Assembly: GCF_001543325.1 (NCBI RefSeq)
Contig: NZ_CP013355.1
Span: forward strand, 1,208,001-1,272,000
Source: Lutibacter profundi
GTDB lineage: Bacteria > Bacteroidota > Bacteroidia > Flavobacteriales > Flavobacteriaceae
Reading direction: 5' to 3'
Length of the DNA: 64,000 nt
Position numbers and translations under genes: made by a program. The notes under the pieces were generated by a model, which made no database searches, was not told where the DNA came from, and saw only the letters and a program-made list of their open reading frames with translations. This document shows, piece after piece, positions 1-64,000 of this stretch. Within the stretch, counting starts at the first letter, position 1. Every line of letters starts with the position of its first letter.

Positions 1-588
1 GGTGAAATTGTTGGAAGCGATTATCCCAATAAATATATAACAATTGGCGGGCATTTAGATTCTTGGGATTTGGGTGAAGGAGCTCATGACGATGGTGCAG
101 GTATTGTGCAGTCTATTGAAGTGCTACGTTTACTTAAATTAAATAATATACAACCTAAACATACTATTAGAGTAGTTTTATTTATGAATGAAGAAAATGG
201 TTTAAGAGGTGGTAAAAAATATGCCGAAGAAGCCAAAAAGAATAATGAAAATCACATTGCAGCTTTAGAATCAGATTCGGGTGGATTTACACCAAGAGGC
301 TTTTCATTTGATGCTTCCGAAAAAAATTACAACCTATTTATGAGTTGGAAATCATTACTTGCTCCGTATGGATTGCACGATATTAAAAAAGGACATGGAG
401 GTGCTGATATTAGCCCTTTAAAATCTGAAACAATCTCTTTATTTGGTTACAAACCAGATTCACAACGGTATTTTGATTATCATCATACCGCTATTGATAC
501 TTTTGACAAAGTTAATAAAAGGGAATTAGAACTAGGAGCAGCATCAATGGCTTCACTTATTTATTTATTAGATACCTATTTAAAATGA
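1..588 (+). CDS. M28-family metallopeptidase, C-terminal part (5' truncated by window edge)
   Basis: The frame is open from base 1, so only the last 195 residues of a zinc aminopeptidase/carboxypeptidase are visible. Family metal ligands are present: HLDSWD (visible residues 18-23), GAHDDGAG (27-34) with the bridging Asp, the catalytic Glu pair in NEENGLRG, ESDSGG, and a final His in YHHTAIDT. An internal ATG at 70 is not the start because the HLD motif lies upstream of it. The stop overlaps the ATG of the next gene by four bases (ATGA), so the two are probably cotranscribed. Members of this family are usually exported and hydrolyse N-terminal amino acids or dipeptides from peptides. The exact substrate cannot be read from this fragment. 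Confidence 0.9.
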   Translation, partial: GEIVGSDYPNKYITIGGHLDSWDLGEGAHDDGAGIVQSIEVLRLLKLNNIQPKHTIRVVLFMNEENGLRGGKKYAEEAKKNNENHIAALESDSGGFTPRGFSFDASEKNYNLFMSWKSLLAPYGLHDIKKGHGGADISPLKSETISLFGYKPDSQRYFDYHHTAIDTFDKVNKRELELGAASMASLIYLLDTYLK

Positions 589-2201
589 AAAAAATAATTG
601 TAGTATTTTTAATTACCATGACCATTTCGTGTTCAAAAAAAGAACAAGTTGACACCATTGTTATAAATGCCAACGTTTATACTGTAAATAAAAACTTTGA
701 TAAAGCTCAAGCTTTTGCCATTAAAAATGGTAAAATTATTGATGTAGGTACCACTCTTGAAATTGAATCAAAATATGCTTCAACATTTATCAACGATGTA
801 AAAGGTAAAACAATAGTTCCTGGCTTTATAGATGCCCATTGCCACTTTTTTGGATTAGGTTTGCAACAACAAAAGGTAGATTTAACTGGCACAACTAGTT
901 TTAATGATGTTGTACAGCGTATTGTTGATTTTCAAAAAGAAAAAAAAGCAGCCTACATTACCGGACATGGTTGGGATCAAAATGATTGGGAAATTAAAAA
1001 ATTCCCAACAAAAGATAAATTAGATCAGTTATTTCCAAATACACCAATTGCAATTCGTAGAATTGATGGCCATGCACTACTAGCAAACCAAGCAGCAATA
1101 GATTTGGCAAAAGTTACCATTAACACTCCTTTTTCGGGTGGAGAAATACTACAAAAAAACGGTAAACTTACGGGTATATTTATTGATAACCCTATGAATT
1201 TAATTGATAAAACAATACCAAACCCTTCAAGAAAAGAACAAATTCAAGCATTAAAAGATGCGGAAGAAATTTGTTTTTTTTATGGTTTAACAACTGTTGA
1301 CGATGCCGGATTATCAAAAAAAACTGTTGACTTAATTGATAGTTTACAACAAGCCAACGAACTAAAAATTCGTATTTATGCTATGATTTCTAACAGCCCT
1401 AAAAATTTAGATTATTATTTACCAAAAGGGATTATAAAAACTGACAGATTGAATGTGCGATCTATAAAAGTATATGCAGATGGTGCTTTAGGTTCTCGTG
1501 GAGCAGCCATGAAAAAATCGTATTCAGATAAACACAATCATTTTGGAGCTCTTGTAACACCTATAGGCGAATTACAAAATATTGCTAAGAGAATTGTAAA
1601 ATCAGATTATCAAATGAATACACATGCCATAGGAGATTCAGCAAACTATGTGATGTTAAAAACGTATAACGAAATTTTAAAAGGTAAAAAAGATAGGCGA
1701 TGGAGAATTGAACACGCTCAAATTATTGATATGAACGATTTTAATTATTTTGATAATATTTTACCTTCAATTCAACCAACACATGCCACATCTGATATGT
1801 ATTGGGCAAAAGACAGAATTGGTGCTGAGCGTATGAAAGGAGCTTACGCTTATAAAGAATTATTAAAACATTATGGAAAAGTTGCATTGGGAACAGATTT
1901 TCCTGTAGAAAAAGTAAGTCCTTTTTTAACTTTTTATGCTGCAGTTACACGAAAAGATTTAAATAATTTTCCTGAAAACGGTTTCCAAATGGAAAATGCG
2001 TTAACACGTGAAGAAACATTAAAAGGGATGACTATTTGGGCTGCCTATGCTAATTTTGAAGAGAATGAAAAAGGGAGTATTGAAACTGGTAAAATGGCAG
2101 ATTTTATAATTCTCAATAAAAATATTATGGAAATTGAAACCTCAAAAATTCCATCTATAAAAGTTGAAGAAACTTATGTTAATGGTGAACGTGTTAAATA
2201 A
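585..2201 (+). CDS. Exported amidohydrolase (YtcJ/LAF3-like, amidohydrolase family 3), lipoprotein
   Basis: 538 residues. The N-terminus has a lipoprotein signal ending in TISCSKK, predicting attachment of Cys16 to a membrane on the periplasmic side. The metal-dependent hydrolase fold is shown by the composite N-terminal sandwich (NANVYTVNKNF), the HCH metal motif at residues 85-87, the family signature VYADGALGSRGA and the late Asp in GTDFPVE (about residues 435-440). COG1574 proteins hydrolyse amides or N-acyl compounds, but the natural substrate is rarely known and is not inferred here. The ATG overlaps the stop of the preceding peptidase by four bases. A M28 peptidase, amidohydrolase and M15 dipeptidase in a row suggest scavenging of peptides or cell-wall fragments. 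Confidence 0.88.
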   Translation: MKKIIVVFLITMTISCSKKEQVDTIVINANVYTVNKNFDKAQAFAIKNGKIIDVGTTLEIESKYASTFINDVKGKTIVPGFIDAHCHFFGLGLQQQKVDLTGTTSFNDVVQRIVDFQKEKKAAYITGHGWDQNDWEIKKFPTKDKLDQLFPNTPIAIRRIDGHALLANQAAIDLAKVTINTPFSGGEILQKNGKLTGIFIDNPMNLIDKTIPNPSRKEQIQALKDAEEICFFYGLTTVDDAGLSKKTVDLIDSLQQANELKIRIYAMISNSPKNLDYYLPKGIIKTDRLNVRSIKVYADGALGSRGAAMKKSYSDKHNHFGALVTPIGELQNIAKRIVKSDYQMNTHAIGDSANYVMLKTYNEILKGKKDRRWRIEHAQIIDMNDFNYFDNILPSIQPTHATSDMYWAKDRIGAERMKGAYAYKELLKHYGKVALGTDFPVEKVSPFLTFYAAVTRKDLNNFPENGFQMENALTREETLKGMTIWAAYANFEENEKGSIETGKMADFIILNKNIMEIETSKIPSIKVEETYVNGERVK

Positions 2202-2880
2202 AATATTAAAACATACTATTTTATGCATTCTTCTCTTTGTAGTAGGGAAAGGCTTTGCTCAACAATTACCTAAAGGATTTGTAGATATAAAAACCGTAAT
2301 TCCAGCCATAGAATTAGAAATTCGATATGCTGGAAATCATAATTTTATTGGCAAACCAATAGATGGGTATAATGTTCCAAAAGCCATAATTACGGTTGAA
2401 GCAGCCAATATGTTAAAAAAAATTCAGTTAGCACTTAAAAAGCAACATTTAGGACTAAAAATTTATGATGCATACCGCCCACAAAAAGCAGTAAATCATT
2501 TTGTTAAATGGGCTAAAAACTTGAATGACACTCTAAATAAAGAAGAATTTTATCCAAACGTTAAAAAGAAAAATTTATTTAAAGAAGAATACATTGCTTC
2601 TCGTTCTGGACACAGCAGAGGTAGTACCGTTGATATTACCATTATTGATTTATCTACTGATGAAAAAAAAGCATTGGATATGGGAAGTCCTTATGATTTT
2701 TTTGGTAAAGAATCTTGGGTTTCAAATCAAAATTTAACCTCAAAACAACTACAAAACAGGAAAATTTTACAAGAGTTAATGCGAAAGTATAATTTTAAAA
2801 ATTACCCAAAAGAATGGTGGCACTTTACACTGCGGAATGAACCGTACCCAGATACCTATTTCAACTTTTCAGTTGAATAA
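2176..2880 (+). CDS. D-alanyl-D-alanine dipeptidase (VanX/DdpX type, peptidase M15D)
   Basis: About 234 residues with an N-terminal signal peptide ending near GFA-QQ. Zinc-ligand motifs of M15D enzymes are present: SGHSRGSTVD (SxHxxGxxxD) in the middle and EWWHF near the C-terminus, which holds the catalytic Glu and last His ligand. The frame could be extended to a TTG at 2164. I prefer ATG 2176 (or 2182) because it gives a compact signal peptide and less overlap with the upstream amidohydrolase, whose last 26 bases it still overlaps. The family cleaves D-Ala-D-Ala, here probably in the periplasm for murein-peptide recycling. A role in glycopeptide resistance is not supported, since no vanA/vanH-like genes are near. 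Confidence 0.88.
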   Translation: MLMVNVLNKILKHTILCILLFVVGKGFAQQLPKGFVDIKTVIPAIELEIRYAGNHNFIGKPIDGYNVPKAIITVEAANMLKKIQLALKKQHLGLKIYDAYRPQKAVNHFVKWAKNLNDTLNKEEFYPNVKKKNLFKEEYIASRSGHSRGSTVDITIIDLSTDEKKALDMGSPYDFFGKESWVSNQNLTSKQLQNRKILQELMRKYNFKNYPKEWWHFTLRNEPYPDTYFNFSVE

Positions 2881-2902
2881 AAAAGCCTTAAAGTTTAACT
2901 CA

Positions 2903-3670
2903 TTATGCTAAAATTTTAGTTACAAAACTAGGGATTTCTGCTACTCCTTTTTCTTGTAAAAAACGAATAAAGGCCGAACCTATAATTGCTCCATTCATAT
3001 ACTCACATACCTTATTAAAGGTTGCTTTATTTGAAATACCAAAACCTACAATTAAGGTACTTTTTAAATTCATTTTTTTAATTCTCTTAAAATAGGCTAT
3101 TTGCTTTTCTGAAATTTCTCCTTTAGCACCTGTAATTGAGGAAGATGCTACTACATAAATAAAAGCATTGGTAATTTTATCAATTTTTCTAATACGCTCT
3201 TCTGAAGTTTGTGGTGTTATTAAAAATACATTTGAAATTCCATAATTTGCAAATAAAGCTTGGTAATGAGATTCGTATTCAAGCATCGGTAAATCAGGAA
3301 TAATTACAGTTTCTATACCGCAGTCTTTACATTTTTGACAAAATTTAGCTTCACCATATTTTATAACCTGATTTAAGTAACCCATTAAAACTAAAGGGGT
3401 GTTAACAGTCTCTTTTATTGCTTCCAACTGATTAAAAATAAGATCTAAATTCATTCCATTCTTCAATGCTACAGAACTACTATGTTGTATTGTTGGTCCA
3501 TCAGCCAATGGATCTGAGTACGGCAAACCAACTTCAATAAAATCTACACCATTACTTTCCAATTTTTTAATAATTTGTTCAGTATCATTTAATTTTGGAA
3601 AACCTGCAGTAAAAAATACTGAACATAAATTATGCTGTTTCACTTTAAATAAACTAGTTAACTTACTCAT
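2903..3670 (-). CDS. trpA: Tryptophan synthase alpha chain
   Basis: 255-residue TIM barrel that cleaves indole-3-glycerol phosphate to indole and glyceraldehyde 3-phosphate and channels indole to TrpB. The catalytic Glu lies in [17 protein letters not shown] and the second catalytic Asp in [12 protein letters not shown]. The phosphate-binding glycines are in VGFGIS and the C-terminal IIGSAFIR. It is slightly shorter than enterobacterial TrpA but typical for Bacteroidota. It is the last gene of the trp operon and its start overlaps the trpB stop by eight bases, indicating translational coupling. No obvious terminator lies between its stop and the convergent dipeptidase gene 23 bases away. Confidence 0.97.
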
Positions 3671-4847
3671 CTTTTAAATGTGTTATATAGGTTTCTAAAT
3701 CTTTATCACCTCTTCCAGATAAATTAATTACAATTACCTGATCTTTTGTTAATTTCATTTTGGACAAAACAGCTAGTGCATGAGCCGATTCTAATGCTGG
3801 AATAATTCCTTCAATTTTTGTTAACTCATACGCAGCATTTAACGCTTCTTTGTCTGTTGCATTCATAAATATAGCACGTTCACTTTCGTGTAAAAAAGCA
3901 TGCAAAGGACCAATTCCAGGATAATCCAATCCTGCTGAAATAGAATAGGGTTCTATTACTTGCCCATATTCATCTTGCATTAATATGGTTTTACTTCCAT
4001 GTAAAACACCAACTTCTCCTAGTTGAGAAGTTGCTGCCGATTGCCCACTATGCACACCTAAACCTGCAGCTTCAACAGCAATTAACTGTACATTTTTAGT
4101 GTCTAAATAATGGTAAAAAGCACCTGCTGCATTACTTCCGCCACCTACACAAGCAATTACCATGTCTGGATTTTCATTCCCTGTTTGCGCTAATAATTGT
4201 TCCTTAATTTCTTTACTAATTATAGATTGCAAACGAGCCACCATATCTGGATATGGATGTGGACCAACAACAGAACCTATTAAATAATAGGTGTCTTCAG
4301 GATTCCCAATCCAATCTCTAATGGCTTCATTTGTGGCATCTTTCAATGTTTTACTACCACTTATTGCAGGCACAACTGTTGCGCCCAACATTTTCATTCG
4401 GGCTACATTTGGTGCTTGTCGTTTTATATCAACTTCTCCCATAAAAACAATACATTCTAAATCCATTAAAGCACAAACAGTTGCTGTTGCAACACCGTGT
4501 TGACCAGCACCTGTTTCGGCAATAATTCGTTTTTTTCCTAAATATTTTGCAACCAATATTTGTCCGATAGTATTATTAATTTTATGTGCACCTGTATGGC
4601 ATAAATCTTCTCTTTTTAAATAAATAGTAGCTCCATATTTTTCAGATAAGCGTTTCGCAAAATACAAAGGTGTTGGCCGCCCAACGTAGTTATCTAACAG
4701 CTCTTTAAATTCATTTTTAAAAGAATCTGATGCTAATATTTTTAAATAATTATCTTCTAATTCTTTTACATTTGGAAACAATAGTTCTGGTATAAATGCA
4801 CCTCCAAACTGACCGTAATAGCCATTTTTATCTACAAAAAAACTCAT
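3663..4847 (-). CDS. trpB: Tryptophan synthase beta chain
   Basis: 394-residue PLP enzyme that condenses indole and serine to tryptophan. The PLP-binding lysine is in [14 protein letters not shown] (about residue 90), the phosphate-binding glycine loop in GGGSNAAG, and the catalytic-site ETGAGQHG motif is present. The ordinary TrpB1 length and COMM-domain sequence suggest a TrpA-dependent enzyme. The start overlaps the trpF stop by four bases (ATGA) and the stop overlaps the trpA start, so trpF-B-A are tightly coupled. Confidence 0.97.
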
Positions 4848-5491
4848 ATTAAGTTATGTTTAAATTCTTTAATATTTTTAATATTTTTTAAAGCAGGTTC
4901 TATTTCAAAACCACTATTTATATCGACACCTTTAAAAGCAGGATGTATTATTTTTTTTATATCCTCAGCATCATCTTTTGAAATACCTCCACTTAATAAA
5001 AATGGCACCTTACCTTTATAGTTTTGAAGTATTTCCCAATTAAATTTGATACCATTTCCTCCATAATTTGTTCCTTTGGTATCAAACAGAAAATATTCAC
5101 AAAATTTTTGAAACTTTTTTGTAATGCTGAAATCAAAGTTTTCATCTACTGAAAATGCTTTGATAATTTTTAATTTATGAGATTCTGAAACAATCTTTCG
5201 ACTGCGCTCAAGATGACTATTTAGAATTTCATTACAATAATTAGGAGTTTCATTTCCGTGCAACTGTACAAAATCTAATTTATATTTTTCAACAGTAGCA
5301 ATTACTTTTTCAATAGTTTCATTTACAAAAACACCTACTTTTTTTGTTTCCGAAGGAAATTTAATCTGCGGAAATTCTGTAACAAAACGCTTAGATTTAT
5401 GATAGAAGATAAACCCTACAAAATCTGGTTTCAAAGCTAATAAGCTCGAAACATTCTCTACATCTCGCATTCCGCAAACTTTAATTTTCAT
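4844..5491 (-). CDS. trpF: Phosphoribosylanthranilate isomerase with in-frame repeat-derived insertion
   Basis: 215 residues. Amadori isomerase converting phosphoribosylanthranilate to CdRP. The catalytic Cys is in KVCGMRD (residue 6) and the catalytic Asp in [11 protein letters not shown], with phosphate loops LLSGGIS and GVDINSGFE. Between VQLHGNE and IKAFSV, residues near 88-105 read [15 protein letters not shown]. That stretch is encoded by a copy of the dispersed palindromic repeat (TTTCGACTGCGCTCA on the + strand, 5196 onward). It makes the protein about 15-18 residues longer than expected and should fall in a surface loop between barrel elements. The reading frame is intact, so the gene is probably functional, and the protein is needed because no second trpF is visible. 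Confidence 0.95.
5196..5216. repeat. Dispersed palindromic repeat (GAGCGnAGTCGAA family) inside trpF
   Basis: On the + strand the core is TTTCGACTGCGCTCAAGATG, followed by AC. It matches the core found in many intergenic spacers of this window (5640, 7925, 7965, 8016, 62295, 63409, 63752, 63814). In trpF it is translated as LERSRK. Confidence 0.85.
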
Positions 5492-5540
5492 TTTTGTTTT
5501 TGTTTTTTGTTTAACTGTTTAATAGTTAATTTCATTTATC

Positions 5541-5560
5541 ATTCCTGCGAAGGCAGGAAT
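5541..5560. repeat. Dispersed palindrome, GCAGGAAT family
   Basis: Eight-base arms ATTCCTGC (5541-5548) and GCAGGAAT (5553-5560) enclose a GAAG loop. Related copies lie at 37612-37636 and 38128-38172. It sits in the 229-base trpC-trpF spacer, which also holds a threefold ATTCTTTTTTAG-like tandem near 5605-5640 and another repeat at 5640. No gene is seen in that spacer. Confidence 0.75.
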
Positions 5561-5639
5561 CTATTTATTGCTAATTGTGGATTCATCCTTCCACAGGAAT
5601 GACATTCTTTTTTAGATTCTTTTTTAGATTCTTTTTATT

Positions 5640-5663
5640 CATTTCGACTCCGCTCAGTGACCA
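5640..5663. repeat. Dispersed repeat, GAGCGnAGTCGAA family, trpC-trpF spacer
   Basis: Core ATTTCGACTCCGCTCAGTGA on the + strand is the canonical form of the family seen throughout the window. Confidence 0.85.
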
Positions 5664-5720
5664 AATGGAATGACATTTTTTTACAAATACACCATTCAGT
5701 GCATACATATTTACATTCTT

Positions 5721-6506
5721 TTACTTAATTTGACTTATAAATTCTTGACAAGCATAGCCTGGATTTTCAGTTTTCATAAAATTTTCGCCAATTAAAAAAC
5801 CTTGAAATCCATATTCTTTTAAGCCAACAATAACTCTTGGGTCACTCAGTCCGCTTTCAGAAACTTTAATACAACTCTTTGGTATTTGATTTGCCAATTC
5901 AATTGAGCGCTCTAAATTAACCTCAAAAGTTTTTAAACTTCTATTATTAATCCCTATTATTTTATGGTCGAGTTCAATTTTGTCTAATTCTTCTATATTG
6001 TGTACTTCATACAATACTTCTAAACCTAAATCTTCAGCTAATTTTCCATAATTTTTCAATTCTTGTTTTGTTAAACAAGCAGCTATTAACAAAATAGCAT
6101 CTGCTCCAATGGCTTTAGCTTCTACAATTTGAAATCCGTCAACAATAAAATCTTTTCTTAAAATTGGAGTGGTTTCATTCACCGTTCTTGCTTGGATTAC
6201 ATCTAAAATACTTCCTCCAAAAAAATGAATATCGGTTAAAATAGATTGAGCTGCAACCTTAGCTTCTAAATAACCATGAGTAACATCAATTATAGTTGCT
6301 TTGTCATTAATAATTCCTTTTGAGGGTGATTGTCTTTTAAATTCAGCTATAATTCCTGTTGAACTTTTAACTGTTAAAGCTTTTTTTAATGAAATTGGTG
6401 TGCGCTTAAAATTAGGGCTTTTAACTAATTTTTCTATCGAAACCTCTTTCATTAATTGTGCTACTTCTTTCTTTTTATGTGCTATTATTTTATCTAAAAT
6501 GTTCAT
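5721..6506 (-). CDS. trpC: Indole-3-glycerol phosphate synthase
   Basis: 261-residue TIM barrel that closes the indole ring of CdRP. Family motifs: IIAEFKRQSPSKG with the catalytic Lys, LRKDFIVD, IGINNRSL, KVSESGL and FLIGENFM. The length is normal and the N-terminal helix starts directly at MNILDKIIAHKK. It is a separate monofunctional enzyme (not fused to TrpF), the fourth gene of the operon. It is separated from trpD by a dead GIY-YIG gene and from trpF by a repeat-filled spacer. Confidence 0.97.
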   Translation of the reverse strand: MNILDKIIAHKKKEVAQLMKEVSIEKLVKSPNFKRTPISLKKALTVKSSTGIIAEFKRQSPSKGIINDKATIIDVTHGYLEAKVAAQSILTDIHFFGGSILDVIQARTVNETTPILRKDFIVDGFQIVEAKAIGADAILLIAACLTKQELKNYGKLAEDLGLEVLYEVHNIEELDKIELDHKIIGINNRSLKTFEVNLERSIELANQIPKSCIKVSESGLSDPRVIVGLKEYGFQGFLIGENFMKTENPGYACQEFISQIK

Positions 6507-6546
6507 TTTTATACTTAATTGGTAATTCTTAAATTATATTCATTTT

Positions 6547-6574
6547 CGTCACCCTGAACTTGTTTCAGGGTCTC
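6547..6574. repeat. Dispersed palindrome, CTGAACTTGTTTCAG family
   Basis: The + strand reads GTCACCCTGAACTTGTTTCA followed by GGGTCTCA, with arms ACCCTGAA/TTCAGGGT. A mirror-oriented copy is at 6866-6894, a degenerate copy at 60938-60965 and a translated copy lies in mvaD (58939-58962). It overlaps the end of the GIY-YIG pseudogene. Confidence 0.8.
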
Positions 6575-6853
6575 ATCCAAATTGTAGTGTTTTTAAAGTA
6601 GGGTTCATTTCCTTAATTAAATTTATTTTCCAGTCGTGATGCTAATTTTTTAATTTTTTTCTCTTAAAATTGCTTGATTTATATCCGTAAATTCTTCGAA
6701 ATATATTAAATCTTTCACATTATATTTTGATGTAAACTTTGAACCTAATCCATTTTTATGCTGGTTTATTCTTTCTTTTAAGTTTGATGTCATACCAATA
6801 TAAAAGGTTGTTCTATATTCATTCACTAATATGTAAACATAACTTAATTTCAT
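6573..6853 (-). pseudogene. GIY-YIG endonuclease-like gene, inactivated
   Basis: The open part encodes 67 residues with the GIY-YIG hallmark (YVYILVNEYRTTFYIGMTSN, the conserved Arg in LKERINQHK, and Glu in FEEF) but ends at REKN. Just past the stop another frame continues the family: LKN, then TAG where Trp is usual, then HHDWKINLIKEMNPTLKTL, to a TGA at 6573-6575. Two lesions are therefore seen: one base missing in an A7 run (+ strand T7 at 6654-6660) and a TGG-to-TAG nonsense change. Such small GIY-YIG proteins of unknown role (about 80-110 residues) are common in Flavobacteria. The gene lies inside the trp operon flanked by two inverted copies of the CTGAACTTGTTTCAG repeat, suggesting that it entered as a passenger. 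Confidence 0.75.
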
Positions 6854-6865
6854 ATTCTCATTAGA

Positions 6866-6894
6866 TGTGATGCTGAAACAAGTTCAGCATGACG
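6866..6894. repeat. Dispersed palindrome, CTGAACTTGTTTCAG family, inverted copy
   Basis: The + strand reads GTGATGCTGAAACAAGTTCA followed by GCATGACG, inverted relative to the copy at 6547. Together the two copies bracket the GIY-YIG pseudogene between trpD and trpC. Confidence 0.8.
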
Positions 6895-6895
6895 T

Positions 6896-7906
6896 TTATA
6901 GTTGAATCTGCTCTTTAAAATTTTTAATCAACTTCGTTAAACATTGTTTTGCTTTTAAACTAACTAAAGATTCTTTTGCTTCTTCAAAAGCTGTATCAAA
7001 AGATTTATTTTTATCTATTATTTTTAATGCAAATGCGGCATTTGCCAATACTGCATTATTTTGTGCTTCAGTTCCTTTTCCGTCTAAAATTGACATAAAT
7101 ATTTTGGCGGAGGTTGCTACAGAGTTTCCTCCAAAAATTTCTGATTGCTGTAATCTTTTTAATCCTAAATTTTCAGGTGTTATTAATTGTTCGTTTTCTT
7201 TGGTAAATAATTTGAAAGAACTTGTTAATGAAATTTCATCGTAACCATCTAAACTATAAACTATTCCGTAATTTTTTGAGGTTTCTTGCAATAAATAATT
7301 GTAAATTCTGGCAACTTCTAGATTAAAAACACCTACCAATTGATTTTGTGGATTGCTTGGATTTACCAACGGCCCTAACATATTAAAAAAAGTTTTTAAA
7401 CCTAATTCTTTACGAACCGGACCAACAGCTTTCATAGCCGGATGAAATAATGGTGCGTGTAAAAAACAAATATTCGCATCTTCTATTTGACGCTTTAATG
7501 TTGCTTCATCATTGGTAAATTTATACCCTAAATATTCTAACATATTAGATGATCCACTTACTGAAGACACTCCGTAATTGCCATGTTTAGCCACTTTATT
7601 TCCTGTGCCTGCAACCACAAATGATGTTAACGTTGAAATGTTGAATGTGTTTTTGCCATCACCACCTGTACCACATAAATCAATAGTGTTAAACTCCGAC
7701 AAATCTATTTTTACTGCCAATTCTAATAATGCCTCTCTAAAACCGGCTAACTCCTCTACAGAGATTGGTCGCATCATAAAAACGGTTAAAAAGGAAGCTA
7801 TTTGTGATGTATTATAGGTTTCATTTGCTATTTGAATAAGCACTTCTTTAGCTTCTTGTTTTGTTAAACGCTGTTGTTCAAATAATTTGTTTAAAATATT
7901 TTTCAT
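6896..7906 (-). CDS. trpD: Anthranilate phosphoribosyltransferase
   Basis: 336 residues. Transfers the phosphoribosyl group of PRPP to anthranilate. PRPP/phosphate-binding GTGGDGKNTFNIST and the glycine-rich KHGNYGVSSVSGSSNMLE follow the N-terminal helical domain. The motif HPAMKAVGPVRKELGLKTFFN is typical (positions about 165-185). It lies third in the operon, not fused to TrpG. Confidence 0.97.
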   Translation of the reverse strand: MKNILNKLFEQQRLTKQEAKEVLIQIANETYNTSQIASFLTVFMMRPISVEELAGFREALLELAVKIDLSEFNTIDLCGTGGDGKNTFNISTLTSFVVAGTGNKVAKHGNYGVSSVSGSSNMLEYLGYKFTNDEATLKRQIEDANICFLHAPLFHPAMKAVGPVRKELGLKTFFNMLGPLVNPSNPQNQLVGVFNLEVARIYNYLLQETSKNYGIVYSLDGYDEISLTSSFKLFTKENEQLITPENLGLKRLQQSEIFGGNSVATSAKIFMSILDGKGTEAQNNAVLANAAFALKIIDKNKSFDTAFEEAKESLVSLKAKQCLTKLIKNFKEQIQL

Positions 7907-7924
7907 TATATTTTTTTGTGTTAT

Positions 7925-8036
7925 GGTGATTGAGCGGAGTCGAAATCTTAACTGTTATAATTTTACTTCGACTCCACTCAGTAGCCAATTCTATACATTC
8001 GTTATTTATTAAATATCTCGACTCCGCTCGATATGA
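7925..8036. repeat. Cluster of three GAGCGnAGTCGAA-family repeats in the trpG-trpD spacer
   Basis: Copies at about 7925-7948 (GTGATTGAGCGGAGTCGAAA), 7965-7987 (ACTTCGACTCCACTCAGTAG, inverted) and 8016-8036 (TCTCGACTCCGCTCGATATG). The first two form an inverted pair that could fold in the operon mRNA. The 181-base spacer holds no other feature. Confidence 0.8.
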
Positions 8037-8087
8037 CATACTCTTCCACTCAGTTCAGTAAGCATATTCATAATTTTCAATTGTTAT

Positions 8088-8663
8088 TTATTTATTTTCT
8101 TCTATAAAATTACGAACTATTTGTTCTCCTAAAGGTGTTAAAATTGACTCAGGATGATATTGTACGGCACTTATATTATATGTTTTATGTTGTAAAGACA
8201 TAATATCATCAAATTCGTCTACTGCTGTTATTTCTAATTCTGGCGGAAAATCTTTTTTAGATGCTATCCACGAATGATACCTTGCTGCTTCAAATTTAGC
8301 GGGAATTCCCTTATAAATTGAAGCATCCTTATTGGTTACTTTCATAGTTGTTGCTACACCGTGAAAAACCGAATCTAAATTTTCTAGCGAACCACCAAAT
8401 ACCTCTGTAATTGCTTGTAACCCCAAACAAACTCCAAAAATTGGTTTTTTACCTGCATAGGTTTTTATAACTTCTTTTAAAATTCCGGCTTCATCAGGAA
8501 TTCCTGGACCCGGTGATAACATAATTAAATCGTATTTATTAATAGCCTCAACAGCTATTTCGTTGTTTCTATAAACTGTTGGATATTTCCCAGTAATATT
8601 TTCAACTAAATGAACTAGATTATAGGTAAATGAATCGTAATTATCTATGATTACTATTTTCAT
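8088..8663 (-). CDS. trpG: Anthranilate synthase component II (glutamine amidotransferase)
   Basis: About 191 residues. Class I glutamine amidotransferase supplying ammonia to TrpE. The nucleophile Cys is in FGVCLGLQAI, His/Glu of the triad in YHPES, and the oxyanion motif in LSPGPGIPDEAG. I place the start at ATG 8663 (MKIVIIDNYDSFTYN), the normal family N-terminus. The frame stays open for 32 more codons to 8759, but that stretch is translation of the REP-like element at 8696-8816, not protein. Confidence 0.96.
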   Translation of the reverse strand: MKIVIIDNYDSFTYNLVHLVENITGKYPTVYRNNEIAVEAINKYDLIMLSPGPGIPDEAGILKEVIKTYAGKKPIFGVCLGLQAITEVFGGSLENLDSVFHGVATTMKVTNKDASIYKGIPAKFEAARYHSWIASKKDFPPELEITAVDEFDDIMSLQHKTYNISAVQYHPESILTPLGEQIVRNFIEENK

Positions 8664-8695
8664 ATTTTGTCTTTTTATCTTTTTATTCTTTTTTT

Positions 8696-8816
8696 GCGTT
8701 AGGGATTGAAGCTTTGTTTGAGCTCTTTTTGTTTTTTCAACAAAAAAGCGAGTGCGCAAAGCCCGACCTTCCTTTTCTCTCGATTGAAGTCGAGAGAAAA
8801 GGAAGGTAACGCCCTA
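8696..8816. repeat. Multi-hairpin REP-like element between trpE and trpG
   Basis: Ends GCGTTA (8696-8701) and TAACGC (8807-8812) are inverted. Inside are a GCTTTG/CAAAGC stem enclosing a second stem, and a perfect 18-bp hairpin (8766-8783 with 8790-8807, loop TTGAAG). The minus strand begins at the TAG stop of trpE and runs to CCCTAACGC. From memory the overall form (GGGCGTTACC ... GTCGGGCTTT ... AATCCCTAACGC) resembles a widespread flavobacterial interspersed element. In the trp mRNA it could protect the 3' end of trpE or lower downstream transcription. Confidence 0.8.
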
Positions 8817-10205
8817 AATATTTTTTGCCATAAGTAATGCTTTTTTTAAAGCGGCTAACTTATTATTTACTTCTTGTAACTCTCCTTCTTCGCTAGAATT
8901 TATAACAATTCCTGCACCTGCCTGATAAAACAAGGTGTTATTTTTACTTACAAACGAGCGAATGGCAATTGCTAAATTTACTGAATTATTGAGTCCAATA
9001 AAGCCTACTGCACCGCCGTAAAACCCTCGAGTTTGATTTTCGTAGGTATCAATTAATTCCATTGCTTTGTATTTTGGCGCACCACTTAACGTGCCTGCCG
9101 GAAACGTATCTCCCACAATTTCAATGGCATTGCCAATTGGTTTTCCTTCTACAGTTGAAACCAAATGAATAACGTGGCTGAAATACTGAACTTCTTTAAA
9201 AACCTCAACCTGTACATTACTGGCATGTTTACTTAAATCGTTACGCGCTAAATCTACCAACATTACGTGTTCTGCATTTTCTTTGGTGTCTTTAGCTAAT
9301 TTTTCACCCAATAAAATATCTTTAGCCATATCTCCTGTTCTTCTAAAAGTTCCTGCAATTGGGTTGATAATGGCTTTTTCTTTGTTGATTTTAATTTGAG
9401 CTTCAGGTGATGAGCCCATTAATTTAAAACTTCCATAATCAAAATAAAACAAATAAGGTGATGGGTTTATAGAACGTAACGCTCTGTACACATTAAATTC
9501 ATCTCCTGAAAATTTTTGCTGAAACTGACGTGATAATACTAGTTGAAAAACATCGCCTCGTTTACAGTGTTGCTTTGCCTTTGCTACATTATTTTTATAA
9601 TCTACATCCGTACAATTGGAAGATTCATTTCCTTTTGTCTCAAATTTATACAAGCCATAGGTTCGTGCATTTATCAATGTTTGAATTTCTGCTATTCTTG
9701 ATATTTCTCCTTCTTCAATATTTTCAATAAGTGTTAATTCATCGTTAAAATGGTTAATTGCAATGATGAATTTAAAAAAACTAAATTGAAAATCTGGTAT
9801 TTCTGAAGGTGCTTTTTTGGCATTTAATTGAATGGTTTCAAAATACTGAATTGAGTTGTAGGATATATAACCATAAAAACCATTGTACGATTTTATTGAT
9901 TCTTCACAATCTACTTTTATAGTTTTACGGTATTCTTCAAAAATATTATAAAAATCACGATTTATTTCTTTTGCATCGAGTTCTTTATCTTTATAATTGT
10001 ATGTAAACGTATTATTATCAGCTTTTAATGTAATAATTGGTTCAATACAAATAAAGGTAAAACTTTCTTCTTTACTATGATAATCAGAACTTTCTAGCAA
10101 TAAACTATTGGCATATTTATCTCTAATTTTAGAATACATGCCAACTGGTGTAATTGTATCAGATAATTGTTTTTTGGTGATTGTTTTAAATTTAATTTTC
10201 TTCAT
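8814..10205 (-). CDS. trpE: Anthranilate synthase component I
   Basis: 463 residues. Converts chorismate and ammonia to anthranilate. The N-terminal regulatory domain carries LLESSD near residue 35, the motif that binds the feedback inhibitor tryptophan. The C-terminal chorismate-binding domain has QLVLSRQF, INPIAGTFRRTG, ENAEHVMLVDLARNDL, FPAGTLSGAPK and GFYGGAVGF. It is the first structural gene after the attenuator. Its TAG stop is the edge of the REP-like element. Confidence 0.97.
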   Translation of the reverse strand: MKKIKFKTITKKQLSDTITPVGMYSKIRDKYANSLLLESSDYHSKEESFTFICIEPIITLKADNNTFTYNYKDKELDAKEINRDFYNIFEEYRKTIKVDCEESIKSYNGFYGYISYNSIQYFETIQLNAKKAPSEIPDFQFSFFKFIIAINHFNDELTLIENIEEGEISRIAEIQTLINARTYGLYKFETKGNESSNCTDVDYKNNVAKAKQHCKRGDVFQLVLSRQFQQKFSGDEFNVYRALRSINPSPYLFYFDYGSFKLMGSSPEAQIKINKEKAIINPIAGTFRRTGDMAKDILLGEKLAKDTKENAEHVMLVDLARNDLSKHASNVQVEVFKEVQYFSHVIHLVSTVEGKPIGNAIEIVGDTFPAGTLSGAPKYKAMELIDTYENQTRGFYGGAVGFIGLNNSVNLAIAIRSFVSKNNTLFYQAGAGIVINSSEEGELQEVNNKLAALKKALLMAKNI

Positions 10206-10220
10206 TTTTGTTGAAATAAA

Positions 10221-10248
10221 AAAGGACTTATCGCGAGATAAGTCCTTT
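10221..10248 (-). terminator. trp attenuator terminator hairpin
   Basis: Perfect 12-bp arms AAAGGACTTATC (10221-10232) and GATAAGTCCTTT (10237-10248) with a four-base loop. On the minus strand it is followed by a T-rich run just before the trpE start at 10205. With the Trp-codon leader peptide upstream this is the terminator of an attenuation system. I did not find a convincing alternative (anti-terminator) pairing by eye, although the leader stop region at 10250-10300 is the place to look. Confidence 0.88.
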
Positions 10249-10287
10249 TGTTATATAGTTTAGTATAAATATAATAGTTTGGCTCGC

Positions 10288-10341
10288 TTATTGTTTAAGA
10301 GAGTTCCACCACCAATTCATATTTAAATTATTTGTCTTCAT
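10288..10341 (-). CDS. trpL: trp operon leader peptide (three consecutive Trp codons)
   Basis: Minus-strand ORF of 17 residues, MKTNNLNMNWWWNSLKQ, ending in TAA. Three adjacent TGG codons in a 17-codon ORF, placed between the promoter and a terminator directly ahead of trpE, are the signature of ribosome-mediated transcription attenuation. Low charged tRNA-Trp would stall the ribosome at WWW and favour readthrough. The ATG lies only eight bases after the end of the TACATTTG box, so the 5' leader is nearly absent and no Shine-Dalgarno sequence is seen. Confidence 0.9.
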   Translation of the reverse strand: MKTNNLNMNWWWNSLKQ

Positions 10342-10349
10342 TATTGTTG

Positions 10350-10380
10350 CAAATGTAAGATAGATTTTTTAATGACCAAA
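10350..10380 (-). promoter_or_regulatory. trp operon promoter (Bacteroidota -33/-7 type)
   Basis: On the minus strand, TTTG (10377-10380), exactly 19 bases, then TACATTTG (10350-10357), a perfect match to the TTTG-N19-TAnnTTTG consensus recognised by the Bacteroidota primary sigma factor. Its -33 box starts about 24 bases after the stop of the upstream AspT-like transporter. Confidence 0.85.
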
Positions 10381-10402
10381 AATAAATTGATGTTTTTTAA
10401 TT

Positions 10403-11986
10403 TTATACAATACTTAAAATCTGAATTACAATTATTAATAACACCATTGCAATTGGATAAACCGTTGCATAAGCTACTGCAGGAGCATCCGTATCAACCA
10501 TATTATCAACAGCTGCTAATCCCGGCGTACTTGTCATACTTCCTGTTAATGTTCCTAGTAATGTAAGTAAATTCATTTTGAAAAAATACTTCGCAAAAAT
10601 AGTGGTAATAATCATTGGGATTAAGGTAATTAAAGCTCCATATAAAAATAACTCAATACCATAATTTTGGAAAGTAGCTTCAATACTAGAGCCTGCACTT
10701 GTACCAACAGCTGCTAAAAAGAAAAGCAATCCAAATTGCCGTAAAATTTGATTAGCAGCACCAGTCATTGTCCACATAATTGGTCCTGTTTTTCCTGTTC
10801 TTCCCAAAATAAGTGCCAACAATAAAATTCCACCTGTTAAACCTAAACTAAATGAAAAGTCACCAAAATTTATACTTAATTTACCTACTAAAATTCCTAA
10901 AATAATTCCGAATGAAATAGGGAAAAAGTCGGTATTGGAAAGTTGGCTATCATCATCTCCAAAAATACCAGCAACTTTTTTCATATTCTCTTTAGATGAA
11001 ATTACCATAATTTTATCACCAAATTGTAGTTTTGAAGAAGGACTGGGAGAAATATTAATTCCTGAACGTCTAATTCTTGTAACAGTTGCATGATATTTGT
11101 TTAATAAATGCAATTGCCCTAATGTTTTTTTAACTACTTCTTTATTGGTAACTAATACTAGCCTTACATCAAAATTTGAACTTAGTGGAATTGTTTTTTT
11201 TGTTTGTGGGCCAATTAGAAGTTTAACACGTTCAATAGCTTCTTCAGTTCCAACTGCTTTAATAATATCACCTTTATTAAAAATGGTATGTGGTTCAGGT
11301 ACAAGGGTTATATTATCATGTAAAATTCTAGAAATAACAGCTTTTGTCATAAAACGAACATCAATTTCCTCAAAACTTTTACCAATTACATTTTCATTTT
11401 CAACTATAAAATGTCGTTGTATAATTTCAGGGTATTCAGTAGCTATTTCTTGTTTATATTTTGTTTCTTCATCACTTATTTTTACGCCTATAAATTTGGG
11501 TAAAAGACTTACAAAAATAATAACTCCTATTACTCCAAATGGATAGCCAATACCATAGCCAATAGATGCTAATGATGAGCCTGTTACATCAATAGCAACT
11601 GCTAAACCAGGTGTACTTGTTAAAGCTCCACTTAATAAACCAATGCTTAAGTTTTTATCAACACCTCCAACATAGTAAATTAAGAAAGTTATAAATCCAG
11701 CACTTATAACAAGAATGCTTGCTAAAGAAGCCAAATCTCTACCATTTTTTTTGAATGATTCAAAAAAACTTGGCCCCGCTTGTATACCAACAGTAAAAAT
11801 AAACAAAACCAGCCCTATAAATTGAAAGTCTTTTGGAACAACAATTCCATAATGACCAAAAAACAAAGCCACAAATATAACTGCTGATACATCTAAAGAA
11901 ATTCCTTTAATTTTAATTCTACCTATTATAAAGCCAATTAAAATAATTAAAAATAGCACGAAATAACTGTTATTAAACAAACTCAT
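10403..11986 (-). CDS. AspT/YidE/YbjL-family transporter with two RCK_C domains
   Basis: 527 residues. Two homologous membrane halves (about 1-165 and 365-527) flank two TrkA-C/RCK_C domains (about 190-350). The duplication is visible in the repeated motif GALTSTPGLAVA in the first half and GSMTSTPGLAAV in the second. The family includes the aspartate:alanine exchanger AspT, but YidE/YbjL members with central RCK_C domains are functionally uncharacterised, so the substrate is unknown. RCK_C domains often bind small ligands or nucleotides. A TAATTTTG box at 12003-12010 (minus) lies close upstream of the start. Confidence 0.88.
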   Translation of the reverse strand: MSLFNNSYFVLFLIILIGFIIGRIKIKGISLDVSAVIFVALFFGHYGIVVPKDFQFIGLVLFIFTVGIQAGPSFFESFKKNGRDLASLASILVISAGFITFLIYYVGGVDKNLSIGLLSGALTSTPGLAVAIDVTGSSLASIGYGIGYPFGVIGVIIFVSLLPKFIGVKISDEETKYKQEIATEYPEIIQRHFIVENENVIGKSFEEIDVRFMTKAVISRILHDNITLVPEPHTIFNKGDIIKAVGTEEAIERVKLLIGPQTKKTIPLSSNFDVRLVLVTNKEVVKKTLGQLHLLNKYHATVTRIRRSGINISPSPSSKLQFGDKIMVISSKENMKKVAGIFGDDDSQLSNTDFFPISFGIILGILVGKLSINFGDFSFSLGLTGGILLLALILGRTGKTGPIMWTMTGAANQILRQFGLLFFLAAVGTSAGSSIEATFQNYGIELFLYGALITLIPMIITTIFAKYFFKMNLLTLLGTLTGSMTSTPGLAAVDNMVDTDAPAVAYATVYPIAMVLLIIVIQILSIV

Positions 11987-12076
11987 TTTGATAAATTTTT
12001 AACAAAATTACGCACTTATTTAATTCAATGGATTTAATATACCTAAAAATAACGAAAACGTTTCCTTTTAAAACAA

Positions 12077-12102
12077 AAAGCCGAAGCAAATGTTTCGGCT
12101 TT
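12077..12102 (-). terminator. Intrinsic terminator downstream of trxB
   Basis: Arms AAAGCCGAA (12077-12085) and TTCGGCTTT (12094-12102). On the minus strand a T-rich stretch follows. It lies 170 bases past the trxB stop, beyond a MITE-like element, and upstream of the AspT-like gene. Confidence 0.75.
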
Positions 12103-12115
12103 GTTCTATTTTAAT

Positions 12116-12270
12116 AATTTTTATAGAGATTCGTAGATAGCTACATATACATGGAACGATAAAACGCTAATTATCAAACACAAATAAGTCTCTACTGCGC
12201 TCAACCTAACAGTAACAAAGAGAGTTACTAAATTAGTAATATAAAATTATCTACTGATCTCAAAATTTGT
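12116..12270. mobile_element. MITE-like element, diverged short copy
   Basis: Left end TTATAGAGATTCGTAGATAG and right end ATTATCTACTGATCTC form imperfect terminal inverted repeats resembling those of the 209-bp elements at 37836 and 59778. The interior (about 110 bases) differs but also contains a CTACTGCGCTCAA core. There is no ORF. It fills the trxB 3' spacer. I regard it as a relative or internally replaced copy. Confidence 0.5.
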
Positions 12271-12273
12271 ATT

Positions 12274-13221
12274 TTAAATTAAAGATCCTAAATATCGTTC
12301 AGCATCTAGGGCTGCCATACAACCTGTGCCTGCAGCAGTTACAGCCTGTCGGTATTCTTTATCCTGCACATCTCCCGCAGCAAACACGCCTGGCAAATTA
12401 GTTTTTGTAGATTTGCCCTTTGTAATTAAATAGCCTGTTTCATCCATTTCTAACACATCTTTAAATATATCGGTATTTGGCTTGTGACCAATGGCAATAA
12501 AAACTCCTGTTACATCAATTACTTCTTTTTCTTTAGTTATGTTATTAATTGCTCTAACACCTGTAACTACATTATCTCCTAAAATTTCGTCAATTTCAGT
12601 ATTAAATTTAACTTCTAAATTTGGAGTGTTTTTAACTCTTTTTTGCATTGCTTTTGAAGCGCGCATATAGTCTTTACGGACTAAAACTGTAACTTTTTTA
12701 CAAATATTTGCCAAATAAGTTGCTTCTTCTGCCGCAGTATCACCCGCGCCAACTACAACAACATCTTGACCTTTATAAAAGAAACCATCACAAGTTGCAC
12801 AAGCTGAAACTCCTCCACCAATTAAACGTTGTTCACTTTCTAAGCCTAAATATTTTGCTGTAGCTCCTGTTGTAATAATTACTGTTTCTGCTTCTATTTG
12901 AATTGATTCATCAACTGTTACTTTGTGAATTCCTCCAACTTCATTGCTAAAATCTACTTTTGTAACCATTCCAAAACGAACTTCGGTACCAAAACGTTCA
13001 GCTTGATTTTTTAAATCTTCCATCATTGCTGTTCCGTCAGTTCCATTAGGATAACCAGGGAAATTATCAACCTCAGTAGTTGTTGTTAATTGGCCTCCCA
13101 TTTGCATTCCTGTATACATTACAGGTTTTAAATCGGCTCTAGAAGCATAAATTGCTGCTGTATATCCAGCAGGACCAGAACCAATTATCAAACATTTTAT
13201 TCTCTCTATAGTATCAGACAT
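12274..13221 (-). CDS. trxB: Thioredoxin-disulfide reductase
   Basis: 315-residue low-molecular-weight flavoenzyme that reduces thioredoxin with NADPH. FAD-binding GSGPAGYTAAIYA at residues 13-25, redox-active CATCDG near 139, NADPH-binding GAGDTAAEEA, and the C-terminal FAD motif GVFAAGDVQDKEYRQA. The length is standard. It has its own TAAATTTG box at 13244-13251 on the minus strand, so it need not belong to the upstream FAD/ThDP operon. Confidence 0.97.
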   Translation of the reverse strand: MSDTIERIKCLIIGSGPAGYTAAIYASRADLKPVMYTGMQMGGQLTTTTEVDNFPGYPNGTDGTAMMEDLKNQAERFGTEVRFGMVTKVDFSNEVGGIHKVTVDESIQIEAETVIITTGATAKYLGLESEQRLIGGGVSACATCDGFFYKGQDVVVVGAGDTAAEEATYLANICKKVTVLVRKDYMRASKAMQKRVKNTPNLEVKFNTEIDEILGDNVVTGVRAINNITKEKEVIDVTGVFIAIGHKPNTDIFKDVLEMDETGYLITKGKSTKTNLPGVFAAGDVQDKEYRQAVTAAGTGCMAALDAERYLGSLI

Positions 13222-13322
13222 ATTTTTTTATTTTTATAATGAACAAATTTATAGCAATTTATTATAATTTAACACCTTTGATTATAATTTTTCACAATGA
13301 TAATATAAGAATTTTTAATATC

Positions 13323-15062
13323 TTATTTTTCTAATAAATGTCTTTTCATAGCCCTTCCAATAAATCTCATTTTTTCTTTAAAACTAAATCTAGCCAAATT
13401 AACTTTTACAACACCTTTGGTCATAAAGGTTTTTTTAGAATAGTCAATCGCCACATCAACAATTACAGGAATATTTTTTGCCGCTTCTTGAAATGCTTTT
13501 TGTATTACTTCCTCAATTTTTGCGTCATTTTCCATATTTAAATAAGTAGCGCCACAAGCATCTGCAATTCCTTTAATATTTACATTTCCTATAACTGATG
13601 CTACTTTTCGCTTCAAAGGAATTTTTTGAAATTGAGATATTTGACCTAGTTCGCCATCGTGAAAAACAAAATAAACTACCCCTTTTTTGTAAGTTGTTGC
13701 TGTTAACGTTTCCATACCTGTCATTAAAAATCCTCCATCTCCCACAATACCAACAACTTTATTTGCTGGATTCATAAATTTCACTCCAATAGCAGCAGGC
13801 ACACAAAATCCCATACAGTTAAAATCGGTAGGAGATACAAAATGCCTAGATTTATTTATTGGTAATAGTTCGGCAGCTAAATAAGTATGTTTTCCATCAT
13901 CAACTACAAAATAAGTATCATCATCAGTATATTTTGTCAACGCTTCAAAAAAGAACCCTGGAGAAACCCTATTCTCTAATTTCTTTTCTTTCCACTCATT
14001 AAAATATTTTTCTTTTTCTTCTTTAATTGTTTTTGTTAAAGCAGCAGATTTTTTTGATTTTATTGTGGTCATTTTTCCTAACTCTTCTACCAATAATTTT
14101 AGTGTTTCTTCAGCATCTCCTTTAATACTTACTTTTGTTTGGTAATTTTTATTGAAGACTTCAGAATTGATATCAATATGAATTAAATTTTCAGGAACTT
14201 TCACCCCATAACTACCGGTGCCTATTTCAGAAAACCGAACACCAACAGCTAGCATTGCATCGCAATTTTTAAATGCTTTTTGTGAAGCTGGCACCGAATT
14301 TGGTCCAAACCCGAAACCTGTATGATACTTGTTTGAAGCAGGAAACGAAGCTTTCCCTTGCAATGTTGTTGCTACTGGCGCTTCTAATAATTCAGCAATT
14401 TTTTCTGTATATTTTACGGCATTGGCAGCTCCCCACCCAACATATATTCCTGGATTTGAAGCTTCAGAAAGTAACTTTGCAGCCTGCTTTATTTGTTGTT
14501 TTTCTATAATAGGGTTTTGATAATTTTTTACATAGTTTAGAAGTTCTTTCACTTCACCTTTAAACATTTGAACCTCCATAGGAATTTCAATAAATACAGG
14601 CCCAGGCTCACCTGAAATTGCTATTTCATACGCTTTATAAATAGTAGAAATTATATCATTATGTGTTTCAATCTTAAAATAAGCTTTGGTAATTTCTTTG
14701 ACTAAATTTGCTTGATTTAATTGATGCAATTGGTAATGTCTTCCACTATCCTGACGTGTTCCTCCCGAAAAAATTAACATAGGTATCCCATCTAAAAAAG
14801 CCTCACCAATACCACTCATAGCATTTGTTGTTCCAGCAGCAGGAACAATCATTAAAGTTCCAATACTCTTTGAAGTACAAGAAACCCCCAAAGCCATAAA
14901 AGAAGCTCCTCCCTCGTGTGTTACCAAAACAGGTTCAATTTGTTTTGAATTATTTAATTCATCATACAACTCTATATTATGAACTCCTGGTACACCAAAA
15001 GTATATTTTACGCCTATTTGTTCTAAAGCGTAAACTGCTAAATTTGCTCCTGTTCTTTTCAT
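13323..15062 (-). CDS. Thiamine-diphosphate-dependent enzyme, acetolactate-synthase-like
   Basis: 579 residues with the three-domain layout of the ThDP decarboxylase/acetolactate synthase superfamily. The catalytic Glu is in THEGGASF (about 50), followed by a central domain, then the C-terminal GDG motif (GDGGFLMTGMETLTA) with the metal-binding region ending in VFHDGELGQI, where Asp replaces the more usual Asn. The substrate is not evident. It is not a biosynthetic ilvB in context, since no regulatory subunit or ilv genes are near. It starts five bases after the stop of the FAD dehydrogenase, so the two form an operon and probably act on related substrates. Confidence 0.85.
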   Translation of the reverse strand: MKRTGANLAVYALEQIGVKYTFGVPGVHNIELYDELNNSKQIEPVLVTHEGGASFMALGVSCTSKSIGTLMIVPAAGTTNAMSGIGEAFLDGIPMLIFSGGTRQDSGRHYQLHQLNQANLVKEITKAYFKIETHNDIISTIYKAYEIAISGEPGPVFIEIPMEVQMFKGEVKELLNYVKNYQNPIIEKQQIKQAAKLLSEASNPGIYVGWGAANAVKYTEKIAELLEAPVATTLQGKASFPASNKYHTGFGFGPNSVPASQKAFKNCDAMLAVGVRFSEIGTGSYGVKVPENLIHIDINSEVFNKNYQTKVSIKGDAEETLKLLVEELGKMTTIKSKKSAALTKTIKEEKEKYFNEWKEKKLENRVSPGFFFEALTKYTDDDTYFVVDDGKHTYLAAELLPINKSRHFVSPTDFNCMGFCVPAAIGVKFMNPANKVVGIVGDGGFLMTGMETLTATTYKKGVVYFVFHDGELGQISQFQKIPLKRKVASVIGNVNIKGIADACGATYLNMENDAKIEEVIQKAFQEAAKNIPVIVDVAIDYSKKTFMTKGVVKVNLARFSFKEKMRFIGRAMKRHLLEK

Positions 15063-15067
15063 GTTAG

Positions 15068-16693
15068 TTAGTTATCTGTTATGTGTTTTGCTGCTTTTTG
15101 TGCTGTAAAAATACAAGTTGCTAAAAATGTTCCTTCCAACGCTCTTTTTCCATGAGATCCTCCTCCTCCAAATCCGGCTGCTTCACCAACGGCATACAAA
15201 TTTTTAAAACTATTGTTTGAATCTTTATTTTTTGAAATTTTTAGCACTTGAGAGTTCAAATTTGTTTGAATTCCTCCTAAACTTTTCCTCGACAAAATAA
15301 ATTCTCTAATTGCAATTAAAGGATACGATTTTTTCTGATTTAATTTTTGTGGTTTTAAGGTGCGCTTTCTATCACCCTTGTATTCACGCGTATGCATAAT
15401 TCGCCTTATTTGATCATCATTCCATATATTTTTACCTCTTTCAAAATTAGCATCGTAACTTTCAATAGATTCTCTTAGGGTATCAATATTAATATCATTT
15501 TCACCTGTTAATGCATTCATTTTTTTAGCTAACTCCTCTACACTATTTGCAGTAATATAATTAGGCGAATCTTTCTCCAAACTTTTTATTAAATGCTTAT
15601 TTCCTTTTAATACTGAATACAAAAATGAAATTATCTTTTTGTTTTTAATTCCTTCATTAAATTCTGACCCTGAAACACCTAATTCTTTATAGGCTATTTT
15701 TTCATTTAAAATTTGCCAAGAATATTGCTTTTCTTGTTCACATATTTTTGTAACCAAATAACGCGTATCAAATGATGTTACCAATGGCATTGGCCCCATA
15801 CGTTCTCCTTTATAGTTTAACCATAAAGCAGATTTTGGTGGTACTAAACTCAATCCATGATTTTCTCTTTTGGGATACGGATGTGGTATTCCAGCCGCAT
15901 AATTCCACATTAAATTTAAGTTGGTAACGTTTCCTCCCATATCACTAACTTTATCGTGAATTAGGCCATCAGAAAATTGGTGAGATCCATTTAAAATGAC
16001 ATTTGGAGGTGTTCTCCATTCTTTATGCCAATGACTCCTCACTTTTTTCATATTTCCATTAATTCCACCGGTAGCAATAACCACATTTTCAGCTTCACAA
16101 CTAAAAGGTTCATTGTCTTTTTCATCAATACCTTTAATTGAAATAATAGTTTCATTTTCTATTTCAAAATCTGCTGCTTTATGCTGAAAGTAAACTTGTA
16201 AATTTTTATTATTTGGATGCTCTTCTATATGTTTAAGCAAAGCCGCTATTAAACCATGTCCTGTACCCCACACCATATGAAAACGAGGAACTGAATTACC
16301 AGGTTGAAGCAACCCTCTTTCAACCCAATGAACAACAGGAAAAAATTTAACTTTTTTAGAACTTACCCACTCGTAAATTTTATGTGTAGATTCTAAAAAT
16401 TCATTCGCCCATTTTTTACCCCAAACTTCATGTTGATCAAATTCAGCAAATGAAAACCAATCTTTTTTAGCTTGTTCTACGCTATCTTTAATTTTTGATA
16501 AACGTTGCTGACGTGAATTAATAAAAAACATACCACCAAAAGATTCCTTTGCTAAACCTCCAAAGTTTTTTTCAAAATCACGTTCAATTATAATAACTGT
16601 TTTATTCGCATTTATTAGTTCTATTGCAGTAGTAATTCCTGCAATACCTCCTCCAATTATAACTGTATTTGCCTTGTATGTTTTTGGTTCCAT
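15068..16693 (-). CDS. FAD-binding dehydrogenase (COG3573/KstD-like)
   Basis: 541 residues. The N-terminal FAD site is IIGGGIAGITTAIE, followed by an acidic strand end (IIIERD), with a second FAD motif near the C-terminus (LYAVGEAAGFGGGGSHGKRA). Sequence blocks such as NSVPRFHMVWGTGHG and FFPVVHWVERG are typical, from memory, of the COG3573 group of predicted fumarate-reductase/ketosteroid-dehydrogenase-like flavoproteins. No signal peptide, so cytoplasmic. It is first in a two-gene operon with the ThDP enzyme. A TACATTTG box at 16739-16746 (minus) is its likely promoter. The reaction is unknown. Confidence 0.85.
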   Translation of the reverse strand: MEPKTYKANTVIIGGGIAGITTAIELINANKTVIIIERDFEKNFGGLAKESFGGMFFINSRQQRLSKIKDSVEQAKKDWFSFAEFDQHEVWGKKWANEFLESTHKIYEWVSSKKVKFFPVVHWVERGLLQPGNSVPRFHMVWGTGHGLIAALLKHIEEHPNNKNLQVYFQHKAADFEIENETIISIKGIDEKDNEPFSCEAENVVIATGGINGNMKKVRSHWHKEWRTPPNVILNGSHQFSDGLIHDKVSDMGGNVTNLNLMWNYAAGIPHPYPKRENHGLSLVPPKSALWLNYKGERMGPMPLVTSFDTRYLVTKICEQEKQYSWQILNEKIAYKELGVSGSEFNEGIKNKKIISFLYSVLKGNKHLIKSLEKDSPNYITANSVEELAKKMNALTGENDINIDTLRESIESYDANFERGKNIWNDDQIRRIMHTREYKGDRKRTLKPQKLNQKKSYPLIAIREFILSRKSLGGIQTNLNSQVLKISKNKDSNNSFKNLYAVGEAAGFGGGGSHGKRALEGTFLATCIFTAQKAAKHITDN

Positions 16694-16772
16694 AATTTAA
16701 TTCACACTATTTCTATGAGTTTTTATACTTTCCTTCCACAAATGTAAATTTAATATTAAATATATAAATCCG

Positions 16773-16780
16773 TACCTTTG
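16773..16780 (+). promoter_or_regulatory. -7 box of the thioredoxin-like gene
   Basis: TACCTTTG fits TAnnTTTG, 61 bases before the ATG at 16842. No clear -33 TTTG. It is divergent from the TACATTTG box of the FAD dehydrogenase gene at 16739-16746. Confidence 0.5.
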
Positions 16781-16841
16781 TTTATAATTATTGATAATGT
16801 TCTTTTTCTCCTAGTTTTAACCATTATTTCCACCTTACAAA

Positions 16842-17180
16842 ATGAACAAAACAAAAACCATAACTTCTTTAGAGGAACTAGATAAAATTTTAAAATCAGA
16901 AACTGCCGTTTTATTGTATTTCAATACTATTTCTTGTAACGTTGGAGAATCTTTAGAACCGAAAGTTAAAAATTTAATTGATGTGAATTTTCCCAAAATT
17001 AATTTTTATAATATTGATTTAAACTTTTCTCCGAAAATAGCTGCAAAATATAATGCTTTTGTAGAACCTACTATATTAATTTTTTTTGACGGGAAAGAAA
17101 CCATACGGAAAAGCCGAAATATTAGCATCTATGAATTGCATAAAACTATTGATAGGTTATATCAATTAATTTTCGAATAA
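16842..17180 (+). CDS. Thioredoxin-like protein with a monothiol active site
   Basis: 112 residues. The fold is recognisable: first strand TAVLLYFNTISC, helix with ESLEPKVKNLI, the second strand INFYNIDLNF, a cis-Pro-like EPTILIFFDGKE and a C-terminal helix. At the active site CNVG stands where CxxC is normal, so only the N-terminal Cys (residue 28) is kept. The protein could act in thiol transfer or mixed-disulfide chemistry but not as a normal dithiol reductase. It is cytoplasmic and stands alone upstream of tRNA genes. Confidence 0.75.
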   Translation: MNKTKTITSLEELDKILKSETAVLLYFNTISCNVGESLEPKVKNLIDVNFPKINFYNIDLNFSPKIAAKYNAFVEPTILIFFDGKETIRKSRNISIYELHKTIDRLYQLIFE

Positions 17181-17183
17181 TTA

Positions 17184-17214
17184 CTTGTAAAATATATTTT
17201 TAGTTTTATATTTG
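17184..17214 (+). promoter_or_regulatory. Promoter of the tRNA-Pro/tRNA-Thr transcript
   Basis: CTTG (17184-17187), 19 bases, TATATTTG (17207-17214). The -7 box is perfect and the -33 box has one change. The leader (about 17220-17330) contains GGGTGTAG and CTACACTC, which can pair, and no ORF. Confidence 0.75.
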
Positions 17215-17330
17215 CACACCGAAATTATTTAGGGTGTAGCACTATATCAAGTACGGCATAAACTACACTCTGAAAATTAGTATAAAAGCAGTTTTAATAT
17301 TGTAAAATAATTCAGACTCCTTTTAAAACT

Positions 17331-17405
17331 CGGGGTGTAGCGTAGCCCGGTTATCGCGCCGCGTTTGGGACGCGGAGGTCGCAGGTTCGAATCCTGCCAC
17401 CCCGA
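17331..17405 (+). tRNA. tRNA-Pro (TGG)
   Basis: 75 bases. Acceptor CGGGGTG pairs with CACCCCG and the discriminator is A. The anticodon loop TTTGGGA is flanked by the CCGCG-type stem, giving anticodon TGG. The T-loop GGTTCGAATCC is canonical. CCA is not encoded. Confidence 0.95.
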
Positions 17406-17459
17406 CAATAGTTCTATTATTCCCAGCCTTGTAAATGGTAGAACATCTAAAAATTAAAA

Positions 17460-17533
17460 GCCGATGTAGCTCAGCTGGCTAGAGCAGCTGATTTGTAATC
17501 AGCAGGTCGTGGGTTCGAGTCCCTCCATCGGCT
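17460..17533 (+). tRNA. tRNA-Thr (TGT)
   Basis: 74 bases. Acceptor GCCGATG pairs with CATCGGC. The anticodon arm CTGATTTGTAATCAG gives anticodon TGT. T-arm GTGGGTTCGAGTCCC. The discriminator T is followed by an encoded CCA (17534-17536), unlike the neighbouring tRNA-Pro. It is 54 bases downstream of tRNA-Pro and probably cotranscribed. Confidence 0.95.
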
Positions 17534-17535
17534 CC

Positions 17536-17564
17536 AAAATCCTCTTCAAATGAAGAGGATTTTT
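17536..17564 (+). terminator. Intrinsic terminator after tRNA-Thr
   Basis: Arms AAAATCCTCTTCA (17536-17548) and TGAAGAGGATTTT (17551-17563), two-base loop, followed by T residues. It ends the tRNA transcript. Confidence 0.85.
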
Positions 17565-17694
17565 CATTCTAAAACACTCCTTTAGAATTTTTAAAAAAAA
17601 TGTAACGTAAAATTCATGTTTTTCCTTCAAACTAAAATAATTCAAATTACTCACAAAAAATAATAAAAATTGTTTTCCTCAATTATATATTCAT

Positions 17695-17702
17695 TAAATT
17701 TG
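17695..17702 (+). promoter_or_regulatory. -7 box of the udk-ftsB-mutA-mutB operon
   Basis: TAAATTTG, 27 bases before the udk ATG. An ATTG at 17669-17672 could serve as a weak -33 box. The rest of the spacer from 17565 to here is AT-rich without another feature. Confidence 0.6.
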
Positions 17703-17729
17703 TAATAAATATTAATCCATTTTATTTAT

Positions 17730-18335
17730 ATGTTAATTATTGGAATCGCCGGAGGAACTGGAAGTGGAAAAACTACTGTAGTGAATCAAATTTTAAATGA
17801 GTTACCTGATGATGAAGTTTGTGTTATTTCTCAAGATTCATACTACAACGCCACAACAAATTTATCATACGAAGAACGCACTAAAATTAATTTTGATCAC
17901 CCAAAAGCTATTGATTTTGATTTGCTTGTTAAACACTTAACTCAATTAAAAAAAGGTGAAATTATTGAACAGCCTGTGTATTCTTTTGTAACGCATAATC
18001 GCACTGAAGATACTCATATTACACATCCCAAAAAAGTAATTATTGTTGAAGGTATTTTGATTTTTAACAGCAAGCGATTACGAGATTTATTTGATATAAA
18101 AATATTTGTACATGCTGATGCCGACGAACGTTTAATTAGACGAACAAGAAGAGATATTGAAGAGCGCGGACGTGACATAAACGAAGTTTTAAGCCGCTAC
18201 CAAAACACCTTAAAACCTATGCATCAGCAATTTATAGAGCCAACTAAAAATTATGCTGATATTATTATTCCAAACGACAGATACAATACCGTGGCGGTAG
18301 ATATCGTTAGAACTGTTATAAGTAATAAGCTTTAA
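17730..18335 (+). CDS. udk: Uridine kinase
   Basis: 201 residues. Phosphorylates uridine and cytidine to the monophosphates in pyrimidine salvage. P-loop GGTGSGKTT at residues 8-16, catalytic/nucleoside-binding SQDSYY, DHPKAIDFD, TRRDIEERGRD lid region and QFIEPTKNYADIIIP near the end. The length is normal. It is followed after three bases by an FtsB-like gene. Confidence 0.95.
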   Translation: MLIIGIAGGTGSGKTTVVNQILNELPDDEVCVISQDSYYNATTNLSYEERTKINFDHPKAIDFDLLVKHLTQLKKGEIIEQPVYSFVTHNRTEDTHITHPKKVIIVEGILIFNSKRLRDLFDIKIFVHADADERLIRRTRRDIEERGRDINEVLSRYQNTLKPMHQQFIEPTKNYADIIIPNDRYNTVAVDIVRTVISNKL

Positions 18336-18338
18336 TTT

Positions 18339-18659
18339 ATGACTTTTAAGCAATTCAAAAATAAACCAATGGTAAAAATTATCACGAATAAATACGTGAT
18401 AATTCTTTCAATATTTATTGTTTGGATGGTTTTTTTAGATGAGAATTCAATGCTTAATCACAGAGAGTTTAACAAAGAAATAAACAAGCTTAAAAATGAA
18501 AAAAAATATTACAAAACACAAATTAAACAAGATAGAGAACTTATAAATAAGCTTAAAAACAATACCGAATTGGAAAAGTTTGCCAGAGAAGAATATCACA
18601 TGAAAAAAGAAAATGAAGAAATATACCTTATAGAATATGATACATTAGTTAAAAATTAA
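18339..18659 (+). CDS. FtsB/DivIC-type septum formation initiator
   Basis: 106 residues. Short cytoplasmic N-terminus, one membrane helix (about 15-32, YVIILSIFIVWMVFL), a charged coiled coil (about 44-75) and the conserved C-terminal block LEKFAREEYHMKKENEEIYL typical of FtsB/DivIC. Such bitopic proteins belong to the FtsQLB divisome complex. It sits between udk and the methylmalonyl-CoA mutase genes, an arrangement I recall in other Flavobacteriaceae. Confidence 0.9.
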   Translation: MTFKQFKNKPMVKIITNKYVIILSIFIVWMVFLDENSMLNHREFNKEINKLKNEKKYYKTQIKQDRELINKLKNNTELEKFAREEYHMKKENEEIYLIEYDTLVKN

Positions 18660-18698
18660 CTGCGTTCTATTTAAAATTTATTTAAATAAATTAGACTT

Positions 18699-20054
18699 AT
18701 GAGTACCTTTATAACTAAAGATTTTGAACCTAGTTCAGCCAAAGCTTGGAAACAAAAAATTCAAGTAGATTTAAAAGGTGCTGATTATAATAATACCCTT
18801 TTAACCAAAACCAATGAAGGTATTACTATAAAACCTTTCTATCACTCAGATAACTTTGAAAAATTAAATATTCCAACTCCCAAAAAAGATTTTAAAGTTT
18901 GCCAAAAAATACTCATATCAACAGAAGATGAAGCTAATATATTAGCAATTGATGCAATAAACAGAGGCGCTAATGCCTTAAAATTTATTGCTAAGAAACC
19001 TTTCAATACTAATAAATTATTTAAAAATTTATTAAATAAAGGTATTGAATTTCACTTTCATTTTCATTATTTATCAAAAGATTTTACAACTAATATTACT
19101 AAATTACTCAAAGAAGAAATTGTTTTTTATAACGTAGATATAATTGGTAACATAGCTAGAAATGGTAATTGGTTTACTTCATTAAACAACGACTTTGAAA
19201 TTGTAGAAAAATTAATCAAAGAGAACACTAAGGAATATGTACTTGGTGTAAATGCTAATCTATACCAAAACGCAGGTGCAAATACTGTTCAACAAATTGC
19301 TTATGCTTTAGCCCATGCAAATGAATATTTAAACAAATTTAATGGAGACGTTGCTTCTAAAATTCAATTTAACTTTTCAATAGGTCCAAATTATTTTTTT
19401 GAAATTGCCAAGATTAGAGCATTTAGATATCTATACAATTTAATTTCAGAAGAATACAACACTACTGCAATTGCTAAAATTTTTGCTGAACCAAGTTTAC
19501 GAAACAAAACAATATATGATTATAACGTAAATATGCTACGCACAACAACTGAAAGCATGAGTGCAATTTTAGGAGGTGCAAATACCATTTCTAATGGTTC
19601 ATACGATGTGTTATTTCATAACTCAAATGAGTTTGGAAACAGAATTGCAAGAAATCAATTACTAATTTTAAAAGAAGAAAGTTATTTTAAAAATGCACAT
19701 TATTTTGCAACCGATTCATACTATATTGAAACTATCACCAAACAACTAGCTGAAAAAGCATTAATTATTTTTAAAGATATTGAAAAAAGTGGTGGCTTTT
19801 TACAACAATTAAAAGAGGGAACAATACAGCGAAAAATAAAAGAAAATGCAGAGAAAGAACAAGCTCAATTTGATTCAGGTGAATTAATTTTAGTAGGAAC
19901 TAATAAATACCTGAATAATCAGGATAAAATGAAACTCAATCTACAAATAAATACCTTTGTTAAACACAACCCAAAGAAAACACTTATAATTCCTATAATA
20001 CCAAGGCGTTTATCAGAAAAAATTGAACAAAAAAGGCTAAAAAATGAAGCGTAA
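18699..20054 (+). CDS. mutA: Methylmalonyl-CoA mutase small (beta) subunit
   Basis: 451 residues. The sequence follows the TIM-barrel part of methylmalonyl-CoA mutase ([18 protein letters not shown] at the start, later [37 protein letters not shown]) and lacks a C-terminal B12-binding domain. In MutAB heterodimers this subunit is catalytically inactive and structural. It overlaps mutB by 11 bases, consistent with stoichiometric synthesis. The gene is somewhat short compared with actinobacterial MutA, as is usual in Bacteroidota. Confidence 0.93.
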
Positions 20055-22104
20055 AGATTTTTCACAGCTAACCATAAAAAGTCAAAACAAAAAAGATATT
20101 TATTTTGACCATGAAAATTACATTGCTGGTATTGCTCCAAATTTGAGAGGTCCATATTCAACAATGTATGTTCGTCGCCCTTGGACTATACGTCAATATG
20201 CTGGTTTTTCTACTGCTGAAGAAAGTAATGCTTTTTACAGAAGAAATTTAGACGCAGGACAAAAAGGATTGTCTGTTGCTTTCGATTTGGCTACACATCG
20301 CGGTTACGATTCTGATCACGAACGTGTTCAAGGAGATGTTGGCAAAGCAGGTGTTGCCATAGACTCTGTTGAAGATATGAAGGTGCTTTTTGATCAAATT
20401 CCATTAGATAAAATGTCGGTTTCTATGACAATGAATGGTGCTGTATTACCAATTTTAGCATTTTATATAGTTGCAGCAAAAGAACAAGGTGTAGAAGAAA
20501 AATTATTGACCGGCACTATACAAAATGATATTTTGAAAGAATTTATGGTGCGTAATACATACATATACCCACCTGCGCCTTCAATGAAAATTATTGCGGA
20601 TATTTTTGCATATACCAGTAAAAATATGCCTAAATTTAATTCTATCTCTATTTCTGGTTACCATATGCAAGAAGCAGGAGCAACACCTGAAATTGAATTA
20701 GCATATACTTTAGCCGATGGTTTAGAATATATAAAAACAGGTATTGCTAGCGGTATGGAAATAGATTCTTTTGCTCCACGTCTTTCATTTTTTTGGGCAA
20801 TAGGAATGGATCATTTTAGTGAAATTGCCAAATTACGTGCAGCACGAATGCTTTGGGCAAAAATTATAAAACAATTCAATCCTAAAAACCCTAAATCGTT
20901 GGCTTTGCGTACACATTGTCAAACAAGCGGTTGGAGCTTAACAGAGCAAGATCCTTTTAACAATGTGGCAAGAACAACAATTGAGGCTATGGCCGCAGCT
21001 TTAGGTGGTACTCAAAGTTTACATACAAATGCCCTAGATGAAGCCATCGCTTTACCTACTGATTTTTCAGCTAGAATAGCAAGAAATACACAAATTTACA
21101 TCCAAGAAGAAACCAACATTACAAAAACTGTTGACCCTTGGGCTGGTGCTACTTTTATTGAAAAACGAACAGAAGAAATGGTAAATACCGCATGGAAACT
21201 ATTACAAGAAGTTGAAGAATTAGGTGGTATGACAAAAGCTATTGAACTTGGTATTCCTAAAATGCGAATTGAAGAAGCCTCTGCAAAAAAACAAGCAAAA
21301 ATTGATAGCAACCAAGATATTATTGTTGGTGTTAATAAATTTAAACTTAAACAAGAAGATCCTTTGCAAATTTTAGAGGTTGACAATAATGCAGTAAGAA
21401 ACTCTCAAATTAAACGGCTAAATGAATTAAAAGCAACTAGGAATAAAAAAGAAGTTCATGAAGCATTACTAAATTTAACAGCTTGCGCAAAATCAGGTAA
21501 AGAAAATTTATTAAATTTGGCTGTTAAGGCAGCAGAAAAAAGAGCTACTTTAGGAGAAATTTCGGATGCTTTAGAAAAAGTGTTTGGAAGGTATAAAGCA
21601 ACCATCAAATCAATTTCTGGAGTGTATAGTAAAGAGATTAAAAATGATTCAGCATTTAAGGAAGCAAAACAATTGGCAAATAAATTTGCTGAATTAGAAG
21701 GAAGGCGTCCAAGAATTATGATTTCTAAATTAGGACAAGATGGGCATGACCGTGGTGCAAAAGTAGTTTCTACAGGCTACGCTGATTTAGGTTTTGATGT
21801 TGATATTGGCCCTTTATTTCAAACACCCAAAGAAGCTGTAAAACAAGCTATTGAAAATGACGTTCATATACTTGGTATATCTTCATTGGCTGCAGGTCAT
21901 AAAACATTAATTCCACAGGTAATAACAGAGTTAAAAAATTATGGGCGCGAAGATATTTTAGTAATTGTTGGCGGTGTAATACCTGTACAAGATTATCAAT
22001 TTTTATTTGATGCTGGTGTTGTTGGTATTTATGGTCCAGGAACCAAAATTTCAAAAGCTGCTATTGAAATTTTAAACATACTTATTGACAGTGTAGCAGA
22101 ATAA
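20044..22104 (+). CDS. mutB: Methylmalonyl-CoA mutase large (alpha) subunit
   Basis: 686 residues. Adenosylcobalamin-dependent isomerase interconverting succinyl-CoA and (R)-methylmalonyl-CoA. The N-terminal substrate barrel carries [32 protein letters not shown] and MTMNGAVLP. The C-terminal B12-binding domain (about 555-686) has the base-off DxHxxG motif in [10 protein letters not shown], followed by [10 protein letters not shown] and the terminal IYGPGT. In Bacteroidota it serves propionate metabolism or succinate-propionate exchange. No cobalamin riboswitch was recognised upstream. No meaB or epimerase gene is in the window. Confidence 0.97.
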
Positions 22105-22123
22105 CTTTAAAACTAAAAAAAAA

Positions 22124-22699
22124 ATGAAAAACTTACTTAAGTTAACAATAATATTAGCAATATCAATCTCAAGTTTTGCACAAAATAAAATTGAACTGAA
22201 CTTAGGAGATTCTGTTCCAGAATTTTCTGGTTTAAGCGATAATGGAGAAATCTGGAACTCAACCAATAATGCAAAAACTAGTTTTTTAGTGGTTTACTTT
22301 TATCCGGCTGCTATGACTGGAGGCTGTACCAAACAAGCTTGTGCTTATAGAGATGAGAAAGCTACTTTTGATAAAATGGGTGTTACCGTTATTGGTGTTA
22401 GTGGTGATGAAATAGAAAATTTAAAACACTTTAAAGAATCATACCAATTAAATTTTCCTTTATTATCTGATGCAAAGGGAACAATTGCAAAAATATTTGG
22501 TGTACCAACCAAAGCTGGAGGTTCTATTACAAGAGAGTTCAACGGCGAAAATTTTTTGTTAAAAAGAGGTGTTACAGCTTCAAGATGGACTTTTGTTTTA
22601 GATAAAAATAAAAAAATTATTTATAAAAATGCTAATGTTAACGCTGCTGAAGATAGTAAAAAAGTAAAAGAGGTTATTAAAAATTACACCAATTATTAA
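22124..22699 (+). CDS. Secreted peroxiredoxin (Bcp/AhpC-TSA family)
   Basis: 191 residues with a signal peptide (MKNLLKLTIILAISISSFAQ), so periplasmic. The Bcp-type active site reads PAAMTGGCTKQACAYRD, with peroxidatic Cys and a possible resolving Cys four residues later. Conserved VIGVSGDEIENLKHFKE and FPLLSDAKGTIAK follow. It detoxifies peroxides using thiols. It is 19 bases after mutB on the same strand and may be cotranscribed. Its last codons overlap the 3' end of the convergent MFS gene by four bases. Confidence 0.9.
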   Translation: MKNLLKLTIILAISISSFAQNKIELNLGDSVPEFSGLSDNGEIWNSTNNAKTSFLVVYFYPAAMTGGCTKQACAYRDEKATFDKMGVTVIGVSGDEIENLKHFKESYQLNFPLLSDAKGTIAKIFGVPTKAGGSITREFNGENFLLKRGVTASRWTFVLDKNKKIIYKNANVNAAEDSKKVKEVIKNYTNY

Positions 22700-23930
22700 A
22701 CTGGCTCAGTAACTTTTTGGGAAGTAACTAATGTTCGTCTTAACCACAACATTAATACCACGGCAATAAAACCCAAGCTTCCCATTAAATACCAATTTAC
22801 AGCAAAGCCAAATCTTGCAATTACCTCCATACCTGTTTTGGCACTAAAAATATGCGCCATAGAAAAGGCCATAGTATATAACGCTAAATAACGCCCCTCT
22901 TTTCCTATAGGTGCCCTATTCATTGCAAAATTATTTGTAAATGGAAATGCTAACATTTCTCCTAATGTTATTAGTAACATACTCACTACCAAAACACCTC
23001 CCCAGGTAGAAACATCTAAAACCAAAAAACTCAAAGCAAATAGCACTAAACTCCATGTTATAACTTTTAGTTTGTTTAATAATTTTTTTTCTATATAATG
23101 AATTAAAGGCATTTCCAATAAAAAAATTAAAAAGCCATTAATTGCCATTATTAATCCTATCTCAACTTCAGTTAAATGGTGAACATTTTTATAATACAAT
23201 GGCATTGTAGTAAAAAGTTGTAAAAATATAAAGCCCATTAAAAAAACTACTACTAAAAAAATCCAGTACGGTTTATCTTTATATACTGATGTTATTTGAA
23301 TTTCATTTTCAGAATTTTGATTGTTTTTTTTAGGATGATATTTTTTTGTTTCAAAACCATTCTCATTAATAATATTGCCACAATGCAGGTAATTCCATCT
23401 ACCCAAAAAAGACCTGAATAATCCAATGTTGCAATTATTATACCTCCTAAGAAAGGTCCAAATGAAAACCCTAAATTTATTGCTAAACGTATTAAAGTTA
23501 AAGATCGTGTTTGATTTTCAGGCTTACTATACGCTTTTAAAGAAACAAACATGGCAGGTCTAAATGTATCAGCAATAGCCATTGTAATAAACATACCTAT
23601 TACAAAACCAACAAAAGTAGTTATAAATTGTAGGCTAATGAACAGAAACCCTGTAGTTAACAAACTCCAAAACATAACCTTGTAAAAACCTATTTTATCT
23701 GTTAGTTTTCCTCCTAAATAAGAACCTAACAATGACCCCAAACCAAAACTTGACATAATCCAACCTACTTGAGATAACGATAATTTTAAGTTTTCTGTTA
23801 AATACAATGATAAAAAAGGCAATACCATTGTACCGGCTCTATTTATAAATGTAATTAATGCCAACCACCAAACTTCTTTTGATAATCCTTTAAATGAATT
23901 TTGGTAATTGCTAACTATTTTTTTTAACAT
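22696..23930 (-). pseudogene. Major facilitator superfamily transporter, frameshifted in an A7 run
   Basis: Two overlapping frames encode one 12-helix MFS protein. The first (23930 down to 23292) gives the N-terminal six helices with the MFS signature GSLLGSYLGGKLTDKIGFYK. The second (ending at 22696) gives the C-terminal half. The two join around MVLKQKN/ETKKYHP at the run of seven A on the minus strand (+ strand 23341-23347). One added A would fuse them as MVLKQKKYHPKKNNQ into about 410 residues. It is either a recent inactivation, a homopolymer sequencing error or transcript slippage. Substrate unknown (drug-efflux-like DHA1 subgroup by appearance). Confidence 0.8.
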
Positions 23931-24182
23931 ACCGTAAAAGTAGAAAAACCCGACTTAAAAGTTAGGTTAAAATGAATTGATATTATTTATTCTTGAATAA
24001 TTAGTACATATTAACCCTGTGATTTTTTTAAAAACCCACTTCTTAACATCTTTTTATTGGTGTAATTATTCATAAAATTTCTTTCAACACCTACCAGAAT
24101 TACAAAAAACCTCCAACTTATAAAATTTTTCTTTAACTCGTAATATTTTGTACTTTTGGTAGCAAAGTTTATCTTTATCTTT

Positions 24183-24809
24183 ATGAAAAAAATATTTTTT
24201 GTTTTAGCCGTTGTCTTTTTATTTTTTAATTGCTCACCTAAGAAAGTTTCTTATGAAGACGAAATTAAGCTTTTTCAATACAAACTAAATACTGAATTTG
24301 CTGATGCAGAAAAGTCTCCTTTAACAGCAGGAGATTTAAAAACTTTTAAAACCTTAGATTTTTTTGAAATTGATAAAAATTTCAAAGTAGAAGCTGAATT
24401 TGAGTTAACCCCTAATACTCCAGTGTTTGAAATGCAAACCAATACAGATCGTTTGCCTTTATATAGAAAATATGGTATTGCTCGCTTCACTTTGAATGGA
24501 GAAAAATTTGAGTTAAATATTTATCAAAGTCTAGATTTAATGTCTAATCCAGAGTTTGAAGATTATCTATTTTTACCTTTTAATGATACTACAAATGGCA
24601 AAAGCAGTTATGGAGGCGGTAGATATTTAGATTTAGAATTCCCTCCAAAGGAAAGCAAAACTATTGTGATAGATTTTAACAAAGCTTACAACCCATATTG
24701 TGCATATAACACGAAATATTCATGTCCTATTCCTCCTTCAGAAAATAATTTACCTATTGATATACCTGTTGGGGTTAAAGCTTACAAAAAAATAAAAAGT
24801 CCTGTCTAG
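24183..24809 (+). CDS. DUF1684 lipoprotein
   Basis: 208 residues from ATG 24183. The upstream in-frame ATG at 24156 is less likely because the later one begins a clean lipoprotein signal (MKKIFFVLAVVFLFFNCS). The DUF1684 signature is clear: GGRYLDLEFPP, then DFNKAYNPYCAYN and YSCPIPPSENNLPIDIPVG near the end. Conserved Tyr/Cys/Pro residues suggest a defined site, but the biochemical function of the family is not known. The gene stands alone between the MFS remnant and the porin gene. Confidence 0.85.
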   Translation: MKKIFFVLAVVFLFFNCSPKKVSYEDEIKLFQYKLNTEFADAEKSPLTAGDLKTFKTLDFFEIDKNFKVEAEFELTPNTPVFEMQTNTDRLPLYRKYGIARFTLNGEKFELNIYQSLDLMSNPEFEDYLFLPFNDTTNGKSSYGGGRYLDLEFPPKESKTIVIDFNKAYNPYCAYNTKYSCPIPPSENNLPIDIPVGVKAYKKIKSPV

Positions 24810-24827
24810 AATTGCTAAACAGGACTT
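24797..24827 (-). terminator. Intrinsic terminator of the porin gene
   Basis: Arms AAGTCCTGT (24797-24805) and ACAGGACTT (24819-24827). The T-rich tail is on the minus strand, so it ends transcription from the porin side. It overlaps the stop codon of the convergent DUF1684 gene. Confidence 0.75.
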
Positions 24828-24969
24828 AAATAAACCAAATATTAATTACCTTAAGTATTGCTAAAAAATTAATTTTTTAGTGTTAACTAACTACTTATAT
24901 ATAGAATTATGTATAGAAAATATTTTGTGAAATGTATCTCCTTTTTATTTGGCATTAAATAAATCGATT

Positions 24970-25974
24970 TTAGAAAGAGTATATAACTGCAATTAAGAAA
25001 GATGATAATTTATCGGAGGTAAGTCCGTCAGCATTAATGTAAGGCATTTTATCTCCCCTGTCTAATCTTATTTCAGGCTTAATCGTTAAGTTTTCTACCG
25101 AATAGCTTCCTGTAAGGGTTAAAGCAGTTACACTTGAATCATCATTTATCATATCTGACATAACTGAAAAATATTCTCCTCTTAGTCCAATTTTGAATTC
25201 CTCAGAAACAGCCAATTTCGGGTATAGGGCAGCTCCATAAAATCCATTACCATCATTATCTGCATATGCTGCATTTATTCCTAAGAAGAAAGAATCCAAT
25301 ACATCAAAACCACCTGTATAATCTACTTCAAAACCAAGAACCTCACCATCGTCATAATAGAAATTCAAAAATTGATCTGAATACCCTAATTGAACTCCAA
25401 CCGAATATGTACCTGTTAAGTTATTATTCGTATCGGTAACATTCATAAACGCAAGCATCAAACTAAAATCATCAGACAAAGAAAAATCTGCTTTTACTCC
25501 AACATGTGAGAAAGGGCCGCTAGAAAATAAATATGAAGTACTATAGTTAAAGTTTCCCACAGGGGAAATAACCTCGTACCCTAAATAGGTATTAAATCTA
25601 CCCATTGTAAGAGTTGTACCTTCAGAAACTTTCCAATAAGCATACAACTGATTCAGATTGAATCCTCCAGTTGCAGATTCACCCCGTGGTCCAAAAGTTA
25701 TATCAGCAACTACACCAGTCTTCTCACCCTCATAAGTAGTAATGATATTTGCCATTCCTAATGCAAAACCTAATTCGTCTGCAAATGATGTTCCAAAAGA
25801 TTGTACAGCATTATCCGAGGCACTTAAATTGGTTTGATAATAAGCATCTATTGATCCACTTATGCTAACTTTTTTCCCTTTGATTTCTTCTTGAGCAAAA
25901 ACTGGTGATACCAAAGAAAGTATTGACAAATAAAATATTTTTTTTAGGTAATTTTTATTTAAAATTGTTTTCAT
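24970..25974 (-). CDS. Outer-membrane beta-barrel porin (BBP2-like) of the ammonium block
   Basis: 334 residues. Signal peptide ending SPVFAQEEIKGK, then alternating hydrophobic strands rich in aromatic and glycine residues (VSISGSIDAYYQTNLS, YAYWKVSEGTTLTMGRFNTYLGYE), ending in Phe (VIYSF), the usual C-terminal signal of barrel proteins. The pattern resembles the putative BBP2/OmpL-like porin family. It follows amt and a P-II gene on the same strand after a 335-base gap. I infer a porin for small nitrogen compounds, but substrate specificity is not shown. Confidence 0.75.
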   Translation of the reverse strand: MKTILNKNYLKKIFYLSILSLVSPVFAQEEIKGKKVSISGSIDAYYQTNLSASDNAVQSFGTSFADELGFALGMANIITTYEGEKTGVVADITFGPRGESATGGFNLNQLYAYWKVSEGTTLTMGRFNTYLGYEVISPVGNFNYSTSYLFSSGPFSHVGVKADFSLSDDFSLMLAFMNVTDTNNNLTGTYSVGVQLGYSDQFLNFYYDDGEVLGFEVDYTGGFDVLDSFFLGINAAYADNDGNGFYGAALYPKLAVSEEFKIGLRGEYFSVMSDMINDDSSVTALTLTGSYSVENLTIKPEIRLDRGDKMPYINADGLTSDKLSSFLIAVIYSF

Positions 25975-26309
25975 GTTCTTGATTTTTTTTAGTTTTTATT
26001 GCTTTTATTTTTTGAAATTTTATCAGCCATCAATGTCGATATGAACGAGAATAAAGATATTCACCTCTATACCGTGTAAATTAATATTCAAAGCTCCAAC
26101 TTCTTCTTTTTCTTTCTTATCCAATTTAATTTCTTCGGTATAAATAATAATCCTGTTTTTTTAATTGTAATCATACTTTTAACATTTACAGTCTATTAAT
26201 TTTTCCCAATATTATCCCATTTAAGTGGTTTTTCACTTAGCTTAATTTTTAAAAATAAAATGGAATTAAATGCTTTCTGTAAAAATTTTGAAAGTCTTAA
26301 ATCGCTTAT
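25975..26309. other. 335-base amt-porin spacer
   Basis: It holds a possible small ORF (26023-26174, minus) described separately and a weak AAGTG/CACTT stem near 26223-26240. No promoter box could be placed with confidence. Confidence 0.4.
26023..26174 (-). pseudogene. Possible small ORF, needs one extra A in an A7 run
   Basis: From ATG 26174 the frame starts MITIKK. If one A is added to the seven-A run (+ strand T7, 26156-26162) it continues for 50 residues to TGA at 26023-26025, with blocks IIIYTEEIKLDKKEKEEVGA and VNIFILVHIDIDG. As written, the frame breaks after six codons. The continuing frame looks protein-like (charged helix then hydrophobic strand), but I recognise no family. It could equally be chance or leader sequence. 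Confidence 0.3.
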
Positions 26310-27551
26310 TTAATGTTGATTTAAACCAAAATCTGGATAAGCGTCCATACCATGTTCATGCATATCCAATCCTTCTTGTTCCTCTATTTTAGAAACTCTA
26401 ATACCCGTAGTAACTTTTAGAGTTTTAATAATAATATATGAAGAAACTATACAAAAAGCACCAATTGAAATAACTCCAATGAATTGATTTCCTAATTGTT
26501 CCCAACCTGCTAACTTCCCAAAAATTCCCACTGCTAAAGTGCCCCAAATTCCACAGATTAAATGGACTGCTATTGCACCTACTGGATCATCTAATTTTAA
26601 TTTATCAAGTAATCCAACACCAATAACAATTAAAACTCCTGAAATAGCTCCAATAACAATTGCATCTGTAACACTCATAACATCTGCTCCTGCGGTAATA
26701 CCAACCAAACCACCTAGTATACCATTCAAAAACATTGATAAATCATATTGTTTATATTTAAATAACGACACTAAAAATGCCGATAAACCACCTGTTGCTG
26801 CAGCTAAACAAGTTGTAACTAAAACTAATGAAGTAGCAGCTGGATTTGCTGAAAGCACAGACCCTCCATTAAACCCAAACCAACCCAGCCATAAAAGGAA
26901 TACTCCTGTTGTTGCAAAAGGCATGTTATGTCCAGGAATTACACCAATAGAGCCATCTTTTTTAAATTTCCCTATTCTAGCTCCCAATAACCAAACTGCA
27001 ATTAAAGCAGCCCAACCGCCAACAGAATGCACTAATGTTGAACCGGCAAAATCGTAAAACCCAAGTTTATCTAACCAACCTGTCCCCCATTTCCAAGAGC
27101 CCGTTATTGGATACACAATTCCTACATAAATAATTGTAAAAATCATAAATGCACCTAATTTTATTCTTTCAGCTACAGCGCCAGAAACTATTGTTGCAGC
27201 TGTTGCTGCAAACATTCCTTGAAATAAAAAATCTGTCCAGTACGTATAGCCACCATTTGCATACTCAATTGTTAATCCGTTTTCAGGAATTGACAATCCA
27301 AATAAGTCCATAAAATAATTTGGTAAAACACCCGCTATAAACGTACCCGGATACATTAAATTAAACCCAACCAATGCGTACAGCACCATCCCAATTGAAA
27401 TAATAAATACGTTTTTGAATAATATGTTTATCGTGTTTTTTTGTCTTGTTAATCCTATTTCTAATAATGAAAATCCTAAATGCATTAAAAAAACCAATGC
27501 TGTGCAAATCATCATCCAAACATTGTTTACCGTAAATAATGTGTTCTCCAT
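26310..27551 (-). CDS. amt: Ammonium transporter
   Basis: 413 residues with about 11 membrane helices. Amt/Rh family hallmarks: the twin pore histidines in STLVHSVGGWAAL and VHLICGIWGT, PGHNMPFATTG and the gating aromatic regions. It moves ammonium/ammonia into the cell and is normally blocked by P-II protein, encoded 38 bases upstream. The start ATG at 27551 directly follows a (TTTA)n tandem repeat, leaving no Shine-Dalgarno-like sequence. The C-terminus (about 390-413) is cytoplasmic and acidic with several His residues. Confidence 0.96.
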   Translation of the reverse strand: MENTLFTVNNVWMMICTALVFLMHLGFSLLEIGLTRQKNTINILFKNVFIISIGMVLYALVGFNLMYPGTFIAGVLPNYFMDLFGLSIPENGLTIEYANGGYTYWTDFLFQGMFAATAATIVSGAVAERIKLGAFMIFTIIYVGIVYPITGSWKWGTGWLDKLGFYDFAGSTLVHSVGGWAALIAVWLLGARIGKFKKDGSIGVIPGHNMPFATTGVFLLWLGWFGFNGGSVLSANPAATSLVLVTTCLAAATGGLSAFLVSLFKYKQYDLSMFLNGILGGLVGITAGADVMSVTDAIVIGAISGVLIVIGVGLLDKLKLDDPVGAIAVHLICGIWGTLAVGIFGKLAGWEQLGNQFIGVISIGAFCIVSSYIIIKTLKVTTGIRVSKIEEQEGLDMHEHGMDAYPDFGLNQH

Positions 27552-27553
27552 AA

Positions 27554-27580
27554 TAAATAAATAAATAAATAAATAAATAA
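27554..27580. repeat. 4-bp tandem repeat (TAAA)~7 abutting the amt start codon
   Basis: On the + strand six full TAAA units plus TAA from 27554 to 27580. On the minus strand this is TTTA repeats ending two bases before the amt ATG. It spans most of the glnK-amt spacer, so it forms the translation initiation region of amt. Unit number may vary by slippage. Confidence 0.9.
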
Positions 27581-27589
27581 TAGTTGTTT

Positions 27590-27928
27590 TTAATTTAATG
27601 AGTTTGCCCCTTTTTCTTTTGTTCTTATTCGATATGCCTCTATAACATCTGACACAAATATTTTTCCATCTCCAACATTTCCAGTGAAGGCCGACTTCAA
27701 TAAGGCATCTACCGTTCTATCTAAAAATGCTTCAGAAACAACAATAGATAAAAACCTCCGCTGTATATCTGATGTACTATAACTTACCCCTCGATACACA
27801 TGACCCTGCTTCTCATTTCCAACTCCAGTTACGTCCCAGTAGCTAAAAAAATTAACTTCAATTTGGTGTAAAGCTTCCTTAACTTCACTAAATTTTGATT
27901 TTCTAATAATTGCTTCAATTTTTTTCAT
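27590..27928 (-). CDS. glnK: P-II family nitrogen regulator
   Basis: 112 residues. Signal-transduction protein that senses 2-oxoglutarate and adenylates and controls Amt. The T-loop region is GNEKQGHVYRGVSYS, with Tyr50 at the position of the uridylylated Tyr51 of GlnB/GlnK. The B-loop TGNVGDGKIFV follows. The stretch NFFSYWDVTGVG differs from the enteric GMTVSEVKGFG version, and the segment after the T-loop (TSDIQRRFLS) is unusual, so it is a Bacteroidota-type P-II. It is first in a glnK-amt operon, with a TACTTTTG box at 27960-27967 (minus). Confidence 0.93.
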   Translation of the reverse strand: MKKIEAIIRKSKFSEVKEALHQIEVNFFSYWDVTGVGNEKQGHVYRGVSYSTSDIQRRFLSIVVSEAFLDRTVDALLKSAFTGNVGDGKIFVSDVIEAYRIRTKEKGANSLN

Positions 27929-27959
27929 AATTAAAATGATTTTTTTATTAATTTCTCAT

Positions 27960-28159
27960 CAAAAGTATGAATATATATTTTTACCCCCAATATTTTCAGG
28001 GGTATGTATTGTATTTTTGTTATTATTTGTGTTTTAACCCTATTTTTTTAAGGGTATTAAAATTTTAGTAGTGTATTTTTACGATATGTAATTATTTTTT
28101 AGGGGGTAAAATAAAAAAATGAAGGCATTACAGTATTTAACCCCATAAAAAAGGGGGTA
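27960..28159 (-). promoter_or_regulatory. glnK-amt promoter region with repeated CCCC/GGGG palindromes
   Basis: A minus-strand -7 box TACTTTTG (27960-27967) lies 32 bases before the glnK start. Upstream are three imperfect palindromes in otherwise AT-rich DNA: TACCCC-N11-GGGGTA (27982-28004), AACCCT-N9-AGGGTA (28036-28056) and AACCCC-N9-GGGGTA (28139-28159), plus a half-site AGGGGGTA at 28101-28108. The first overlaps the -33 region. They look like operators for one dimeric regulator, but the protein is unknown. The 305-base spacer (27929-28233) has no gene. Confidence 0.6.
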
Positions 28160-28233
28160 CAAAATAACTTTAACCCATTTATGTTGCATTTAAAATAGAT
28201 AGGTTAAAAAAATAATATTGAAGAATAAGTTAC

Positions 28234-28605
28234 TTAGAAAAGTTTTGAAAGATACAACCCAACAAACACAGCTGAAAATCCCAAAACTAAAGACAATAAT
28301 GTGTAAGGTAGAAAACTAAAATAATCTCCATTTTTTATGAGTAAATGATTTTCATAAGCAAAAGTAGAAAAAGTTGTAAATCCTCCACAAAAACCAGTTG
28401 CAAGTAATAAAGATTGAGTTTGTGACATATTTGAAGTTTTACTTAAATACCCTAAAATAAAACCAATTAATAAACTTCCCAGCACGTTGGAAAACATGGT
28501 TCCATAAGGTATCGCTGTTTCAAGGTTGTTTAACCATCTACTTGTATAATATCTGGCTACACTACCAAAACCTCCCCCTATAAATACCAATAAAGCTTGT
28601 TTCAT
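28234..28605 (-). CDS. crcB: Fluoride exporter CrcB/Fluc
   Basis: 123 residues, four membrane helices. Motifs of the Fluc channel family: GGGFGSVARYYTSRW near the N-terminus, TMFSNVLGSLLIGF with the conserved Asn, and GFCGGFTTFSTFAYE with the pore-lining Phe/Thr. It works as a dual-topology dimer exporting fluoride. It ends a three-gene operon DUF1599 - DoxX-like - crcB. Only seven bases separate it from the upstream gene, so there is no room for a fluoride riboswitch. Confidence 0.95.
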   Translation of the reverse strand: MKQALLVFIGGGFGSVARYYTSRWLNNLETAIPYGTMFSNVLGSLLIGFILGYLSKTSNMSQTQSLLLATGFCGGFTTFSTFAYENHLLIKNGDYFSFLPYTLLSLVLGFSAVFVGLYLSKLF

Positions 28606-28612
28606 GTTTCTA

Positions 28613-29575
28613 TTAAAATTTTATGGCATCAACATCTACCCAGTTCCATTTACCTGTTACTGTTCCTTTTTGCAATGTTATAATTCCTGGATTTGCCCTT
28701 ATAATGGTTTTCAAAGTTGTTTCATCACAAAACAACATATCAAAATTGAGATGAAACTTCTCTTTTATGGATAAATAATCATCTCGTAAAGAAGATGATA
28801 ACATGTAAACTTTATAGCCTTTTTCTATGGCTTTATCTGTTACATTTTTAATTGTAGTAAAACCCTCAATATCGCTTTTATCAAGATTATAAGCTATAAC
28901 TAACATTACATTATCTGCGCTTAAAATAGCTTCTGTTAAATCTTCTCCATTTTCAGATTCTAGAAAAAAATCATGTACTGGAGGAAGTTCATCTCCAATA
29001 TATTCCATTCCTTCTGGTATGTTTTTACCAATAGCATAAGGTCTAAAATCAATTATTGGTAAATGCACTAATACGTAATAAATAATATATAGGAATATAA
29101 AAAAAGATAAAAAAGATGTCCATTTTACTATAGTTAAACTAAACAAAGGCTTTATTAATTTATATTTAAAAACCAATACTAAAATGAACGCTATTAAAAC
29201 TATATTTTTATAAAATGTATCCCAAGAGGATAATTTAACAGCGTCTCCAAAGCAGCCACAATCCGTTACCTTATCGTAATAAGCTGAGTACCAAGTTAAA
29301 AATAAAAACACCAAAATTATGCCTAACAAACACCAAACTGTAAGTTTAGGCAGGTACCCTAAAAGTAAAAATACACCAAGCATTATTTCTACCAGTATTA
29401 AAAAAATAGAAAAAGGCAAGGCATAAGGAATTAAAAACTCTAAATTCAATACGTCTGCTCCAAAATATTCTTGAAATTTATATGCTGAACCTAAAGGATC
29501 TATTAATTTAACAAAACCTGAGAAAATAAATGTAATTGCGACTAAAAAACGTAATATTTGGACTGTTATTTTCAT
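28613..29575 (-). CDS. DoxX/MauE-like membrane protein (BT_3928 type)
   Basis: 320 residues. Four N-terminal membrane helices of DoxX type (LRFLVAITFIFSGFVKLIDP, YFGADVLNLEFL, ILVEIMLGVFLLLGY) with the conserved Cys pair TDCGCFGD between helices, as in MauE/DoxX-like redox proteins. A fifth helix and a soluble C-terminal region (about 190-320) follow, with a thioredoxin-fold-like pattern but no CxxC. The role in disulfide or quinone chemistry is inferred only. It starts two bases after DUF1599 ends. Confidence 0.82.
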   Translation of the reverse strand: MKITVQILRFLVAITFIFSGFVKLIDPLGSAYKFQEYFGADVLNLEFLIPYALPFSIFLILVEIMLGVFLLLGYLPKLTVWCLLGIILVFLFLTWYSAYYDKVTDCGCFGDAVKLSSWDTFYKNIVLIAFILVLVFKYKLIKPLFSLTIVKWTSFLSFFIFLYIIYYVLVHLPIIDFRPYAIGKNIPEGMEYIGDELPPVHDFFLESENGEDLTEAILSADNVMLVIAYNLDKSDIEGFTTIKNVTDKAIEKGYKVYMLSSSLRDDYLSIKEKFHLNFDMLFCDETTLKTIIRANPGIITLQKGTVTGKWNWVDVDAIKF

Positions 29576-29577
29576 AA

Positions 29578-30120
29578 TTAAGTAGTTTCATTTATATGAA
29601 TTAGCGCAAAAACCGCATAATTTATCATATCCTGATAATTTGCATCAATACCCTCAGATACAATTGTTTTCCCTTTATTATCTTCTATTTGTTTTACACG
29701 CAACAATTTTTGTAAAATCAAATCGGTTAAAGAACTCACTCTCATATCTCTCCAAGCCTCACCATAATCATGGTTTTTATCTTCCATTAATTGCTTTGCT
29801 ATAGCCACATGTTTATCATACAATTCTATGGCCTCTTCTTTAGATAAATCTGGTTGTTCTACCACTCCTTTTTCAAGTTGAATTAAAGCCATGATTGAAT
29901 AATTAATAATACCAATAAATTCTGAAACTTCTCCTTCATCTACTTTTCTTGTAGAATTTTGTTGCAATTGACGAATACGTTGCGCTTTAATAAAAATCTG
30001 ATCTGTTAATGATGGCAATCTCAATATACGCCAAGCACTTCCGTAATCTTTTAGCTTATTTATATATAATGAACGACATTTTTCAATAACATCGTTATAT
30101 TGTTTTGAAGTTTGTTGCAT
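29578..30120 (-). CDS. DUF1599 protein, internally duplicated
   Basis: 180 residues made of two similar halves: KDYGSAWRILRLPSLTDQI (about 22-40) and HDYGEAWRDMRVSSLTDLI (about 118-136). The helical arrangement with conserved Asp/Tyr/Trp/Arg is reminiscent of MazG-like all-alpha pyrophosphohydrolases, but the function is not established. It is first in the DUF1599 - DoxX-like - crcB operon. A TAAATTTG box at 30151-30158 (minus) is the probable promoter. Confidence 0.85.
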   Translation of the reverse strand: MQQTSKQYNDVIEKCRSLYINKLKDYGSAWRILRLPSLTDQIFIKAQRIRQLQQNSTRKVDEGEVSEFIGIINYSIMALIQLEKGVVEQPDLSKEEAIELYDKHVAIAKQLMEDKNHDYGEAWRDMRVSSLTDLILQKLLRVKQIEDNKGKTIVSEGIDANYQDMINYAVFALIHINETT

Positions 30121-30185
30121 GTAACTTTAATTATTTCCGTAAATTTCGAACAAATTTAAGGAATTAAAAAATCTAATATCTATTT

Positions 30186-30770
30186 ATGAAGAAAATTGCA
30201 GTTTTTTGTGGCTCTAGCCTTGGCTTCAATGAAAAATACAAGAACGATGCTATAAAATTAGGAAATTATTTTATTAAACATAATATAGGCTTAGTATATG
30301 GTGGTGGAAAAATTGGCATGATGGGCATTTTAGCCGACACTATGCTGAAGGAAAAAGGTGAAGTTATAGGTGTAATTCCGGGGTTATTACGTCATGAAGA
30401 AGTAGCTCATTCAGAAATTTCAGAGATGATTGTTACCAAAACAATGAGTAAACGAAAAGTAAAAATTAGCAAATTAGTTGATGGATACATTGCCTTACCT
30501 GGTGGTTTTGGTACGTTGGATGAAATTTTTGAGGCTCTAACTTTAAGCCAGCTTGGTATTGAACAAAAACCCGTTGGTATTTTAAATACAAATGGCTTCT
30601 TTAACCATTTAATTAAACAATTGGATGTTATGGTAACTGAAGGGTATTTGAAGCAATCTAATAAAGAAATGTTAATTGTAAGCAACTCTGTAGAAGAATT
30701 AATTACTAAAATGTACCATTATAAAGCTCCTGAAATAACCAAAGTAATTCACAAAGTGGTTCGTTCATAA
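30186..30770 (+). CDS. LOG-family protein (cytokinin riboside phosphoribohydrolase-like)
   Basis: 194 residues. Rossmann-like start MKKIAVFCGSSLGFN, then GLVYGGGKIGMMG and the family motif LPGGFGTLDEIFEALTLSQLG (PGGxGTxxE). TIGR00730 proteins hydrolyse nucleoside 5'-monophosphates, releasing free bases. In bacteria the role is usually housekeeping or unknown. It is divergent from DUF1599 and followed by folP after 71 bases. Confidence 0.92.
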   Translation: MKKIAVFCGSSLGFNEKYKNDAIKLGNYFIKHNIGLVYGGGKIGMMGILADTMLKEKGEVIGVIPGLLRHEEVAHSEISEMIVTKTMSKRKVKISKLVDGYIALPGGFGTLDEIFEALTLSQLGIEQKPVGILNTNGFFNHLIKQLDVMVTEGYLKQSNKEMLIVSNSVEELITKMYHYKAPEITKVIHKVVRS

Positions 30771-30841
30771 AACGAGTATCACAAACTTTGAAACATTATA
30801 AGAATAGTAAATGTTACCTATAAAAAAGATTACACAAACGT

Positions 30842-31672
30842 ATGAAGAGTATTAATTGTAACGGTTCATTAATAAATTTAGACACTCCAAAAATAATGGG
30901 AATTCTAAATATTACTCCTGATTCTTTTTTTGATGGAGGAAAATATAACGATCCAATTAATATTCTAAATCATGTTGATAAAATGCTAAATGAAGGTGCT
31001 ACTTTTATTGATGTTGGCGCCTATTCTTCTCGCCCTGGAGCAAAACACATTTCAGAAGAAGAAGAATTAAACCGAATTTTACCAGTTATAAAACTTCTTA
31101 AAAGTAACTTTCCAAATATCCTTCTTTCTGTAGATACTTTTAGAAGTAATATTGCCAAACAATGTGTAAATAATGGAGCTTGTATGGTGAATGATATTTC
31201 AGCTGGAAATTTAGATACGGCCATGTTTTCAACTATTGCCAAATTACAAGTGCCTTATATAATTATGCACATGCAAGGCTCTCCACAAAATATGCAAGAG
31301 AATCCGAAATATCATGACGTTGTAAAAGATGTCCTTTTTTTCTTTTCAAAAAAAATACAAAAATTATATTCTTTGGGAATAAATGATGTTATTGCTGATG
31401 TTGGTTTTGGTTTTGGAAAAACAATAACACAAAACTATGAATTGCTAAAACAACTGGATTTGTTTCAAAATTTAGAAGTTCCAATTCTTACAGGACTTTC
31501 AAGAAAATCTATGTTGTTCAAACCTTTAAAAATTTCTCAAACTAACGCCTTAAATGCTACAACAGTTGCCAACACCATAGCGTTGTTAAAAGGGGCAAAC
31601 ATATTACGTGTTCACGATATAAAAGAAGCTATGGAAACTATTAAAATTGTTGAATTGTTAAATACTAATTAA
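30842..31672 (+). CDS. folP: Dihydropteroate synthase
   Basis: 276 residues. TIM barrel joining p-aminobenzoate to dihydropterin pyrophosphate, the sulfonamide target. Signature blocks: IMGILNITPDSFFDGGKY, DVGAYSSRPGAKHISEEEE, LSVDTFRS, MVNDISAG, YIIMHMQGSPQNMQ, ILTGLSRKSML and LRVHDIKEA. It is followed with a one-base overlap by a lipoprotein gene and then cdaA, a conserved flavobacterial order by recollection. Confidence 0.96.
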   Translation: MKSINCNGSLINLDTPKIMGILNITPDSFFDGGKYNDPINILNHVDKMLNEGATFIDVGAYSSRPGAKHISEEEELNRILPVIKLLKSNFPNILLSVDTFRSNIAKQCVNNGACMVNDISAGNLDTAMFSTIAKLQVPYIIMHMQGSPQNMQENPKYHDVVKDVLFFFSKKIQKLYSLGINDVIADVGFGFGKTITQNYELLKQLDLFQNLEVPILTGLSRKSMLFKPLKISQTNALNATTVANTIALLKGANILRVHDIKEAMETIKIVELLNTN

Positions 31673-32382
31673 TGAAAAAAATAATATTACTTTTAGTTAC
31701 TTTAGCATTGTTAGGTTGTGCTAAAAAAGAAGTTCAACTTCCCACATTGGCTGAAAAAGGATTGCATGAACTTTTTAATCACTCTGAAGTTTGGATATTC
31801 TTTGAAGTGAAGAATCATGATACTATTGCAGATGTAAATAGAAAAAACACCATAAGTACCACGCATTGGATTTTTAATATTGATAAAAGACTCCCTTTAA
31901 AAGCAATAATTCCGTCTATTCGTAAATTACAATATAAACATGCAAACTCAATTCATTCAGAAGAAGGAATGCATAATTATTTTAGTTATGCAGATACACT
32001 CTCAAAAAAACTTTCGTTTTTGAAATTTGATGGTATTATTTTTAAAACAGATAGCCTTTTATCTAAATATTTTATAAAAGAAAACCCTACAAAATACGTA
32101 AATTATAATAATATAAACCTCACTTTCAATCCTAATAATACTTGGATTAACGATGCGAAAATGGAGCGAGACGAATTAAAAACTACACTACTTGAATTTA
32201 TTGATTTTTCTTCAGAAGGAAAAAAAACAATGTTGCATTTAAACTTCAATGAAAACTTATTGTATCAAGATTATTTATTTTACAAAACAATGATTCATAA
32301 TTTTAAGAATAAATACATTGAAATAAATAAAATTGAATTTATTTTTAATCCAACTAAGGTACCTGATTGCGGTTGTGAATAG
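31672..32382 (+). CDS. Conserved lipoprotein of unknown function between folP and cdaA
   Basis: 236 residues. The signal ends in the lipobox LLGCAKKE (Cys16). The remainder is alpha/beta without a family I recognise. The C-terminus has a Cys-rich end, VPDCGCE. It overlaps the folP stop by one base and lies 46 bases before cdaA. Its placement may reflect cell-envelope or cyclic-di-AMP related roles, but that is speculation. Confidence 0.75.
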   Translation: MKKIILLLVTLALLGCAKKEVQLPTLAEKGLHELFNHSEVWIFFEVKNHDTIADVNRKNTISTTHWIFNIDKRLPLKAIIPSIRKLQYKHANSIHSEEGMHNYFSYADTLSKKLSFLKFDGIIFKTDSLLSKYFIKENPTKYVNYNNINLTFNPNNTWINDAKMERDELKTTLLEFIDFSSEGKKTMLHLNFNENLLYQDYLFYKTMIHNFKNKYIEINKIEFIFNPTKVPDCGCE

Positions 32383-32428
32383 CTATTGAATATGCAATCT
32401 TTTTCCTACTTTTACAAAAACAACATAA

Positions 32429-33202
32429 ATGCTCGATTTTTTAGACTTTTCTTTTTTAGATGCTTTAGACATTATTTTAGTTGCCATACTACTTTATTAT
32501 GTTTATAAATTATTAAAAGGAACTGTTGCTATTAATATTTTTATTGGCATTGCTTTGGTAATATTTATATGGAAAATTACGGAGGCGCTTCAAATGAAAA
32601 TGTTAAGTGGTTTACTAGGAGCTTTAATTAGTTTAGGAGCCATCGCCATACTTATTGTTTTTCAGCCTGAAGTTCGAAAATTTTTATTAATGTTAGGCTC
32701 TACAAATTTCACTAACAAAAGAAATTTTTTAAAACAACTAAATTTTTTAAAAACCGAAATCCAAACTACTACTGATGTAGAATCTATTGTAACAGCTTGT
32801 GAAGAGATGGCTTCAACTAAAACAGGAGCTCTAATAGTTTTAGAGCGTACCCAAAATTTAGATTTTGTGAAATTTTCCGGTGATAAAATGAATATAGAAA
32901 TTAATAAACCCATTATAAAAAGTATTTTTTATAAAAATAGTCCTCTACACGATGGTGCTATTATTATTAAAGAAAATTTTATTATTGCCGCAAGAGTTAT
33001 TTTACCGCTCTCTAACAAAAAATTACCTGCACGATTTGGTTTACGCCATAAAGCGGCTATAGGAATTTCTGAAAAAACCGATGCTCTTTGCTTGGTTGTT
33101 TCAGAAGAAACGGGACAAATGTCTTACATTAAAGATGGTGAATTTGTGTTGTTTAAAAACAGTAATGAGCTTATTGAAACTATTAGATATGATTTAAATT
33201 AG
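32429..33202 (+). CDS. cdaA: Diadenylate cyclase CdaA
   Basis: 257 residues. Three N-terminal membrane helices (about 10-75) followed by a DAC domain. Catalytic DGA in SPLHDGAIII (about 170) and the ATP-binding block LPARFGLRHKAAIGIS, where the usual RHR reads RHK. It makes c-di-AMP from two ATP, which controls potassium and turgor in many bacteria. It lacks the CdaR partner, as expected outside Firmicutes. Confidence 0.95.
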   Translation: MLDFLDFSFLDALDIILVAILLYYVYKLLKGTVAINIFIGIALVIFIWKITEALQMKMLSGLLGALISLGAIAILIVFQPEVRKFLLMLGSTNFTNKRNFLKQLNFLKTEIQTTTDVESIVTACEEMASTKTGALIVLERTQNLDFVKFSGDKMNIEINKPIIKSIFYKNSPLHDGAIIIKENFIIAARVILPLSNKKLPARFGLRHKAAIGISEKTDALCLVVSEETGQMSYIKDGEFVLFKNSNELIETIRYDLN

Positions 33203-33351
33203 CGCAGTTATTATATAGAAAATAGAAGTTTAATTGTTATTGTTTTCGGATTAAAAGTTAAAATAGTAGAAAAGAACAAAACTTTGGATTTAGCTCTTAA
33301 TTGCTATCAATTTTATACCGTATTGATAGCCGTTGTTGATACTCCATCATG

Positions 33352-36021
33352 TTAAAATCTATACTCCAACTTTAAAAGCAAAAACCTTTCAAGTAATCTA
33401 AATTCTGTTGTTGATGTGCCTATATCACTTATAGAAAATGTTCTAAATGTTTGTGTATTAAATAAGTTTTTACCTGTAAGTGCTATAGCTAGTTTGTTCT
33501 TTTTTATGGTATATCTTACATCAAAGTCCAAAAAATAATAGGTGTTGTTTTCTTTGTCGAGATTGCCAAAAAAGTAGTGTTCTGATTGAAATTGCATATT
33601 ATATTTGTCATTAAATACAAATGACAAATCCAAGAAACTTACATTATCTGTAAAAGAATTATTAATTGTAGATGTTTCAATTTTATTGGTGTTCCATTTT
33701 GTGCCAATATGATAGTTGAAAATTCCTTTAAAACCAGAACGCAACTCTAAACCATAATTGTAATTGTTAGATGTAACTTCTCGTAATTCAGAATTATTTA
33801 CAATATTTTTATAATTTGATTTTGAAAAACCAACATCTAATTTTAAATTAGATGATATTTTCTTGAAATAATAATCAAATTTTGAAGAAACACTTAATAA
33901 TTCTTGGTCTTTTATGACTATTCTTTCCGATTGTGTAAAATTTTGATTGATTAAGGTATTACTTGAAAAGAAATCGAAATTTTTGTTATAAAAAACAAAA
34001 GTATTTGCAAAAAACCGGTCACTCCAATTCCCTAATTGATAATTAAAAAGTAGCGTAGACGCATTTAATTGACTAAATGTGCCTATTCCTTTTGAAAACG
34101 AACGAAAACCCGTTAGCACAAAATCATTATAAACATCCAAAATTTTTGCATTTGTAGTATTGTAAGAATAGGATGAAATAATTTTATTATTGCCATTTAT
34201 TTTCCAATCTAAACCAATGCTTGGGTTTACAAAAAAAGGATTTTGATTTTCTGAAAAAGCATTAAATTCTAATTTATTGAATAATTGATGAAAACCTAAT
34301 TTGCCTGTTATTGCAAAATCTTTGATTTTATAGCGATATTTTGTTTTTAAATATAAATCATTAGTTTGATGTTCTGTATTATTTTTAAAATCGTTTGGTG
34401 TTTCAAGAATTGTAAAATTTTCAAATAAGGTAAAAATTGTGTTTAGTTTGTCTTTTCTAAATTCATTACCAAATTGCAATTCCAATAAATCTCCGTTTAT
34501 CTTTCTATCTAATAAATGGGCTTCAAAACCTGCAAATTGCATTTGATTTTCACTTTGTTGCTGTACATTATTAGCATTTGTAGAACTCGGAAATAAATCT
34601 TGATAGAAAAATTGGTTTATGCTATAATTTTGTGGTGTTTTTTCATTAATAAATCTTCCTGTAAGCAAAAACACTTTTTTGTCTTTAAACTTGTTTGAAT
34701 ACGTTATTTTTTGGTCAAAAAGTGTGTTGTCAGATTGCAGGTTTTCAATGGTAGATGTGCCATTAAAAACTAAATTGGATTGTTCATTTGTATTTCCACT
34801 ATTAAATTTAGTAGTACTTTCTAGCATTTTAGTTTTTGAAATATTATAAGTGAAATCAATTTTACCGAAACCTATAGTTTTTTTATTCCTTAATTTAGAA
34901 TCTTCGGTATTTGAAAAATTAGTTCCGTTTGCAGTTACATTATTAACAGAGTTTCTAAAAAAATATTGTTCATCCCAATTTAAAAAACCAAGTGTTTTGA
35001 TTTTTAGTTTTTTTGTTGGATTAAAAATGACATTTAATGATAATAATTCTGCATTATTAAAATTAGTCCTACTTTTTTTAAAATTTAACGAGGTTTCAGA
35101 TAAATCAATCAAATTTCTTACTTGTTGATTATCTCCAATACTTGCAGGTTCGTTAAATCGAAAAGGTCTAACCAAATTGTCAATATCGCCTGTTGCATCA
35201 TTACCAATATTATTAAGATTAGTTAGAAAGTAAAATTTATTTTTCTTTCCAAAATTCATCAAATTACCAAGTAATTCATATCTATTATTAAAATCTGAAC
35301 CAATTTTTATATTTCCAAACCAAATACGTTTTGATTTTTCGTTTAGTTTAAGGTTTAATGCCACTTTATTACTTTCTTCAACACCTTTTAACAAACGATT
35401 ATTTGAATAATTTTTTAAAACTTCTACTTCTTCAATTGGATATGCAGGCATATTTTTAGATAGAATTTTGTAACCTTTTTCAAAAAGGTCATCGCCATCT
35501 ATCATTAATTTCTCAATCTCTTGATTTCCTATTTTTATAGTCCCTTCTGCATTAATGTTTAATCCGGGTATTGTCTTTAACAAATCTTCAATGGTTTGCT
35601 CATTCCCTTTTTCATAGTATTTTGTTTTAAATATAACGGTATCTTTTTTTATAGACATTGGTAGTTCTGCCTGAATAATTACTTCATCTAATTCAAAAGA
35701 TTTTTCTTTTAAAATCACATCTATTTTAATCTCTTTTTGCATTCCATCAATTTCTACAATAACGGTTTTACTTTCAAAACCTAACGAGGAAAAAGTTAGA
35801 TTAAATTTGCCTTTATTAGTTATTATAGAGTAATAACCTTTTTTATCTGAGAAAGTATATTTATAAATCTTTTTTTTTATACTATCTTGAATTATAATAT
35901 TTACAGATGACAATATACTGCCTTCACCATTAAGTATTTTACCAGTTATTATAGTTTGACCGTAAAATTTCAAAGTAAAAACAAAAAATAATATTTGGAA
36001 TATATTATTAATTTTTATCAT
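33352..36021 (-). CDS. Outer-membrane barrel protein with carboxypeptidase-regulatory-like N-domain (TonB-receptor-like)
   Basis: 889 residues. Signal peptide ending KFYGQTIITG, a CarboxypepD_reg-like beta-sandwich (about 25-115, with SSLGFESKTVIVEI), a plug-like region (IEDLLKTIPGLNINAEGTIK and IDGDDLFEKGYKILSKNMPA), then a long barrel ending in LEYRF. No classical TonB box stands out. The plug resembles flavobacterial TonB-dependent receptors of the SusC-unrelated type. Its start overlaps the GLPGLI gene by 14 bases. Together they suggest binding or export/import of a peptide or protein ligand. Confidence 0.8.
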   Translation of the reverse strand: MIKINNIFQILFFVFTLKFYGQTIITGKILNGEGSILSSVNIIIQDSIKKKIYKYTFSDKKGYYSIITNKGKFNLTFSSLGFESKTVIVEIDGMQKEIKIDVILKEKSFELDEVIIQAELPMSIKKDTVIFKTKYYEKGNEQTIEDLLKTIPGLNINAEGTIKIGNQEIEKLMIDGDDLFEKGYKILSKNMPAYPIEEVEVLKNYSNNRLLKGVEESNKVALNLKLNEKSKRIWFGNIKIGSDFNNRYELLGNLMNFGKKNKFYFLTNLNNIGNDATGDIDNLVRPFRFNEPASIGDNQQVRNLIDLSETSLNFKKSRTNFNNAELLSLNVIFNPTKKLKIKTLGFLNWDEQYFFRNSVNNVTANGTNFSNTEDSKLRNKKTIGFGKIDFTYNISKTKMLESTTKFNSGNTNEQSNLVFNGTSTIENLQSDNTLFDQKITYSNKFKDKKVFLLTGRFINEKTPQNYSINQFFYQDLFPSSTNANNVQQQSENQMQFAGFEAHLLDRKINGDLLELQFGNEFRKDKLNTIFTLFENFTILETPNDFKNNTEHQTNDLYLKTKYRYKIKDFAITGKLGFHQLFNKLEFNAFSENQNPFFVNPSIGLDWKINGNNKIISSYSYNTTNAKILDVYNDFVLTGFRSFSKGIGTFSQLNASTLLFNYQLGNWSDRFFANTFVFYNKNFDFFSSNTLINQNFTQSERIVIKDQELLSVSSKFDYYFKKISSNLKLDVGFSKSNYKNIVNNSELREVTSNNYNYGLELRSGFKGIFNYHIGTKWNTNKIETSTINNSFTDNVSFLDLSFVFNDKYNMQFQSEHYFFGNLDKENNTYYFLDFDVRYTIKKNKLAIALTGKNLFNTQTFRTFSISDIGTSTTEFRLLERFLLLKLEYRF

Positions 36022-36766
36022 CTAAAATATCATTAAAATTCAATTCAATACCTGTTCTTTTTATTTCTATTTTTACAGAAATACCTCTTGGAAATTTTGT
36101 TTTGATTTTGTTTTTTAAATCTACTTTATCAATGTTTTTTCTATTTTTTAAATATTCTGACAAACTAATGTTAGTTGATTTATTAATTTCTTCATTGATT
36201 TTGGTAAAATCATATTGAAAAGGAATTTTAATTTTATTAAATTGAAAAATAACCTCTTTTGTTTCATCATATGCTTCTATAATTAAACCTGGCAAACCAT
36301 TTAATTTCCAAGGTCCGTAAGAAACAGGAATAGTTGGTGCATACCAAGCATAATAAACTCTCCCTCTAAAATTGGTTTTTGCTTGTAAGCAAGTTATATT
36401 ATTAAAAATTTTAGTTTTTGATAAAATTTCCCATTTTAATTGAGGTATTTTTTCATAAGAAAAATAGTTTTCTTCTGCTTTATTATGATTTTCAAATAGT
36501 AAACTCTTATTTTTATTAATATAGACTACATTAGTAGTAGTGTCAATCATAATTGTATTAGTTTCAAAGGGATTTTCAGAACTTTCGTAAATTCCTTTAT
36601 CTTTTACCTTATATGAAAATAATGAATTTTCATTATCAAAAAACAAGGAAGAATTATATTCAATATTAGTACCAAAACTTAGAAATGTTTTGTACTCAAT
36701 CTTTCCATTATTTTGAGAATAAACAGTAAATGATAGTAAAATTAAGAATGTAGTTATTGATTTCAT
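36008..36766 (-). CDS. GLPGLI family protein
   Basis: 252 residues with a signal peptide (ending VYSQNNGKIEY). The hallmark NGLPGLIIEAYDE occurs around residue 155, preceded by the typical block AWYAPTIPVSYGPWK. The family is specific to Bacteroidota, secreted or outer-membrane associated, of unknown function and often paired with TonB-receptor-like barrels, as here (14-base overlap). Confidence 0.9.
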   Translation of the reverse strand: MKSITTFLILLSFTVYSQNNGKIEYKTFLSFGTNIEYNSSLFFDNENSLFSYKVKDKGIYESSENPFETNTIMIDTTTNVVYINKNKSLLFENHNKAEENYFSYEKIPQLKWEILSKTKIFNNITCLQAKTNFRGRVYYAWYAPTIPVSYGPWKLNGLPGLIIEAYDETKEVIFQFNKIKIPFQYDFTKINEEINKSTNISLSEYLKNRKNIDKVDLKNKIKTKFPRGISVKIEIKRTGIELNFNDILDDKN

Positions 36767-36795
36767 TACATAGTGTTTTAGTTAATTGAAAAAAG

Positions 36796-36827
36796 GAATG
36801 TTTATTGTATTAAAGCAATAAACATTC
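36796..36827 (-). terminator. Intrinsic terminator between the small secreted protein gene and the GLPGLI gene
   Basis: Perfect 12-bp arms GAATGTTTATTG (36796-36807) and CAATAAACATTC (36816-36827). The minus strand then reads CTTTTTTC. It could end most transcripts after the upstream 115-codon gene and let a fraction continue, giving excess small protein. Confidence 0.85.
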
Positions 36828-36841
36828 TAAAATTTAAAATG

Positions 36842-37189
36842 TTATTTTAAAGCAGCTAATGCCTGTGCTTTCAACCTTTTGATTGTTGCACCTATCTCAT
36901 CACAAGGTATTCCACTTGCAGAAACAGTTGCTGAGGCATATGTAGATCCTACGCCAACACTTACAGTTACTGATACAGATGCAGTACATTCGTCATCAGA
37001 AATATCTAACTGACTAGTATTAAAAGAATTGAAATCTTCAAAAGAATTAAAGTTAATATTCATAACAGTTGTTTCTGTTTCTGACATTGTTTTTACTTCT
37101 AATTTAACGTTTTCAACTGGATTTACATTTGAAGCAAATGCAAATGAAACGGTTAGTAATAATACTACTGATAATAATAAATTTTTCAT
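36842..37189 (-). CDS. Small secreted protein with two cysteines, unknown function
   Basis: 115 residues. Signal peptide about 1-20 (LLLSVVLLLTVSFAFAS), an acidic Ser/Thr/Asn-rich middle (35-67), then a beta-prone segment rich in Ser, Val, Ala and Gly between Cys68 and Cys96 (SVSVTVSVGVGS) and a basic helical tail (KRLKAQALAALK). A disulfide between the two Cys is plausible. No family recognised. It lies upstream of the GLPGLI/receptor pair on the same strand, separated from it by a strong terminator, so it may be the abundant secreted ligand or product of that system. That link is inference from context. Confidence 0.7.
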   Translation of the reverse strand: MKNLLLSVVLLLTVSFAFASNVNPVENVKLEVKTMSETETTVMNINFNSFEDFNSFNTSQLDISDDECTASVSVTVSVGVGSTYASATVSASGIPCDEIGATIKRLKAQALAALK

Positions 37190-37611
37190 AATGAAATAAT
37201 TTAGTTGCTCTTTAAGGTCTTGAGCAGTTAGTTTTCGACCATTTTTCGGTAATCATCCAAAATTTGCATTCGTTTTACTTATCTCAGTTCAGTCTCTTTT
37301 TTTGGCGAGTTATTCTAAAACCGTCTTTCGTTTACGATTTTATTTTTGTTTTGAACTGCTTATTTTCAGCCGAATACGTCTTTCAGATGGCTACCTACAT
37401 TTGATAAAACAACTATATAGTATATGTTTACAACTATGTAGTGTCTTTTTATTTTGTAAAAACTGCGAGGTGTATTACTTTTGTAATACTATCCTCTGTT
37501 TGTTATAGTAGCTATGTCATAGTTAGTGGTTTTAGGTTAAACAATGTATTCGCATATTTTGTTCTTAAAATGTTACAAACAGAGGATTTTATTTTTTTGG
37601 ATACAATAATT

Positions 37612-37636
37612 AGATTCCTGCCTACGCAGGAATGAC
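37612..37636. repeat. Dispersed palindrome, GCAGGAAT family
   Basis: AGATTCCTGCCTACGCAGGA then ATGAC. Arms ATTCCTGC and GCAGGAAT as at 5541-5560. Confidence 0.75.
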
Positions 37637-37835
37637 AAATATTTCAAAAAGTAACATGAATTTACAACAATTATTCCTTTCATTTTTGCAATTTTTTTGG
37701 AGTTTGTATCTTTTTTCTGGTTAAATGTAAAAAAAAAAAAAAAGACTTGGCAAAATTTTATTTTCTTTTATATGCTATATGTCAAAAGTTTATGGTTTTT
37801 GCATACTAAAGTAAGGAGAAAGCCTACTTTTAAGA

Positions 37836-38044
37836 AAATTTGTAGAGGTAAGTAGATAGTTTCATACGATTAATTTAATAAATTCTATTTGTATGTGTCA
37901 GGTCGAGCGCAGTCGAGACCTATTTATGTGTGATATAGTTCTCGACTGCGCTCGAACAGACAAATTATTTTTCATTACACTTTTATATTCAGTGTTTTAC
38001 CATTTCAAATTTAGATGTAGTTATCTACTGACCTCTATAAATTT
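37836..38044. mobile_element. MITE-like element, 209 bp, copy B
   Basis: Terminal inverted repeats of about 24 bp: left AAATTTGTAGAGGTAAGTAG and the complement of right TCTACTGACCTCTATAAATT differ at about four positions. Inside is a nested 16-bp inverted repeat (TCGAGCGCAGTCGAGA and TCTCGACTGCGCTCGA). The whole unit can fold back on itself. It is about 95 percent identical by eye to copy C (59778-59986), which places both as recent copies. No ORF or transposase inside, so non-autonomous. Target-site duplications could not be assigned. Confidence 0.75.
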
Positions 38045-38127
38045 GTAGTTAATTATTTAATATCCTAAGTTCAACATAAAGATTTCTGATTATTAATTAT
38101 TTACAAATGTTGTCGCAAAAAAAGGCT

Positions 38128-38172
38128 GTCATTCCTGCAAACCTACCTGTAGGCAGATAGATGCAGGAATCT
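38128..38172. repeat. Dispersed palindrome, GCAGGAAT family, expanded copy
   Basis: GTCATTCCTGC and GCAGGAATCT flank an inner inverted repeat ACCTACCTGTAGGCAGAT. Confidence 0.7.
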
Positions 38173-38271
38173 AAATGCATCCTAATTTATGAATTTCTTG
38201 TCTTCAATAGGATGTAGAACAAGTTATTAACATCAGACTATATTGCCAGATTGATTACTTAAAAACATCAA

Positions 38272-40035
38272 CTAAGCCACTTCGCTTGCGAATTGCATAT
38301 CGTACAAATTTTTATAGTAGCCGTTTTTATGTAACAACTCTAAGTGAGAGCCCTGCTCCACAATTCTACCTTTGTCCATCACTATAATTTTATCAGCTTT
38401 TTTAACAGTAGTTAACCTATGCGCTATAATTATAGAAGTTTGGTGCCTCGTAATTTTATCAGTTGCTTGCTGAATTAATTTTTCAGAATAAGAGTCTATA
38501 GATGATGTTGCTTCGTCTAAAATTAATATGCTTGGCTTACTAACATAGGCACGTAAAAAGGCAATTAATTGCCGTTGTCCAGATGATAGCATTGCCCCTC
38601 TTTCTTTTACATTGTAATGGTAATTATTAGGCAAACTCATAATAAATTCGTGAATTCCTATTTCTTTGGCTGCGTTTTTTACTTCGTCTAACGTAATAGT
38701 TTCATTACTTAAAATAATATTATTAAAAATTGAATCTGAAAACAAAAACACATCTTGTAAAACAACTGCTATTTTCTTTCTCAATGATTTTAAGGTATAT
38801 TGTTTAATATTTTGATTATCCACACATATTTCACCTTCATTAATTTCATAAAAACGATTTATTAAATTGATAATGGTAGATTTTCCTGCTCCTGTTGCAC
38901 CAACTATAGCAACTGTTTCTCCTGCATTAACATTAAATGATATTCCTTTTAAAACTTCTTCACCTTCAATATAACTAAAATGTACATTTTTAAATGCAAT
39001 GTTACCCTTAAAATCTTTAGCCTCAACTTTACCTGTTTTATCAATTTGACTATGAGTGTCTAAAACTTCAAAAACTCGATCACCAGCTACCATTCCCATT
39101 TGAAGTGTATTAAACTTATCGGCTATTTGGCGTAGTGGTCTAAATAACATTTGAGACATCATAATAAATGCAATAATCTGTCCGGCATCTGTTATTCCTT
39201 CATTTACAATATCTAAACTTCCATACCACACCAATAAACCAACGGCAATTGATGATAAAATTTCTGCTATTGGAAAGAAAATTGAATAATACCAAACAGT
39301 TCGTACATGTGCTTTTTTGTGCTTATTATTAATTTTTATAAAATTTTCATATTCAATTTTTTCACGGTTAAAAAGCTGAACTATATTCATACCTGTAACC
39401 CGCTCTTGTACAAAACCATTTAAATTGGCAACTTGTATTCTAACTTCTTGAAAGGCCGATTTTATAGCTATTTGAAATAATTTAGTAGCGTAAATTAAAA
39501 TAGGAAGTATTATAAAAGCAATGAATGCTAATTTCCAGTTCATCCATAACATTACAATTGCAACCACAAACATTTTGAGTAAATCACTTATAATCATAAA
39601 CAACCCTTGCCCAAAAAATTGCGCTATGGTTTCAGTATCTGACACTAATCGTGTAACTAATTTCCCTACGGAAGAATTATCAAAATAAGACATTTTAAAC
39701 TGCAACATATGTTTTTGCAATTGAATCCTTATATCTTTAATAATATGCTGTCCCATCCAATTTACAATGTAAATAAATAAAAACTGTAAAATCACTTCTG
39801 CAAGTAAAAACAAAATCATTAATAAAGAATAATTTAAAAGGCCTTCTTTATCTTTATTCTCAAAATAAATCATGACAATTTTTTGCAATAAAATTGGTTT
39901 TGCTACTGAAACAATTGACATTAAAATTGCTGAAATAGTACTAACAATAAATTGCCATTTATACCTAGCTGCAAAACCCATTAAACGCTTAAATATTTTT
40001 GCGTCAAAAGCGTTCCCTGTAACTTTCTTACTCAT
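38272..40035 (-). CDS. ABC exporter (MsbA/MdlB-like), fused permease and ATPase
   Basis: 587 residues. Six-helix type I exporter domain (about 20-320), then a nucleotide-binding domain with Walker A GATGAGKST, Q-loop VLQDVFLFSD, signature LSSGQRQ, Walker B ILILDEATSS and switch His in IIAHRLTT. It works as a homodimer or with another half-transporter. The substrate may be lipid or drug but is not determined by sequence. It is cotranscribed downstream of truA (8-base overlap). Confidence 0.93.
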   Translation of the reverse strand: MSKKVTGNAFDAKIFKRLMGFAARYKWQFIVSTISAILMSIVSVAKPILLQKIVMIYFENKDKEGLLNYSLLMILFLLAEVILQFLFIYIVNWMGQHIIKDIRIQLQKHMLQFKMSYFDNSSVGKLVTRLVSDTETIAQFFGQGLFMIISDLLKMFVVAIVMLWMNWKLAFIAFIILPILIYATKLFQIAIKSAFQEVRIQVANLNGFVQERVTGMNIVQLFNREKIEYENFIKINNKHKKAHVRTVWYYSIFFPIAEILSSIAVGLLVWYGSLDIVNEGITDAGQIIAFIMMSQMLFRPLRQIADKFNTLQMGMVAGDRVFEVLDTHSQIDKTGKVEAKDFKGNIAFKNVHFSYIEGEEVLKGISFNVNAGETVAIVGATGAGKSTIINLINRFYEINEGEICVDNQNIKQYTLKSLRKKIAVVLQDVFLFSDSIFNNIILSNETITLDEVKNAAKEIGIHEFIMSLPNNYHYNVKERGAMLSSGQRQLIAFLRAYVSKPSILILDEATSSIDSYSEKLIQQATDKITRHQTSIIIAHRLTTVKKADKIIVMDKGRIVEQGSHLELLHKNGYYKNLYDMQFASEVA

Positions 40036-40780
40036 TCATAAAAATTGTTTTTGGATAGGTAACGCTTGTTAAAAACAACCCTTGAGACGGTGCAGAAGTC
40101 CCTGCGTTACATCTATCTCTACTTTCAATTATTTGTTTAAAATCTTCCAATGTTATTTTATTATTGCCAACATCAAGTAATGTTCCTACAATTGCCCTCA
40201 CCATATTTCTTAAAAATCTATCTGCTGTAATATGAAAAGTTAGCATTTTATCTGTTACAATCCATACTGCTTTTTTAATTTCACAATTATATGTTTTAAC
40301 ATTAGAATTGGCACGTGCAAAACTTTTAAAATTAGTGTAATTTAATAAAATTTTTGCCGCTTCATTCATTTTAATAATATTTAACTTTTTATTAGTAAGC
40401 TGCCAAGTAGTTTCAGTTAAAAAAGGATTTCTTCCTAAAAAAATACGATATTCATAACTTCTACTAGTTGCATCAAAACGTGCATGAGCATTTTTAGAAA
40501 CTTTTGAAATATTATTTATAACAATATCATTTGGCAATAAGGAATTTAATCTATAAATTATATCTTTAATATCAATTTCATCATCAAAATCTACATGTGC
40601 AAAAAGCCGTTCAGCATGCACACCTGTATCTGTTCTTCCAGCACCAACCACATTTATTTCTGTTCGGAAAATAGTTGTAAAAGCATTGTTTATTAATTCC
40701 TGAATACTAATAGCATTTGGTTGTAGTTGCCAACCATGATAATTTGTTCCTTTATATGATAATTCAATAAAATATCTCAA
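40028..40780 (-). CDS. truA: tRNA pseudouridine synthase A
   Basis: 250 residues from a TTG at 40780 (LRYFIELSYKGTNYHGWQ), matching the usual TruA N-terminus. Catalytic Asp in GAGRTDTGVHA, then ARFDATSRSYEYRI and FLRNMVRAIVGTLLDVG. It modifies U38-40 in the anticodon arm of tRNAs. The frame is open to an ATG pair at 40814-40819, but that ATG lies immediately before and within the TATATTTG promoter box (40804-40811, minus), so it would be outside the transcript. TTG is therefore preferred. Confidence 0.92.
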   Translation of the reverse strand: MRYFIELSYKGTNYHGWQLQPNAISIQELINNAFTTIFRTEINVVGAGRTDTGVHAERLFAHVDFDDEIDIKDIIYRLNSLLPNDIVINNISKVSKNAHARFDATSRSYEYRIFLGRNPFLTETTWQLTNKKLNIIKMNEAAKILLNYTNFKSFARANSNVKTYNCEIKKAVWIVTDKMLTFHITADRFLRNMVRAIVGTLLDVGNNKITLEDFKQIIESRDRCNAGTSAPSQGLFLTSVTYPKTIFMNE

Positions 40781-40789
40781 TTGAAATGT

Positions 40790-40811
40790 TATTTTTGTAC
40801 AGCTGCAAATA
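40790..40811. promoter_or_regulatory. Back-to-back -7 boxes of truA and the phosphoesterase gene
   Basis: TATTTTTG on the + strand (40790-40797) and TATATTTG on the minus strand (40804-40811) lie six bases apart and face in opposite directions. The polymerase sites overlap, so the two transcripts may interfere. Neither has a clear -33 TTTG. Confidence 0.55.
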
Positions 40812-40846
40812 TACATCATATTTGTTATTTTGGATTTTATTTACTT

Positions 40847-41341
40847 ATGAAAAAAATATTATTACTTTCTGATACCCATGGCTTTATTGATAGCCAAATA
40901 TTAAAATTTATAAAAAAAGCCGATGAGGTTTGGCACGCTGGTGATATAGGGTCTCTTGAAGTTATTGACACTATTAAAAAAGTAAAACCTTTAAGAGCTG
41001 TTTATGGTAATATTGATAATGCTTTGATAAGAACTGAATACCCATTAGATGCTATATTTACCATTGAGAAAGTAAGCGTTTGGATAACACATATTGGCGG
41101 ATATCCAAATAGATATGATCAAAGAATTAAAGAAAAGATTATAAAAAACCCTCCTCAATTATTTATTAGTGGGCATTCTCATATTTTAAAAGTGATTTTT
41201 GACAAAAAACTTAATTTATTACATATAAATCCAGGTGCAGTAGGAAAATATGGATTTCACAAAATAAGAACTATGGTTCGGTTTGAAATTCATGAAGGAA
41301 CTATTTCTAATTTAGAAATTATAGAGTTAAACAACGTTTAA
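40847..41341 (+). CDS. YfcE/MJ0936-type metallophosphoesterase
   Basis: 164 residues from ATG 40847 (MKKILLLSDTHG). An earlier in-frame ATG at 40781 lies upstream of the promoter box and is rejected. Metal-binding motifs: SDTHG, HAGDIGS, YGNIDN, and GHSH plus INPGAVG near the end, the full dimetal set. The family hydrolyses phosphodiesters. Cytoplasmic, physiological substrate unknown. Confidence 0.92.
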   Translation: MKKILLLSDTHGFIDSQILKFIKKADEVWHAGDIGSLEVIDTIKKVKPLRAVYGNIDNALIRTEYPLDAIFTIEKVSVWITHIGGYPNRYDQRIKEKIIKNPPQLFISGHSHILKVIFDKKLNLLHINPGAVGKYGFHKIRTMVRFEIHEGTISNLEIIELNNV

Positions 41342-43047
41342 TACACAATTGGAACTGAAATGAAAATTCGTGTCCCTGAGTTTGATGATACTATATTTAT
41401 CAACCCTCCAAGAACGTGAATTCTAGCTTCTATTTGGCTTAATCCAATCCCTTTTTTATTACGTACTTTATCTACATCAAATCCTTTACCATCATCAAAA
41501 ATAACAACTTGCAGATTCCCATTTAGCTGTTCTAATTTAATAACACCATTCTGGGCTTTGCTATGCTTTAACATATTATTCACTATTTCATTGATAATGT
41601 TAAAGAGTTTAATTTCAAAATTTTGGTTAAATCTGGTAATATTTTTTGAATTAACACTTATTTTCAAAGTAGAGTTTGAAGCTTTTTCACACAAATCTTG
41701 AACTGCTACAGTTAATCCAAATTTTAATAAAACTGATGATATTAATTTATGTGACAAATCTCTAATTTGATCTGCGGCGTCAGAAATAATAGCTTGAGAC
41801 TTATCAATTTCAATGGGCGTACTATCCTTTAATTGCTTTTTACTTGCGTATAAATGTAAACTTGCAGCCGATAATAATGCACTAACATTATCATGTAAAA
41901 CCGAAGCTATTTGTCTACGCTCTTCTATTCTACCGTCTAATGTTGCAACTAAAATTTTAGATTGGGCATCGCTTTTTACTTTTTCAATAGCACTATTATA
42001 AATAAGTTGCTCTTGTGCTATTTGAAGTTTATAATTTTTTTTGGAAAGTCTGTATAATTTAAAAATTATATAAATAACCAGTAATAAAATAACAGAAGCA
42101 ATGCTCAACCCAAATGTCCAATATTCCGCTTTCAATCGTTTATTTTTTTCTATTTGAGCTTCTTTTTCTTTTTTAGCAACCTTATACTTAGATTCTATCT
42201 CTGCTATTTCTTTATACTTTAATTCTTGTTTTAAAGAATCATCAATAACCGAATATTTATCCTGATATTCATACGCTTTTTTATAATCATCTAAAGCACT
42301 GTATGCATAGGCCATATTTATGTAGGCTGATCGTCTTGTCTTTTTATCAAGTTCATTTTTCCCATTTCCTACAATTGACAAAGCCTTTTGAAACATTTTT
42401 AAAGACTCTTTATATTTACCTTGCATATAATATATACCGCCTAAATTATTTATAATTCCAGCCTCAATATCCAAATTACCGAGAATTTTTTGATAATTTG
42501 CAGCAATTTTTGAATGCTCAATGGCTTTATTATAATTAGCTTTCAAGTAATAAACACCAGATAAATTAGCATGTATTTTAGCTTTTAGATCTTCTTTATT
42601 TTTAATTTTTTTACCAATCTCAATCGCTTTAATATAATTAACCAATGCACTGTCAACAATACCATCTAACTGAAAGTTTCCTCCTTTCTTAAAATAAATA
42701 TATTGAAGTGTTTCGTAATCTGATTTAATTAGTGGAATTATTTTACTGTAGTTTAAATTTGATTTTTTAAAATCGCCATTATCGCGTAAAATATCTGCTA
42801 ACATTCTATGGCTATTAATAATAGCAACTGTATCTTTTTGATTTTCAACTTCATCAATTACTTTGTATAATTGCTGAAGAGCTTCCTTGGTTTTTCCTTG
42901 ATTAATTAACTCTTTTATAGCAATTAATTTTTTATTTTTTAAATCAATTGAGAATTCAATTGGATGATTTAAATTATCTGCAGAAACACTTGCTATTAAA
43001 ATTAAATTAATAAAAATTATAAATAATGCTCGTTTTAGAAACTTCAT
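41338..43047 (-). CDS. Sensor histidine kinase with N-terminal TPR repeats (NarX/DesK-type catalytic core)
   Basis: 569 residues. Signal-like N-terminal helix, about five tetratricopeptide repeats in a periplasmic region (for example ANLSGVYYLKANYNKAIEHS, NNLGGIYYMQGKYKESLKMF), a coiled segment, one membrane helix (about 310-335), then HisKA_3 with the phospho-His in RRQIASVLHDNVSALL and HATPase motifs NEIVNNMLKHSKA and DDGKGFDVDKVRNKKGIGL. It is located 19 bases downstream of a NarL-type regulator on the same strand and surely its partner. The TPR part may sense a protein ligand. Confidence 0.93.
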   Translation of the reverse strand: MKFLKRALFIIFINLILIASVSADNLNHPIEFSIDLKNKKLIAIKELINQGKTKEALQQLYKVIDEVENQKDTVAIINSHRMLADILRDNGDFKKSNLNYSKIIPLIKSDYETLQYIYFKKGGNFQLDGIVDSALVNYIKAIEIGKKIKNKEDLKAKIHANLSGVYYLKANYNKAIEHSKIAANYQKILGNLDIEAGIINNLGGIYYMQGKYKESLKMFQKALSIVGNGKNELDKKTRRSAYINMAYAYSALDDYKKAYEYQDKYSVIDDSLKQELKYKEIAEIESKYKVAKKEKEAQIEKNKRLKAEYWTFGLSIASVILLLVIYIIFKLYRLSKKNYKLQIAQEQLIYNSAIEKVKSDAQSKILVATLDGRIEERRQIASVLHDNVSALLSAASLHLYASKKQLKDSTPIEIDKSQAIISDAADQIRDLSHKLISSVLLKFGLTVAVQDLCEKASNSTLKISVNSKNITRFNQNFEIKLFNIINEIVNNMLKHSKAQNGVIKLEQLNGNLQVVIFDDGKGFDVDKVRNKKGIGLSQIEARIHVLGGLINIVSSNSGTRIFISVPIVY

Positions 43048-43066
43048 TATGTGATTTTAATGAAAA

Positions 43067-43726
43067 TTAAACAATATTGTTTTTAACTGCATAAATAGCT
43101 AAACCTACTACATTTTTAACATTTAATTTACTAATTAAATTTTTTCTGTGTGTTTCAACTGTGTTTATGCTAATATGAAGTAATTTACTAATTTCTTTTG
43201 AGCTATATTGTTCAGCAATTAATTTCAAAACTTCTATTTCACGTGGAGTTAACGAACTAAAAAAAGAACTTTCTATAGATTCTCTATTACTTTTTATGGC
43301 ATTATTTGTAAAAGTTGCAATTAACTTATCTTGAATACTTTTACTAAAATATTGCTTGCCTTTATAAACTACATTTATAGCTTCAATAATATTTTCGGCT
43401 GCACATTTTTTTGCTAAAAAACCACTAGCTCCAATTTTTAGAACTTCTTTAATAAGTTTGGTATCATCATAGCTTGATAATATAATAACTTTTTGCTGTA
43501 AGCCTTTTTTAAAAAAATATTGCAGTACGCCAACCCCGTCAATTTTTGGCATATTGATATCTAAAATTAGAATATCTGCAGTGTTTTTTTTAAACCAGTC
43601 AATCACATCTTCGCCATTAAGCGAATAACCAACAACTTCTATGTTTTTTTCGGATCCCAACACTGCAATAATACCATCTATTAATAGTTGATGATCGTCT
43701 GCAATATAAACTTTTATCTTTTCCAA
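43067..43726 (-). CDS. NarL/FixJ-type response regulator
   Basis: 219 residues from a TTG at 43726 (LEKIKVYIADDHQLL). The receiver domain has the acceptor Asp in ILILDINMPKIDG, Ser/Thr in IILSS and Lys in GFLAKKC. The LuxR-type DNA-binding domain reads LTPREIEVLKLIAEQYSSKE then ISINTVETHRKNLISKL. The frame is open to an ATG at 43777, but a TAAATTTG promoter box on the minus strand lies between that ATG and the receiver domain, so TTG is preferred. Partner of the downstream TPR kinase. Confidence 0.9.
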   Translation of the reverse strand: MEKIKVYIADDHQLLIDGIIAVLGSEKNIEVVGYSLNGEDVIDWFKKNTADILILDINMPKIDGVGVLQYFFKKGLQQKVIILSSYDDTKLIKEVLKIGASGFLAKKCAAENIIEAINVVYKGKQYFSKSIQDKLIATFTNNAIKSNRESIESSFFSSLTPREIEVLKLIAEQYSSKEISKLLHISINTVETHRKNLISKLNVKNVVGLAIYAVKNNIV

Positions 43727-43813
43727 TATTTTCCCTGTTCCAAATTTATGACTAAATAACACAAAATTTATACCCAAAAGTAGTGAAATTTATTTCTAAC
43801 TGTAAACCGTTAT

Positions 43814-43851
43814 AAAAAAACCATTTCAAATTAAATTGAAATGGTTTTTTT
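43814..43851. terminator. Bidirectional hairpin between DUF4293 and the response regulator
   Basis: Sixteen-base arms from A7-CCATTTCAA (43814-43829) and TTGAAATGG-T7 (43836-43851). It terminates DUF4293 transcripts on the minus strand. Confidence 0.85.
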
Positions 43852-43877
43852 GCACTAAATACACTAAGATAAAAGGT

Positions 43878-44312
43878 TTACCGTAATCTATCAACAGATT
43901 TTACAAGTTCTTCATCCTTCTTAATAGCCTTATTTGCAATTACTACAAATAAAATTGTTAAAATTGGAATAAACAACCCAATACCTTTCTCAGAAATTTT
44001 AATTTCTCCAGATAAGTTTTGTGAAAAATATACGATGATACCTAATAAAATAAAATTGGTCAAAATTGCTAATCGGCCTAACACAAATTGTAATTGCCTC
44101 TTTTTAAATTGAAAAATAGCAATAAATGTTAAAGCAGCTGAAACAAAAAATAGTATAGCCATTATTTTTAATGGTACACTTTCTGTTCGAAAGGAATCTA
44201 TAACAAAAAAGCTAATTCCTTTATCATCAACCCAAAGATTAAATACAAATATTAACCCTCCTGAAAGGAGTGTTGCTAAAAGTAAATAAACAGATTGTAT
44301 TCTTTGAATCAT
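43878..44312 (-). CDS. DUF4293 four-helix membrane protein
   Basis: 144 residues from ATG 44312 (MIQRIQSVYLLLATLLSG), the usual start of the family. The eight residues encoded further upstream (from 44336) are not needed. Four membrane helices, with a short loop after the first helix (WVDDKGISFFVIDSF) and a charged C-terminus. Function unknown. The family is Bacteroidota specific and commonly next to rho, from which it is divergent here. Confidence 0.88.
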   Translation of the reverse strand: MIQRIQSVYLLLATLLSGGLIFVFNLWVDDKGISFFVIDSFRTESVPLKIMAILFFVSAALTFIAIFQFKKRQLQFVLGRLAILTNFILLGIIVYFSQNLSGEIKISEKGIGLFIPILTILFVVIANKAIKKDEELVKSVDRLR

Positions 44313-44388
44313 ACCTAATAAAATAATTAAAAGCAAAAATACATTTTCTTTTTTAAAGAATAAAGATTACATATATAAAATAATTTCA

Positions 44389-44396
44389 TATATTTG
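44389..44396 (+). promoter_or_regulatory. -7 box of rho
   Basis: TATATTTG, 137 bases before the rho ATG, giving a leader of about 130 bases with a 21-codon ORF at its very start (44399-44464). A matching -33 TTTG is not apparent. Confidence 0.6.
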
Positions 44397-44398
44397 CG

Positions 44399-44464
44399 AT
44401 GTTCCTATTACTTAGCGGTAAAGGAAAGCTACAACTAAAACAACTTGATTACCTCAAAGTTTAA
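44399..44464 (+). CDS. Possible leader ORF of rho
   Basis: MFLLLSGKGKLQLKQLDYLKV then TAA, with seven Leu among 21 residues. The ATG begins two bases after the TATATTTG box, so it would be at or even just before the first transcribed base. No terminator-like hairpin was identified downstream, so a regulatory role is uncertain, and the ORF may be chance. Confidence 0.3.
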   Translation: MFLLLSGKGKLQLKQLDYLKV

Positions 44465-44532
44465 TTCACAAAAATTATTTAAAGAATAATTAAGATAGTC
44501 TTACATATTAATAATAATTACAACTAAACATA

Positions 44533-46263
44533 ATGTTTGAAATTTCCCAATTAAAGGAGAAAACTCTTGTAGAGTTACAAGAAATCGCAAAAACTATTGG
44601 AGCTAAGAAGTTTAGTCAATTAAAAAAACTAGACTTAGTTTATTTAATACTTGACATTCAAGCCTCAACCCCAGCAAAAGTCATTAAAAATACACCTTCA
44701 TCTAATGATGGTAAACCAAGACGAAGAAGAATTCAAAAAAAACCAAATGTTGCTAAAGTCAACAAGGTAACTGATAAAGATAATGCCCAAAAAGAACTTG
44801 CTTTAGAGGTTAATAAGGTAGAAGAACCTACAAAAAAAAGACCTGAACAAAAAAGAGAGGTGAAGGAACCTCAAAAAACAAATACGAAACAGCCTATTGT
44901 TAAACGTGAGGTTAAAAAACCTGAAAACAATACTACTCCTGTAGTTGATCAAACAAATCAACAAGAGAAAAAAGACCAAAAGGAAACTACTATCCAGCAG
45001 CATAACAAACCCAAACAACAAAATCATCCTAAGCAGGTAAATCATCCTAAACAAGTAAATCACCCTAAACAACAAAGACCAAATAATAGAGATAACAAAG
45101 GTCAACGTATTAATAATGGGAATAGATACAGGGATCCTGATTATGAATTTGATGGTATTATAGAAAGTGAAGGGGTTTTAGAAATGATGCCTGATGGTTA
45201 TGGTTTTTTACGCTCTTCAGATTATAACTATTTATCTTCACCCGATGATATTTATTTATCTCAATCTCAAGTAAAATTATTTGGTTTAAAAACTGGTGAT
45301 ACAGTAAAAGGTGTAGTTAGACCTCCTAAAGAAGGGGAAAAATATTTTCCATTAATCCGTGTATCAAAAATTAATGGATTAAATCCTAATGTTGTTAGAG
45401 ATCGTGTTTCATTTGAACATTTAACACCTCTATTCCCTGAAGAAAAATTTAATTTAGCTGGTAAATCTAGTACTTTATCAACACGAATTATTGATTTGTT
45501 TTCTCCAATAGGAAAAGGACAGAGAGGAATGATTGTTTCCCAACCAAAAACTGGTAAAACAATGTTACTTAAAGATATTGCAAATTCAATCGCTGCAAAT
45601 CATCCTGATGTTTATCAAATTATTTTATTGATTGATGAAAGACCAGAGGAAGTAACTGATATGCAACGAAGTGTTAGAGGTGAAGTTGTTGCTTCAACCT
45701 TTGATGAGCCTGCAGACAAACACGTAAGAGTTGCCAATATTGTTTTAGAAAAAGCAAAACGCTTAGTTGAATGTGGACATGACGTTGTTATATTATTAGA
45801 TTCAATAACACGTTTAGCAAGAGCTTACAATACTGTAGCTCCTGCTTCAGGTAAAATTTTATCTGGTGGTATTGATGCTAATGCTTTACACAAACCAAAA
45901 CGTTTTTTTGGTGCAGCTCGTAACATTGAAAATGGAGGTTCTCTAACAATTATTGCTACTGCATTAACTGAAACTGGCTCAAAAATGGATGAAGTGATTT
46001 TTGAAGAATTTAAAGGAACAGGTAATATGGAACTTCAATTAGAAAGAAATATTTCTAACCGTAGAATCTACCCAGCCATTGATCTTGTTAAATCTAGCAC
46101 TCGTAGAGATGATTTACTGTTAGATTCTAAAACTGTTAAACGTATGTGGGTACTACGAAAATACTTAGCTGATATGAACCCTGTTGAAGCAATGGAGTTT
46201 ATTAAAGATAAAATACAGTTTTCAACTTCAAATGAAGAGTTTCTAATTTCAATGAACGGATAA
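44533..46263 (+). CDS. rho: Transcription termination factor Rho
   Basis: 576 residues, well over the 420 of E. coli Rho. An N-terminal helical domain (about 1-40) is followed by a polar, Lys/Gln/Asn/Pro-rich insertion (about 50-205) that includes three tandem NHPKQ units. Then come the cold-shock-like RNA-binding domain ([16 protein letters not shown]), P-loop SQPKTGKTM, Walker B/Glu region [14 protein letters not shown]-loop and R-loop. Long disordered insertions are known from Bacteroidota Rho. It is the ring helicase that ends untranslated transcripts. It stands alone with its own promoter and strong terminator. Confidence 0.97.
45022..45075 (+). repeat. In-frame 18-bp tandem repeat in rho (three units)
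   Basis: Three units of AATCATCCTAAgCAggTA-type sequence at 45022-45039, 45040-45057 and 45058-45075 encode [12 protein letters not shown] and NHPKQQ within the disordered N-terminal insertion of Rho. Copy number can change without breaking the frame. Confidence 0.85.
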
Positions 46264-46292
46264 AATTATTCTCAAACTCCAAATTATTCTAT

Positions 46293-46331
46293 AAAAAAAA
46301 ACCTGTTCATTTTAATGAACAGGTTTTTTTT
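46293..46331. terminator. Bidirectional terminator between rho and the foldase gene
   Basis: Arms ACCTGTTCATT and AATGAACAGGT bordered by A-rich and T-rich runs on both sides, placed between the two converging genes. Confidence 0.9.
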
Positions 46332-46348
46332 ATATATAACTTTTCTTT

Positions 46349-48511
46349 CTAAAAGAATTTACTTCTATTATCAACTACATCAGCTGTTTCTTTTAACACT
46401 TTAAATATTTGATATGTTTTAGCTTTAAGTATATTAGCCTTCCTTTTACTAAAAGTATTATAGTTTTCCAATTTAGTTGGAACTTCTCGTTTTATTACTT
46501 TAACAACAAATACCCCTTTGTCTCCTTCAATTTTATCTGATATTTCATTTATTGGTAGAGTTGACATTGCTCCTACAACAAAAGGCTCATTTCCTACACC
46601 AGAAATTAATGGACTTGCTAAAGTTACTGATGATGCCACGCGTACATTTGTATTACTATTTTTAGCTATCTCATCTAATGTACCTCCATTCATTTTTTCT
46701 TTAATTATAGCTGCTTTTTTCTCTTTTGTTAACTTTGAAAGAACTTCTTGAATAATTGAAGAACTCATAACCAAATCTCCTTCTTCAGTTTTATCACTTA
46801 GCACAACTACAGCATAGCTTCTTTTACCTGTAACTTCAATATCAAAACGTTTTGAATCTCCAGGGTCCCTTTCATCGTTAAAAGCCCAAGTAACTATTTG
46901 TCGTTGAGTACCTATCCCTGGAACGTTTTCATCTAATTCTTTTAAATTAACTGCTAATTGAACTTTATAATCTAATTCTTTTGCTAAATCATCTATATTT
47001 TTACCTTCATCTAAATTGGCAGCTAATGTTTCTGCTTTCTCAAAAATAGTGTTTTCTGTTGCTTCAGAAGGTTCAATTAAACGAGCAAAAGTTGCTAATC
47101 TTACCGCTTTTTTAGGTTTCGTTTGGTCGTTTATTTTAATTATGTGATAACCAAATGCTGTTTCAACAATTTTTATACTTCCTTTTTTATTTTTAAAAAT
47201 AAAATTTGCAAAATCCTTATCAAAACTTGCTGAAAAGGCTTGATCTTTTCTTACCCAACCTATAGATCCTCCTTTTCCTTTTGTTCCGTCAGAATTTATC
47301 TTATCAGCAATCTCAACAAACTTAGACTTGTTGTTTTTTACAATTGCAAAAATACTATCTGCTGTTTTTTTAGCTGCTTCTTTAGTTTTTGTTGAAGTTG
47401 ATCTTGTTGCTCCTTTATAAGGAACTATGATATGACTCGATTTTACAGAATCTGGCAATTGTAAAATTTCAACAATTTTAGATATTTTGTAGTAGCCATT
47501 ATCTTTGTAAGGTCCAACAACATCTCCTAAAGAACCCTCAAAAATTGCTTCCGAAATATTTGCTGGAACTTGGTTTTTAAACTTATAGCTGTTATCTATT
47601 GATAAATCAGATTTGTTATCATTTAAAAACTCTTCATAATTGGTAGTAGTTTTAAACCCTTTTACTTTTACCGTGGTTTTAGCAGCGTTGCTATATTCTT
47701 CTCTATCATTAATAAAACTAGCTACAACATTTTTAATATCTTCTTCATCAGCTTTAGACGGTTCTATATCAAATTTTACATATTTCAAAGTACGTGTAGC
47801 CTCTGATTTGAAAATTTTAGAAGTTTTCTCAATATAATCTTTTATTTCACTTTTTGTAACAGTTACCAAACTATCGGGAACTGATGTGTATGGAACAAAT
47901 ACATATTTTGCGTCTATTTTGGTGTTGTTAAACATATAATCTCTTTCGCCTTCTTTTAACGAAGCTCCAAGACCATCTTTTACCAAAGATGTATAGGCTA
48001 ACCTTTGTAAATTTTGTTTGATACTTTTTTCTGTTGCTAACCAATTAGACCAAGCCTTTGTGTTCCCTGCTTCAGCCTCATCTTTCATATTAGCAATATA
48101 TTCTTTAAGTTTTTCTTGATCAAAAAGATTTATATCATTTTTAAATAGAGGTGAATTTTGAATTTCTGGTAGTGCAATCATTGCATCCCATATGTCTTTC
48201 TCTCCTACTACTATTCCGGCCTTTTCTAGCTCAGATTCAAATATTTTATCACTTAACATGGAATTCCATACAGCATTTACTGCTTGCATTTGAGTTGCTC
48301 TACCTCTGCTTTGTGATCTATAAACTTCAACCTGCCTTGCAAACTCTTCTCTATCTATATTTTCACCGTTAATTTCACCGATTGAATTGACTTTACTTGA
48401 GCTAAAAAAACTTTGAATTGACGATGGATCAAGTACAAATGCAAAAAGTGCTAACCCTACTATTAGGATTAAGAACATTGAACGATCTCTAATTTTTGAT
48501 AAAATTGCCAT
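46349..48511 (-). CDS. PpiD/SurA-like periplasmic peptidyl-prolyl isomerase, membrane anchored
   Basis: 720 residues. One N-terminal membrane helix (MFLILIVGLALFAFVLDPS), a SurA_N-type helical region (GEINGENIDREEFARQVE), a parvulin domain (about 345-460: VKSSHIIVPYKG, GGSIGWVRKD, VETAFGYHIIKI) and a long C-terminal chaperone-like region. It should help fold outer-membrane and secreted proteins at the periplasmic side of the inner membrane. It is the last gene of a run that begins with coaX and includes lptC, but a 121-base gap before it allows its own promoter. Confidence 0.92.
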   Translation of the reverse strand: MAILSKIRDRSMFLILIVGLALFAFVLDPSSIQSFFSSSKVNSIGEINGENIDREEFARQVEVYRSQSRGRATQMQAVNAVWNSMLSDKIFESELEKAGIVVGEKDIWDAMIALPEIQNSPLFKNDINLFDQEKLKEYIANMKDEAEAGNTKAWSNWLATEKSIKQNLQRLAYTSLVKDGLGASLKEGERDYMFNNTKIDAKYVFVPYTSVPDSLVTVTKSEIKDYIEKTSKIFKSEATRTLKYVKFDIEPSKADEEDIKNVVASFINDREEYSNAAKTTVKVKGFKTTTNYEEFLNDNKSDLSIDNSYKFKNQVPANISEAIFEGSLGDVVGPYKDNGYYKISKIVEILQLPDSVKSSHIIVPYKGATRSTSTKTKEAAKKTADSIFAIVKNNKSKFVEIADKINSDGTKGKGGSIGWVRKDQAFSASFDKDFANFIFKNKKGSIKIVETAFGYHIIKINDQTKPKKAVRLATFARLIEPSEATENTIFEKAETLAANLDEGKNIDDLAKELDYKVQLAVNLKELDENVPGIGTQRQIVTWAFNDERDPGDSKRFDIEVTGKRSYAVVVLSDKTEEGDLVMSSSIIQEVLSKLTKEKKAAIIKEKMNGGTLDEIAKNSNTNVRVASSVTLASPLISGVGNEPFVVGAMSTLPINEISDKIEGDKGVFVVKVIKREVPTKLENYNTFSKRKANILKAKTYQIFKVLKETADVVDNRSKFF

Positions 48512-48632
48512 TATATTATTTCTTTTTATTTCTTTTATTACAGTGAGCGAAAATACAATTAAGTATTTAATTATGAAAGTGAAATAATTATAATTAACGG
48601 TAAAAACGAAGTATTTTAACTATTATACATAA

Positions 48633-49898
48633 TTAATCTATTTTGTCTAATATTTTTAGGTAAACTTCCTTTATTTTTGAGGCATCTACCTTTAACATTT
48701 TAAAATATAAATTATCTATTTCTATAATTTCATCTTGTTTTGGAATATCTTCATTATGATAAACTATAAAACCTCCTAAAGTTTCATAGGCTTCATTTTC
48801 TTCTAAATTTAAATTGTAAGTTTCATTAAGATAATCTACTTCCAAACGTGCTGAAAACTCAAATTCTCTATTATTAATTTTATTTTCAAGCAAATTAACC
48901 GTATCGTGTTCATCTATAATTTCCCCAAATAATTCTTCTACAACATCTTCAATGGTAATAATACCTGAAGTTCCTCCAAATTCGTCCAAAACAACTGAAA
49001 TACTTTTCTTCTTTTTTATTAAAATATTTAATACGTCATTTATCATCATACTTTCTGGTACAAAATCTACAGCTAGTATAATTGACCTAATATTTGTAGG
49101 CTTTTTAAATAATTCAAAAGCATGAGCATAACCTAACACATCATCTAATGAGTTATTATACACTAAAATTTTGGAATAACCCGTTTCAATAAATAGTTTT
49201 TTTAAATTTTCAATAGTTTCATTAATATCAACAGCAACAATTTCAGTACGTGGTATCATAATTTCACGTGCTTTAACATTATCGAAGACTAATGCATTTT
49301 GAAAAATTTGAATTTCTGAATCTACTTCATCTTCATTTTTGGTGTTTTCTAACTGCTTCGTAATATAATTCCCTAATTCTTCTTTACTAAACGCAGTTTT
49401 ATTTTTAACTTTAGGAGAGTTAAAAAAAGTTGTTAAAAAATAATCTGAAATAAGTGTAATAAAATCTGATATAAAATGAAAAATAATAAAAAAGAAGTAA
49501 GCTAAAGGCGCAAAAATTAGAAGGGCTTCATTTGCATAGATTCTAAATATTGCTTTCGGTAAAAATTCAGCAGTTACTAAAATTACAATTGTTGAAATTG
49601 TGGTTTGAATTAATAATATTGAAAACTCGTTTAATTGATTTAGTGGTAAAAACTGAAGCAAAAGTTTCCCCATAAAGAAGCTATAAATTACTAAAGTAAT
49701 ATTATTACCAACAAGCATTGTGGTAATAAATTTAGAAGATTTTAACGTTAATTTATTCAATATTTTTGAAGTAAAGCCTTCTTTCTTTTTTTCTATTTCA
49801 ATTTGGAATTTATTTGCTGAAATATATGCTATTTCCATCCCCGAAAAAAAGGCAGAAAGCAATATAGAAATTAATATAACCGCAATTTGAAATTCCAT
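48633..49898 (-). CDS. CNNM/CorC-type protein (hemolysin-related, DUF21-CBS-CorC_HlyC)
   Basis: 421 residues. DUF21/CNNM membrane domain (about 1-185, several helices), a CBS-domain pair (about 200-325, REIMIPRTEIVAVD and LDEFGGTSGIITIEDVVEEL), then the CorC_HlyC domain (about 340-421, EAYETLGGFIVYHNEDIPKQ). Homologues are linked to magnesium or other divalent cation export. The old name hemolysin is misleading. It starts one base before the stop-side neighbour of 62 residues, within the lptC cluster. Confidence 0.93.
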   Translation of the reverse strand: MEFQIAVILISILLSAFFSGMEIAYISANKFQIEIEKKKEGFTSKILNKLTLKSSKFITTMLVGNNITLVIYSFFMGKLLLQFLPLNQLNEFSILLIQTTISTIVILVTAEFLPKAIFRIYANEALLIFAPLAYFFFIIFHFISDFITLISDYFLTTFFNSPKVKNKTAFSKEELGNYITKQLENTKNEDEVDSEIQIFQNALVFDNVKAREIMIPRTEIVAVDINETIENLKKLFIETGYSKILVYNNSLDDVLGYAHAFELFKKPTNIRSIILAVDFVPESMMINDVLNILIKKKKSISVVLDEFGGTSGIITIEDVVEELFGEIIDEHDTVNLLENKINNREFEFSARLEVDYLNETYNLNLEENEAYETLGGFIVYHNEDIPKQDEIIEIDNLYFKMLKVDASKIKEVYLKILDKID

Positions 49899-50087
49899 TT
49901 ATTTTTTATTTCTATTTTCAAATTTTTTTCTAAATCGTTTTCTAAAAAAATACATAAAAATAGCTAAAACAGAAAACAATAATAATAAATACGCTTTTTG
50001 AGTACCCCAATTTATAATGGTTTCAATAATAAATACAATTGCTATAATTAAATAACCATATTCAAATATTTTCCAAATTTTTTGCAT
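49899..50087 (-). CDS. Small conserved-looking membrane protein (62 residues)
   Basis: Two hydrophobic helices (LIIAIVFIIETIINW and YLLLLFSVLAIFMYFF) joined by a short loop, with a strongly basic tail (RKRFRKKFENRNKK), so the C-terminus is cytoplasmic. No known domain. It is packed between lptC (3-base gap) and the CNNM gene (adjacent), which supports a real gene. Confidence 0.75.
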   Translation of the reverse strand: MQKIWKIFEYGYLIIAIVFIIETIINWGTQKAYLLLLFSVLAIFMYFFRKRFRKKFENRNKK

Positions 50088-50090
50088 TTT

Positions 50091-50651
50091 TTAATCTTTA
50101 ATATTAATAATACCACTTTGATTTTTAACCCACCACTTTTTTAAATCTTCAGAAGCTTCAAACCCTGTTCCGCTAATTGTATCAGTTGGTGTATAAAATA
50201 TAAATTTCTCTTCCGTAAAATAATAATGTGTTTTTTGATCCCAATAAATTTGATTTGTTGTTAACTTATTTTTTTGGGCATAATTAATAATTATCACATT
50301 ATTTTCTATCTCAGATACTGCTGTTTTTTTATAACTTTTGGCATAATCTCCTTCAATAGTAACTGAGTCTCCATTTTTTTCAATAGATGTAATTTTTATC
50401 CCTTTTGGAAATTCAGAGTATGGATGAAGGCTTCTATTACTAAAATCAAGCATTAGTGGTGCTCTCATTCTAATATCAATTCTTCCTGAATCTGTATGTC
50501 TTAGGTTTATGTTATATGCCTCTCCAATTGGCAGGTTTTTATCAGCTAAAAAATCTCTCACTTCTTTTGGATCATTTGTACATGAAAAAAACATTGCTAC
50601 TGTTAACACAATAGCAATGTTTATAATTTTATTTACAACTGATTTTGTCAT
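50091..50651 (-). CDS. lptC: LPS export protein LptC
   Basis: 186 residues. N-terminal signal/lipobox-like segment (AMFFSCTNDP), then the LptC beta-jellyroll pattern: an early block with MRAPLMLDF, PKGIKI and SVTIEGDYAKSYKKT, a middle block NQIYWDQKTHYYFTEEKFIF and the ending GTGFEASEDLKKW. It links the LptB2FG ABC transporter to LptA in moving LPS across the periplasm. The other lpt genes are not in the window. Confidence 0.9.
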   Translation of the reverse strand: MTKSVVNKIINIAIVLTVAMFFSCTNDPKEVRDFLADKNLPIGEAYNINLRHTDSGRIDIRMRAPLMLDFSNRSLHPYSEFPKGIKITSIEKNGDSVTIEGDYAKSYKKTAVSEIENNVIIINYAQKNKLTTNQIYWDQKTHYYFTEEKFIFYTPTDTISGTGFEASEDLKKWWVKNQSGIINIKD

Positions 50652-50683
50652 TTGACAAATATATCAATTATACTGTTTTAAAT

Positions 50684-52054
50684 CTAATCTTTTGAACGAA
50701 CTCTCACTGTTTCATTTATCCAACACCCTATTTTATGAGGAGTCCCTGGTTTAACACCAGCCACAAATAAATCTTTTTTAGAAGGCATATTTTCTGAATA
50801 GGCTCTAATATATTTATTAGCTAATCTACTAATACTTGGATCTATAGATTTTGCTTTTACTGCTTTGTTATACGCTGCAACGTATACCATTCTTTTTGAA
50901 ACTACATCTGTTCCACAAGAATTAGCACTTGACGCATACATAGAGGCAATTATTAAATAAGCCTTACCCATAGTTGGTGCATTTTTTAAAGCTCTATACG
51001 CATAGTTTCTAGCTTCACTTTTTCTTCCTTTTTTACTTAAAATTTGGGAAACTTTCAACAAAAATCCTGCTTTTTTGTATGAATCTGTTTCTTCTTCAAT
51101 GGCTTTTTTAAAATAATCCATCGCTTTATTAGTTTCGCCATTTTTTAATAAGAAGCCTGCATAATATACATAGGCACTAGAAGATGGATCTGCTTCAACA
51201 TAAGCCTCAACTAATGTATCATAAAATGGGTCTTCTGTACATTCTTTGTTATACATTCTTGATACGGCTCTTTTCAACCAAATTTTATCATTTTTATTTT
51301 TTTCATAGTTCTTTTTATTTAAAGGAATTAAATTTTCACAAGTTGAAATAGCTGATAATTTAGCATCTAACCCTCCTTCAACAATAGATAAGTTTGTAAG
51401 TATTTGTTGATATATTTTTCTTTTTTTCTTATCTTTAGAACTTAATGTTGTAGAATCTTTAGCGTTAATTGCCTCTATTTTTTTTGAGTATGCTGCTCTT
51501 TTTAATTCTAATCCTTCTCCTACTTCATCATACGTGTCAAAAACTTTTTGAGGGTTATTATCTTTATATTTATTCAAAATAATATCAAAATATTTGTACA
51601 AATTTTTAGGAGACACCTCTGTTGGGTCTTCTTTAAAAGATTTTTCAATCCAACTATACACATCTTCTTCTGATGCTCCCTGTTCAGCCTTAAACGTAGC
51701 AATTTTATCATATATTTTTGCTGCATCTTTAGGGAAATATTTTAACCTTTGGTTATACACTCTCATAACCAAATCGGCAGCAGCAGCTTTCTCACTTTCT
51801 GGAGCATTTTCAAGTTTGTGCTCAGCAATTTTAATACCATACTTATATATGTTAACTGAAAGTTGAGGGCAATTATCCATACACCACATCCAATTTTCAA
51901 AGGCATTATCATATTTTTTAGCTTTAAAATCTCCTTTAAAGAGATTGTATTTCATTAATTTCTCTCTATCTATTTCAGATTGTTCTTGAGAAAACAACAT
52001 TGTTGTTGAAATTAATACAAATAATAAAGCTAAAATTTGTTTCATTTTTTTCAT
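50684..52054 (-). CDS. Exported TPR-repeat protein
   Basis: 456 residues. Signal peptide (LALLFVLISTTMLFSQ) and tetratricopeptide-like helices throughout, best at about 285-390 (SSAYVYYAGFLLKNGETNKA, SEARNYAYRALKNAPTMGKA). The C-terminus is Cys-containing (KIGCWINETVRVRSKD). Periplasmic or outer-membrane scaffold is likely. No specific family named. It sits between the OMP gene and lptC in a same-strand run, so a role in envelope biogenesis is a reasonable guess. Confidence 0.8.
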   Translation of the reverse strand: MKKMKQILALLFVLISTTMLFSQEQSEIDREKLMKYNLFKGDFKAKKYDNAFENWMWCMDNCPQLSVNIYKYGIKIAEHKLENAPESEKAAAADLVMRVYNQRLKYFPKDAAKIYDKIATFKAEQGASEEDVYSWIEKSFKEDPTEVSPKNLYKYFDIILNKYKDNNPQKVFDTYDEVGEGLELKRAAYSKKIEAINAKDSTTLSSKDKKKRKIYQQILTNLSIVEGGLDAKLSAISTCENLIPLNKKNYEKNKNDKIWLKRAVSRMYNKECTEDPFYDTLVEAYVEADPSSSAYVYYAGFLLKNGETNKAMDYFKKAIEEETDSYKKAGFLLKVSQILSKKGRKSEARNYAYRALKNAPTMGKAYLIIASMYASSANSCGTDVVSKRMVYVAAYNKAVKAKSIDPSISRLANKYIRAYSENMPSKKDLFVAGVKPGTPHKIGCWINETVRVRSKD

Positions 52055-52071
52055 CTTCTTATCATTTTTAA

Positions 52072-53355
52072 TTAAAATATTTCTATCTTTTTAAACCACT
52101 TATCATTTAGCGAAAGACTTAATCTAAAGTTGAAATAATTTTCTTGCACTAAACCATCGGTTGTTTTACCTCTTTTACCAAATTCAAATCCAAGATTAAT
52201 ATTTGATAATTGTTGACTCAATGGTAATCCTACTCCAAAAGATATGCCAAAATCATCAACGGCTGTAAAATCTACTCCATTTCCCACAGCATCAACTAAT
52301 AATCCTGTTTTTTCAAATTTCAATCCCGCTCTATATGTAACTCTTTCCCAATAACTTGAAATAGAATTAAATTTGGGGATATAAAATCCTCCAATTGCCA
52401 TTTTACTATATTTATCGTACTTTATTTTTGAATAGCTATTAAAAATACTACCCTGTAATTCTAATGCATTTTGAAAACTATAATCTGCACCTATAAACCA
52501 TTTATACTCTTTTCCAACACCTATTCCTAAACTAGTTTTTACAGGAGATTTTAAATAACCTACACTCTCTACACTTAGTATAGTATCCCGAGGCGATTCA
52601 AATGATGCTATAGATACTGAATATAAATACTCATTTCCTTCTGTATCTATGGTATTACTTAATTCAAAGCTAGCCCCTAAATTTAAATCTACTTTTTTAT
52701 TTAAAGCAGTTTTATATTGAAATCCTACATCTAAAGAATAACCTTTCACATTAGATCGTGTTTCATATTTAGTAGCCAGTGAAGCTCCTTCTTGTTGGTT
52801 AATTATACTATTTTCAATTTTACCAAACACATAGTTTCCTTGCAAACCTACACTAAATCCTTTAAATGCTTTGTAACCAAAGTTTAAAAAAACTCTATTG
52901 GTACCTCCATCACCATTATATAATGTAGCTTCTTTTAAAATATTCTCATTATCAAAAACACTTGAAACTAAAGAGTAGCCAACTGAAGAATTAGGCAACA
53001 ATCCAAAAGACATTCCCGCTTTATCTCCTATTGGGACTCCAAAGGCCAAGTAAGAAAGGTACGTTGTACCCGCTTTTTGCTTATCATTACCATCTTTAGC
53101 ACTCATATTTATATTTTCAAAAGCCAGCGTATAATTTGTAAACGACAAAAAAGCCACAGCTGCTGGATTAGAGAAATTCAAGTGATATGCATCATTAAAA
53201 GCAACTCCAATTCCTCCCATACTCAGCTGTTCAACGGTATTTATATTGTTTTTATCTCCAATTCCAAAAAAAGAATAAGCTGATGTATTATTTTTTTGTG
53301 CAAAACTAAAAACCGAAACAAATAGTGTTATTATTACTATTATTTTTCTTGTCAT
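52072..53355 (-). CDS. Outer-membrane beta-barrel protein, FadL/PorV-like
   Basis: 427 residues. Signal peptide ending VFSFAQ, an N-terminal SAYSFFGIGDKN segment followed by NPAAVAF (as in FadL/PorV-like hatch regions), then alternating amphipathic strands and a C-terminal aromatic strand (NDKWFKKIEIF). It lies between coaX (3-base gap) and the TPR gene (17-base gap). Substrate unknown. Confidence 0.78.
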   Translation of the reverse strand: MTRKIIVIITLFVSVFSFAQKNNTSAYSFFGIGDKNNINTVEQLSMGGIGVAFNDAYHLNFSNPAAVAFLSFTNYTLAFENINMSAKDGNDKQKAGTTYLSYLAFGVPIGDKAGMSFGLLPNSSVGYSLVSSVFDNENILKEATLYNGDGGTNRVFLNFGYKAFKGFSVGLQGNYVFGKIENSIINQQEGASLATKYETRSNVKGYSLDVGFQYKTALNKKVDLNLGASFELSNTIDTEGNEYLYSVSIASFESPRDTILSVESVGYLKSPVKTSLGIGVGKEYKWFIGADYSFQNALELQGSIFNSYSKIKYDKYSKMAIGGFYIPKFNSISSYWERVTYRAGLKFEKTGLLVDAVGNGVDFTAVDDFGISFGVGLPLSQQLSNINLGFEFGKRGKTTDGLVQENYFNFRLSLSLNDKWFKKIEIF

Positions 53356-53358
53356 TTA

Positions 53359-54081
53359 TTATAAATTATAGGTCAAAATTGCGTTTAATCCTTCCAATAA
53401 AAAAATAGGATTGGCAAATATGCTATTTTTTAATCTATTTGCCAAGAGTTTTGTATCACCTCCTGTTAAAACTACTGTTAAATCTTTATTTTTTTTTCTA
53501 TACTGATTAATAAAACTATCGATTTCATTTATAGTACCTTTAACCACTCCTAAATGAATACAAGAATCTGTTGATTGTCCAATTAATTGATTGGTGTATT
53601 TTGGTTCTAAAAGAGGTAAATTTTTTGTGAATTTATTTAAAGATTTATACCTCATTTGTATTCCTGGAGAAATTGCTCCTCCAAAGTAACAACTATTCAT
53701 ATTAATGTAATCATAAGTAATGCATGTACCTGCATCAATTACCAATACATTTTTATTAGAATATAATTTGACGGCTGCAGAAACTAAAGCTACCCTATCC
53801 ATTCCTAAAGTTTTTGGTGTAGAATATTTGTTAATAAACGGAATTTTTGTTTCAGAGGTCAGTTCAATTAAGTTAATTATAGCATGTAGCTTCGAAATTT
53901 GTGTTTTTTTAATGTTACCTACTGATGAAATTATTGCGTTTCTACATTCAAACTTATTTATAAGTTCTACAACTTTAATTACAATATTTTCTTTGGTAAT
54001 ACTTTCAGAGTGAATGAGTTTGCCTTTTTTAAAAACGGCAATTTTAATTCTCGTATTCCCAACGTCTATTATTAAGTTCAT
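53359..54081 (-). CDS. coaX: Type III pantothenate kinase
   Basis: 240 residues. First step of CoA biosynthesis. ASKHA-fold motifs: DVGNTRIKIAVF at the N-terminus, the pantothenate region LGMDRVALVSAAVKLYSNKN, LVIDAGTCITYDYI and GGAISPGIQMRYKSL. CoaX is insensitive to CoA feedback. It heads the coaX-OMP-TPR-lptC run, with tRNA-Phe divergent on the other side. Confidence 0.95.
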   Translation of the reverse strand: MNLIIDVGNTRIKIAVFKKGKLIHSESITKENIVIKVVELINKFECRNAIISSVGNIKKTQISKLHAIINLIELTSETKIPFINKYSTPKTLGMDRVALVSAAVKLYSNKNVLVIDAGTCITYDYINMNSCYFGGAISPGIQMRYKSLNKFTKNLPLLEPKYTNQLIGQSTDSCIHLGVVKGTINEIDSFINQYRKKNKDLTVVLTGGDTKLLANRLKNSIFANPIFLLEGLNAILTYNL

Positions 54082-54130
54082 CCTTATTTATTAAACAGTT
54101 CAAAAATACAACAGATTTTTTTAAAATTGT

Positions 54131-54162
54131 TTTGTTATGTATAAAAAATACATTTATATTTG
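54131..54162 (+). promoter_or_regulatory. tRNA-Phe promoter
   Basis: TTTG (54131-54134), 20 bases, TATATTTG (54155-54162), then the tRNA 16 bases later. Confidence 0.8.
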
Positions 54163-54177
54163 CACCCGCTATGAAAT

Positions 54178-54250
54178 GGTACCTTAGCTCAGTTGGTAGA
54201 GCAAAGGACTGAAAATCCTTGTGTCCCTGGTTCGATTCCTGGAGGTACCA
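54178..54250 (+). tRNA. tRNA-Phe (GAA)
   Basis: 73 bases. Acceptor GGTACCT pairs with AGGTACC. The anticodon arm GGACTGAAAATCC has loop CTGAAAA, anticodon GAA. T-arm CTGGTTCGATTCCTGG. Discriminator A, CCA not encoded. Confidence 0.96.
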
Positions 54251-54251
54251 C

Positions 54252-54282
54252 AAAAAACCCGAACAAATTGTTCGGGTTTTTT
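54252..54282 (+). terminator. Intrinsic terminator of tRNA-Phe
   Basis: AAAAAACCCGAAC and GTTCGGGTTTTTT arms around a short AT loop, two bases after the tRNA. Confidence 0.9.
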
Positions 54283-54306
54283 AGTTAAAAATTATTTTAT
54301 ATTTTG

Positions 54307-54594
54307 CTATAAATCTATTTCTAAATCTACATCATCTATTTTTAGTTCATCTTCTATTTCGGGAGGTAGCACATCTTCCTCTTCATGGCTCTCCATACTA
54401 TCTACCAACTCATCACTTATTTTAACAAGATAAATGGTGCTATCTGTTCTAACCTCTACAGCTTCAACGTACTTACCTTTAGGATTTATAAATTTAATAA
54501 CATCTCTTATCCCATACCCATCTGGAAATTTTTCAACCAGTAAGTCTAAAATTTCAGGAGTTAATTTTTTATAATCTACAATTATTCTGTTCAA
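54307..54594 (-). CDS. Small acidic conserved-looking protein of unknown function
   Basis: 95 residues. The N-terminal half is a compact alpha/beta unit (DYKKLTPEILDLLVEKFPDG, then VEAVEVRTDSTIYLVKI) and the C-terminal third is very acidic (SHEEEDVLPPEIEDELKIDD). I recall similar short proteins in other Flavobacteriaceae but know no function. The acidic tail suggests protein interaction or nucleic-acid mimicry, which is only a guess. It stands alone, convergent with tRNA-Phe. Confidence 0.75.
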   Translation of the reverse strand: MNRIIVDYKKLTPEILDLLVEKFPDGYGIRDVIKFINPKGKYVEAVEVRTDSTIYLVKISDELVDSMESHEEEDVLPPEIEDELKIDDVDLEIDL

Positions 54595-54747
54595 AGCAAA
54601 TTGATTTTAATAAAATATTTCAATCCAAATATATAAAAAAATTTGAATCAAAAGCTATTTAATAATATGAAGTTAATACTTTTTAACCAACTGCTATTTA
54701 GCGTTTTAAATAAAGTGAAAATTAGAATACGTTGTTAATCATTAAAA

Positions 54748-55653
54748 TTAGAGCATTTTTAATGTGTTAATTTCCATTTCTGTAAGGTGTCTCCAATGAC
54801 CTCTTGGTAAATCTTTTTTAGTTAAGCCCGCAAAAATTACACGATCCAACTTCACTACGCTATAATTAAAATGTTCAAAAATTCTTCTTACAATTCTATT
54901 TCTTCCTGAATGAATTTTAACACCTATTTCGCTTTTTGGCTGATTAATAATATATGAAATCTCATCAACCAAAACTCTTTTCTCGTCTAAAATAAACCCG
55001 TCTGCAATTTTTTGTAAATCACGCATTGATAGCTTTTTATCTAATGATGCATGGTATAATTTTTGAATATTGTGTTTGGGGTGCGTCAATTTTTTTGCCA
55101 ACTCCCCATCATTTGTAAACAATAATAAGCCTGTAGTATTTCGGTCTAATCTACCAACTGGATAAATGCGTTCTTTTGAGGCATTTGCCACTAGTTCCAT
55201 AACGGTTTTACGCCCTCTATCATCATCCATTGTTGTTATAAAATTTTTTGGCTTATTTAATAATACATAGCGCTTCTTTTCAGGACTTATTAAACTTCCA
55301 TCAAACCTCACTTCATCTGTAGGTGAAACTTTAAACCCCATTTCAGTTACTATTTTACCATTAACTGAAGCACTTCCTGATTTTATATAAACATCTGCTT
55401 CTCTTCTAGAACAAATACCTGAATTAGAGATGTATTTATTTAAACGAATACTCTCATTTTCTGAAGAGTTTTCTGGTTGTTTTTTAGTTGAAATTTTTTC
55501 CTTATCAGAAGTAACTCTTTTTTTTCTAGAAATAGGATTATTTTTGAAATTTTTAGAAAACTTCTTTTTATCATTAAACTTTTTAACTGAACTATTTTGA
55601 GAAGTTTTTTTACTTTGTTGTCGTCCTCTCGACGAGTTTTTACTTGAATTCAT
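54748..55653 (-). CDS. RsuA/RluB-family pseudouridine synthase
   Basis: 301 residues. A low-complexity basic, Ser/Lys-rich N-terminal tail (about 1-65), then an S4 RNA-binding domain (IRLNKYISNSGICSRREADV), then the synthase core with the catalytic Asp in YPVGRLDRNTTGLLLFTNDG and the block HSGRNRIVRRIFEHF. It isomerises a specific uridine of ribosomal RNA, most likely 23S (RluB type). The basic tail is common in Bacteroidota members and not part of the fold. Confidence 0.93.
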   Translation of the reverse strand: MNSSKNSSRGRQQSKKTSQNSSVKKFNDKKKFSKNFKNNPISRKKRVTSDKEKISTKKQPENSSENESIRLNKYISNSGICSRREADVYIKSGSASVNGKIVTEMGFKVSPTDEVRFDGSLISPEKKRYVLLNKPKNFITTMDDDRGRKTVMELVANASKERIYPVGRLDRNTTGLLLFTNDGELAKKLTHPKHNIQKLYHASLDKKLSMRDLQKIADGFILDEKRVLVDEISYIINQPKSEIGVKIHSGRNRIVRRIFEHFNYSVVKLDRVIFAGLTKKDLPRGHWRHLTEMEINTLKML

Positions 55654-55709
55654 TTTTTATATTTTTTGCAAAAATAGCTTATTCAATTGACACTTAAATA
55701 AATATTTAC

Positions 55710-56645
55710 TTATTTAAGTAGTATTTTATCAATTATTATTGAATAATCTATAAATGCCAAACTAAACACGCCTGCAACAATCAACAATTTTAAAATTAAA
55801 TGTAATAATACATAATTGCGCTTACTGTTGCTTAACCACAGTACAACTACAAATACCAGAAGAACAACTATACTTGAGTAAAAAAAATATTTCATCCCTC
55901 CAATTTCAGGATATCTTAGTAAAAAATAAATTGGATTTAAGGTTAAAAGAGTTAAAAGAGTAATGAGTATTTTAGTGAAATATTCGCCATATTTTACAGG
56001 TATCGTTTGATAATTATGTATAAAATCTCCTTTAATTTTTTCCAAATCTTTTATCAATTCCCTTATCAATAAAATAAAAAATAAAAATGCTGCATGTGTA
56101 AAAATTATTTCAGAAAAATTTTTATAATACACAAAAATAGCAAAGAAAGGTAGTAATGCTAAAATAGCAGCTGAAAATAACCCAGTTAAAGGGTATTTTT
56201 TTAACTTATGTGAATACAACCAGATTAAAAAAATATATACAGAAAAAAACAAGGCAGCTCTCCAAGAAACCAATAGGGCAATTACAACACCAATGAAGTT
56301 AAACAAAAAATAAATTGTTAATTTTGTTTTTTGATCAACTATACTATCAATTTTTGATTTTAAAGGTCTGTTTATTTTATCCGTTTCAGCATCATAAAAA
56401 TTATTTATAATGTATCCAGAAGCAATTACACAAACTGTTGAAAGCACAATAAAATACAAGTTTATGTCAAGTAAAACATATCGTAATGATTTTTCTGGAG
56501 AGAAAATAAATATTGAAGCTAAATATTGGGCTATTACAATTAATAATATATTGTAACCCCTAACTACAGAAAACAAACTCAACGCCTTTATATAAAAAGG
56601 AGCCTGCTTTTTACTGTTATTTTTAGAAATTTCTAATAAATCCAT
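55710..56645 (-). CDS. UbiA-type prenyltransferase (geranylgeranylglycerol-phosphate geranylgeranyltransferase-like)
   Basis: 311 residues, about eight membrane helices. The first Asp-rich motif is NNFYDAETDKINRP (about 86-99) and the second IKDLEKIKGD (about 196-205), both needed for Mg-diphosphate binding. The sequence resembles the digeranylgeranylglyceryl-phosphate synthase-like group found in many Bacteroidota, whose product there is not settled. It follows mevalonate kinase and mvaD on the same strand, tying it to isoprenoid supply. Confidence 0.85.
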   Translation of the reverse strand: MDLLEISKNNSKKQAPFYIKALSLFSVVRGYNILLIVIAQYLASIFIFSPEKSLRYVLLDINLYFIVLSTVCVIASGYIINNFYDAETDKINRPLKSKIDSIVDQKTKLTIYFLFNFIGVVIALLVSWRAALFFSVYIFLIWLYSHKLKKYPLTGLFSAAILALLPFFAIFVYYKNFSEIIFTHAAFLFFILLIRELIKDLEKIKGDFIHNYQTIPVKYGEYFTKILITLLTLLTLNPIYFLLRYPEIGGMKYFFYSSIVVLLVFVVVLWLSNSKRNYVLLHLILKLLIVAGVFSLAFIDYSIIIDKILLK

Positions 56646-56700
56646 AAAAAATAAGAAAGTGTAACAATATAAACACCTTATTTATGTAAATAATAAAGTG

Positions 56701-57627
56701 CTAAAATCTATAAACTAATTCTAGTTTATAATCTTTTAAAATATTCTTAGTTTTAATATAATCTTCTGTAAAACCTAAAATATAACCACCACCACCTGAA
56801 CCACAAAGCTTCAAATAATAATCATTAGAATCAATTCCTTTTTGCCAAACGTTATGAAAGGTTTGTGGAATCATTGGTTTAAAATTTTCAAGTACTACTT
56901 TTGATAATTGTTTTACATTACCAAACAGCGATTTTACATTTCCTCCTAAAAAATCATCAATACAGGCATCAGTATATTTTGCAAAATCTTCATTTAACAT
57001 TTTCCGAAAACCTTCGTTCTTCATTTTATTCATAAAAATGGTAACCATTGGTTCAGTTTCGCCAACCATTTCTGAATCTAATAAAAATACAGCTCCTTTT
57101 CCTTCTTTTTGAGATGGAATTCCGGTTGGTTCTAAATTATCTTTTGAATTGATTAGAATTGGTAAACTTAAATATGAATTCAAAGGGTCTAAACCAGAAC
57201 TTTTCCCATGAAAATAAGATTCCATAAAAGAAAAAATCTGTTTTAATTTTAGTAATTTTTCACGTGTTAAATTTTCTAGAACCGTAATTTTATCATTGGC
57301 ATACTTATCGTAAATTGAAGCTACCAAAGCACCTGAACTACCTACGCCATAACCCTGCGGAATACTAGAATCAAAATACATTCCCTCATCTAAATCTGCT
57401 TTTAAGTCTTGTAGCCTTAATGAAACTAACTCTTGATTTGAAGTTGCTAAGTATTCGTAGAAATTTTGTAATTTTTTATTTGATTTTTTTACTTCTTCTG
57501 TTAAAATAGCTGCTTTTTTTAAAGCACCTTGATAACTATTGTATGGTATTGCTAAACCTTTGGAGTCTTTTATAATACCGTACTCACCGAAGAGTAAAAT
57601 TTTTGCGTAAAAAAGTGGTCCTTTCAT
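56701..57627 (-). CDS. Mevalonate kinase (GHMP family)
   Basis: 308 residues. GHMP kinase motif 1 FYAKILLFGEYGIIKD at the N-terminus, the ATP loop PQGYGVGSSGALVAS (motif 2, about 90-105), SSGLDPLNSYLSLP and motif 3 KLCGSGGGGYILGF near the C-terminus. It phosphorylates mevalonate in the mevalonate route to isoprenoids. Its place between mvaD and the UbiA gene supports this assignment over other GHMP kinases. Confidence 0.88.
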   Translation of the reverse strand: MKGPLFYAKILLFGEYGIIKDSKGLAIPYNSYQGALKKAAILTEEVKKSNKKLQNFYEYLATSNQELVSLRLQDLKADLDEGMYFDSSIPQGYGVGSSGALVASIYDKYANDKITVLENLTREKLLKLKQIFSFMESYFHGKSSGLDPLNSYLSLPILINSKDNLEPTGIPSQKEGKGAVFLLDSEMVGETEPMVTIFMNKMKNEGFRKMLNEDFAKYTDACIDDFLGGNVKSLFGNVKQLSKVVLENFKPMIPQTFHNVWQKGIDSNDYYLKLCGSGGGGYILGFTEDYIKTKNILKDYKLELVYRF

Positions 57628-57636
57628 AAAATTTAA

Positions 57637-58008
57637 TTAAAAATGAAAAATTAACCTTTTAGAAGATTTAACAATACTAACTAATAACTTCAATATTTCA
57701 GTTGATTTTATTTTATATTCTTTAAATGTATTTTCATTAATAAATTTTGTTTTAAAAAGCAACTCCAACCAATATCCCGTTTCGTTTGCTTCTTTTAAAC
57801 TTATTGACATTTTACTACTAAAATCAGCCTTGCTTTGGGCAAATTCTGCCTCTCTAACATTTGCTCCAATTGAAGTCCCCGATTTTAATAATTGTCTGGA
57901 CATCACAAATTCTTTTTTATTCTCTACCAAATCTTTATAAAGAGATACAATGTCAATCGCAAATTGAAAACTCTTATTCTTAATTAGATTTTCTTTTATC
58001 ATAAACAA
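57637..58008 (-). CDS. Four-helix bundle protein (S23/intervening-sequence type)
   Basis: 123 residues, all helical. Family blocks: KSFQFAIDIVSLYKDL, MSRQLLKSGTSIGANVREAE, SKADFSSKMSISLKEANETG and YWLELLFKT. These proteins occur inside 23S rRNA intervening sequences and as free-standing genes, and their function is unclear. Here it sits between mvaD and mevalonate kinase (18- and 9-base gaps) as a passenger in a metabolic operon. ATG 58002 is an equally possible start. Confidence 0.9.
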   Translation of the reverse strand: MFMIKENLIKNKSFQFAIDIVSLYKDLVENKKEFVMSRQLLKSGTSIGANVREAEFAQSKADFSSKMSISLKEANETGYWLELLFKTKFINENTFKEYKIKSTEILKLLVSIVKSSKRLIFHF

Positions 58009-58026
58009 ATTATTAATTATTCACTT

Positions 58027-59196
58027 TTAATTATTAATTATTTGTTTAGCTCCTTGTCCAACCCTATCGCAAATATAATGATTTTCTTGACACAATGGCA
58101 CTAGCTCTTTTATTATAAAATTGTTAATCCTTTCTTTTTCGTTTTCAGGATACAACACATGAACATTGGCTCCAGCATCTAAGGTAAAGCAAATATTAGC
58201 ATTTGCTTTATTTCTAAATTCCCATATTTTATGAATAATTTTTAAAGTATTTGGTTTCATTAGTATAAAATATGGATTGCTTGTCATCATCATTGCATGT
58301 AATGTTAGTGCTTCACTTTCCACCAAACTACTAAATTCTTTTAAATTTCCGGTTTGAAGAATTTTTGACAATTTTGATATATTTTCATTTGCCTGTAAAA
58401 AGCGTTGTTGTGCAAATGGATGATTGTGCATTAATTGATGCCCAACAGTACTTGACACTTGTTTTTCACCTTCATCAACTAGCAAAATGGTATCGTGATA
58501 ATTTTTGAAATTTTTGTGCATTTTATACGGAAATTTTATCCCAAATAAATTTGAACTTCCTTTAATATCTGAATGATTTCCCCAAACAATTAATTCACCT
58601 TCAATACTTCTACACGCGCTTCCTGAACCTAAACGCGCTAAAAATGATGCTTTTTTATTGAAATAATCATCTGTCATCACAGGGTTTAGTTCTTTCTCCA
58701 AACTCATAATACACAAAGCCAACGCACTCATTCCACTTGCGGATGATGCAATACCACTACTGTGAGGAAAAGAATTACGTGATTTTATTACAAAATCATA
58801 TTGCTTTAAAAACGGAACATATTGTTCTATTCTTTCAAAGAATTTTTGAATTTTAGGTTTGAAATCTTCTTTTTTCTCTCCTTCGAAATAAATATCAAAG
58901 TTAAAACTTCGACTCCGCTCAGCCTTCTCCAATTCGTCATGCTGAACTTGTTTCAGCATCTCATTATAAGAACCTGCACTTCGACTCCGCTCAGTGTCCA
59001 AATTTGTATATTCTAACGTAGTTAACGTAAAACAAGCATCTAACGTAAAACTAATGGAAGTATTTTCAGGAATTTGAGGTTCTTTTTTTCCCCAATATTT
59101 TACCAAAGCAATATTACTTGGCGTTTTCCAAGTGAAACTCCCTTCAGCAGCTTTTGTAGTATCAAAATTAGTTAGAATAAAGTCAGATTCAATCAA
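58027..59196 (-). CDS. mvaD: Diphosphomevalonate decarboxylase with repeat-derived in-frame insertion
   Basis: 389 residues from a TTG at 59196. GHMP-fold enzyme that makes isopentenyl diphosphate. Motifs: SNIALVKYWGKKEPQIPENT, the ATP loop PHSSGIASSASGMSALALC, SGSACRSIEG and the C-terminal DAGANVHVLYP. The TTG is preferred because a TATCTTTG box (59212-59219, minus) lies inside the longer frame beginning at 59238. Between LEYTNLDT and FNFDIYFEGE about 35-40 residues (ERSRSAGSYNEMLKQVQHDE, then LEKAERSRS) are translated from three dispersed repeats, in frame and without stops. The site is a loop far from the ATP motif, so activity is probably retained. Confidence 0.93.
   Translation of the reverse strand: MIESDFILTNFDTTKAAEGSFTWKTPSNIALVKYWGKKEPQIPENTSISFTLDACFTLTTLEYTNLDTERSRSAGSYNEMLKQVQHDELEKAERSRSFNFDIYFEGEKKEDFKPKIQKFFERIEQYVPFLKQYDFVIKSRNSFPHSSGIASSASGMSALALCIMSLEKELNPVMTDDYFNKKASFLARLGSGSACRSIEGELIVWGNHSDIKGSSNLFGIKFPYKMHKNFKNYHDTILLVDEGEKQVSSTVGHQLMHNHPFAQQRFLQANENISKLSKILQTGNLKEFSSLVESEALTLHAMMMTSNPYFILMKPNTLKIIHKIWEFRNKANANICFTLDAGANVHVLYPENEKERINNFIIKELVPLCQENHYICDRVGQGAKQIINN
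58909..59000. repeat. Three dispersed repeats translated inside mvaD
   Basis: CTTCGACTCCGCTCAGCC (58909-58926), a CTGAACTTGTTTCAG-family copy (58939-58962) and CTTCGACTCCGCTCAGTG (58979-58996) in one block. Both families also occur intergenically. Confidence 0.88.
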
Positions 59197-59395
59197 AATA
59201 AAAATTTTGAGCAAAGATAATTGTTTTAAGGTGCACAAATTATTTTATGTCACATTTTTTTATAGACCAATTACCTATTTACACCCTTATTCAAACAATT
59301 TTAAGGATTGTTTACAATTTAGCTCTAAATTTGTTAAATAGGTAACTTAATTTGTCAACTATCGAAAAAATAAACTATTCAATTTAAAATCATTT

Positions 59396-59403
59396 TACAT
59401 TTG
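59396..59403 (+). promoter_or_regulatory. -7 box before the MotA/TolQ/ExbB remnant
   Basis: TACATTTG, 28 bases before the ATG at 59432. No clear -33 box. Confidence 0.5.
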
Positions 59404-59431
59404 AAAAAGTTTAATTTAAAATTTAGTTATT

Positions 59432-59779
59432 ATGTTTTTATCAATTCTAAATGATGGCGGCCCCGCTTTTATGTATCTACTTTTATTAATTTTAATTTTA
59501 GTTATCATCTTAATTGTTAAAGGTTTTCTAAAAAAAAGAAATCTTCAAAAAACAATAAATTTAGTTAATCATTTCACCTTATTTGCTGTTGTTTGGGGTT
59601 TTTATGCCAAATTTTAGGCTTAATAAGTGCTTTTGACGCTATTGAAATAGTAAAAGATTTCGCCTGCTATACTGGCTAGAGGCTTAAAAATAAGCTTTCT
59701 AACACCTGCCTTCGGATTATATATTTTTCTAGTTGGTAGATTGGGAATTATCACCCTTATATGGATGCAAAAAGATTAA
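59432..59779 (+). pseudogene. MotA/TolQ/ExbB-like membrane protein, decayed
   Basis: The intact part encodes 61 residues (NDGGPAFMYLLLLILILVII, then FAVVWGF) and stops. Further frames carry on the same protein: QILGLISAFDAIEIVKD from about 59611, then ISPAILARGLKISFLTPAFG and LYIFLVGRLGIITLIWMQKD to a TAA at 59777-59779. Two small indels (near 59600-59610 and near 59655-59662) break the frame. The intact gene would encode about 115 residues with three membrane helices. Function of the small flavobacterial relatives is unknown. A MITE-like element begins at its stop codon. Confidence 0.8.
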
Positions 59780-59986
59780 TTTTATAGAGGTCAGTAGCTA
59801 GTTTCATACAATTAATTTAATAAATTCTATTTGTTTGTGTCAGGTCGAGCACAGTCGAGACCTATTTATGTGTGATATAGTTCTCGACTGCGCTCGAACA
59901 GACAAATTATTTTTCATTACACTTTTTATATTCAGTGTTTTACCATTTCAAATTTATATGTAGTTATCTACTAACCTATAAAATTT
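59778..59986. mobile_element. MITE-like element, 209 bp, copy C
   Basis: Left end AATTTTATAGAGGTCAGTAG and right end TCTACTAACCTATAAAATT are inverted repeats. The interior matches copy B (37836-38044) with about ten differences, including GTTTCATACAATTAATTTAA and ATTATTTTTCATTACACTTT. Internal inverted repeat TCGAGCACAGTCGAGA/TCTCGACTGCGCTCGA. No ORF. It lies directly at the stop of the MotA/TolQ/ExbB remnant and 46 bases before the thiN promoter box. Confidence 0.75.
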
Positions 59987-60031
59987 TATTAAAAATTTAA
60001 GAATTATTTAATATTTAGGTGTCTTTTTCGT

Positions 60032-60039
60032 TATTTTTG
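60032..60039 (+). promoter_or_regulatory. -7 box of thiN
   Basis: TATTTTTG seven bases before the ATG at 60046, implying a nearly leaderless mRNA. No TPP riboswitch fits in this space. Confidence 0.55.
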
Positions 60040-60045
60040 TAATCT

Positions 60046-60654
60046 ATGAAAACGAAAAAGGCATTTATTTTACTAAATGGTTCAGCACCTAGTTACCTTC
60101 CTGATTTATCTGAATATGAAATTGTTTGTGCTATTGATGGTGCTTATAACTACTTTGAAGCAAACAACATTGTACCAGATTTAGTTACTGGCGATTTTGA
60201 TTCTATTAACTCAATACCTACCTCTATTGAAGTTTTAAAAACACCCAATCAAAATTTTACCGATTTTGAAAAAGCATTACAAATATTAAAACAACGTGGT
60301 TTTTATCATATTGATGTTTATGGTGGAAGTGGCAAAGAACATGACCATTTTTTAGGCAATATAAGTACTGCCTTACAATGGAAAATAGGTTTAAATATTA
60401 CTTTTTTTGATGACTTTGGAAAATACTTTTTTATTGAAGAAAGTATCTATTTGACAAATATAATTGGGAAAAACATCTCATTAATTCCACTACCAATTGC
60501 AAGTGGAGTTGTAACCGAAGGATTATTATACCCTATTAAAAATGAAACATTAACCTTTGGTGAACGTATTGGAACTAGAAATAAAGCATCTGAAAATGAA
60601 GTTGAAATTTCTCTTGAAAAAGGCGATTTACTTATTTATATTAGTCATAATTAA
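60046..60654 (+). CDS. thiN: Thiamine pyrophosphokinase
   Basis: 202 residues. Converts thiamine to thiamine diphosphate. Blocks: CAIDGAYNYFE, PDLVTGDFDSI with the conserved Asp motif, TPNQNFTDFEKALQ, YGGSGKEHDHFLGN and a C-terminal beta-domain with TEGLLYPIKNE and GTRNKAS. Next to it lies a 78-residue gene of unknown function. Confidence 0.93.
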   Translation: MKTKKAFILLNGSAPSYLPDLSEYEIVCAIDGAYNYFEANNIVPDLVTGDFDSINSIPTSIEVLKTPNQNFTDFEKALQILKQRGFYHIDVYGGSGKEHDHFLGNISTALQWKIGLNITFFDDFGKYFFIEESIYLTNIIGKNISLIPLPIASGVVTEGLLYPIKNETLTFGERIGTRNKASENEVEISLEKGDLLIYISHN

Positions 60655-60666
60655 ACCTCATTAAAA

Positions 60667-60903
60667 TTGAATAGAAAACTAAAACTCATTTGGGATTTCA
60701 GAGGAAGAGATGCTGAAAAAACTGCTGAACATCAAGCAATTCACCTAAAAGAATTTGCTTTACAAGAAAAACTACCTTTTTACGAAAGTAACTTTACACA
60801 ACTTTCTGAAAATTACAGCATTGCATATATAATTGTAGATGAATCTCACATGAAAATTTATAGAGATGCTTTAAAACCACATAGAGGTGAAGTAGCAGAT
60901 TAG
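60667..60903 (+). CDS. Small conserved-looking protein, unknown function
   Basis: 78 residues from a TTG at 60667 (NRKLKLIWDFRGRDAEKTAE). Compact alpha/beta, no Cys, cytoplasmic. The DFRG and KPHRGEVAD ends look conserved from memory in Flavobacteriaceae, but I know no family name. It is 12 bases after thiN and probably cotranscribed. Confidence 0.75.
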   Translation: MNRKLKLIWDFRGRDAEKTAEHQAIHLKEFALQEKLPFYESNFTQLSENYSIAYIIVDESHMKIYRDALKPHRGEVAD

Positions 60904-60937
60904 TTATAGGTTATAAAAATTAGTTATTTCCAAATCT

Positions 60938-60965
60938 GTCATTCTGAACTTGATTCAGAATCTAA
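60938..60965. repeat. Dispersed palindrome, CTGAACTTGTTTCAG family, diverged
   Basis: TGTCATTCTGAACTTGATTC then AGAATCTA. A second partial palindrome (AACCTGAA/TTCAGGTT) is at 60992-61014. Confidence 0.7.
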
Positions 60966-61027
60966 ATATCTGGGTAATATTATTTGTAAGAACCTGAAAT
61001 AAATTCAGGTTAACGTATGATTTACTA

Positions 61028-62239
61028 CTAACCTCCAACTGAATTAGCTACAACCCACCCACCAGTCCACGCATTTTGAAAATTAAATCCACCAGTAATT
61101 GCATCAATATTTAAAATTTCACCTGCAAAAAATAAGTTTTTGTGTAGCTTACTTTCAAAACGTTTAAAATTTATTTCTTTTAAATCTATCCCTCCAGCCG
61201 TTACAAACTCCTCTTTAAACGTACTTTTACCATGCACTTTAAAAGTACACTTCGTTAGTTGTTTTGCCAGCGCCTCTAATTGTTTATTATTTAATTGTGC
61301 CCATTGAGAGTTTGAAGATATTTGAGCTGCAATTACTAGTTTCTCCCATAAACGTTTTGAAATTACTTCAAAAACGGATCGTAAAATAACTTGTTTTCTA
61401 GCATGCTCTTTTTTAGTTGATTTTAATGTTTCTAAAACAGTTTCTAATTTTTTAGACAACCAATTAACTTCTATTTCAAACTGATATTCTTTTTGGTGAA
61501 ATTCTAATGCTCCCCAAGCTGATAGTTTTAAAATTCCAGGTCCGCTTAAACCCCAATGTGTAATTAATAAAGGACCTTGTTCATCAAGTTTTGAATTCAA
61601 TACTTTTACTGAGGCCATTGGCACTGAAGTTCCAGGAATATCTTTCAACCTATTATCTTCAATATTGAAAGTAAATAATGAAGGAACTGGTTGAATAACT
61701 TTATGCCCTAATGCTGAAACCATTTGCCATACTTTTGAATTGCTTCCTGAAGCAACCAATAAATAATCGGCTATAAATTCATTAGAATTCGTTTTTACTA
61801 TAAATGTATCTTCCTCTTTTTTAATTGCTTCAACTCTTGTACTTGTTTTTACTTTAACTCCTGCCTTTTGTGCACTTTCCAAAAAACAATCAATAATAGT
61901 TTGAGAAGAATTTGATACTGGAAAAACTCGATTGTCATCTTCTATTTTTAAGGGAACTTCTCTATTTTCAAACCATTCCATAGTATCACCTGTCATAAAT
62001 TGATGAAATGGGCCACGCAACTCTTTTTTACCTCTTGGATAAAATTCAACTAATTCTTGAGGTGTAAAACATGCGTGTGTTACATTGCAACGTCCGCCAC
62101 CACTTACTTTTAACTTTTGTAATACATTATTGCTTCCTTCTAAAATAGTAACTTCCATTTCTGGATTTAATTCTGCCGCGTTTATGGCAGCAAAAAAACC
62201 TGCTGCTCCACCTCCAATTATGATTAATTTTTTCTTCAT
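61028..62239 (-). CDS. HI0933/YhiN-family flavoprotein
   Basis: 403 residues. FAD-binding GGGAAGFFAAINAAE at the N-terminus, then KVSGGGRCNVTHA, which is characteristic of the HI0933/BaiN-like family, and the closing block AGEILNIDAITGGFNFQNAW. Cytoplasmic oxidoreductase of unknown substrate. The start overlaps nothing. It follows the GYDIA kinase gene on the same strand after a repeat-bearing gap of 124 bases. Confidence 0.93.
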   Translation of the reverse strand: MKKKLIIIGGGAAGFFAAINAAELNPEMEVTILEGSNNVLQKLKVSGGGRCNVTHACFTPQELVEFYPRGKKELRGPFHQFMTGDTMEWFENREVPLKIEDDNRVFPVSNSSQTIIDCFLESAQKAGVKVKTSTRVEAIKKEEDTFIVKTNSNEFIADYLLVASGSNSKVWQMVSALGHKVIQPVPSLFTFNIEDNRLKDIPGTSVPMASVKVLNSKLDEQGPLLITHWGLSGPGILKLSAWGALEFHQKEYQFEIEVNWLSKKLETVLETLKSTKKEHARKQVILRSVFEVISKRLWEKLVIAAQISSNSQWAQLNNKQLEALAKQLTKCTFKVHGKSTFKEEFVTAGGIDLKEINFKRFESKLHKNLFFAGEILNIDAITGGFNFQNAWTGGWVVANSVGG

Positions 62240-62294
62240 ATTAACTAGGTATCCTTTTTCTATTGATAAAAAAGAAACAAAAAAATCTAGGTTT

Positions 62295-62361
62295 ACGGTG
62301 ATTGAGCGGAGCCGAAATCACTTTCTTAATAGTTTACGGCTTCGACTCCGCTCAGCCACCA
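62295..62361. repeat. Inverted pair of GAGCGnAGTCGAA-family repeats
   Basis: ACGGTGATTGAGCGGAGCCG then AAATC (62295-62319), and ACGGCTTCGACTCCGCTCAG then CCACC (62335-62360) can pair as a long stem in the transcript between the GYDIA kinase and YhiN genes. Confidence 0.85.
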
Positions 62362-62363
62362 AA

Positions 62364-63293
62364 TTATAAAATTAATTCTTTATAAGGTATTACCGTATGA
62401 AATCCTTTTTCATTAAAGTAATTGGTTGTATCTGTGTTACCTGTTGCCAAAATAAAATCACCTCCCCAAGCTCCCAAGCTTTTAGTTTGTCCAAAATAAT
62501 CAGAAAATAATAATTCTTGAACAGTTTTTATTTGAATTGTTTTTGAAACAATTTGCTCATGTTCAATTAGTAGCTTTTCAAAATCTTTTAAGTTATTACA
62601 AGCTACAAACTCTTGTGTTAAATTTGAAATCTGATTTATTTCTGAAGTTAAATTTCCTTTTAATTCATTAAATCGCTGAATACCTTCTCTACTATTTTGT
62701 TTTTTATTTAAATACACAAAAAATAAGTTTTCTTTAAATGAAGGATTGAAATTCACTTTTTCTATAATTGGCTCAAATTCATTTTTAGCATATAAAATTG
62801 GTGTATTATTTTGAGCACAAGCAATATCGTAACCACTTCCTCCAAAAGTTTTCTCTAATAACTCATAAGGATTAATTTTTGCCCAATTGGCAATATTATT
62901 TAGTAAAGTTGAAGAGGTTCCCAATCCCCAATTATTAGGAAATGTTAGGTTTGTTTTCACTAAAAATCCTGTTGCTGACTTTAAAAAAGACGGATTTAAT
63001 TTTTGAGCTTCTTTTAAAATCTTAGCTAAATTCTCAGCTAATTTATCATTCCCTCCATCTTTTCCAGATTCAAAAGTAGCACTTGCTAAACGTAGTTTTG
63101 GTAAATCAAAAATAGCTTCAAGCCAACATTTACCTTCATTTGTAAAACTGTTCCAAATTAATTGAGGTTCATTAATTGGTTCAACCATTAAATCTTGACC
63201 ACAAGTTGTTGGAACAGCCAATGCTTTTGCGCCTTCCAATACAAAATATTCGCCTGTTAATAATAATTTTCCGTTGCTGTAAAATGCTTTCAT
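62364..63293 (-). CDS. GYDIA-family GHMP kinase (candidate phosphomevalonate kinase)
   Basis: 309 residues. Motif 1 SNGKLLLTGEYFVLEGAKAL, ATP-loop NNWGLGTSSTLLNNI and the naming motif FGGSGYDIACAQ are clear. The C-terminal end AWGGDFILATGN replaces the usual motif 3. The family is found in Bacteroidota with a mevalonate pathway lacking a standard phosphomevalonate kinase, and the neighbour here is HMG-CoA reductase. I therefore infer a phosphomevalonate kinase role. This is family context, not proof. Confidence 0.88.
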   Translation of the reverse strand: MKAFYSNGKLLLTGEYFVLEGAKALAVPTTCGQDLMVEPINEPQLIWNSFTNEGKCWLEAIFDLPKLRLASATFESGKDGGNDKLAENLAKILKEAQKLNPSFLKSATGFLVKTNLTFPNNWGLGTSSTLLNNIANWAKINPYELLEKTFGGSGYDIACAQNNTPILYAKNEFEPIIEKVNFNPSFKENLFFVYLNKKQNSREGIQRFNELKGNLTSEINQISNLTQEFVACNNLKDFEKLLIEHEQIVSKTIQIKTVQELLFSDYFGQTKSLGAWGGDFILATGNTDTTNYFNEKGFHTVIPYKELIL

Positions 63294-63402
63294 TAGTTAT
63301 TATCTATTCATTTGTGACAACCAATAGAATCAAAGCCAAAACCTTAAATAATTTCGATTCCGATCAATGACCATATCAAATTAATTCTATCCTTCATCTA
63401 TA

Positions 63403-63735
63403 TTATTCCGGTGACTGAGCGGAGTCGAAGTCATTATTATCTGAATGTGTTTCATTTTGACAAACAGCAAACTTCACTAAATCACTGTAATTATTTTTGA
63501 TTAATGCTTCTTTCTTATTCCTACTCCAACCTTGAACTTGTTTTTCTTTATAAAAAGCATCATCAATTCTTTGAAATTCTTCATAATACAACAATTTTAT
63601 AGGTAATCTTCTTGCTGTATAATTTGCTCCAACTCCATTTTGATGTTGTTGCAAACGTAATTCTAAATCTTGAGTACTCCCCGTATAATAAGTTCCATCT
63701 GAGCATTTCAATATGTACATAAAACCTTTTTTCAT
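63403..63735 (-). CDS. GIY-YIG nuclease-like protein with repeat-encoded C-terminus
   Basis: 110 residues. GIY-YIG core MYILKCSDGTYYTGSTQDLE, with the conserved Arg/His region LRLQQHQNG and EEFQRIDDAFYKEKQVQGW. Catalytic residues appear intact, unlike the copy at 6573. The last nine residues (DFDSAQSPE) are translation of a GAGCGnAGTCGAA-type repeat (63409-63433). The function of these small single-domain proteins is unknown. It lies between the GYDIA kinase and HMG-CoA reductase genes. Confidence 0.9.
   Translation of the reverse strand: MKKGFMYILKCSDGTYYTGSTQDLELRLQQHQNGVGANYTARRLPIKLLYYEEFQRIDDAFYKEKQVQGWSRNKKEALIKNNYSDLVKFAVCQNETHSDNNDFDSAQSPE
63409..63433. repeat. GAGCGnAGTCGAA-family repeat at the 3' end of the GIY-YIG gene
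   Basis: CCGGTGACTGAGCGGAGTCG then AAGTC. It is translated as the last residues of the GIY-YIG protein. Confidence 0.85.
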
Positions 63736-63751
63736 AGTTTTTTAATATATT

Positions 63752-63840
63752 GGCTTCGACTCCGCTCAGCCACCAGTTCACTTCAAAATTCAATTCCTTT
63801 TTAACATCGTTTTGGCTTCGACTCCGCTCAGCCGCCAGTC
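63752..63840. repeat. Two GAGCGnAGTCGAA-family repeats after mvaA
   Basis: GGCTTCGACTCCGCTCAGCC at 63752-63771 and 63814-63833, both in the same orientation in the spacer between mvaA and the GIY-YIG gene. The second contains the mvaA stop codon. Confidence 0.88.
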
Positions 63841-64000
63841 AACTTATTATACGCTTCAACAACCGCATTATGTGTTACTGTTTTATTTTCAAAATAATTG
63901 ATTAAGAATGCTTTTTCTTCTTCGCTAGCACCTAATTGTTTAATAATATTTGTTAAGTGCATTTTCATATGTCCTTTTTGGATTCCTGTAGTGGTTAATG
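63828..64000 (-). CDS. mvaA: Hydroxymethylglutaryl-CoA reductase, C-terminal end (cut by window edge)
   Basis: The last 56 codons on the minus strand read LTTTGIQKGHMKMHLTNIIK and onward to EAYNKLTGG and TGA (63828-63830). GHMKMHL is the characteristic C-terminal block, with the His of class II HMG-CoA reductases, which convert HMG-CoA to mevalonate. Context fits: GYDIA GHMP kinase next in the run and mevalonate kinase/mvaD 4 kb away. The TGA stop is supplied by a dispersed repeat (TGAGCGGAGTCGAAG on the minus strand). Confidence 0.85.
   Translation of the reverse strand, partial: LTTTGIQKGHMKMHLTNIIKQLGASEEEKAFLINYFENKTVTHNAVVEAYNKLTGG

Follow-up and report, generated by a model that had tools for sequence, protein, structure and literature searches.

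The trp operon of Lutibacter profundi is preceded by a leader that is best read as a ribosome-mediated transcription attenuator, a reading to which we assign a probability of about 0.92. Its parts lie on the minus strand at 10380-10205 of the window (the whole 64,000-nucleotide stretch analyzed, from a genome of 2.97 Mb in one contig), directly 5' of trpE. The reading is carried by the anatomy of the leader, its conservation, base pairs kept through sequence changes and its geometry; the start site, ribosome stalling, co-transcriptional timing and the response to tryptophan are what we infer. The leader belongs to a known device, Bacteroid-trp, and is not a new kind. A preliminary description of this DNA had proposed an attenuator composed of promoter, leader open reading frame (ORF), hairpin and T run before trpE, which the present analysis confirms. 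The mechanism as first read is right, and what is added to this already known kind is its details and its spread. The parts of the leader and its neighboring genes are as follows.

10403..11986, minus strand: AspT/YidE-type transporter gene, directly upstream of the leader, same strand as trp
10377..10380, minus strand: -33 element TTTG, read from the sequence
10350..10357, minus strand: -7 element TACATTTG, consensus TAnnTTTG as given in passages of PMC9723704
10345, minus strand: predicted transcription start, 5 nt past the G of the -7 box
10288..10341, minus strand: leader ORF trpL, MKTNNLNMNWWWNSLKQ, ATG at 10341, stop TAA at 10290-10288, 18 codons including the stop
10306..10314, minus strand: three Trp codons, TGGTGGTGG
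10296..10303, minus strand: region 1, CTCTCTTA, within trpL just 3' of the Trp codons, partner of region 2
10283..10290, minus strand: region 2, TAAGCGAG, including the trpL stop codon, core GYGAG
10233..10237, minus strand: region 3, CTCGC, made up of the terminator loop and the top pair, pairing with GCGAG as antiterminator
10220..10249, minus strand: intrinsic terminator hairpin AAAAGGACTTATC-TCGC-GATAAGTCCTTTT, arms 10249-10237 and 10232-10220, 13 pairs, loop TCGC
10218..10223, minus strand: U tract; TTTTTTATTT follows the stem
8814..10205, minus strand: trpE, first structural gene, ATG at 10205-10203
2903..8759, minus strand: trpG, trpD, trpC, trpF, trpB and trpA, the remainder of the operon, in the order trpEGDCFBA

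The transporter gene ends 22 nt ahead of the -33 element. In a profile search, trpG, trpD, trpC, trpB and trpA each passed a curated cut-off. For trpE, the curated cut-off of the best model (trpE_most) is 517.7 bits and the score was 415; for TrpF, the best model gave 139.9 against a curated cut-off of 215; the names of these two genes therefore rest on operon context too.

Conservation was assessed in two samples. The close-relative sample contained the window and 80 loci, 81 in all, which were the best 80 of 379 relatives found in a TrpE search, the best named ones being mostly Lutibacter; these loci are close kin and are not independent. One locus lacked upstream DNA and another had 63 nt only, leaving 79 informative loci. 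The phylum sample contained the 41 of 118 genomes with a TrpE match at E <= 1e-80; the 77 with a weaker or no TrpE were left out, and counts in this sample are not whole-phylum counts. Exactly three consecutive Trp codons were present in the leader ORF of all 79 informative loci. Ribosome-mediated attenuation by Trp codons, as proposed beforehand, had been made to depend on the conservation of the TGG run among relatives, and the unbroken retention of the triplet supports it. Across the phylum sample, a short ORF containing W(x)W and ending 60-350 nt before trpE was found at 39 of 41 loci (L. profundi included), 37 of which had WW, and a terminator was recognized after the Trp leader at 38 of these 39. 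The two trpE genes lacking a Trp-rich leader (loci L172 of genome G092 and L173 of genome G071) come from one genus.

When regions upstream of trpE were shuffled, a suitably placed short ORF with W(x)W arose in 18 of 820 cases. The real upstream regions of his and ilv genes contained one in 1 of 22 cases, and the regions upstream of ORFs of at least 150 amino acids in the window in 1 of 49, the single case being trpL itself. An additional match to TGGTGGTGG in the L. profundi genome (G000:C1:1133794) was considered as a second leader and dropped: it lies in a long open frame and reads Gly-Gly-Gly. Similar places were also seen at L220 and L221.

The codons following the Trp triplet encode NSL in 62 of the 79 loci and are written AAC TCT CTT in every one of these 62. 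Of 289 Leu codons in nine ORFs of the window, 17 are CTT, and none of the 47 Leu codons that lie earlier in the leaders is. Because AAC TCT CTT is constant though CTT is rare in the genes of the genome, we read this invariance as probable selection on the RNA, not on the peptide. Moreover, the GYGAG core of region 2 begins 21-24 nt past the first base of the last TGG at all 79 loci. Outside WWW and the following NSL, the leader peptide varies between species. This variability bears on the proposal of a trans function, besides cis attenuation, for the RNA left by termination or for the leader peptide, like that of rnTrpL/peTrpL in Sinorhizobium meliloti. Termination would yield a small, near-leaderless mRNA, as passages of PMC7298713 describe for S. 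meliloti; however, a peptide that differs between species argues against a peptide function, and we consider such additional trans action unlikely.

Upstream of trpL, the spacer between TTTG and TACATTTG is 19 nt. A TAnnTTTG box was found ahead of the leader ORF in 79 of 79 informative loci; at 75 of these, a TTG precedes the box by 19 or 20 nt. The predicted start follows from the position of this box at -12..-5 given in the passages of PMC9723704 and would leave the window leader with a 5' untranslated region (UTR) of 4 nt. On the same basis, the predicted 5' UTR is 1-7 nt in 76 of the 79 close loci and 13-14 nt in the other 3. In the phylum sample, a full -7 box was present at 26 of 41 trpE loci, the remainder having a weak box (11), no box (2) or no leader (2). 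For the 26 full boxes, the predicted 5' UTR was 0-6 nt in 16, 12-17 nt in 9 and 28 nt in 1, values that the box rule (last box with an in-frame ATG) biases toward short lengths. For comparison, passages of the cited reports give a median 5' UTR of 24 nt with 5.5% leaderless transcripts in F. psychrophilum (PMC9723704) and leaders of >10 nt on 87% of transcripts in F. johnsoniae (PMC6847099). No Shine-Dalgarno sequence was seen ahead of trpL in the window. A scan for E. coli-type promoters gave 17 matches in 2 kb against 12.2 expected and is uninformative here. The earlier view of trpL as nearly leaderless agrees with this prediction, which is conserved among relatives.

Between the leader ORF and the first structural gene lies an intrinsic terminator. 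It had been described as a perfect 12-bp hairpin whose T run stops 16 bases short of trpE. By count, the stem has 13 pairs; its arm ends 14 nt from the trpE ATG, and the T run extends to 10218. Base pairs were counted in 52 distinct sequences; eight Flavobacterium-type rows, out of register in the 60-sequence alignment, were left out. For the terminator, 12 pairs were counted, 100% of cells were paired and two pairs had changed on both sides, which are compensatory changes of the kind anticipated for the hairpin. A generic terminator scan found 1 terminator against 0.7 +/- 1.0 expected in 2 kb, which is weak evidence by itself. The leader folds at -30.8 kcal/mol, compared with -14.3 +/- 3.2 for shuffled sequences (z -5.1; 0 of 200 shuffles as low). 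The part of the leader before the terminator 3' arm folded no better than shuffles (z -0.01), and in the equilibrium fold of the whole leader the terminator wins. The attenuation model therefore needs kinetic competition, and as equilibrium folds are unable to show antitermination, a three-state calculation was used (see below). That the terminator is the equilibrium structure also fits a mainly constitutive terminator behind a decayed or decorative ORF, with trp control exerted elsewhere, for example by a repressor. Such an arrangement gives no reason for the Trp triplet, the exact spacing or the synonymous-codon invariance of region 1, and it is further opposed by the retention of region 2:3 pairing through sequence changes, making it a very unlikely account of the leader.

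In the 52 sequences, regions 1 and 2 are paired in 95.6% of cells, none of the pairs having changed on both sides. Regions 2 and 3 (GYGAG with CTCRC, that is, GCGAG:CTCGC or GTGAG:CTCAC) are paired in 94.2% of 260 cells, with 15 cells unpaired. The variable Y:R pair is U-A in 30 sequences, C-G in 18 and U-G in 1; 3 sequences have no pair there. With the partner shifted by 1-3 columns, 22-72% of cells were paired, the maximum, 72%, being at +3. The covariation in region 2:3 reflects, for the most part, a single split between clades and hence few events. The antiterminator core in the window comprises 5 bp only. Leaders of the GTGAG type have an alternative partner, CTTAT, reached via G.U pairs, and CTTAT was the partner assigned to GTGAG in 50 of 79 loci when the first best 5-mer was taken. 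In Flavobacterium-type leaders, as judged by reading, region 2 is GTCGTGA, the terminator contains GTCATCACGAC, and the partner consists of the loop and the start of the 3' arm.

Some individual leaders were arranged differently. In L115 (G338), as judged by reading, region 2 (AAAGTCTT) repeats the sequence of the terminator 3' arm and would pair classically with the 5' arm, unlike in the window. In L004, L020, L027, L029, L031 and L086, CGCGAG or CGCAAG stands at the terminator apex in place of CTCGCG (by reading); the GCGA of region 2 still finds a TCGC there, two columns toward the 5' arm.

For the three-state folding, the RNA was cut just 3' of the terminator loop and folded free, with a ribosome at the third Trp codon (Trp3), or with a ribosome at the stop codon. 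The antiterminator that the preliminary description had left to be searched for is present in these simulations. In the window leader without a ribosome, the probability of 2:3 pairing, P(2:3), is 0.04 and P(1:2) is 0.76; with a ribosome on Trp3, P(2:3) is 0.99, and with a ribosome at the stop it is 0. Thus folded, the window leader contains a 2:3 antiterminator and a 1:2 protector that are mutually exclusive and placed for ribosome control. The calculation was extended to 101 sequences (GCGAG type, 29; GTGAG type, 47; TCGTGA type, 25), with L087, L093, L115 and duplicates left out; a first extraction from 113 candidates had lost 14, one in which no Trp run was found and 13 through a strict terminator pattern. 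In the stalled state, mean P(2:3) was 0.94, 0.86 and 0.97 for the GCGAG, GTGAG and TCGTGA types, respectively; it was at least 0.5 in 90 of 101 sequences and 0.35-0.48 in the other 11. With the ribosome at the stop, mean P(2:3) was 0.00-0.02, and when the letters of region 2 were permuted, the stalled mean fell from 0.91 to 0.30. Without a ribosome, 1:2 and 2:3 pairing had probabilities of 0.61 versus 0.22 in the GCGAG type, 0.38 versus 0.50 (about even) in the GTGAG type and 0.15 versus 0.80 in the TCGTGA type, so that only the GCGAG type, to which the window belongs, shows clear protection by 1:2. A blind duplex test at wider loci was moderately positive, giving p<=0.05 in 23 of 47 trp, 1 of 12 his and 1 of 8 ilv sets, after 4 of 51 trp sets (2 lacking a leader and 2 a recognized terminator) and 2 of 10 ilv sets were dropped. 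Because pairing in the his and ilv leaders involves the 5' arm more, we do not generalize the loop-directed antiterminator to every operon.

From these parts, the following mechanism can be proposed. Transcription would start about 4 nt before the AUG of the 18-codon leader ORF. When Trp-tRNA is scarce, a ribosome would stall on the Trp codons and mask region 1 (CTCTCTTA). Region 2 (TAAGCGAG), being free, would then pair with the nascent terminator apex (GCGAG:CTCGC) before the 3' arm is made; the terminator would be unable to nucleate in time, and trpE would be transcribed. When tryptophan is plentiful, the ribosome would reach the UAA inside region 2 and mask that region, and the terminator would form. 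It would also form if no ribosome were present, through pairing of regions 1 and 2. When the last Trp codon occupies the A site, approximately 12 nt downstream are covered by the ribosome (a toeprint value). With this cover, region 1 would be hidden and region 2 free at the last Trp codon, and region 2 would be hidden at the stop.

The distance between leader and gene can be set against another use of leader translation, namely an effect on trpE translation by re-initiation or coupling and not on termination. Passages of PMC4833913 describe a peak of Bacteroidetes leader ORFs 11-14 bp before the structural gene and ascribe it to re-initiation. The trpL stop, however, is 82 nt from trpE in the window and 72-195 nt away in relatives, with the terminator in between, and we regard re-initiation or coupling as a highly improbable explanation.

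At the Rfam gathering threshold, the leader had no match, and only three tRNAs were found in the window. Hence no T-box or riboswitch family matched at that threshold, which bears on direct sensing of tryptophan or tRNA by the RNA or an RNA-binding protein (of the T-box, TRAP or riboswitch type), with the ORF incidental. A structured leader ahead of trpE would suit direct sensing. A (G/U)AG repeat array, as for TRAP, is not apparent by eye, however, and the nearly constant distance from the Trp codons to region 2 also speaks against an incidental ORF; we judge direct sensing to be extremely improbable.

The family to which the leader does belong is Rfam RF01692, Bacteroid-trp (Bacteroidete tryptophan peptide leader RNA), with which it shares the phylum, the gene, an AUG-leader ORF with Trp codons and a hairpin after these codons. 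The window leader also has the location of the family, upstream of trp genes in Bacteroidetes. It scored 40.3 bits (E 0.0016 in a 301-base search), under the cut-off of 49, in an alignment that spans model positions 1-131 of 131 with several non-standard pairs. The model consensus stops in the terminator 5' arm; it thus contains neither the terminator nor the antiterminator, both of which are present in the window. Nine lower-threshold Rfam matches besides RF01692, for example STnc370 and RefA9, are probably due to chance. RF01692 passed in 0 of 60 relatives (L. profundi included), with five sub-threshold matches, and in 27 of 296 phylum-wide genomes. A single genus of the same family accounts for 16 of these 27. 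These searches of 60 and 296 genomes used stricter filters that lose weak matches, the L. profundi match among them.

The preliminary description had put the novelty of such leaders in Bacteroidota too high. Besides the Rfam entry, passages of published reports name Bacteroid-trp RF01692 in a table (Table 1 of PMC2864571), describe its conservation upstream of the F. psychrophilum trp operon (PMC6414381) and speak of strong clues for leader-peptide attenuation at amino-acid operons of F. psychrophilum (PMC9723704). In Bacteroides thetaiotaomicron, short ORFs reminiscent of leader peptides are mentioned in a passage of PMC7366714. We found no description of the antiterminator, the phylum-wide spread or the short 5' ends among the open-licence papers listed, which is no proof of absence.

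The trpL of E. coli has two Trp codons and a 5' UTR with a Shine-Dalgarno sequence. The window leader resembles this attenuator in its four-region logic, its Trp codons, the stop next to region 2 and the intrinsic terminator. It differs in having three Trp codons, no visible Shine-Dalgarno sequence and a predicted 4-nt UTR, and in that region 3 is the terminator apex and not the 5' arm. Leaderless trp ORFs offer a further comparison: according to passages of the respective reports, both the trpL of S. meliloti (PMC7298713) and TrpL1 of Streptomyces lividans (MFAHSTRNWWWTAHPAAH; PMC8079986) lie at the start of the RNA as Trp leader ORFs, ahead of a terminator, the arrangement predicted here. 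These systems belong to other phyla, and their 5' ends come from data, whereas those in the present leaders are predicted; they are precedents outside the phylum for the idea of a short 5' end.

Leaders were also present at other amino-acid operons. In L. profundi, hisG is preceded by a His leader (MNFIQSHHHHFYTYTQVS) and a terminator (L151, region of G000:C1:556779-557243), and His-rich leaders were found at 12 of 12 HisG loci (L. profundi and relatives), with a predicted 5' UTR of 14-18 nt in the 10 loci that have a full -7 box. A branched-chain leader (MQTTNLNSIILIQVIGINLVI) with a terminator lies approximately 271 nt upstream of ilvD (L163, region of G000:C1:2470061), and Ile/Leu/Val-rich leaders were found at 8 of 10 ilvD loci. 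The leuA-like genes that were inspected showed no clear leader, and no usable upstream DNA was obtained for a second gene encoding homoserine dehydrogenase. A Thr-rich leader ORF was observed 5' of the aspartokinase-homoserine dehydrogenase gene in L. profundi (L214) and at L215-L217. By reading, its AUG coincides exactly with the predicted transcription start in all four genomes inspected, and no U-tract terminator was seen in these four; this leader may work in another way than terminator attenuation.

Beyond the window, a broader idea can be put forward tentatively, as a possibility that we think is probably not correct in full: that attenuation with the AUG at the RNA 5' end is old and phylum-wide in Bacteroidota, that the short 5' end is itself selected, and that the apex antiterminator acts kinetically and not at equilibrium. 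If this were true, the first ribosome would load on the emerging RNA without Shine-Dalgarno pairing and keep pace with RNA polymerase, and the trp operon would report close transcription-translation coupling, which is little studied in the phylum.

Collectively, these findings provide a full, testable anatomy for a family that the public model describes only partly and whose RF01692 threshold leaves out the Lutibacter form seen in the window and its relatives. What they add is the antiterminator and the terminator, both of which the Rfam model lacks, the leaders at 39 of 41 phylum loci, the predicted 5' UTR of 1-7 nt, and the his and ilv leaders with terminators. Since the switch needs a ribosome close behind RNA polymerase and is found at nearly all sampled trpE loci, the results suggest transcription-translation coupling at least at the trpE leaders of Bacteroidota. 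Such coupling would hold in bacteria that start translation without Shine-Dalgarno sequences, and the very short predicted 5' ends make initiation of this near-leaderless type testable in a natural regulator.
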